From: a virus
Length of the DNA: 26,422 nt
Virus record (IMG/VR): IMGVR_UViG_3300006916_000320
Location: 1-26,422 of that record
Direction: 5' to 3' (one strand)
Part shown: piece after piece, positions 1 through 26,422 of the stretch
How the letters are laid out: every line of letters begins with the position of its first letter
How positions within the stretch are numbered: position 1 is the stretch's first letter
The notes under the pieces: model-generated
Databases searched by the model: none
What the model was told of the DNA's origin: nothing
Seen by the model: only the letters and a program-made list of their open reading frames with translations
Position numbers and translations under genes: made by a program

Positions 1-45
1 AACTTCTGCCCGCCACCGCTTCCCGTCTTTTCTGATACTAGCCAT
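1..45 (-). CDS. int: Tyrosine integrase, N-terminal 15 codons (runs off the left edge)
   Basis: An ATG at 45-43 opens a frame reading MASIRKDGKRWAAEV to the window edge. This is the typical beginning of the arm-binding N-terminal domain of phage tyrosine integrases (M-A-S-I-R-K-x-G-x-x-W-x-A-E-V). The enzyme would recombine attP with a host tRNA attB. The position fits: the start lies about 160 bases from a tRNA-like attachment core, with direct repeats resembling arm sites in between. The ribosome binding site is weak (CGGA about 8 bases upstream). The inverted repeat copy at 46-53 lies within about 10 bases of the start, which would allow autorepression. Only 15 residues are visible, so the family call rests on the N-terminal signature and the context. 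Confidence 0.62.
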   Translation of the reverse strand, partial: MASIRKDGKRWRAEV

Positions 46-204
46 CGTAAATCCGCGCACTTTTCGCGCACTAGCATACAAAGATTTGCGCGGATATGCG
101 ACGATTTAGGAAAAAGACAAGGCGACAAAACAGGCTCAAACCCTTGCTGTGCGTGGATTTGCGGCGATTTGCCACGATTTGCGTTTATTTGCGAAAACCC
201 CCAG
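46..204. repeat. Phased arm-type repeats next to the attachment site
   Basis: Copies of GATTTGCG or close variants begin at 83, 93 and 103 (GATTTGCG, GATATGCG, GATTTAGG), and again at 156, 166, 176 and 186 (GATTTGCG, GATTTGCC, GATTTGCG, TATTTGCG). Spacing within each array is exactly 10 bp, about one helical turn. An inverted copy lies at 46-53. The decamer TTCGCGCACT occurs at 63-72 and again at 270-279, on the other side of the core. Arrays of short direct repeats beside an att core are what integrase arm-domains and excisionase bind in lambda-like and P2-like systems; the assignment here is inferred. Confidence 0.6.
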
Positions 205-207
205 TTT

Positions 208-240
208 GTCCTCTCCTGGGCACCATTTTTATAATAAAAA
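208..240 (+). other. attP: attP core: tRNA 3'-end-like sequence plus AT palindrome
   Basis: Bases 208-225 read as the 3' end of a tRNA: T-stem half CCTCT (210-214), acceptor half CCTGGGC (215-221), discriminator A222 and CCA (223-225). No tRNA body precedes it, so this is a fragment of the kind temperate phages carry for integration into a tRNA gene. The host tRNA should start GCCCAGG, which suggests tRNA-Leu, but I cannot fix the isotype. A perfect AT-only palindrome, TTTTTATAATAAAAA, follows at 226-240. Integrase starts on one side and tail genes end on the other, as in an intact attP. Confidence 0.6.
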
Positions 241-287
241 CAAAAGGTTAAAAGGGTGTTCGCGTAATATTCGCGCACTTGATCAGA

Positions 288-677
288 TTACGGCCCTGTA
301 ACCATATCGGTGCCGTCGTTAAACAGCCTGACGGTTGCCCCAGCGGAAACAGCAACCCCGGTCTGCCCGGATAGCTTGCAGGTGAGCGTCTGTGCGGTGT
401 CATTGGTAAAAATGTATTCCGGCCCATCTTCATCAGGAAACACTATATCCCGGCCCGTGGTCAAAGCCGTACCACTATCTGTAATGGTTAGGAACTTGTC
501 GCGCCATTCCTCACTGCCTGCGGTTGTGACCAGCGTGTAGTTGGCATCAGATGACAAGTCTACTGTCAGCCTGCCCGCCATAGCCGCTTCCAAAAGCCGA
601 AAAGCTTCATTGGCCGTTACATACTGATCGACCTGACCGCTTGCCAGTTCAGTGATATTTAAAAGTGGTGTAGCCAT
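288..677 (-). CDS. Small distal tail-region protein, unknown
   Basis: This 129-residue protein is the last gene of the tail operon. It follows the tail-tip gene with no gap, the two sharing position 677. The N-terminus (MATPLLNITELASGQVDQYVTANEAFRLLE) is a short helical segment. The rest is rich in threonine, glycine and beta-branched residues, which suggests a small beta domain. Short proteins of this kind often end siphovirus tail modules and may attach to the tip or serve as a receptor-contact or cap protein, but no catalytic motif is visible and I cannot assign a function. There is no strong GC hairpin after the stop, so transcription may continue into the attP-int region. Confidence 0.7.
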   Translation of the reverse strand: MATPLLNITELASGQVDQYVTANEAFRLLEAAMAGRLTVDLSSDANYTLVTTAGSEEWRDKFLTITDSGTALTTGRDIVFPDEDGPEYIFTNDTAQTLTCKLSGQTGVAVSAGATVRLFNDGTDMVTGP

Positions 678-3600
678 TAAATTGCAACCTCTGTTCCGTA
701 GCCACGCCCAACTGTGGCGGATATTTGATAGATAATCGCGCTGTCAGCCGCGTTACTGTCTGTCGTCTGCTGTGCCGATGTGTAGGTAACTGTCTGGCTG
801 GTAGCCGTTAGCGTCCTGAGAACCGTCGCGCCGTCCATAATGTCGATTTCATAGGATTCTGTATCTTCACCTAATGGAATCTGTACGCCGGTTGTCCAGT
901 AGGATGATTCCAGCCGCGACCGTCTTTTCCATGTTATTACTATGTCACCGGAATCAGTGACCTCTGGATAAACCACGCTCCAGGGTTTCAGGTTGACGCC
1001 GGTATAACTGAATGTGGTGGCAGAGACGTTATCTATATCAGCGCCGGACGTAACGCCCTTATAAAGCAGAGAAACGCCGATCTGTGTGCTGGCCCGCTCG
1101 ATAAACGCCATATCGTCATCTGACAGGAATACGAACAAATCTTCGTCATCGTGCTGGGACATGTATTGCTCTGTGCCTTTACAGCCTCTAATCATTGTCG
1201 TGAGAGAGATAGTGTCATCAGCATTCACGGTTACATCCGCGAACCTGATAATTTCCCATCGACCGGGAACGCCGTAAGCGGACCAGTTCTTGCCAGTCAT
1301 CATTTCTGCTTTAGTGATCGACGAAATAGACATCGAGGGGCTGTATAGCTGTACCGTCAGGGTGTTGGTGGTGTCTGTAACGTAGGGGTCTGCTGTGGGA
1401 AGCGCATCAGGCACAATGCCAGACACAACAGCCCCAGGATAACCCTGTATTGGCTGATAGGACTGGCCGCCGTTATTTGATTCAGCGATAATCCCACCGG
1501 GCCAAGTTGTAGAGTAGCCAGCCAGGGCAGCCGGGAAACCCACATCATTATAGGTGTCAGTGATCGCTGGAATATCCAGCAAATGCATCACAGACGGCCC
1601 ATCATACGGAATGGTCGTGGAACTGGCTGCCCCAGCACTACCCGTGGCATTAGTGGTGTAAATCGCAGAGTCATCCAGCACCGCCGCACACTCTACCCGG
1701 TTATCCTGCGTGTAATTGACACTGATCAGATAGAGGGAATAGGTGGCGTACGGCATGGGGAGGGTCACCACGTCAGTGGCTTCTAGCGCCCGATAAGTTT
1801 GAGGCAGAGAGAATTGGAAAGACGTTCTTTCAAGCCAACTTCTTGTCCAGATTATTTCGGCAATGCCTGCGGTTTCGTCGGGGGTAAAGACTTCGGGCAA
1901 AGTGATTTCTTTGACGTTCACCGAGCGACTAGCCGCCATTGTCTGGGATTGCTGTTGGTTGACTTCGTAATCTCGATCAGCGTCCAAGGATTTAACCACG
2001 ACCACCGAGGGTAACTGTGTATCCATCTCTCTGGATTGGGCAAGGGCAACCCCTGGGGCTGATCCGTATGCCCTTGCGTCCAAATCGTCGGGATCAATGG
2101 TCATTACCGAAGCCGCGCCGCGCTTCACTGCCTTTAATTTATATCCCGACATGGTGAGATCAAAGGAATGTGACAGCATCAAAGGCTCTATTCTTTGACG
2201 GATAGACCCAGGCCCTGCTGTTTTGTAGCCTCTCACGGTTTGGTCAAGGTCGGTTACATCCAGATCAGCCGCTTCTATAAGTTCGGATTCTTCAATCAGC
2301 GACCTTACTACGGTTGAAAGTGGAACCCCGGAACCGTCGGGGGAAGGAAGTCGAAACCGAGCCACATAAGTACGGTCGTCTGTATAACCGGTTAATGCGT
2401 AGGATATTGCTGTAACTACATTACCACGCACATCAAAATTAAAATAATCGGTTCCGCCTGGAACATCCGGCAGTATCGAGGAGACGTTGGCATGCACCGC
2501 CAGTGTCTCGCTGTTAATATCAAAAACCCTCACGCTGCCCATCACACCGCTTGATCCCCCACGGACGCCGATGTATAGCAGCCCGTTTCTGAATACTGCT
2601 CTATAAGCGTATGCGCTGCCCGAAGAAAGACCAGTCATCCCAGTGATGCCTGACGTGTCTATAGTTCTGATCAGTGTCAGTGTGGTGTCGTATATCTCAA
2701 TCCGGTTAGCCAGCACACAAACAGCATTATTATCGTCATCAATGCCTATCCCAGATATAACGCCATGCCCAAAACCAAGTGTGATCGTGTCATTTGTGTC
2801 TGTTTCTTCAAAACCGACCGATAGTGTGTAACCTGATCTTTCATACCCGTACCATATCCCATCCCCAAATTCGCCTTTCCGGGATGTGATGCCTGTTGTA
2901 TTTCTAAAAAATTTATTCCCCGGAAAACTGGAATCAAAACCACCGGCACTGTCGGTATTCAGTATGCCGATTTCTACATCACTACCGGACGGCACAGACA
3001 GAACGTCACGCAAATCTGGAAGGCCGTAAGTCGGCAGCCCGTCATCATTGTAGTCAAAACCGAGTGACGGGTACTTTAGCGGTCGTGGCTCAACCCCGTA
3101 CGGGCCGACATTCACAATCCCATAGTTTTTATCGTGCCCTGTGCCAAACTTGTAATAGATCGAGCATCGTTCTGGGGTCATATAGTAGGAGTTGCCAAGA
3201 CCATTATTGGCTCCAGCCGGGGAAAATACCGTATATTGACTCAAAAACACCGCATCGCCAGCCGTGCCATCTGCAATCAATTCAAACGATAGCTGTGCGC
3301 CGATGATGGATTGTCCATATTCCTGCTGTAGTGGAAAATCGTAGAACACAGCGAGAGTACAACCGCGATAAGCGGGGGTATTACCTACGCCTAGATCGGC
3401 CTCCATTCTTGGGTCTGGCATCTGATCATCAAAACCCGGATAGAGCCTGATTTGACCCTTTGGCCCTGCGTTTGGCGTGGTTTGTAGTGCTGCCTTTAAC
3501 GCCGCCTCATTGCCGGGGTTATAAAGCGAACCAAGCGGGAAAAGGCCAGACGATTCGATAGTGGTGCCGATGTCATCACTGACGGTATTTAATAGAAGTC

Positions 3601-4015
3601 CACGGCTATCCCACACCCTCTTTAAAGCGTCTACCTGATTGTCAGCCAGTAGCACGGCAAACGTGCCGTAGTATTCAAATGTAGTGGTTTCCTGACTGCC
3701 TCCACCACCTTTGCCGCTGCTGGATTTAGTTTTTCTCGCAACCTCTCGGCGACGATTGTTCTCGATCCAGATGACCGTTCCGGCAACTCTTATCGTCCCG
3801 TAGACGCGGGGAATGCCAACACCGAAACCGGACGCCTGTTCGGACGCATCTGACAGCCTTGGGCCTTCTCTGCCCGGTATATCAGCAGGGTCTAGCGCCC
3901 CACCAATGGCCGCACCGTAGGACGCGCCTTGCAATGCGCCTGTTGGCCCGCCAAGCGTGAAAAAGCCAACTACGCCGCCGACAAGAGCGCCAACACCCTG
4001 ACCAACACTACTCAT
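677..4015 (-). CDS. Phage tail-tip / host-specificity protein with large internal insertion
   Basis: This 1112-residue protein is the central tail-tip component, comparable to GTA orfg15 and lambda J-like hubs (Phage-tail_3 type). Residues 1-50 form a small-residue-rich hydrophobic N-terminus (GALVGGVVGFFTLGG), followed by the conserved GIPRVYGTIRVAGTVIW block at about 67-84. The conserved core resumes near 565 and runs through VRGYKTAGPGSIRQRIEPLM (594-613). About 300 residues between roughly 255 and 562 interrupt the two halves. They are glycine- and aspartate-rich beta-strand sequence (IEIYDTTLTLIRTID, VRVFDINSETLAVHANV) that resembles propeller blades. The last hundred or so residues look like a fibronectin-type domain. 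The gene overlaps the NlpC/P60 gene by 8 bases. It probably sits at the distal tail end and contacts the host surface. Confidence 0.85.
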   Translation of the reverse strand: MSSVGQGVGALVGGVVGFFTLGGPTGALQGASYGAAIGGALDPADIPGREGPRLSDASEQASGFGVGIPRVYGTIRVAGTVIWIENNRRREVARKTKSSSGKGGGGSQETTTFEYYGTFAVLLADNQVDALKRVWDSRGLLLNTVSDDIGTTIESSGLFPLGSLYNPGNEAALKAALQTTPNAGPKGQIRLYPGFDDQMPDPRMEADLGVGNTPAYRGCTLAVFYDFPLQQEYGQSIIGAQLSFELIADGTAGDAVFLSQYTVFSPAGANNGLGNSYYMTPERCSIYYKFGTGHDKNYGIVNVGPYGVEPRPLKYPSLGFDYNDDGLPTYGLPDLRDVLSVPSGSDVEIGILNTDSAGGFDSSFPGNKFFRNTTGITSRKGEFGDGIWYGYERSGYTLSVGFEETDTNDTITLGFGHGVISGIGIDDDNNAVCVLANRIEIYDTTLTLIRTIDTSGITGMTGLSSGSAYAYRAVFRNGLLYIGVRGGSSGVMGSVRVFDINSETLAVHANVSSILPDVPGGTDYFNFDVRGNVVTAISYALTGYTDDRTYVARFRLPSPDGSGVPLSTVVRSLIEESELIEAADLDVTDLDQTVRGYKTAGPGSIRQRIEPLMLSHSFDLTMSGYKLKAVKRGAASVMTIDPDDLDARAYGSAPGVALAQSREMDTQLPSVVVVKSLDADRDYEVNQQQSQTMAASRSVNVKEITLPEVFTPDETAGIAEIIWTRSWLERTSFQFSLPQTYRALEATDVVTLPMPYATYSLYLISVNYTQDNRVECAAVLDDSAIYTTNATGSAGAASSTTIPYDGPSVMHLLDIPAITDTYNDVGFPAALAGYSTTWPGGIIAESNNGGQSYQPIQGYPGAVVSGIVPDALPTADPYVTDTTNTLTVQLYSPSMSISSITKAEMMTGKNWSAYGVPGRWEIIRFADVTVNADDTISLTTMIRGCKGTEQYMSQHDDEDLFVFLSDDDMAFIERASTQIGVSLLYKGVTSGADIDNVSATTFSYTGVNLKPWSVVYPEVTDSGDIVITWKRRSRLESSYWTTGVQIPLGEDTESYEIDIMDGATVLRTLTATSQTVTYTSAQQTTDSNAADSAIIYQISATVGRGYGTEVAI

Positions 4016-4430
4016 GAATAATCCTGTAAACGGCTGTCAAGTTTTTGGCCCACGCTGAATAAGATTGTTCGACCACCCTGCCTGTATCGGCATAGGCATG
4101 GATCACGGTTTCCCCTGTATAGATAGCGATATGCTGGGGGGCCTTCTTCACACGAAAAACACAAACATCACCGGGCTGTAGATCAGAGTTATTCACTCTT
4201 TGAAGGGAAGGCTCGGCGTCCATGATCTTGTTCAGCATCCCGTCAAACGGCTTAGATGGATAGCCCTTGTCATCCAGACAAGGCAGGCCCATTCGCTCTA
4301 ATACATGGCGCAATACACCGGCACAATCCAACCCTTTAGCGATCAGTCGCCCTTGGTGGATGAACGGAGTACCAACACACTCGCGGGCATAATCAATAAT
4401 CAGGGATTCTCTGGTTTTCTCAATCATCAT
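4008..4430 (-). CDS. NlpC/P60-family tail peptidase
   Basis: This 140-residue protein has the circularly standard NlpC/P60 order. The catalytic cysteine is in GLDCAGVL (Cys36), followed by an LQPGDVCVF strand, and histidines in APQHIAIYTG (His100) and VIHAY (His111). The family cleaves peptidoglycan stem peptides. In siphovirus and GTA tail tips it helps the tail cross the cell wall. The size is normal for GTA orfg14-like proteins. The gene sits between the DUF2163 and tail-tip genes with short overlaps on both sides, exactly the orfg13-14-15 order. ATG at 4430 or the adjacent ATG at 4427 could be the start. Confidence 0.88.
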   Translation of the reverse strand: MMIEKTRESLIIDYARECVGTPFIHQGRLIAKGLDCAGVLRHVLERMGLPCLDDKGYPSKPFDGMLNKIMDAEPSLQRVNNSDLQPGDVCVFRVKKAPQHIAIYTGETVIHAYADTGRVVEQSYSAWAKNLTAVYRIIHE

Positions 4431-5320
4431 CGGCTGCCCAGCTCCCTGTATGCTTCGGGTGGGGCCATATCTTCAAAGCCGCCGAAGTTCGGCGCATTGC
4501 TGTATTTAACAACGCAGTCCTGCCCGGTCTTTTTCTTATTACAACCGGGTATTCTGTCGTATTCGTCGCCCACCTGAACCGGGTAAGGCAGGGCCAGATA
4601 AAGCTCTAGACTTCCCCCTGCGGTATGCTTTTTAATCACAGACGATGGCAGTCCAGCGTTATTACCTGTAGTGAATTTGATTGAGCCATAGTCGAAATAC
4701 CCGGCATCCTGAGCGATTGAAGAATCGGCAAAGACTGTGCCAGATGTCACACTGGTAATGGTGCCGGTTTCTTTATAGTCAGCGAGAAGCGGGCCATCAG
4801 GAGCCGACCTGGGGCCTGAACATCTTGACCGCTGATAAGGGATCACATCACCGTCCAGCGTTTCATCGAACAGCGTCCATGAACATGACGCCTGCGTATT
4901 CCTGCCAACCGACTGATTGAGCGCGTCAGCAATGGACATCATTTCTATCGTGTATCGGTCGTCAGCAATGTTTGCTTTGCCGAGAAATGCCAGCAATAGG
5001 GATTCTTCATCCTCAACGGGTTCTGCCCATGACGTGACGAAGTAATACACCCTCGCGCTGTCCAGCTTGTTGGATGTGGCGTTATCCAGGCTGATTCCGG
5101 CAGTGCTAAGAATCCCAGCAAGGTCAAAGATGGGCGCGTTTGCAGGGGTGCTCCCTACCACCATATCCGTCCCCTCGTACCCGCTGCCTGCGGAGTAGAC
5201 CTCGCCATTGCTCATAACAAGGTCATGTGCGTAATCCGTGAAACGAAACGTGGTGTCGTCGGTCGCAACTATCCTCACACAGTGAACAATCGTCTCTGCG
5301 TCTGTGGTGACTAGTTTCAT
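4427..5320 (-). CDS. DUF2163 / phage_BR0599-type tail hub protein
   Basis: This 297-residue protein starts MKLVTTDAETIVHCVRIVATDDTTFRFTDYAHDL. It has the family's characteristic beta-rich N-terminal half, followed by the cysteine-containing C-terminal block CNKKKTGQDC...NAPNFGGFEDMAPP. It corresponds to GTA orfg13, a hub or megatron-like baseplate protein linking the distal tail protein to the tip. The gene is separated from the DUF2460 gene upstream by an 82-base gap holding an intrinsic terminator, an unusual break in an otherwise overlapping operon. The ribosome binding site before the ATG is poor. The next gene (NlpC/P60) overlaps the stop by 4 bases. Confidence 0.87.
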   Translation of the reverse strand: MKLVTTDAETIVHCVRIVATDDTTFRFTDYAHDLVMSNGEVYSAGSGYEGTDMVVGSTPANAPIFDLAGILSTAGISLDNATSNKLDSARVYYFVTSWAEPVEDEESLLLAFLGKANIADDRYTIEMMSIADALNQSVGRNTQASCSWTLFDETLDGDVIPYQRSRCSGPRSAPDGPLLADYKETGTITSVTSGTVFADSSIAQDAGYFDYGSIKFTTGNNAGLPSSVIKKHTAGGSLELYLALPYPVQVGDEYDRIPGCNKKKTGQDCVVKYSNAPNFGGFEDMAPPEAYRELGSR

Positions 5321-5341
5321 AAAGTACCGGATTTAAGGCAT

Positions 5342-5363
5342 AAAAAAACCCGCCGAAGCGGGT
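5342..5363 (-). terminator. Intrinsic terminator with UUCG loop inside the tail operon
   Basis: On the minus strand CCCGC-TTCG-GCGGG is followed by seven T. This is a five-pair GC stem (extendable by one A-T pair) capped by the very stable UUCG tetraloop. It lies between the DUF2460 gene (ending at 5403) and the DUF2163 gene (starting at 5320). An ATG at 5341-5339 follows the U-tract directly and opens a two-codon frame (M-P-stop). Confidence 0.85.
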
Positions 5364-5402
5364 GCAAAAATGGGGTTTTTAGGAATTCTGTTTTTACAAA
5401 AA

Positions 5403-6278
5403 TTACGGGTTGAGTTTTTCTATCAGGTCAACGTTCACGCTCAGGGATTCAAAGTCTGAAAAGTTGATGTCAGAAAGATCGTTATTAAACCGCATAGGTA
5501 AATCAAACTCACAACCACAAGTGACATCTTCATTGGTCTGCGGCCTGGTGTTTACAGTGCCAGCTGATCCGTAGGCAGTGAACCCGGTTGAGTCAATATC
5601 CACCGTGATGGTGGTGCCGGTTACGCTCTGCACCGTACCCCTTAAACCGTTGATTTCGGTCATCCCAACAACACTGGAAATATGTACAGTGTCATCAGTG
5701 ACAAGGGTATGTGATCCAATTGTTAGAACCGCGTTGGCAGCTTGGGTTATACCAGTGATGGTGTAGGTTTTGTTGGCGTCGAAGGTTATCTCACCGGATG
5801 CGTAATCAATGGTAAACCCGTTAGCTTGGGCAACAGGGTTGTTGAAATCATCCCTAATACCCACCAAACCAGTGGTAGACACCGGCTTTCTCAGCCTCCT
5901 GCGAGTTGCAGTTGATACCCCCTCAGTACCATACCATTTTGTCATCTGGTAGACACCGGCAGAAACCAGCGTACAAGCCTGATCATCGAATGTCGGCGTC
6001 ACCGTATTTGCATTGGTCGTGTATTCGGCCAGGTTTTTGACACGAAAGGATGACCCATACATGCCGCCAACCTTGTGGAAGAAATCAACCACCGAAGTCA
6101 TCAGCCAGACCTGTGTCCTTTTGTTAAAGCCTAAACTACAGGATATTTGCGGGTAAGGATGGTGGAGGGACTCGTAACTGTTTCCGCCCCGCGTAATGGT
6201 ATCTTGACCGGAATACTTAGCCCCATTCGATGACCCGTAATCTATAGCCGTCGGGAATCTTTCATCCAGAAAAGCCAT
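5403..6278 (-). CDS. DUF2460 distal tail protein with FCCH-like insertion
   Basis: This 291-residue homolog of GTA orfg12 (DUF2460, distal tail protein) begins FLDERFPTAIDYGSSNGAKYSG and contains the typical SLHHPYPQ and VDFFHKVGGMYGSSFRVKNLAEY segments (residues about 38-86). The C-terminus returns to the family pattern with CGCEFDLPMRFNNDLSDI. Residues about 171-243 look like an extra domain: TGITQAANAVLTIGSHTLVTDDTVHISSVVGMTEINGLRG... DSTGFTAYGSAG. This is the pattern of the ubiquitin-activating-enzyme FCCH-like repeats often found in phage structural proteins, and it accounts for the length above the usual 200-220 residues. The start shares position 6278 with the tape-measure stop. The protein probably forms the ring at the distal end of the tail tube. 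Confidence 0.85.
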   Translation of the reverse strand: MAFLDERFPTAIDYGSSNGAKYSGQDTITRGGNSYESLHHPYPQISCSLGFNKRTQVWLMTSVVDFFHKVGGMYGSSFRVKNLAEYTTNANTVTPTFDDQACTLVSAGVYQMTKWYGTEGVSTATRRRLRKPVSTTGLVGIRDDFNNPVAQANGFTIDYASGEITFDANKTYTITGITQAANAVLTIGSHTLVTDDTVHISSVVGMTEINGLRGTVQSVTGTTITVDIDSTGFTAYGSAGTVNTRPQTNEDVTCGCEFDLPMRFNNDLSDINFSDFESLSVNVDLIEKLNP

Positions 6279-8461
6279 TAGTATCTCCCTGCCTCAGACA
6301 ATGCCTTTTTAACCTGTCTGGCAACTTCTCCGGCTGCCTTCCTGTTTTCCCTTTCGCCGCCGCTACCGTTCACACTGATATTGATGACGTTGCCGCCTCC
6401 CATCATTTTTGATGTTTGATCGCCGCCGACAATAGTGGCTGGCCCCATCACTATTTCGGGTCGTCGCTCACCAGCAATAGCATATTGCCCTGGGCCAACA
6501 GAACCACCCGAATCCTTGAACCCAAGGAAACCGCCTATGGAGCCGACAATGCCGCCGCCCTTGCTTTTGCCGCCTCCACCAGAAAGGATGTCTGTCAGCC
6601 CGAAACTTTCAGCCAGACGCGCAGCAATGGCCTGCGATCCCATCCTTGCCAGCATGTTTCCCCAATCAGAAAGAATGCCGTCGAAATTGCCACGCAGCGT
6701 CCTCTCTACGGTGTCGCCGAACTGGTCTTGAATGTTTCTTGCTGCCTGTTTGCCAAACTCCGACATATCGTCAGAACTTTCCTGCTGAATGCCTGCAAGC
6801 TCCTCTGACATCCTGGCGTTCAGCTTCTGGATCATTTCAAGCTGCTTGGCTGACCCCTCCTCTGTGTTGTTCAAAATCAGGATTAAGCGCCGGTCATAGC
6901 TTTGTTGGATCATTTCCTCTTCGGTGAGAAGGTAGTCCTCTAGTCTTGCAAGTGCCCGCTCATTGGCCTTTCTTTCAGCTTCTGCGGCTTTCTCTGCCTT
7001 CTCCCTGGCTTTCTTTTCGGCATCAGTTTCGCTGCTGCCTTCATCGCTGCCGCCGACCTTGAAACCTGCCAACCTGTCGCCGCCTGCCTCTGCTCTTGCG
7101 GCCTTCTGCTTTTCGTATTCTTCACGGAGATTTTTAGACGCGGCTATCTGGTCGCTAAAGGATTTAACTGCCGCATTGCGTTCGGCTAAAATTCCGTCGA
7201 TGGTGTCAAAGCGGGCCTCCCTGATAGCGGCAAGCCGCGCTTGAACTTCTGCTGACGCCTTGTCAGCAAGGCTTTTAAATCTTGCGTCAACCGCTTCAAG
7301 CTCGGACGCAAGGTCATATTCATTGGATGAAAAAGGGGTGAACGCTTCACGCACCGCAACGGCATAGACTTTCGCCGTGGCTACCAGTTCTTGAAACTTG
7401 AGAACTACGTTATCTTTGAACTGAGCGCCGTAAATCAACCCCTGATCCGCAAAGAACCCAAGCTCAACAGCAAGGATTTTCACTATTGCGCGCAGGTTTT
7501 CCGGCAAGTTACCGAAAGAGTCACGGATATTAAACGCCGCCTGAGTCCCATCACCAGACCACGATATTGCCGCATCGTTGAACAGTTTGGTCAATATATC
7601 GAGGGTGTCCGTTATGTCAGCACCAACACCGTCAAACTTAGAACCCACGGCTGCTATATAGCCCTCAAGCTCCCCTGACGCAAGCTGGTCATTCAGTTCC
7701 TGTAAAGCGCCAATCCCAAGCCTTACAGTGTCCTCTATCGCGTCCCCGATACCCTGCTGGCTAATGTTCAGCCACAGCTTGTCCCATTCATCCCCAAGGT
7801 TTGACAGCGCACCATCGAGACTGTTGACGCGGTTTAACATAGCCCCGGCAAAATCGTTTTCACCGAGATTAATTAAGTATTCCTCAATCTCTGCCGCGCT
7901 TTTTCTGACAGTGGTGGTTATCCCGCGAAACGTAAATGAGACATTGTCGCCTTCTGATCTGGCTTTAATGCCGAACTCTTTTAAACGCTCAAACTCACCT
8001 GTTGCCGCATCTGCCACCGCCTCGATCAACTGATTCAGGTCTTTGCCCATCGCAGACGCTGTGTCGCCGTAGGACGTTAATGCCCGCTCAGACGGGGTAA
8101 GCCCTAGGTTGACAAGCTGAACGAATCCCTTTGTGACCTGCTGTAGATCAAACGGAGTCGTGCTGGCAAAGTCTTGTATCGCCTCAAACGCTACCGCCGC
8201 ACCCTCGGCAGAGCCTGTGGCTGTCAACAGTTGCGCGTTGAGAACGTCAAACTCTCGCGTTACATCTGTCAGCTTTCTAAGACTGAGCACCGCCCCCGCA
8301 AAAACCGCAGCAGGGCCAGCAATGCGCTTGAAAGCACTGGACAGCCTATCGGTTGCCCGTTCTGCCCTTGCACCAGAATCGGTTAATCGGCCCAGCCTTG
8401 TCTGCGCCTTGGCAATTTCTAGGGAGTCAACCCTTAGTTTTAGGCTTGCAAGTTCGTCCAT
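6278..8461 (-). CDS. Tail tape measure protein
   Basis: This 727-residue protein is the longest in the tail module after the tip. The N-terminus is coiled-coil-like (MDELASLKLRVDSLEIAKAQTRLGRL). It is followed by the conserved block ATTPFDLQQVTKGFVQLVNLGLT near residues 100-125, typical of phage tape measures. A charged Ala/Glu/Lys-rich coiled-coil stretch lies near 470-510. The C-terminus is glycine-rich with IAGERRPEIVMGP, a signature of lambda-H-like C-termini. The protein sets tail length; at about 0.15 nm per residue this would give a tail near 110 nm (inference). The 5' end overlaps the end of the frameshifted chaperone frame by 35 bases, the usual gene order. Confidence 0.9.
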   Translation of the reverse strand: MDELASLKLRVDSLEIAKAQTRLGRLTDSGARAERATDRLSSAFKRIAGPAAVFAGAVLSLRKLTDVTREFDVLNAQLLTATGSAEGAAVAFEAIQDFASTTPFDLQQVTKGFVQLVNLGLTPSERALTSYGDTASAMGKDLNQLIEAVADAATGEFERLKEFGIKARSEGDNVSFTFRGITTTVRKSAAEIEEYLINLGENDFAGAMLNRVNSLDGALSNLGDEWDKLWLNISQQGIGDAIEDTVRLGIGALQELNDQLASGELEGYIAAVGSKFDGVGADITDTLDILTKLFNDAAISWSGDGTQAAFNIRDSFGNLPENLRAIVKILAVELGFFADQGLIYGAQFKDNVVLKFQELVATAKVYAVAVREAFTPFSSNEYDLASELEAVDARFKSLADKASAEVQARLAAIREARFDTIDGILAERNAAVKSFSDQIAASKNLREEYEKQKAARAEAGGDRLAGFKVGGSDEGSSETDAEKKAREKAEKAAEAERKANERALARLEDYLLTEEEMIQQSYDRRLILILNNTEEGSAKQLEMIQKLNARMSEELAGIQQESSDDMSEFGKQAARNIQDQFGDTVERTLRGNFDGILSDWGNMLARMGSQAIAARLAESFGLTDILSGGGGKSKGGGIVGSIGGFLGFKDSGGSVGPGQYAIAGERRPEIVMGPATIVGGDQTSKMMGGGNVINISVNGSGGERENRKAAGEVARQVKKALSEAGRY

Positions 8462-9094
8462 CAGATGTCCGGTAAATTCTGTCTAAAGACATGAGAACTT
8501 CCACCTCCCACGCGCGAATGTTTGTCCGCATGAGATGTGACCAGTGATATATTTCGGTAAAGGTTAAGGGGCGACCCGCAAAGTCAATGAACCACTGAAA
8601 AAGATATTCCAGAGTTTCCGGGCACTGCTGGTAATCCAGTTCCGGGGGCTTAACCCCAGTGGTTTTCCAGACTTGTTTTAGATGGTCTCGCTGGCTGACT
8701 CCGTTGACTGTTCGCCAGACGGCAAACTCGCCTCTTGCGAATCGTTCAAGCTGCTCGACCTCAGAGCGAAAAAAAGCTTCCTGTCCCCCGCTACCTTGTC
8801 AACCGCATCGGCGATCTGTGGAGCCTCCAACAGAAACGCCATTACTTCATCGCGTGAACAGGGTTTGTCGAACGACCAATCAGAGATCAATGAGGCAACA
8901 ACAGACCGCATGGCCTCACCAGGCTCAATCCTTTTCTGGATAATGCTGCGCTTAGCCTCCGCTTCCGCCTCTCTGAATGCGTCAGAATCCACACCTCGAA
9001 TCATTAGCCAGTGCTTGGTCTCTTTGCCGTCTGGTGTTGTCAGTGGCAGCTTCACCCCTTCATTGGCCTTTGTTCGTGTAAAAAACTCCTCCAT
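8427..9094 (-). CDS. Tail assembly chaperone, -1 frameshift fusion (GT-like)
   Basis: Residues 1-109 are shared with the short form. A -1 slip on T_TTT_TTC (8774-8768) then reads RSEVEQLERFARGEFAVWRT... through 113 more codons to a TGA at 8429-8427, giving a product of about 222 residues. The extension contains EYLFQWFIDFAGRP and ends ...EVEVLMSLDRIYRTS, resembling T-domain proteins of tail-chaperone pairs. This frame has a stop about 25 bases before the slip and no ATG, GTG or TTG start with a ribosome binding site in its first half, so it is not an independent gene. It overlaps the tape-measure start by 35 bases. The lambda G/GT arrangement is the known precedent; slip efficiency is unknown. 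Confidence 0.82.
8678..9094 (-). CDS. Tail assembly chaperone, short (G-like) form
   Basis: This 138-residue protein sits directly between the tail tube and tape-measure genes, where siphoviruses encode chaperones that coat the tape measure before tube polymerisation. The start MEEFFTRTKANEGVKLPLTTPDGKET is typical of this class, with helical sequence after it. Zero-frame reading gives the short form ending ...STESASETI. At codon 109 it passes a T_TTT_TTC slippery heptamer (8774-8768), where a fraction of ribosomes should switch frame. The zero-frame tail after the slip is low-complexity Ser/Glu, as expected for sequence also constrained by the overlapping frame. It overlaps the tube gene by one base. 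Confidence 0.82.
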   Translation of the reverse strand: MEEFFTRTKANEGVKLPLTTPDGKETKHWLMIRGVDSDAFREAEAEAKRSIIQKRIEPGEAMRSVVASLISDWSFDKPCSRDEVMAFLLEAPQIADAVDKVAGDRKLFFALRSSSLNDSQEASLPSGEQSTESASETI

Positions 9095-10242
9095 TAGTAA
9101 CGCTCCACGCTCAATGATGTACCGTGAGAACTATCCAGCAATGCCTGGAATGGCATAGCAAGTGTCACCGGGCCTTCGTCGGCAACATCAGGCTGACCGC
9201 CGTTATACTTAATGCGCGGAACTCTGAATCGGTAATTGTTGGTGCCGTCAGATGTCACAAACATCAAGTCTGATTCTGTTTCGTTGACGAACTTGTTAAG
9301 CAGGGAAACGCTATCAAAGTAGGCTGTGAGTGTTCCGGTAACAGCGAATCGGCCAATGGAATTACCAGTTGCACCCTGCTGACCAACAACAAACAGCGGC
9401 TCTACGCCGTTGTCAATATCGAGCTGTATTTGTGTCACTACCGCGATAGCCGAGCCTGCGTCCTCAATAGAACCGGTAAAGGAATCCATCGGGCTGGACG
9501 TGGTTGCAGAGCCATAAGTTGCCCCAGCAATGGCTGACGCAGACGCCGCATCCGCGCTTAAACCGACAACACCAAATCCACCCGTCACCATCGCGTTAGG
9601 CTGAACATCAAGGGACAGGGTGTTGATCTCGCAACCTGTATATCTCAGGTATTGAGTCAGGTCAGTAAATAGGCGCTCAAAGGTAAAGTATCTCCGGGTG
9701 GTGCCACCCTTGAGAATGGATGGGCCTGCAATTGTTACCGTATCACCGGCTGCTTCATCGGTCAGCGTTCCACCAGAGACAACCATCTTGCCCGCAACAA
9801 CCGACTCAACCACAAAAGTGCCGTTATTCGCGCTTTCAGTAAATCCAGAAACAGTGATCGTCTGACCCGCAACAAAGCCAGCAGTGACAAACCCGCTACC
9901 GGAATCATTAAAGGAATTATCAGACGAGGCCGCGCTAAACGTGGTCTCTGTTTCGCTGGCTGCTGTTGTCCACGTGCCACCGAATACAGCCTCCAGTAGA
10001 TCATCAAACGACCCGTATGACAGTTCAATAGAGACATCCCCGCCAACCTGATAATTACCATGCCGAACGTCAGTAATTTGACGGTCTGAGCGTATCTCGG
10101 CTGACGTGATGGTTGTTTTAGACAGCCCCAGGGTCGTCCCAACATGCCGAATAGGGCTGAAAGACGGTGTTGAAGGGGTGGTTCCCTGCGTTGACTCTGC
10201 AACGTAGGACATTTGGTGGCCTGAGCCGTTAGCAATAGTCAT
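9094..10242 (-). CDS. Major tail tube protein
   Basis: This 382-residue protein starts MTIANGSGHQMSYVAESTQGTTPSTPSFSPIRHVGTTLGL, the usual opening of phage tail tube proteins, which stack as hexameric rings around the tape measure. Residues about 100-172 look like an extra beta domain within the tube fold (FSAASSDNSFNDSGSGF... ITVSGFTESANNGTFVVESV), of a type common in phage virion proteins and probably exposed on the tube surface. The core resumes with RRYFTFERLFTDLTQYLRYTGCEI. The location upstream of the chaperone pair supports the assignment. Start ATG 10242 follows a short gap after the tail terminator gene. Confidence 0.87.
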   Translation of the reverse strand: MTIANGSGHQMSYVAESTQGTTPSTPSFSPIRHVGTTLGLSKTTITSAEIRSDRQITDVRHGNYQVGGDVSIELSYGSFDDLLEAVFGGTWTTAASETETTFSAASSDNSFNDSGSGFVTAGFVAGQTITVSGFTESANNGTFVVESVVAGKMVVSGGTLTDEAAGDTVTIAGPSILKGGTTRRYFTFERLFTDLTQYLRYTGCEINTLSLDVQPNAMVTGGFGVVGLSADAASASAIAGATYGSATTSSPMDSFTGSIEDAGSAIAVVTQIQLDIDNGVEPLFVVGQQGATGNSIGRFAVTGTLTAYFDSVSLLNKFVNETESDLMFVTSDGTNNYRFRVPRIKYNGGQPDVADEGPVTLAMPFQALLDSSHGTSLSVERY

Positions 10243-10278
10243 GCTGGCCTTCTCCTGAGATTAAAAAGTGTTGTGTGT

Positions 10279-10683
10279 TTAACGTGATACCCAAGACCGC
10301 CAAAAGACGGTTATTGGAATTTGATACCATGAATCGACATTGCGGGCGGGGCCTCTGCCACAACTGAAAATAACAAGCTCTTGCCCGCTATAGGTAAATC
10401 GCGTCCCAGCGAGAAAATAGTCCCTAATGTCAGTTGCTTTCTGTTTTGCAGCGCCTGCCCCTACGCCTTGCGGGTAATTCAGATTGATTTGCATGAATCC
10501 GTCTGTGTCGTCATATCCACCTGGTCCGAGTGAGCCGACCGATGGCTGATTCTGGATAATGTACAGCTCTGCCCAGGGTGTCCCGGCAGTAGGCTCGTAA
10601 GCCACATTCTCGGTCGTGTAGGCAAGCGAAAACCCCCCGTCTACAAATGCTTGTATCAGGGCTGAATCAATTTTGTATGTCAT
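10279..10683 (-). CDS. Tail terminator-like protein (DUF4128 type)
   Basis: This 134-residue protein resembles small DUF4128 / tail-terminator proteins: an N-terminal helix (YKIDSALIQAFVDGGF), then AYEPTAGTPWAELYIIQNQPSVGSLGPGGYDDTDGFMQINLNYPQGVGAGAAKQKATDIRDYF, split here by position only. The pattern of T-P-W-A-x-x-x-I at the start of the beta sheet and Y-P-x-G-x-G in the middle is typical. The protein should cap the tail tube and join it to the head connector. It overlaps the HK97-gp10-like gene by 4 bases and precedes the tube gene, the standard order. Confidence 0.75.
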   Translation of the reverse strand: MTYKIDSALIQAFVDGGFSLAYTTENVAYEPTAGTPWAELYIIQNQPSVGSLGPGGYDDTDGFMQINLNYPQGVGAGAAKQKATDIRDYFLAGTRFTYSGQELVIFSCGRGPARNVDSWYQIPITVFWRSWVSR

Positions 10684-11066
10684 AGCTGCTCTGAGACTAT
10701 CCGCTGGAATCGTGCTGCGTTTTTCCTGACCATCCCTTGCGGAGACTGACCGGAATAACCGTACTCAAGAGGCACGGCATACGGCAGATTATTGGTAAAG
10801 TACGTCACTCGACCGCCTGACAAGCTGTCAACATAACTGGTCATTTTGGATATGGTTGGCCTGCCAGACTTATCTTTAGCTAAAAGCGACTGTGCCGCCT
10901 CTGACGCATTCAGGCTCACTTGCCAGTTAGCGCGGAACCGCCCAGTGTCTACGGGGGAATCCATCACCACGGCAGAGAAAAGGGCAATTTCTACGCTGGC
11001 TATGAATTCGTCAGCATGGCCCTCAAACTTCTTTTGAAACCGTTTAAGGTCAGACGAAAAGCTCAT
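10680..11066 (-). CDS. HK97 gp10-like head-tail / tail completion protein
   Basis: This 128-residue protein shows the family pattern: an N-terminal amphipathic helix (FSSDLKRFQKKF), then SPVDTGRFRANWQVS (residues about 37-51) and PYAVPLEYGYSGQSPQGMVRKNAARF near the C-terminus. P-x-D-T-G-x-x-R-x-x-W and Y-A-x-x-x-E-Y-G are the diagnostic elements of HK97_gp10-type proteins, which finish the tail or head-tail interface. It overlaps both neighbours by four bases and stands in its usual slot between the head-tail joining protein and tail terminator. Confidence 0.85.
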   Translation of the reverse strand: MSFSSDLKRFQKKFEGHADEFIASVEIALFSAVVMDSPVDTGRFRANWQVSLNASEAAQSLLAKDKSGRPTISKMTSYVDSLSGGRVTYFTNNLPYAVPLEYGYSGQSPQGMVRKNAARFQRIVSEQL

Positions 11067-11416
11067 TTTCTAACCTGAACAAAATAGACAATCGCCGTTC
11101 CTGCTGGGTTTTTCTCGTCGATGTTCACTATCGACCAATACTCCGAGCCGACCTTGAGTTTGTCGGTCATTACAGGTGTTTGTGTATCATCGAGAACATA
11201 CATTTTGTCCCCTTTTTTAATCCTTGTGCCGTCAACCAGTTCTGCCTTGAATGACTGCTGTATACCTGTCGTGGTCAGCTCTGATGTGGTCGCTCCAGAA
11301 TCCGACCCTGTGACGTGGTTAAAACTGCCAGGGGTGCTTCTAAGCAAAACGACAGACGTGCCAAAGCGGGCCAGCAGGTTATTAGCAACCGCAGCCATAT
11401 CGGAGTAAAAGGACAT
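11063..11416 (-). CDS. Head-tail joining / stopper-like protein
   Basis: This 117-residue protein opens with helix MSFYSDMAAVANNLLARFGTSVVLLRST. The rest is a small beta barrel, including the pattern KGDKMYVLDDTQTPVMTDKLKVGSEYWSIVN. This matches the size and layout of head-tail joining proteins (stopper, gp16/HK97 gp7 class), in which a ring of copies seals the connector. Placement between the adaptor-like gene and the gp10-like gene supports it. There is no sequence motif that proves the function. Confidence 0.72.
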   Translation of the reverse strand: MSFYSDMAAVANNLLARFGTSVVLLRSTPGSFNHVTGSDSGATTSELTTTGIQQSFKAELVDGTRIKKGDKMYVLDDTQTPVMTDKLKVGSEYWSIVNIDEKNPAGTAIVYFVQVRK

Positions 11417-11417
11417 A

Positions 11418-11909
11418 TCAGGCTCTTATAGCAAAAAGACCGGAGTTTTTTAGCAAAAGGTTTATGTGTGTTCGTGAGGGTTGCGTTTTAGATACTTTTA
11501 AAACCGACCCAGGATTGGCATATTCAACCTCAACCGCGCCATCTACTTTCTCTCTGATGGTTGGCAGGGTAGCTATGCTTGGGTTGTTTGGATCTTCTCC
11601 GCTGTTTATTTCGATACACAGCGCGAGTAATGCAGAGATAACCTGTCTCGGTATCTCCTCTGACGACCACGACCAACTCTCCAACACAACCCCCGTTCGA
11701 GGCCATGATAGGGGCTGATCCCTTGATACCCTTTCGCCCTTGAACCGATCACTGTGCGATTCAAAGTAATCCATCGCCTTGTTTATCAGAATCTCAGGGG
11801 CAACGGTTAGGGATATGCCACGGTCACAGGCATAAGCAGATAGAGCAGAAGCCGCAACGTAACTGTTTGCGTTGGCAACAATTGATCCATCTTCAACAAT
11901 TATAGTCAT
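11418..11909 (-). CDS. Head-tail adaptor, DnaT-like-fold phage family
   Basis: This 163-residue protein has the family signature GSIVANANSYVAASALSAYA (residues about 8-27), then KAMDYFESHSDRFKGERVSRDQPLSWPRTGV (about 44-74), that is, A-x-D-Y-x-E...F-K-G-x-R...Q-x-L-x-W-P-R. Databases label this group as putative DnaT-like ssDNA-binding proteins, but in head operons it occupies the slot of the connector adaptor (gp6/gp15 class), which I consider the likelier role. The start shares its A with the stop (TAATG) of a seven-codon reading frame that begins right after the terminator at 11934-11960. Confidence 0.75.
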   Translation of the reverse strand: MTIIVEDGSIVANANSYVAASALSAYACDRGISLTVAPEILINKAMDYFESHSDRFKGERVSRDQPLSWPRTGVVLESWSWSSEEIPRQVISALLALCIEINSGEDPNNPSIATLPTIREKVDGAVEVEYANPGSVLKVSKTQPSRTHINLLLKNSGLFAIRA

Positions 11910-11932
11910 TAGCTATACCTGGCTTTTAGCAT
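11909..11932 (-). other. Seven-codon leader frame between terminator and adaptor gene
   Basis: ATG at 11932-11930, two bases after a U-tract, opens the frame M-L-K-A-R-Y-S-stop. Its TAA overlaps the next gene's ATG as TAATG. The AGG that would serve the adaptor gene lies within this frame. Translational coupling is possible, but the frame has no ribosome binding site of its own except the terminator stem. It may be incidental. Confidence 0.3.
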
Positions 11933-11933
11933 T

Positions 11934-11960
11934 AAAAAACCGGGGGGCCGAAACCCCCCG
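11934..11960 (-). terminator. Intrinsic terminator after the major capsid gene
   Basis: Seven GC pairs (CGGGGGG with CCCCCCG) around a six-base loop, followed by six T on the minus strand. It starts a few bases after the coat-protein stop at 11967. Partial termination here would set the excess of coat over connector and tail transcripts. Confidence 0.88.
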
Positions 11961-11966
11961 ATCAGT

Positions 11967-13118
11967 TTAGCCCAACAACAGAGTAATTGCGTCAGATTTC
12001 CACGCTTTGTAGCCCCAAACAGCAGCCACATAGATCATGGATTTCTTGAAGCCCTTATACACACTGATCTCGAATACCAGGCCGGAGTGAGGGTCTTGCA
12101 CCATCATTACGTCAACAGCAGCATCGCCGCCTGCTGGGGAAGCTGGCGCTCTCATTGCCAGTTCCATAGCTGACTGGTGAATACCGACGTTGGCAGTGTA
12201 GCTTGCGCCGATAGTCATTTCGTCAGCCGCAGTAATGGCGACGCGAGTACCAGGAGAACCCAGTACAGCAGTGCCGGAGGCCGCAGTGAAGCCGGTATTG
12301 ATTACATACTTGTTGTCACTATCAGCGGCAAAGGTAACGATGTCACCAGGCAGCAGAGAACCGCCATCACCGCCATCGAGGGATATACTGGTATCGCCAA
12401 CAGATGCGCCGCCAACATTATCCAGGCCGGTTGCTGTGCCCTTGGTATGCAGTTTAACCTGGGCAGACTCTTTCAGCATGAAGCCTTGCAGGTCAAGCAA
12501 TGTACCCTGGCGCAACAGATCAACACCGCCCGCCTCGTTCGCTTTTTGCAACTGGGCAAGCTGACGCAGGTTTGTCCCGGCAAGTGAGTTAAGCACTAGC
12601 GAAAGCCGCCCATCATTCACCGGCATACCATTATCAAACATAATTTGTCTGACTTCGGCAATGTCGTTGAAGTTGGAGGCAAAGGGCGTGGTGCCAGCCG
12701 TACCAAAGGCGCGTGAAGCATTGGTATATGCTTCGGTCGCAAGGTCTGACTCGATTTCGTTAGTCAGTGCCCGCATAGCTTGCTTGATCTGATCACCATA
12801 AATGGTCTCAAATCCAGAGCCTCCGTTGACGTACTTAACGTCCTCTCCCGTCCAGGGAATTGCAACACCGCGCTGCTTGGTCAGGGTCATAGTTTTGTTA
12901 TCTACGGTCTGATCAGTGCCTTCCGGGATGGTCATTGCTGGGGAAATGTTGCCCACCGTGGATTCACGGGTAAAGTGAGAGCGGACTGTCTGACCGATTG
13001 CTGCCTGCTCAGTACCGCTATTGATAGTAATTGAAGGGATGAAGCCTACCGCTTCACGCCCCACCATGTCGGCTGCCTTATAAATGTCGGCGGCCAGGTC
13101 TGTTAATACGTTTGACAT
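11967..13118 (-). CDS. Major capsid protein, P22 coat (gp5) type
   Basis: This 383-residue protein opens MSNVLTDLAADIYKAADMVGREAVGFIPSITINSG. The next segment, AIGQTVRSHFTRESTVGNISPAMTIPEGTDQTVDNKTMTLTKQRGVAIPWTGED (here described at residues 41-93), is characteristic of the P22 coat-protein family (HK97 fold). Residues about 230-300 hold a glycine-rich domain with LLPGDIVTFAADSDNKYVINT, common in this family. It would self-assemble with the scaffold encoded just upstream. It is followed immediately by a strong terminator, consistent with high coat expression. At 383 residues it is somewhat shorter than P22 gp5 (430). Confidence 0.9.
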   Translation of the reverse strand: MSNVLTDLAADIYKAADMVGREAVGFIPSITINSGTEQAAIGQTVRSHFTRESTVGNISPAMTIPEGTDQTVDNKTMTLTKQRGVAIPWTGEDVKYVNGGSGFETIYGDQIKQAMRALTNEIESDLATEAYTNASRAFGTAGTTPFASNFNDIAEVRQIMFDNGMPVNDGRLSLVLNSLAGTNLRQLAQLQKANEAGGVDLLRQGTLLDLQGFMLKESAQVKLHTKGTATGLDNVGGASVGDTSISLDGGDGGSLLPGDIVTFAADSDNKYVINTGFTAASGTAVLGSPGTRVAITAADEMTIGASYTANVGIHQSAMELAMRAPASPAGGDAAVDVMMVQDPHSGLVFEISVYKGFKKSMIYVAAVWGYKAWKSDAITLLLG

Positions 13119-13130
13119 GATTAAAATTCC

Positions 13131-13838
13131 TTAATCGTTGATTACTTTGCCGCCAGCCTTCGCGTATTCAGCCCGGTCGGACTGAGACATAGCGTCGAAC
13201 TTTGAGCGACTGATTGTTTTGGTGGCCCCGCCGCCGTGATTGCTTCCATTGGCCCCGCCGCCGGTCGCTTTGCTGCCAACAATGACCGGCGCAAAAGCCG
13301 GATTGCTGACAAACTCTGACTTCAGGTCATCAAGAGTGAATGCTGAAGGTTTGCCGTCTCTGTCTTTAACGACAGTGACATATTGACCATCCCTCTGCTC
13401 AGCAGAGAGGCGGCTTTTAATGTGTGGTATAAGTAAGTCTGCCGACCCTTGTACGGCCAACTCATTGGCAAGTTTCACAGCCACGTTATCCACGGTCATC
13501 GTGGTGACAGATGAACCCATCGCATCAATCTGCTCTTGCAGTTCACGCTCACGTTTTGACAGTTTTTCCTGCCAGGACTTTTCCAGTGCCTCAGTGTCGC
13601 CGGACTTTCTTGCAGATTCCTCCGCAATCCGTCGCGCCTCTGCCTCGGCCTCCTCCCTCGCCTTTTTTGCTTCCTTCTTCTCGCTTAACAATTCGTCAAC
13701 CTTGCGTTTCAGGCCGTCAACATCTTCGGGCTTTGGTAGCCCCTCAATGCCTAGGACAAACTTGCCGTCCTGCTCCTGATACAAACCCTTTAGGCTGTCG
13801 TCTAACTCCTCGATTGATTCAAGTTCATATTTCAGCAT
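13131..13838 (-). CDS. Capsid scaffolding protein
   Basis: This 235-residue protein has a long charged coiled-coil centre (residues about 40-115, KKEAKKAREEAEAEARRIAEE and following), a basic C-terminal segment (SRSKFDAMSQSDRAEYAKAGG) and a Gly/Asn-rich linker. This is the standard make-up of phage scaffolds (GP20-like), whose C-terminus binds coat subunits. It is placed directly before the coat gene. The ribosome binding site GGGGGA lies four bases before the ATG. Upstream, instead of the usual gene overlap, there is a terminator and a 15-codon frame, so the scaffold-coat pair forms its own transcriptional block. Confidence 0.87.
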   Translation of the reverse strand: MLKYELESIEELDDSLKGLYQEQDGKFVLGIEGLPKPEDVDGLKRKVDELLSEKKEAKKAREEAEAEARRIAEESARKSGDTEALEKSWQEKLSKRERELQEQIDAMGSSVTTMTVDNVAVKLANELAVQGSADLLIPHIKSRLSAEQRDGQYVTVVKDRDGKPSAFTLDDLKSEFVSNPAFAPVIVGSKATGGGANGSNHGGGATKTISRSKFDAMSQSDRAEYAKAGGKVIND

Positions 13839-13879
13839 GTGATCCCCCGGATCGGATTGCAGCCCCAGGCTGCGGACAT
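13832..13879 (-). other. Fifteen-codon leader frame overlapping the scaffold start
   Basis: ATG at 13879-13877 directly follows the U-tract of the terminator and opens M-S-A-A-W-G-C-N-P-I-R-G-I-T-C, stopping at TGA 13834-13832, just inside the scaffold gene in another frame. Its first codons (M-S-A) and flank match the start region of the holin site at 25252. Coding status is unproven. Confidence 0.3.
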
Positions 13880-13902
13880 AAAAAAAGCCCCGTGAGGGGC
13901 TT
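13880..13902 (-). terminator. Intrinsic terminator before the scaffold gene
   Basis: On the minus strand AAGCCCC-TCAC-GGGGCTT is followed by seven T: a seven-pair stem with a four-base loop. It lies between the 66-residue gene (ending at 13919) and the scaffold (starting at 13838). Confidence 0.88.
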
Positions 13903-13918
13903 GTGGTTAATCGTTTTG

Positions 13919-14119
13919 CTAAATTCCAAAGCTAATCTCGACATTTGCGAAAAGACCGCTCCCACCGCCTATCCCGAATCCATTGTTAACGTCAACGGAA
14001 ATATACGCTGGGCGCACACCAGTTTCTTTCTCCAGATTGCCAAGAATACGCAGCACATCTTCGGCTATTTCTGCCTCTGCGACCTTTCTTTTACTAATAA
14101 CTTCATGAACGTTCATCAT
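13919..14119 (-). CDS. Small head-region protein, unknown
   Basis: This 66-residue protein begins MMNVHEVISKRKVAEAEIAEDVLRILGNLEKETGVRP and has a hydrophobic Gly/Phe-rich C-terminus (GIGGGSGLFANVEISFGI). The upstream gene's stop and this start overlap as TAATGATG. AGGAG stands four bases from the first ATG and seven from the second, so 14116 is the likelier start. An N-terminal helix and C-terminal beta strands are suggested. Genes of this size between the MuF-type protein and the scaffold are frequent in head modules, but I cannot name a function. A terminator follows within about 20 bases. Confidence 0.7.
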   Translation of the reverse strand: MMNVHEVISKRKVAEAEIAEDVLRILGNLEKETGVRPAYISVDVNNGFGIGGGSGLFANVEISFGI

Positions 14120-15186
14120 TAAACTCCTGCTTTCTCGAATGCTGTCGGCTCAATCTCTCGCATCTGGTCTAGGGTTAAAGGCTCAAAGTTCTTGCCCAGG
14201 TTAAGCTCTGAAAAGCGTTCAGCAGTTAGCCCACCATTGCGTAATAATTCAGCTCTGGTCTTTCCGATCGCGTCAACCTGAAAACCTTTAGGCTGTTTTT
14301 TCAGCCATTCGTAATAGGTTAAGTCAGCATCAACGTAGCCATCTTTGCTTGCCCGTGTTGCCCCCTGCTTTAGAAAAGCAAACCGCCCGTCAAGCTCTGC
14401 CACTGTGGTGGATCTACAGTTAACATGAATCGGAGGGCGCGGACCTTTGTCTTTATCAAATATCTGCCCATCTAATGAGCGGCATGTTTGCGTGGTTCTA
14501 CCGTCCAGGGTAGACACCCATCTAACAGACTTCACGACTCCGGGGTTTTCATCCCATGTCTGCTGACGGGCAATAGACGCAGTATGCTGAACGGCTGTCC
14601 TGACAACTGCTTTCGCTCCCCGGCTTGTTACTGCCAGAATACCGTCCCTGTATTTGTTCGCTCTTGTGCCTCTCACGGCCTGGAGTATCTGGCTGGTTGT
14701 CTGGCCTTCATAGAACCCCTGACGCACAGCACCCGATACCCGCTTGACCTCATTGGCAGACCAATCCTTGATAAACGGCTCCAGTAACTTGCCACCATCA
14801 GCACCGCGTACAGATAATGGCGCAGCAAACACCGCAGCCGTCACTTGTGAGGGGGCTGGGATAGTGGTCCCAAAGCCCTCTAAAACCTGATCTAACGACC
14901 GCGCCTCAAAGCCCGACTCATACTCCGCAATCTCTACCAGGTTGCCTGATAGATCATTCCAGTGCCTTGCGTAGATAGCTGACAGGTCGCTCTCAACAAC
15001 AGCCAGCAATCTATCCAGCCTTTGCCGGTTAAACGCCGTTAAATCCTCACCTGAGAGCCTGAGTCGTATTGATCTGTCTATCTCTTGAAGGAAAGAGGCG
15101 AACTGATTTGCCTGTCCTGATTTCAAACGCTCCAGGTAAACCTGATGGCGGGTTGTTTGTTCAATTAACTGCTGGGATGTCGCCAT
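14119..15186 (-). CDS. MuF / SPP1 gp7-like minor head (head morphogenesis) protein
   Basis: This 355-residue protein has an N-terminal helical half and the diagnostic C-terminal block VVKSVRWVSTLDGRTTQTC...DGQIFDKDKG...PPIHVNCRSTTV (about 218-260). The T-x-D-x-R-x-x-x-x-C and P-x-H-x-N-C-R elements define the SPP1 gp7 / Mu F family. These proteins bind the portal inside the capsid and are ejected or aid early assembly. The gene follows the portal with a 26-base overlap, the standard order. The tail after the MuF block (about 90 residues) ends ...EPTAFEKAGV with no added toxin or enzyme domain that I can see. Confidence 0.87.
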   Translation of the reverse strand: MATSQQLIEQTTRHQVYLERLKSGQANQFASFLQEIDRSIRLRLSGEDLTAFNRQRLDRLLAVVESDLSAIYARHWNDLSGNLVEIAEYESGFEARSLDQVLEGFGTTIPAPSQVTAAVFAAPLSVRGADGGKLLEPFIKDWSANEVKRVSGAVRQGFYEGQTTSQILQAVRGTRANKYRDGILAVTSRGAKAVVRTAVQHTASIARQQTWDENPGVVKSVRWVSTLDGRTTQTCRSLDGQIFDKDKGPRPPIHVNCRSTTVAELDGRFAFLKQGATRASKDGYVDADLTYYEWLKKQPKGFQVDAIGKTRAELLRNGGLTAERFSELNLGKNFEPLTLDQMREIEPTAFEKAGV

Positions 15187-16597
15187 CTAAATCAAGCCCC
15201 TGATCCTGCGTATCAAGTTCCTCTCTTATCGCCTCGTCATCTTTCTCTGGATCAATAAGCCCGTATTTTTTCAACTGATCCCAAAGGTCTGACTCAGGGT
15301 ATTTGCCAGACTGCCAAGCGCCGACCAATGCGGTCAGCATTTGCGCGTCAAGCCTCTGCTCTACAAAGTCCTGCTGAATCTGATATTCAACGGCATCATT
15401 AGCCGCCATAAACCGAGCCATCCATGACAAGACCTTGGTATACGCATCAGAGACGTTTGAACAAGCAAGCGACAGCACAGAATGCTCGGCCTCCTGCTCA
15501 CCTTGTGACTGCGTAGCTGTTTTAACCGCTGTGCCCGGTTGAACCAATCGAGCGCCGAGGGAAATAAGCTGTTGCTCTTTGTCTTGCATTGCCTCCCTGA
15601 CCAGGGTGTTCGGCTGGGCTTGGGCAATACCATACTGCCCACCTTCAGGAAGTAACACAGGAGAGCGGGAGCCAACATAGACCCCATTCTTTTCCATCCA
15701 ATCGCGCCACTCCTCAGTAAGACCGGCCATCCAGGGTTGTGCCTGACCGACAAAGTAAGCGGAATCCTCATAGTCTGCGGAGTTTCGATAATGGGCAATG
15801 TTGATCTCTGCCATGTCATACATAGGCGAGGGATCAATGGTTGAATCGTTGTTATTAGACCCGATAAACGTTATGGGTATTTCATCCCATGCCCTGCCTG
15901 TTCCATCCAGGATAACAACAGGCTCTTGATACAAAACCCACTTATCCTTTCCGTTCTTGCGCCATATTTCCTGCGTGTAGCTGGTTTCGAGTCTTAGAAC
16001 CCGATACTGCTCTATAACATCAACACCGAACCCGTCCTCGGTTGGCTCTTCCACTGATTCACAAATAACAATTAAGGACAGCTTGTGTTCTGCCCCAACC
16101 TTTTTAGTGCGCCAGTTGACAATCTGTTCTGGCCTGATAGATACCACTGTGGAGCGCAAGCGGCCTGACACCATATCGGCGCGAGTGGCTTGCCCCTCTA
16201 CTTGAGGGTAGTCCACCAATAGCGCATGCCGTCCCTTTTTCAGCACACCACGGAGAGCAGATTGAGACTGCTGATAGATCGAGATGCCAGCCCCGTCAAT
16301 ATCCTCTGACACATAATCAAGGACGGACGGGACATCAAGGGAGGGGTCTTTTCTAAATGCAGCGCCGACCAATCCTTGCAGCGTTCTACCCGTGGCGTTG
16401 TAAAAAACTGCCCTTGCTAGATACTGGTCATAACGCTTGCTGTTTTCTACAGATAGATCACATGGGTTTGGTTTTGGCAGATACACCGTCTTTTTTGATT
16501 TAACCGCAGATTGCCCCGCCACTACGTCATCGGCAAGCGTCCAAGCATATAGCGACTGATCATAGTCATCTCGCTGAAATGTCACGTCATGTTTCAT
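15161..16597 (-). CDS. Portal protein, DUF4055 family
   Basis: This 478-residue protein has the DUF4055 pattern: YLPKPNPCDLSVENSKRYDQYLARAVFYNATGRTLQGLVG (residues about 39-78), the ALLVDYPQVEG strand near 122-132, and RPEQIVNWRTKK near 154-165. DUF4055 proteins are dodecameric portals through which DNA is packaged. The C-terminus is acidic (PEKDDEAIREELDTQDQGLDLDGD). It overlaps TerL through a shared TAATG and the MuF gene by 26 bases, the order TerS-TerL-portal-MuF. Confidence 0.88.
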   Translation of the reverse strand: MKHDVTFQRDDYDQSLYAWTLADDVVAGQSAVKSKKTVYLPKPNPCDLSVENSKRYDQYLARAVFYNATGRTLQGLVGAAFRKDPSLDVPSVLDYVSEDIDGAGISIYQQSQSALRGVLKKGRHALLVDYPQVEGQATRADMVSGRLRSTVVSIRPEQIVNWRTKKVGAEHKLSLIVICESVEEPTEDGFGVDVIEQYRVLRLETSYTQEIWRKNGKDKWVLYQEPVVILDGTGRAWDEIPITFIGSNNNDSTIDPSPMYDMAEINIAHYRNSADYEDSAYFVGQAQPWMAGLTEEWRDWMEKNGVYVGSRSPVLLPEGGQYGIAQAQPNTLVREAMQDKEQQLISLGARLVQPGTAVKTATQSQGEQEAEHSVLSLACSNVSDAYTKVLSWMARFMAANDAVEYQIQQDFVEQRLDAQMLTALVGAWQSGKYPESDLWDQLKKYGLIDPEKDDEAIREELDTQDQGLDLDGDIPAVN

Positions 16598-17826
16598 TAA
16601 GTCGCCATTCTCATGTTAATGGACATTGCAGGTTTGACCACCGGATATTCATAGTGGATGAAATAACCGCCACCATCAGGTAAATGGTCTAGCCCTTGCG
16701 TCTTGTCTGGATCGCCGTTTTTGTTGTATGCCTGCTGTTCAAGGCAGCGCGTATAATTTGGACATCTATCGACATTCACCAGATACCCATTCCCGAACGC
16801 GGCATTCATGGCGTTTATCCGATCTCTAACGGGTGGGTTTTTGCTTCTGGCATAAACGGAGAATCCTGCATCGCGCAACACCTTGATGTCAGTGGTTGCC
16901 GCATCGTTTGACTTCCTACTACCGCCCGTACTATCGGGATAGACCTGAATCGCATGACCCGGAAAGCGGGACTTTAAGACCCCGCACATATCGGGCGTGT
17001 CGTATGCCTTGCTGATCTCGTCAATCGCTATCGGTTTGCCATTGCGCTTGATATGAACCACCGCAGACATATTGCCCACGTTGAAATCCATACCCACGAA
17101 TAATGGCTCCCCAGGCTCCTGCGTTTCTGTTGTGTTGTTCTTAACCCTGTCAAAGCCGATGTAAATAGTGCCTGACGTAAGATTGACAAACTGTCCCTCT
17201 ATGTAGGCATTCAAAAGGTGTGCAGGGTAGATGTCTTTCAGAGACTCTATATAGTCCTCTGGTAGATGCGGGTTGCTGTATGTCGGCGCTCGGATAATCT
17301 CATACCCTGGCAGTGATTTAGCCTCCCAGGTCTCGTAAACAAAGCGGAACCCTTCAGGGGTTGTGGCTACAGCAGCGGTATTTTGCGCGTCCTGTTTGTT
17401 CTGACGATTCCTTGAGAGAATCCTGCGCCACACTTCAGCGGCATCATCACGCTTTAGTGTGTCCAGCTCGTCAACATCTGAATCGCCCACCTCATAGCCG
17501 ATGATCCGGCTTGGGGTATCCATTGACCTGAATATGATCCGACCGCAGCCCTCAATATCCAGAACATTGTGAGGGTGTTTTGTCAGCCTATACGGGATAT
17601 GTAGATTAGATAGCATTTCCTCAAACCGAGGCCATGCAATCATTCTGATCAGATCGTAGGTTGGCTCATAAAACGCCCTGTCCGTTGAGGGGCTTTGTAT
17701 CTTCCCCACAATAGAGCGGACAATTAGTGCCTCGGTCTTGCCTGAGCCAAAACCGCCAACAAAGGCGGGGTATTTCGAACCGGAGAATATGAACCGATCT
17801 TGTGGAACAGTTGGGCTAATCTCCAT
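16597..17826 (-). CDS. terL: Terminase large subunit
   Basis: This 409-residue packaging motor-nuclease has Walker A GGFGSGKT at 24-31, Walker B ending SDVDELD (116-122, Glu120 the likely catalytic base) and coupling motif TTPEG at 155-159. The RNase H-like nuclease follows with likely metal ligands Asp247 (VGMDFNVG), Asp298 (VYPDSTGG) and an aspartate in GLDHLPDG (380 or 384). The N-terminus is short, as in Terminase_6-type enzymes that lack a long TerS-binding extension. The gene overlaps TerS by 11 bases and the portal by one. Whether packaging is headful or site-specific cannot be judged from this alone. Confidence 0.93.
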   Translation of the reverse strand: MEISPTVPQDRFIFSGSKYPAFVGGFGSGKTEALIVRSIVGKIQSPSTDRAFYEPTYDLIRMIAWPRFEEMLSNLHIPYRLTKHPHNVLDIEGCGRIIFRSMDTPSRIIGYEVGDSDVDELDTLKRDDAAEVWRRILSRNRQNKQDAQNTAAVATTPEGFRFVYETWEAKSLPGYEIIRAPTYSNPHLPEDYIESLKDIYPAHLLNAYIEGQFVNLTSGTIYIGFDRVKNNTTETQEPGEPLFVGMDFNVGNMSAVVHIKRNGKPIAIDEISKAYDTPDMCGVLKSRFPGHAIQVYPDSTGGSRKSNDAATTDIKVLRDAGFSVYARSKNPPVRDRINAMNAAFGNGYLVNVDRCPNYTRCLEQQAYNKNGDPDKTQGLDHLPDGGGYFIHYEYPVVKPAMSINMRMAT

Positions 17827-18205
17827 TCGGTCGATTGATTACTATTGAAGGAATGTCTACACCTGAATGCTCGACCTTATCCACATATAAACCCGAAGCC
17901 TTGCCTCTGCTGATCTCTGCCGATATTGCAGCGGAGAACTTGCCATCCTGTTCAGAAGCATCCCGGAGCCGTTTGAGGTCATCGAGGTGCGCCTCAAGGG
18001 TGATCTGAGCCTTCTCTCTGACCGGCTTTCGAATGTCCTCAATTTTTAGGGCTATATTGGGGTCTGCTAATAGCCTGGAGGCTTCAACCGCTACCGAACT
18101 ATCACTCATACCATCAGCGTCATACGCCAACCTGTAAGCCTCAGAAGGGCTTCCTTTCTCTATGTAAAAGTTACAGAATCTTTCTTGTTTTTCTGTCAAT
18201 GCCAT
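17816..18205 (-). CDS. terS: Terminase small subunit (Terminase_2 type)
   Basis: From ATG 18205 this gives 129 residues starting MALTEKQERFCNFYIEKGSPSEAYRLAY, the canonical Terminase_2 opening (T-x-K-Q-x-x-F-x-x-x-Y...G-x-x-x-x-A-Y-x-x-A), a helix-turn-helix that binds the packaging site. The remainder is helical. The frame stays open to 18301, but the extra 32 residues have no family match and overlap the preceding gene, so 18205 is preferred (GGGGGC lies a few bases upstream). It overlaps TerL by 11 bases. Confidence 0.88.
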   Translation of the reverse strand: MALTEKQERFCNFYIEKGSPSEAYRLAYDADGMSDSSVAVEASRLLADPNIALKIEDIRKPVREKAQITLEAHLDDLKRLRDASEQDGKFSAAISAEISRGKASGLYVDKVEHSGVDIPSIVINRPNGD

Positions 18206-18243
18206 CTTAGCCCCCGGCTTTGATGATTGCGGCCCTGCCGCCT

Positions 18244-18573
18244 TTAACAAACCCGCAAATAAATCTTTGCATCTATGGTTTGGCTTTCCGATGTCCCACA
18301 AGTGATTAGGATTTCATAGAACCCCGAAGATGCCGCATCCACGGTGAACTGTATTGCTTCACCGATTGGTACGCTCACGCCATTGATACTGAGCACACCT
18401 GTAGATACAGCCTTGTTCGTAATGGTCAGCTCTGTGGTTGTTACCTCTACCACTGTGGGTGTACCTGTGAGGGTTTCCCCTGTGTCCAGCTTGCCGCTGA
18501 AATCAACAGCAACATGCCTCACCTCACTGGCAGACATCTCTTGTATCTGTGGCGCTGTGCTAGTCATTGTCAC
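18244..18573 (-). CDS. Small beta-rich phage protein upstream of TerS, unknown
   Basis: This frame of about 109 residues can start at GTG 18573 or ATG 18567, and neither has a good ribosome binding site. Translation is probably coupled to the 50-residue gene that overlaps it. The sequence (VRHVAVDFSGKLDTGETLTG, VEVTTTELTITNKAVSTG, FTVDAASSGFYEILITCGTSES, given as separate parts) alternates beta strands and turns like an immunoglobulin-type or decoration domain. The pattern D-x-S-x-x-L-x-x-G-E-x-L-T-G-T-P is common in phage and prophage virion-associated proteins. The exact role is unknown. Confidence 0.7.
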   Translation of the reverse strand: MTMTSTAPQIQEMSASEVRHVAVDFSGKLDTGETLTGTPTVVEVTTTELTITNKAVSTGVLSINGVSVPIGEAIQFTVDAASSGFYEILITCGTSESQTIDAKIYLRVC

Positions 18574-18712
18574 CGTCTACTGTGTAATGTAATAAGCTAA
18601 TGGGCATGGTGTAGTGGAGAACTTCATCGTCTACTGTGTACTCAAGACCCGGTACACCTGGGGCCACTACATCAGCATCCCCAAACCTGAACAATAACCA
18701 GAACGTACCCAT
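18560..18712 (-). CDS. Fifty-residue protein with duplicated YTVD motif
   Basis: ATG 18712-18710 overlaps the stop of the preceding gene as TAATG. The frame gives 50 residues, starting MGTFWLLFRFGDADVVAPG and ending HYTVDGDND before TAG at 18562-18560. The second half repeats itself: LEYTVDDEVLHYT and LLHYTVDGD, mirrored in the DNA as two copies of GTCTACTGTGTA on the plus strand. It fills an otherwise empty gap in a tightly packed operon, and its stop overlaps the start region of the next gene. Function unknown; it could be a small virion beta-hairpin protein. Confidence 0.6.
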   Translation of the reverse strand: MGTFWLLFRFGDADVVAPGVPGLEYTVDDEVLHYTMPISLLHYTVDGDND

Positions 18713-19596
18713 TAGGCAGGGTCTATTGTGGTGATTGGGTCTCCGGCAGTGGTGGTCACAGATGCCGTCCAGCTTGCAGTGGTATCATCTTCCTTGGTCA
18801 CTGTGAGCGTACCGCCAGATATGGAGACTTTGTTTCTGTTCATTCTAAGTGCCTGACGCACTGTCCTGACTACATCGCTGCCTGAATCTGTCCCTGTGGA
18901 CATATCCCTATTTAGAATGGCATCAGCAATGGCGTTTCGCTCTGTAGCGGTTAGCACTACATCGGCATCAGTATCAGCCAAGATTGCATCAAGGATAAGA
19001 TCGAGCCTGCCGCCGTTTTCCCAATCGCCCTGTAATTCATTGGTATCAATCAGGATTGCATCTGTGGACGTTTTAATGGCGTCCACATTGTCATCCACTG
19101 TGGCAAGGGCTAAGGCTGTGGCAGCGCCATCTGTTCCGCGCATATCCGTATTCGTTGTCACTGTATCGCAAAGATTGATAGCAGTAGCTGAAAGGTCAAC
19201 GCTGGTTGAGGGGTTTTCGACGTTGCCCCAATCAATCCCAGCCGCGCCTGTTGCGGTCACATCGAGAGTGTTCCCGACTGTTATTTTTGGTCTATACAGT
19301 TCAATGGTTCTTGTAACAGGAGCCATGCCAGCATGTGTAACATGAAAAACCATTTCCTCAGTATCATTACCAGAGCCGATGGTCATATCTTCATCAAGCA
19401 GTAATTCGTACACACCCGGCATATTGGTTGTGTCTGTTTCGTTAATCGTCGGGGTGGTCATTGCAGCCGCCACACCGCCATCTCTTGAACGATAAACGGT
19501 AAAGCTCGATAGCCCGGTTTCTCTGGTGGCAAAGTCAGTGGAATCGACAGCCACAAAGTAAATATATTGGTCTGTGGTTCCGCTTGGTATCCTCAC
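18712..19596 (-). CDS. Phage structural-like protein, beta domain plus helical repeats
   Basis: This 294-residue protein has an N-terminal domain (MRIPSGTTDQYIYFVAVDSTDFATRETGL, then FTVYRSRDGG) resembling BppU-like or baseplate-upper domains that define how far a ligand-binding strand varies. The middle is Asp/Thr-rich with a likely trimeric coiled-coil stalk (ATVDDNVDAIKTSTDAILIDTNEL, RLDLILDAILADTDADV). The C-terminus has a small beta domain (VSISGGTLTVTKEDDTTASW). This is the architecture of fibre or spike adaptor proteins seen in many marine phages. It overlaps the beta-helix gene upstream by four bases, so the two are probably made together. Confidence 0.7.
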   Translation of the reverse strand: MRIPSGTTDQYIYFVAVDSTDFATRETGLSSFTVYRSRDGGVAAAMTTPTINETDTTNMPGVYELLLDEDMTIGSGNDTEEMVFHVTHAGMAPVTRTIELYRPKITVGNTLDVTATGAAGIDWGNVENPSTSVDLSATAINLCDTVTTNTDMRGTDGAATALALATVDDNVDAIKTSTDAILIDTNELQGDWENGGRLDLILDAILADTDADVVLTATERNAIADAILNRDMSTGTDSGSDVVRTVRQALRMNRNKVSISGGTLTVTKEDDTTASWTASVTTTAGDPITTIDPA

Positions 19597-20624
19597 TGTA
19601 AAACGCCTCCAAGCCTATGTGCTGAAATAGTGGCAAACTGTCTGCCGAGATTTTGTAACCCTGGGGTTATGTCTGTTGGGGTTGCTGCTGATACAAACGT
19701 GTAAGCACCAATCGACCAATCTGTGATAGTGGTGTTTGCTATGTCAGCGGTGAACTCCGCTGATAAGTCGGTTCCTACGTCATATAGAGAGGAAGTGGCA
19801 TCTATTGAATAGTCACCCAGCGCTCCACCATAGGCAACGTAGTTCTCAAAATCACTGGAGCCAATACCTGTTACTTGATTCGTTCCGAAGGCTGTGGTGC
19901 CCGTCCAAAATGCGTTATGGCTTACACCAGAACGATACGTCTCCCCACCAGCTGCCGTACAGGCATCCACCTCTGTAGCAAAAGCACAGTTCTGAAAGAA
20001 AGGCATTAAATAGGCGCTGCTACCTGTACCGTAAGCCCCTATATCGCCAACAAAGGTACAATTGTAAAATTGGGGTTCTTCGAGTGACCCTCTATTGTAC
20101 CTAACCGCGCCAGACGAGGTCTGGCTTCTGCTTTGGATAATTAGGCAGCTCTCGAACATGTTTTCAATATTCGTGTCATTGAGCGTCAGCCCACCACCGA
20201 CATTACCACCACCAGAGCTGTCCCCGGATAGAATGCAGCGCTTTGCATAGCAACCGCCAACAACACCCCCCAGCTTTATGGCTGAACGGAATTCTGTCTG
20301 CTCAATTTCAACGTCAAGAAACGTTAAAAAATCTACCTCGCAATCTATCGTTGCATCGTTGGAAAAGTTATCGACGGTGAATTTAACCCCGGCCCCACGA
20401 ACTCCGTTATGTTCTGATCCAGCAGCGGCTTTGATCGTTATGCGGTTACTTGCGCTTGTAGTCCACCCGGCGATGGTGACATCACCAATGTACGTGCCAG
20501 CATCACACTCAAGCACATGCGAGTCACCAGCAGTAACCAGATCAGTTTGCTCGCCAGCCTCCCACGCAGACAGAGAAGAATAATCCCCACCAGATGTCTT
20601 AAGTGTTTTGGTAACTACAGCCAT
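19593..20624 (-). CDS. Right-handed beta-helix (tailspike-like) protein
   Basis: This 343-residue protein begins MAVVTKTLKTSGGDYSSLSAWEAGEQTDL, the usual start of phage and prophage parallel beta-helix proteins. Repeating short strands follow, with buried Cys/Asn/Phe residues (CEVDFLTFLDVEIEQ, CYAKRCILSG, FESCLIIQS, FYNCTFVGD, FQNCAFATEV), one per coil, typical of pectate-lyase-like folds. The end carries ADIANTTITDWSIGAYTF. It could be a spike or surface-polysaccharide-binding protein. No catalytic acid pair can be assigned by eye. It lies outside the tail block, between the cytochrome-like gene region and TerS. Confidence 0.75.
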   Translation of the reverse strand: MAVVTKTLKTSGGDYSSLSAWEAGEQTDLVTAGDSHVLECDAGTYIGDVTIAGWTTSASNRITIKAAAGSEHNGVRGAGVKFTVDNFSNDATIDCEVDFLTFLDVEIEQTEFRSAIKLGGVVGGCYAKRCILSGDSSGGGNVGGGLTLNDTNIENMFESCLIIQSRSQTSSGAVRYNRGSLEEPQFYNCTFVGDIGAYGTGSSAYLMPFFQNCAFATEVDACTAAGGETYRSGVSHNAFWTGTTAFGTNQVTGIGSSDFENYVAYGGALGDYSIDATSSLYDVGTDLSAEFTADIANTTITDWSIGAYTFVSAATPTDITPGLQNLGRQFATISAHRLGGVLQ

Positions 20625-20628
20625 TGGC

Positions 20629-20919
20629 TTAGCTCACCACTCCAGACTTGCCTGTAATCGCTGTCAGCTGGTTATAGAGCGCCTGTTTCAGTGCGACATA
20701 GACATCGGCCCCCGCAATGGTGGAGGCTTCTTGTATAGCTGCCGGGAAATCGGGGCCTTCCACCAGCGCAATTTTATCCGCCAGGGGATTACCGTTTTCA
20801 TCCAGTTCGTTGTAGCTGATGATGATTTCGGCCCGCTCCAGATCAATGGCAAATGCGCTGATATGGAATGCAGAAACAGTGATTGTTTTTACTTCGGTTT
20901 GATCAAGAGACAAGGGCAT
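20629..20919 (-). CDS. Conserved-looking phage protein, unknown
   Basis: This 96-residue protein begins MPLSLDQTEVKTITVSAFHISAFAIDLERAEIIISYNEL, a beta-rich start. An Ala/Asp-containing helix follows (FPAAIQEASTIAGADVYVALKQALYNQLTAIT). The gene is squeezed between the 118-residue gene and the beta-helix gene with gaps of a few bases. No motif is recognised. The order of several small beta-rich proteins before a beta-helix protein suggests a virion or fibre accessory role, but that is only context. Confidence 0.65.
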   Translation of the reverse strand: MPLSLDQTEVKTITVSAFHISAFAIDLERAEIIISYNELDENGNPLADKIALVEGPDFPAAIQEASTIAGADVYVALKQALYNQLTAITGKSGVVS

Positions 20920-20920
20920 A

Positions 20921-21277
20921 TCAGTTCCTTAATTTATCGGCGACGTGTTGGGCATCGATGTCGAAGCTGTACCGCCTACGCAGGCGCATAGCGGGGGTTT
21001 TAACGTGCTTCAGCAGTCGCGCAATTTGGGGCACCCGGAGTGCCGCCTTGGATGTCATATCGGCTGGAGTGTCCACCGGCGCCGTCAGCAGGTATTTGTA
21101 ATCTGCCACAGGCCCCGGCAAATCCACCTGCACAAACTTGGGCGGCCCTTCCGCACCGCCCCACACATGATCATCCGGCATGATCACTACGACATCTCCA
21201 CGCTTGTAAGCACCTCTCCTGTCTGTTTCAGGATCAGGGTGCGTGTGATCAACAGCCTTCACTAGCAGCCGTGCCAT
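20921..21277 (-). CDS. Small basic protein following the cytochrome-like gene, unknown
   Basis: This 118-residue protein has a start that overlaps the stop of the cytochrome-like gene as TAATG. The N-terminal half (MARLLVKAVDHTHPDPETD, then GAYKRGDVVVIMPDDHVWG) looks like a beta barrel of the kind found in phage proteins that read K-R-G-D-V-V-x-I. The C-terminal part is strongly basic (ARLLKHVKTPAMRLRRRYSF). No signal peptide or cysteine-based motif is visible, so it is unlikely to share the periplasmic location of its upstream neighbour despite the coupling. Confidence 0.65.
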   Translation of the reverse strand: MARLLVKAVDHTHPDPETDRRGAYKRGDVVVIMPDDHVWGGAEGPPKFVQVDLPGPVADYKYLLTAPVDTPADMTSKAALRVPQIARLLKHVKTPAMRLRRRYSFDIDAQHVADKLRN

Positions 21278-23862
21278 TACTGTGTCGCCCCGCTATCCAG
21301 CCAATCACCTATCGCTTTAAGCTCAACTGCACTTAAGTTCACAGGATGATCGGCACCAAAATCAATATCGTCGTCATACAGGTCGTCGGTACGACCATCG
21401 GTACGCTCGTTCGCGGCTTTCCAGTACAGCAGGCTCTCGCGGGCATACATGTTGTTGACGTATTTGCTAATCATAGGGCGCTGTAAGCCGTATTTTCGCG
21501 TCTCATTGGAGGAGCTGGTCATCTGCACTTTCAGGTTTTCTGGCAGGGCTTTCTGGGAAAAATCCCAAACCAGATTTTGATAATCGTACAGCGGCACATC
21601 ACCGCCGATCGCATGGCAGCTTGTGCATTTCGCCTCAAAAATCGGCTTAATGTCCGTAGCATAAGTAGGTACCGACATAGCTGTAGTTAAATCGAATGCC
21701 GGGGCTGAAAACGCCAGTGATTGCTCGTAGGGGCGGCCTTCTTTGGCATGCAGGTGACAACCCATACAGACGCGCTTCTCGCCCTGCCGCAATGACTGGG
21801 GCACCTGATCGCGCTTGATGATCCGACCGTCAGAATCCACCCCCGCCATAATGTAGGGCGTTTCACAGGGCAGCTCGGCTTTGAATGACTTGTCTGCCAG
21901 CAGTGGCGCATCACCCAGCAGTTTCACCCGGTTGCCAATACTGTTGTCCCAGTTGCGGCTGCGGGTGGTGTTCGGGATGATTTCATAGAAGCGAATAGCC
22001 GCCAGTTCGCTATGGTCGACGGCTTCCATCAAAGACCCGTTATTATCGACAGTTTTGTACTGCTCGTTGAACGAATATCCCGCGTAGTTAAGCGCATCAG
22101 TCGATCCAGCATCGGAACTGGCGATCTGACAGGAGCCGTCATCGGTGTCGACGAGTGCAGGCGTGGGGATGTCTCTTGCTACCACCACACGGGCACCGAA
22201 CTCATGCCATTCAGGTAGATCAACGATCAGTGTCAGATCATCGGGAGACTGGCTGGGAATCACGGTGGTTTTATACAGCCCCACATCGCAGCCAACTTGA
22301 TCACCGATCTTATCGGGTATTCTGGGTATGGCCCTTTCTACTTGTGTGCAGTACCCCATCCCCACAGACAGTATAAGCTGGTTGTCCGGAGTACCTTCCG
22401 GCCATCCCGCTTTGCCCATATAGTTCCCACTGGCGTCTAGGTGGGAGGCTGCATCTTCGGACGTAGACCACACCGCTGCGGCATAGTGCTGCGGATTAAA
22501 GTCAGGGGCCGCTCCTTCAATACCGTGCTTCTCTGGAGTCCAGCAAACCACGTCACCCAAACCGAGGTTGTTGGCCCGGTAGTAGTTCACCGTACAAATA
22601 TCATCGTTGGCGCGCTGGCCAAGGAAGTGCAGCGCCTTGACGGTATTGCTGCGGGGGTTCGACCCGGTGAGGCGGCTTTTATGGGCACCAAGCAGGGCTG
22701 TCATGTCCCCACCACGATAATCCATGCCCATGATCGGCCAGAAGTTGCTGGTGGTACCGGGCCAGTTCACACTACCGTTGTTTGTCCCATACGCAAGGTT
22801 ATGACTCAACCATTGTGAACTGTAGGCCACCCGACCGCTGTTCAACAGGTATGGGTGGAGCGCCGCCGTCACCTCGTGGGGGGAAATATCCACAACGTTC
22901 GAGCCATCCACGTCAGCAATAAATAAACGGGGTTCAGGGGCTTTTGATGTGCCAATGCGATCCAGATACGGTGCATAAAAGCCGTTGCGAGTGGAGCCAA
23001 ACAGCATCTTGCCGTTGGGCAACCATATCGGGGAAATGTCTTTATTGCCCTGATTGTGGGGCCATGCGGTCAGAGACTCACTCGCAATGTCATAGATATA
23101 AATGCGGGCGTCAGTGTTCGAGCCATTGAGCTGCTGGGGCGGGTAGTTGCGATTCTCGGGCCACGGTGGTTTCAGTCCGTCGGCTGAGTAGACAGAGAAG
23201 GCAATCTTTGAGCCGTCCAGTGATGGCATGGCATCGAACGGCACGCAGGGCCGCTCGGCGTTCATACAGTCATAAATGATTTTCTCAGTCCCATCCTCCG
23301 CCCGCAGCACCAACTGACCAGGAGCGTTGAAGCCATCGAACTGGCGACCCACTTCCGGCAGGGAGTCCATGTAGTCCCAGTTGTCGCTGGTGTAGTCGCC
23401 GCTGCTCAGTGCGACCGTGTGCTCACCGTGAGTGCGTGGGACGCGGGTATACACAATGCCGTTATTAATTGGATCAACAGCAGGAGGGCCGGTATCTACC
23501 ACGCAGCCGTCAGCGTCTACCGCTGCATCAGGGTTGGTGCCAGGACAGAAATCGTCATCGTCAAAAACACCATCGCCGTCGGTATCAACAGGGTCAGGCG
23601 GGGGCGTGCCCCCCAGCCCGCGAGTGTCTACCGTGATCCAGCCGCGATCCACTTTATAGATGCCGCCAGGGAGGCCCCATATCTTCTCAATAGCGTTAAT
23701 CTCCGCTATAGAACCGGGCACTCCGGGGACAGGAACCCCACTCTCGTCGGTAACGACCATATTCTCACGGGTTATTCTATTCCCACCAAAGGCATAACAG
23801 CCGATGACAAGCCCAAGGATTAAACCTATGCAGCAATGTATAAGGATTGCTTTGTAGTTCAT
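21277..23862 (-). CDS. HzsA-related lipoprotein with propeller body and two CxxCH haem motifs
   Basis: From ATG 23862 this gives 861 residues. A lipoprotein signal (ILGLVIGC, lipobox Cys22) is followed by a Ca-binding thrombospondin-type loop, DTDGDGVFDDDDFCPGT (93-109) with a matching VDADGC (115-120). A long beta-propeller-like region spans about 136-640 (PSLDGSKIAFSVYS; RIYIYDIASESLTAWPH; SPIWLPNGKMLFGSTRNG). The C-terminal domain has CMGCH (699-703) and CTSCH (746-750), which would bind two c-type haems. Order and motifs resemble proteins related to the hydrazine synthase alpha subunit, a widespread family mostly of unknown reaction; true hydrazine synthesis is not implied. ATG 23862 overlaps the lipase stop as ATGA with AGGA four bases upstream. 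The frame extends 36 codons further, inside the lipase gene. Haem attachment would depend on the host Ccm machinery. Confidence 0.8.
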   Translation of the reverse strand: MNYKAILIHCCIGLILGLVIGCYAFGGNRITRENMVVTDESGVPVPGVPGSIAEINAIEKIWGLPGGIYKVDRGWITVDTRGLGGTPPPDPVDTDGDGVFDDDDFCPGTNPDAAVDADGCVVDTGPPAVDPINNGIVYTRVPRTHGEHTVALSSGDYTSDNWDYMDSLPEVGRQFDGFNAPGQLVLRAEDGTEKIIYDCMNAERPCVPFDAMPSLDGSKIAFSVYSADGLKPPWPENRNYPPQQLNGSNTDARIYIYDIASESLTAWPHNQGNKDISPIWLPNGKMLFGSTRNGFYAPYLDRIGTSKAPEPRLFIADVDGSNVVDISPHEVTAALHPYLLNSGRVAYSSQWLSHNLAYGTNNGSVNWPGTTSNFWPIMGMDYRGGDMTALLGAHKSRLTGSNPRSNTVKALHFLGQRANDDICTVNYYRANNLGLGDVVCWTPEKHGIEGAAPDFNPQHYAAAVWSTSEDAASHLDASGNYMGKAGWPEGTPDNQLILSVGMGYCTQVERAIPRIPDKIGDQVGCDVGLYKTTVIPSQSPDDLTLIVDLPEWHEFGARVVVARDIPTPALVDTDDGSCQIASSDAGSTDALNYAGYSFNEQYKTVDNNGSLMEAVDHSELAAIRFYEIIPNTTRSRNWDNSIGNRVKLLGDAPLLADKSFKAELPCETPYIMAGVDSDGRIIKRDQVPQSLRQGEKRVCMGCHLHAKEGRPYEQSLAFSAPAFDLTTAMSVPTYATDIKPIFEAKCTSCHAIGGDVPLYDYQNLVWDFSQKALPENLKVQMTSSSNETRKYGLQRPMISKYVNNMYARESLLYWKAANERTDGRTDDLYDDDIDFGADHPVNLSAVELKAIGDWLDSGATQ

Positions 23863-24509
23863 AAATTCCTGTTTTCCAGTGCAGCCATATACCGCTCGAT
23901 TCCGTGAGCAGATCGACTGATACCGGATTTCTTGTTTAGATATGTACGCTCGACCGAAGTTGAACCCCAAGGTGGGGCAAACCTGATCCAGTCGTTTTCA
24001 TTTAAATAGGAAGTGGTTGGGATTTTCATGGCCTGGTAGCGTTCTTCCGATTTCCAGTAAAAACTGGCAGGCTCACCAAATACCACCACCTCGGCAACGC
24101 TTAGGTTCATCCACTTTAGGATTGCTGCCATCTGTACTGCCATCGCAGCGCCAAGGCTGTGGCCCGTCAGAATAATGGGCTTGTTGATCTTCACTAGGCG
24201 AAGCGCGTACCGCTCACACCATGAAACCGCAGCACGACCAAAGCCCTTGTGAACTTGTGAGCCGTTAGGCATTGAATAAGGCCAGAAACGAAGGTCTTTA
24301 AATACGTCCCTTGCGTTCCTGATACCGTCAATACTAAAGTTGCCAGCCAAAATTGACTCGCGCATCTCAGTACCACGGCAGGATATCTCTGTATAACCGC
24401 CGCGCTGCCGAACTAAAACGTCATTCTCGGCCACTGACCAAATATCTGTACGGCTTGAATCATAGGCATCGTTGCACAGCACAGCTAGATCGTAGTGTGT
24501 TGGCTGCAT
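23859..24509 (-). CDS. Class 3 lipase-like alpha/beta hydrolase
   Basis: This 216-residue protein has the Lipase_3 layout: oxyanion-region strand EISCRGTE (41-48), lid or loop segment, VHKGFGRAAVSWC (86-98), and nucleophile elbow GHSLG with Ser118. The acid in YLNENDWIRFAPP is Asp173 and the histidine in RSAHGIERYM is His202. All three triad residues are present, so it is probably an active esterase or phospholipase. No signal peptide is visible, so any membrane attack would follow holin opening. It lies in the lysis cassette: the 45-residue lipoprotein gene overlaps its 5' end by 25 bases and it overlaps the cytochrome-like gene by 4. It may degrade host membrane at lysis, though a role in the virion cannot be excluded. 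Confidence 0.82.
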   Translation of the reverse strand: MQPTHYDLAVLCNDAYDSSRTDIWSVAENDVLVRQRGGYTEISCRGTEMRESILAGNFSIDGIRNARDVFKDLRFWPYSMPNGSQVHKGFGRAAVSWCERYALRLVKINKPIILTGHSLGAAMAVQMAAILKWMNLSVAEVVVFGEPASFYWKSEERYQAMKIPTTSYLNENDWIRFAPPWGSTSVERTYLNKKSGISRSAHGIERYMAALENRNL

Positions 24510-24622
24510 GGCGGTATCTCGGTTTGAACGGTGTTGCCTTCAACGGTGACAATATCAATGGTTGTCACAGCAACAGTGCATCCGGTTAAGGCGACGGCGG
24601 TGACAAAAATAAGAAATTTCAG
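24485..24622 (-). CDS. Small lipoprotein (o-spanin-like), probable CTG start
   Basis: A frame of 45 codons opens at CTG 24622-24620, overlapping the endolysin TGA as CTGA, the analogue of the ATGA coupling used elsewhere in this operon. It reads (M)KFLIFVTAVALTGCTVAV, a perfect short lipoprotein signal with lipobox ALTGC (Cys15). About 30 mature residues follow, ending before TAG at 24487-24485 inside the lipase gene. An in-frame stop lies just before the start, so no ATG, GTG or TTG is available. A small lipoprotein right after an endolysin is where Rz1-type outer-membrane spanins lie, but no matching inner-membrane Rz is seen. Confidence 0.58.
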   Translation of the reverse strand: MKFLIFVTAVALTGCTVAVTTIDIVTVEGNTVQTEIPPCSQHTTI

Positions 24623-24933
24623 GATTGCGCTTTTCTTTCGTCAAACTCGACGTGGATATGATCGCTTTCGATCACCACGTCATAGCAGAACCCAAGCCTG
24701 GAGGCGATGGCGCTTGCCACCTGTATGATTTCATCCTGATTTGAGAAATAGTGTGTCCGCAGGTCGATAGCTAGACCCTTGTAATGGTAAGAGTCATCCC
24801 CGTGTTTCCCGTCCGTGATTGAAGTAATAACAAGGTTGTGGCCCTGTAATGCGTACACCTCATTAGCGACGATGGCGGCAATCATGATCTCTGGTCGCAT
24901 GCCAAGCGGGTTAACCCCTTTTTTCAGCATCAT
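24619..24933 (-). CDS. Endolysin, M15-family (VanY/DD-carboxypeptidase-like) peptidase
   Basis: From ATG 24933 this gives 104 residues. The zinc site is clear: SYHYKGLAIDLR supplies His50 and Asp57, and ESDHIHVEF supplies His94, the H-x(6)-D...H-x-H pattern of M15 enzymes. These cut peptidoglycan cross-bridge or stem peptides. The start overlaps the holin's 3' end in another frame, with GGA/GAG upstream; the second adjacent ATG (24930) is equally possible. An upstream ATG at 25041 would add 36 residues that lie inside the holin gene and have no family match. There is no signal peptide, so it depends on the holin. The domain is compact, without a separate wall-binding module. Confidence 0.88.
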   Translation of the reverse strand: MMLKKGVNPLGMRPEIMIAAIVANEVYALQGHNLVITSITDGKHGDDSYHYKGLAIDLRTHYFSNQDEIIQVASAIASRLGFCYDVVIESDHIHVEFDERKAQS

Positions 24934-25228
24934 TTCGCTCGTCCTGCTTATGCATTGAATCCATCTTTGCGTCAAACAGCTTTGATTCGCGCTTGTCACG
25001 GCGATAGAAAACAATGGCCTGTAAGACCAAACTGACAACACCGACGATGATCCCTGCCATCACGCCATAATCGGCAACCGTCATCCAGTTCTGGTCTGTC
25101 ATGGCGGTTTTAGCGGCTCCACTGGCAGCGGCAATACCACCACCAGCAACAGATAGCTTGGGCGTTACAGAGGCAACTACCTGCTCGATTCCTTGAACTT
25201 TCTCTGTAAACAAAGCGCCAATGCTCAA
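24911..25228 (-). CDS. Putative holin (TTG start preferred)
   Basis: This 105-residue protein has one strong membrane segment (VADYGVMAGIIVGVVSLVLQAIVF), a weaker Ala/Gly-rich segment before it (LSVAGGGIAAASGAAKTAM) and a highly charged C-terminus (YRRDKRESKLFDAKMDSMHKQ). The size, topology and position just before the endolysin support a holin. Start choice: TTG 25228 has CAGGAG six bases upstream. An ATG at 25252 in the same frame would add eight residues but abuts a terminator U-tract, leaving no room for a ribosome binding site. If both were used they would make two lengths, a device some holins use for timing. Confidence 0.72.
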   Translation of the reverse strand: MSIGALFTEKVQGIEQVVASVTPKLSVAGGGIAAASGAAKTAMTDQNWMTVADYGVMAGIIVGVVSLVLQAIVFYRRDKRESKLFDAKMDSMHKQDERNDAEKRG

Positions 25229-25252
25229 AACAAACTCCTGATCGGCAGACAT

Positions 25253-25276
25253 AAAAAAACCCCGCTATCTGCGAGG
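25253..25276 (-). terminator. Leader terminator before the lysis cassette
   Basis: On the minus strand CCTCGC-AGATA-GCGGGG is followed by seven T. The six-pair stem contains one G-U pair that works only in the minus-strand RNA, so the element is directional. The U-tract ends at position 25253, next to ATG 25252. It lies about 20-40 bases after the promoter-like sequence and also behind the ASCH gene, so it could end that upstream transcript, attenuate the late one, or both. Confidence 0.85.
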
Positions 25277-25297
25277 CCCAGTATTAGATACTAGTAA

Positions 25298-25326
25298 AGT
25301 GTGGCATATTAGCGCCGTACTGTCAA
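25298..25326 (-). promoter_or_regulatory. Promoter-like sequence for the lysis/late operon
   Basis: On the minus strand TTGACA (25326-25321) is a perfect -35 hexamer; 17 bases further is CACACT (25303-25298), a poor -10. TAATAT (25311-25306) is a better -10 by itself but would need a -35 near 25329-25334 (TGTATA), also poor. Either way the LexA box covers the -35 region. The start point would fall near 25290-25300, just before the terminator hairpin. Confidence 0.5.
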
Positions 25327-25337
25327 GATATACAGTG
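25318..25337. promoter_or_regulatory. LexA operator (SOS box)
   Basis: TACTGTCAAGATATACAGTG fits CTGT-N8-ACAG with both flanks, matching 16 of 20 positions of the enterobacterial consensus. The right half is repeated: GATATACAG occurs at 27-35 and 45-53 past 25300, 18 bp apart, giving a possible second degenerate half-site. It overlaps TTGACA, so LexA would block the promoter until DNA damage. Confidence 0.72.
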
Positions 25338-25399
25338 ATGGATGGATATACAGCTATAACACCCCGTTGCGCTTGACCTGCGGCAAGCGAACAGGAATG

Positions 25400-25687
25400 T
25401 TATGGGGCTTGCAGTATCCGGCCAAGCCTCAGTATATAAACTCGCTCATGTGGAGCGCCCCATTCCTTGCGGCCAAATCCTGAGAAAATTCCATCAAGCT
25501 CAACGGTCACGGTAGGCGAATCTGGCCTGTATCCATTGCGGAATTTAACCGCGTCGTATTCAGGAGCGCAGATGTCTGCGAGGCGGCGGCTCCAATACGG
25601 CTTAATCTCGCGGTATTCTTCGCGCTTCTCGCCACTGGCAATCATGTCAAACCACTGTTTTTTCAGTGTCAGGTGTAGCACTTTCAT
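25400..25687 (-). CDS. ASCH-domain protein
   Basis: From ATG 25687 (GGGG six bases upstream) this gives 95 residues: MKVLHLTLKKQWFDMIASGE, then KREEYREIKPYWSRRL and VKFRNGY, ending ...RVYILRLGRIL. The I-x-x-G-E-K-x-x-E-x-R segment and flanking strands fit the ASCH/PUA-like fold, a small RNA-binding or ribonucleolytic domain. The open frame extends up to 25846 but that part lies inside the Lar-like gene. The function in phages is unknown; RNA handling or nucleotide-modification binding is plausible. It is the last gene before the late control region. Confidence 0.78.
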   Translation of the reverse strand: MKVLHLTLKKQWFDMIASGEKREEYREIKPYWSRRLADICAPEYDAVKFRNGYRPDSPTVTVELDGIFSGFGRKEWGAPHERVYILRLGRILQAP

Positions 25688-25754
25688 AGTTCGCCCCATA
25701 ACAATTGCAATCAGTTCGCTGCGCGGGAAGCTGGCGCTCCCCTGTTGCAGCGGG

Positions 25755-26012
25755 TTATACGGCCTCAGTTCGCTGGTTCCAGTTCTTGGCAGCCGCTTTG
25801 TATAAAAACTCAAACCCGTGGCTAAGTGCCGCATCAGTTCGCTCAATGCGACATGTTTTGCATTTAACCGTTACAGATCGTTTTTTAGTGTGACTATTAC
25901 CCCTGGGCATCACATGCGGATCATCACCGCAAAACGGACAAGACAAAAACTCAATGTCATGTTTATTCCCATCATTATCAGGGTATGGTCGTTCTTTGAA
26001 ATGGTCGTACAT
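25755..26012 (-). CDS. Lar-family (restriction alleviation-like) zinc-ribbon protein
   Basis: This 85-residue protein has the Lar pattern: a CPFCGDDP knuckle (second member CKTC about 23 residues later), then an Ala-rich helix and NWNQR at the end, that is, C-P-F-C-G...C-x-x-C...A...W-x-x-R. Rac prophage Lar relieves type I restriction by enhancing host modification. Most phage homologs are assigned only by this zinc ribbon. Start ATG 26012 has GGAG five bases upstream; the in-frame GTG at 26018 overlaps that ribosome binding site and is less likely. Confidence 0.8.
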   Translation of the reverse strand: MYDHFKERPYPDNDGNKHDIEFLSCPFCGDDPHVMPRGNSHTKKRSVTVKCKTCRIERTDAALSHGFEFLYKAAAKNWNQRTEAV

Positions 26013-26088
26013 AGTCACTCCGTAGTTAATAGCCGTATAACAACGCCATTAAAATTCGACCTCGTACCTCGGCGCTTTATGACAAGGG

Positions 26089-26400
26089 TTATGCCGCCCT
26101 TCTCTTTTCTCTCGCCCAATCCTCTAATGGTTGAGCTGCCTGGTCACACCAACCGTCCAATAGAAGTTTCAGATACCGCCACTGGCTCCCACAATCCCGC
26201 TCAAAGTGCCCCGGTGTATACCCTGCCCTGATAGATAGCTGTGATTGGTCATAGAGCGAGAGGCGACTATTATCGCCATCTGGTGGCCTTTCGTATCGCA
26301 CCTCCCTCATAGCATAGACAGCCAGCTTATCAGCCGATCTAAGCCACCAATCCGGCCTAGATTCCAAACCTATCGTCATGCGGATTATGGGCAACAACAT
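26089..26400 (-). CDS. Unrecognised small phage protein at the right edge
   Basis: From ATG 26400 this gives 103 residues; the frame has no stop up to the window edge, so the gene could start further right. It is rich in Trp and Arg (RPDWWLRSADKLAVYAMREVRYERPP, SQWRYLKLLLDGWCDQAAQPLEDWA) and ends in a basic EKRRAA. There are no zinc cysteines and no membrane segment. Its location before a promoter-terminator pair is where a Q-like antiterminator would be expected, but I see no resemblance to known Q families, so I leave it unnamed. Confidence 0.6.
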   Translation of the reverse strand: MLLPIIRMTIGLESRPDWWLRSADKLAVYAMREVRYERPPDGDNSRLSLYDQSQLSIRAGYTPGHFERDCGSQWRYLKLLLDGWCDQAAQPLEDWAREKRRAA

Positions 26401-26422
26401 AGCCTCGCACTTCGACCTTAAC

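Follow-up and report, generated by a model that had tools for sequence, protein, structure and literature searches.

LexA-type boxes at a candidate antiterminated late promoter in a viral sequence record

The late genes of the virus described here are probably controlled at two levels from one short region: as read from the sequence, host LexA would occlude a Q-dependent late promoter at 25253-25355, and the lysis and virion genes would need both an SOS response and an antiterminator. The window, the whole stretch of DNA that was analyzed, is an entire linear virus record of 26,422 bases. Its minus strand carries nearly all genes, with the lysis, lipase-like and cytochrome-like genes followed by those for terminase, portal, coat and tail. 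From the features set out below we infer LexA binding at 25318-25355 as well as the start site, the identity of the antiterminator, the efficiency of termination and the two-input logic.

In the proposed mechanism, host LexA would occupy two adjoining boxes, at and just upstream of the -35 element, and exclude RNA polymerase. DNA damage would lead to LexA cleavage and open the late promoter, with transcription starting near 25291. Polymerase may then pause at -10-like elements at 25293-25280, and the RNA would stop at 25259-25253 unless a phage antiterminator, made from the early operon and most likely encoded by the Q-position gene, had been loaded at the promoter-proximal pause. Late expression would have two inputs: SOS, with LexA gone, and the early lytic program, with the antiterminator present.

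Promoter, leader and lysis genes

The elements of the promoter module and its neighbors are as follows.

26089-26421, minus strand: C-terminal portion of the Q-position gene, a candidate antiterminator by synteny, cut at the record end
25336-25355, no strand assigned: second, weaker LexA-type box, AGCTGTATATCCATCCATCA in minus-strand reading, 14.3 bits
25318-25337, no strand assigned: main LexA-type box, TACTGTCAAGATATACAGTG, covering the -35; exact CTGTN8ACAG, 17.9 bits
25321-25326, minus strand: -35 hexamer TTGACA, seen in the sequence; perfect and invariant in relatives
25298-25306, minus strand: extended -10, TGC plus CACACT, optimally spaced at 17 bp from the -35; conserved in relatives
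25291-25292, minus strand: predicted transcription start, G or A, placed by distance to the -10
25280-25293, minus strand: candidate sigma-dependent pause elements TAGTAT and AATACT, -10-like hexamers in the first transcribed bases
25253-25279, minus strand: leader terminator GGGCCTCGC-AGATA-GCGGGGTTTTTTT, stem plus T-run, with a conserved fold
25235-25239, minus strand: probable holin ribosome-binding site AGGAG, from its sequence and its spacing to the TTG at 25228
24911-25228, minus strand: holin, the first late gene, with a probable TTG start; PHROG holin matches, E 3e-4
24619-25041, minus strand: probable endolysin, from its position and a weak PHROG endolysin match, E 0.15

On the minus strand the promoter reads AGCTGTATATCCATCCATCACTGTATATC-TTGACA-GTACGGCGCTAATATGC-CACACT-TTACTAGTATCTAATACTGGGCCTCGCAGATAGCGGGGTTTTTTT. 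As the first-pass annotation had observed, the TTGACA, overlapped by the box at 25318-25337, faces the lysis genes. Taken as a hexamer the -10 is weak, and a standard promoter scan missed the promoter because only three of its six bases match the consensus. In the alignment, relatives keep TTGACA and TGC without change and retain CACA(C/A)T, and 12 of the 17 spacer bases between -35 and -10 are conserved; the spacer holds no clear direct repeat. An alternative -10, TAATAT (25311-25306), was rejected, being neither conserved nor paired with a matching -35. The 13-mer TAATATGCCACAC occurs both at the late promoter (25299-25311) and in the leftward early promoter region of a relative (L108, 535-547), and may be merely an extended -10 that the two promoters share.

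The terminator that had been placed shortly past the likely start was borne out, with a stem of nine pairs at 25279-25257, a T-run at 25259-25253 and a predicted terminated transcript of about 35-40 nt. The leader folds at -13 kcal/mol (z -3.0), and neither Rfam nor tRNA scans matched anything in this region. All tested relatives have the terminator fold in their leaders, and in L007 a C-G pair replaces the U-G of the window. Ahead of it, TAGTAT and AATACT are conserved in relatives apart from one A to G change in L003; such hexamers are common, and comparison with lambdoid late promoters makes these candidate sigma-dependent pause elements (PMC6606751). In relatives a second terminator stands about 130 bp beyond the leader terminator, ahead of the holin. 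The window has no second terminator, and from the sequence a deletion from one T-run to the other seems to have removed it together with the intervening stretch.

The probable holin start is TTG 25228 rather than ATG 25252, because the frame from the ATG is broken in L003 and L009. The probable endolysin resembles D-Ala-D-Ala peptidases by eye, and its true start probably lies within the 24619-25041 frame.

LexA-type boxes at the -35 element

We scored LexA-type sites with a matrix of 16 E. coli sites, which score 13.6-26.5 bits on it; the LexA motif of the host is assumed to be this gammaproteobacterial one. The CTGTN8ACAG of the main box occupies 25320-25335 within the 20-mer, and both promoter boxes rank among the three best sites of the window. 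In a Markov null, sites of at least 16 bits arise about once per Mb and sites of at least 14 bits 3.5-5 times per Mb, and paired sites of at least 14 bits within 30 bp did not occur in 20 Mb. One further LexA-like site, at 5672-5691 inside a tail gene, outscores the promoter boxes at 19.3 bits; we rejected it as a real LexA site, as it is coding, is not conserved in the homologue and is probably due to chance.

Two exact copies of GATATACAG lie at 25327-25335 and 25345-25353, and the latter belongs to the AGCTGTATATCCATCCATCA box. Since a pair of boxes is absent from the null, we take the duplication to be the left arms, in minus-strand reading, of two LexA boxes, and on sequence grounds it is best and most simply read as marking a second, weaker one.

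For conservation we aligned five distinct promoters (the window, L003/L009, L005, L007 and L010), from relatives that are few and close. The CTGT and ACAG arms are invariant in all five, and each of the five bases that separate CTGT from the -35 varies, the pattern that a LexA box would be expected to show; invariance of the eight arm positions taken alone has P about 0.12 and is not significant. In the second box, 2 of 20 columns vary. In L010 an extra gene separates the promoter from the last attC-like element; homology with the rest of the relatives picks up again at the second box, so this box belongs to the promoter module.

A LexA-type box also marks a late promoter in another lineage. 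In L045/L065, whose terminase is 64% identical to that of the window and whose Q-position gene is unrelated, a near-perfect LexA box, TACTGTATGCTTATACAGGT (21.1 bits), covers the -10 of the promoter directly behind the Q-position gene, and the T-run of a strong terminator (-19 kcal/mol) comes 60-80 bp later. In related viral DNA totaling 1.18 Mb, sites of at least 16 bits were found only at the window-group promoter, the L045/L065 late promoter and a presumed early promoter of L017. Roughly ten other phages in which a Q-terminator region could be identified lack a LexA box, so the layout does not require one; L045/L065 has one, and LexA control is on these grounds an addition that was apparently gained at least twice. 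A wider scan for LexA-type sites overlapping a -35 with an extended -10 returned 90 stretches, among which those with a terminator had LexA scores of at most 7.8 and those with a good LexA score had no terminator. The geometry of LexA box, -35 and terminator is therefore not widespread. Two other matches were set aside: a pattern match in viral contig L015 is a chance one inside a structural gene, and a CTGTN8ACAG in L050 is a plain hairpin. Separately, the L017 site (1459-1478) is a near-consensus box of 23.1 bits before a small early gene, where LexA may be used at an early promoter. Phage 186 uses LexA at an early promoter with tum.

The boxes could still be a coincidence at an ordinary Q-dependent promoter, with a TTGACAG -35 and an upstream CTGT repeat that LexA does not bind. 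The ACA of the right arm is already supplied by the -35, the rule among relatives is the same layout without boxes, and the higher score at 5672 arose by chance in a tail gene and was not conserved. Beyond what the -35 supplies, the promoter has a correctly spaced CTGT, the G next to the hexamer, the outer bases of the main box, and the second box. Relatives keep the CTGT arm and the G that follows TTGACA while the neighboring bases vary, a second box adjoins the first in a pairing absent from the 20-Mb null, and the late promoter of another lineage is independently boxed. We consider coincidence unlikely. These same box scores, null frequencies, conserved arms and independent case uphold the earlier proposal that LexA-type control acts directly at the late promoter, with binding itself predicted from the sequence.

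It is less likely again that the ligand of the CTGTAYATC repeats is not host LexA but a phage-encoded regulator, which could be an activator or the antiterminator. The copies form a direct repeat besides contributing to a palindrome, the Q21 site is a direct repeat (PMC6606751), and the upstream copy is conserved almost throughout. However, the known sites of Q proteins fall between -35 and -10 and not over or upstream of the -35 (PMC6606751), and the boxed late promoter of L045 follows a different Q-position gene. The first-pass annotation had taken the duplication to suggest a second protein site; a second LexA box fits it better than the site of a different protein.

The phage repressor too uses other operators. 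L009 is one contig of 8.8 kb extending from the cI start to the late promoter and lysis genes; between them lie, in order, cro, a cII-like gene, replication genes, ninB, ninG, a phosphoesterase and the Q-position gene. Its cI-cro operators, GCAAC-N5-GTTG(C/T), are unlike the late-promoter box. In G009, of the L045/L065 lineage, an S24-type repressor faces AT-rich sites that are again unlike the LexA box. With operators of different sequence in both, we rejected the late box as a phage CI operator and retain host LexA as its predicted ligand.

A full cI-like repressor of 120 aa is encoded at L111 257-619, in a phage that shares the cI start. Profile scans found a helix-turn-helix in it and found no S24 self-cleavage domain. 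Because the repressor of this close relative appears without a self-cleavage domain, we considered a broader reading in which SOS would enter at the late promoter and not only through the immunity repressor, late expression would be two-keyed, and LexA would have been gained at least twice; we regard this as possible rather than probable.

The gene in the Q position and antitermination

In L010 and L009 the order ninB-ninG-phosphoesterase-Q-position gene is that of lambda, with the promoter and lysis genes next. The Q-position gene is about 183-189 aa at full length in relatives, L007 for instance having it at 5776-6333. Its product matched no Pfam, PHROG or NCBIfam family, PF06530 included; hhalign against Q21-like relatives gave 2.6%, which is not significant; a PDB profile search gave no match; and its structure model was unusable (pLDDT 36). 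A search for a Q-like gene beyond 26.4 kb, where the record stops, had been suggested. The gene in the Q position lies inside the window (26421-26089), and it has no Q family match.

Six phages with related terminases (about 73-82% identity; L017, L018, L023, L027, L032 and L080) have a strong promoter and one or two terminators in the same place. A PF06530-like gene precedes the promoter in L027 (29.9 bits, above cut-off), and matches below cut-off were found in L018, L026 and L030 (E 5e-5 to 8e-4), with weaker ones in L023 and L032. Because the same layout stands behind PF06530-type genes in relatives, synteny identifies that of the window as a Q-type late promoter. Of the likeness to lambda pR'-tR' that had been claimed, the promoter-leader-terminator arrangement stands and recurs behind Q21-like genes, but the window has no recognizable Q; the product of the Q-position gene is the most likely candidate antiterminator.

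We also weighed whether the terminator merely ends early-operon transcripts arriving from upstream, behind a weak or inactive promoter. Its orientation would stop early transcription as well, and the -10 is weak. On the other hand, the -35 and extended -10 have been kept while surrounding bases vary, and strong promoters precede such terminators in L017, L018, L023, L032 and L080, which makes this reading very improbable beside that of an antiterminated late promoter.

Searches for a cultured phage or GTDB genome near the window found none. Profile searches of genome contigs with the Q-position and terminase alignments found no isolate relative, and in a phage collection the terminase had just distant relatives and the Q-position gene had none. 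The window phage is best read as a lambda-organized, probably temperate tailed phage.

Known systems and neighboring DNA

The lambdoid pR'-tR' regions of lambda, 21 and 82 likewise have a late promoter behind the nin region and a Q-position gene, with lysis genes next, -10-like elements (candidate pause elements in the window) in the first transcribed bases and a terminator downstream. By contrast, the window has LexA boxes on the -35, a leader of just 35-40 nt or so, a Q-position gene unrelated in sequence to known Q families, and variable cassette genes between that gene and the promoter.

Colicin operons have adjacent or overlapping LexA boxes, and their products kill or lyse the producer; unlike the scheme proposed for the window they have no antitermination step, their second control being another host repressor. 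Delayed co-regulation has been described for these operons (PMC6182141). In GIL01, a phage of Bacillus thuringiensis, host LexA and a phage activator control the late promoter P3: as proposed for the window, LexA acts at two boxes on a promoter for lysis and capsid genes, and a phage product is also needed (PMC6182141). GIL01 differs in being a tectivirus whose Gram-positive host has a different LexA motif, and in having its boxes downstream of the -35; moreover its gp6 activates initiation and does not antiterminate, and gp7 assists LexA (PMC6182141).

At the alpB and PA0807 promoters of Pseudomonas aeruginosa, lysis is likewise linked to damage, and the antiterminator AlpA carries polymerase past a terminator 26-54 nt after the start; AlpA, however, binds between -10 and -35, and in that account LexA is unmentioned and damage acts upstream of AlpA (PMC7969949). 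Gifsy prophages also use host LexA as SOS sensor, with terminator-like sequences preceding the LexA box, but there LexA governs a dinI/antirepressor operon near the replication genes and not a late promoter (PMC3121763).

LexA at a late promoter is already known from GIL01, and its joining to antitermination in a tailed phage appears new: in the open literature, with most subscription papers outside the scope of the search, we found no LexA site on an antiterminated tailed-phage late promoter. If the mechanism holds, a host-controlled gate would have been added to the classic antitermination switch. A phage in an undamaged cell could express early genes while withholding lysis for as long as LexA persists, and a prophage could gain double protection against leaky lysis. 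It would place LexA at the late promoter of a tailed phage, the documented case that we found being the tectivirus GIL01, and provide a testable case of coupling between lysis and damage in phages without a RecA-cleavable repressor.

Several features of the neighboring DNA are worth recording. Inverted repeats resembling integron attC sites (TAAC...GTTA) lie on the minus strand at 25354-25405, 25696-25760 and 26035-26094, and also downstream of the Q-position gene in L003, L005, L007, L008, L009 and L010. They separate the members of a variable set of small genes that fills the interval from the Q-position gene to the late promoter; in the window these are Lar-like and ASCH-like, in relatives they are others, and the last repeat is nearly identical across the window and relatives. 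The array resembles the integrase-less cassette clusters already known in phages (PMC9892861).

In L010 (L108-L110) the lysis and promoter region is nearly as in the window, but the terminase-portal-capsid module is unrelated; an integrase and an S24 repressor were looked for in its 38-kb record and not found. The late operon of the window also includes an 897-aa gene (21277-23970, minus strand) with the c-type haem motifs CMGCH and CTSCH and weak similarity to hydrazine-synthase-alpha, and homologues in relatives have about 78-80% DNA identity to it.
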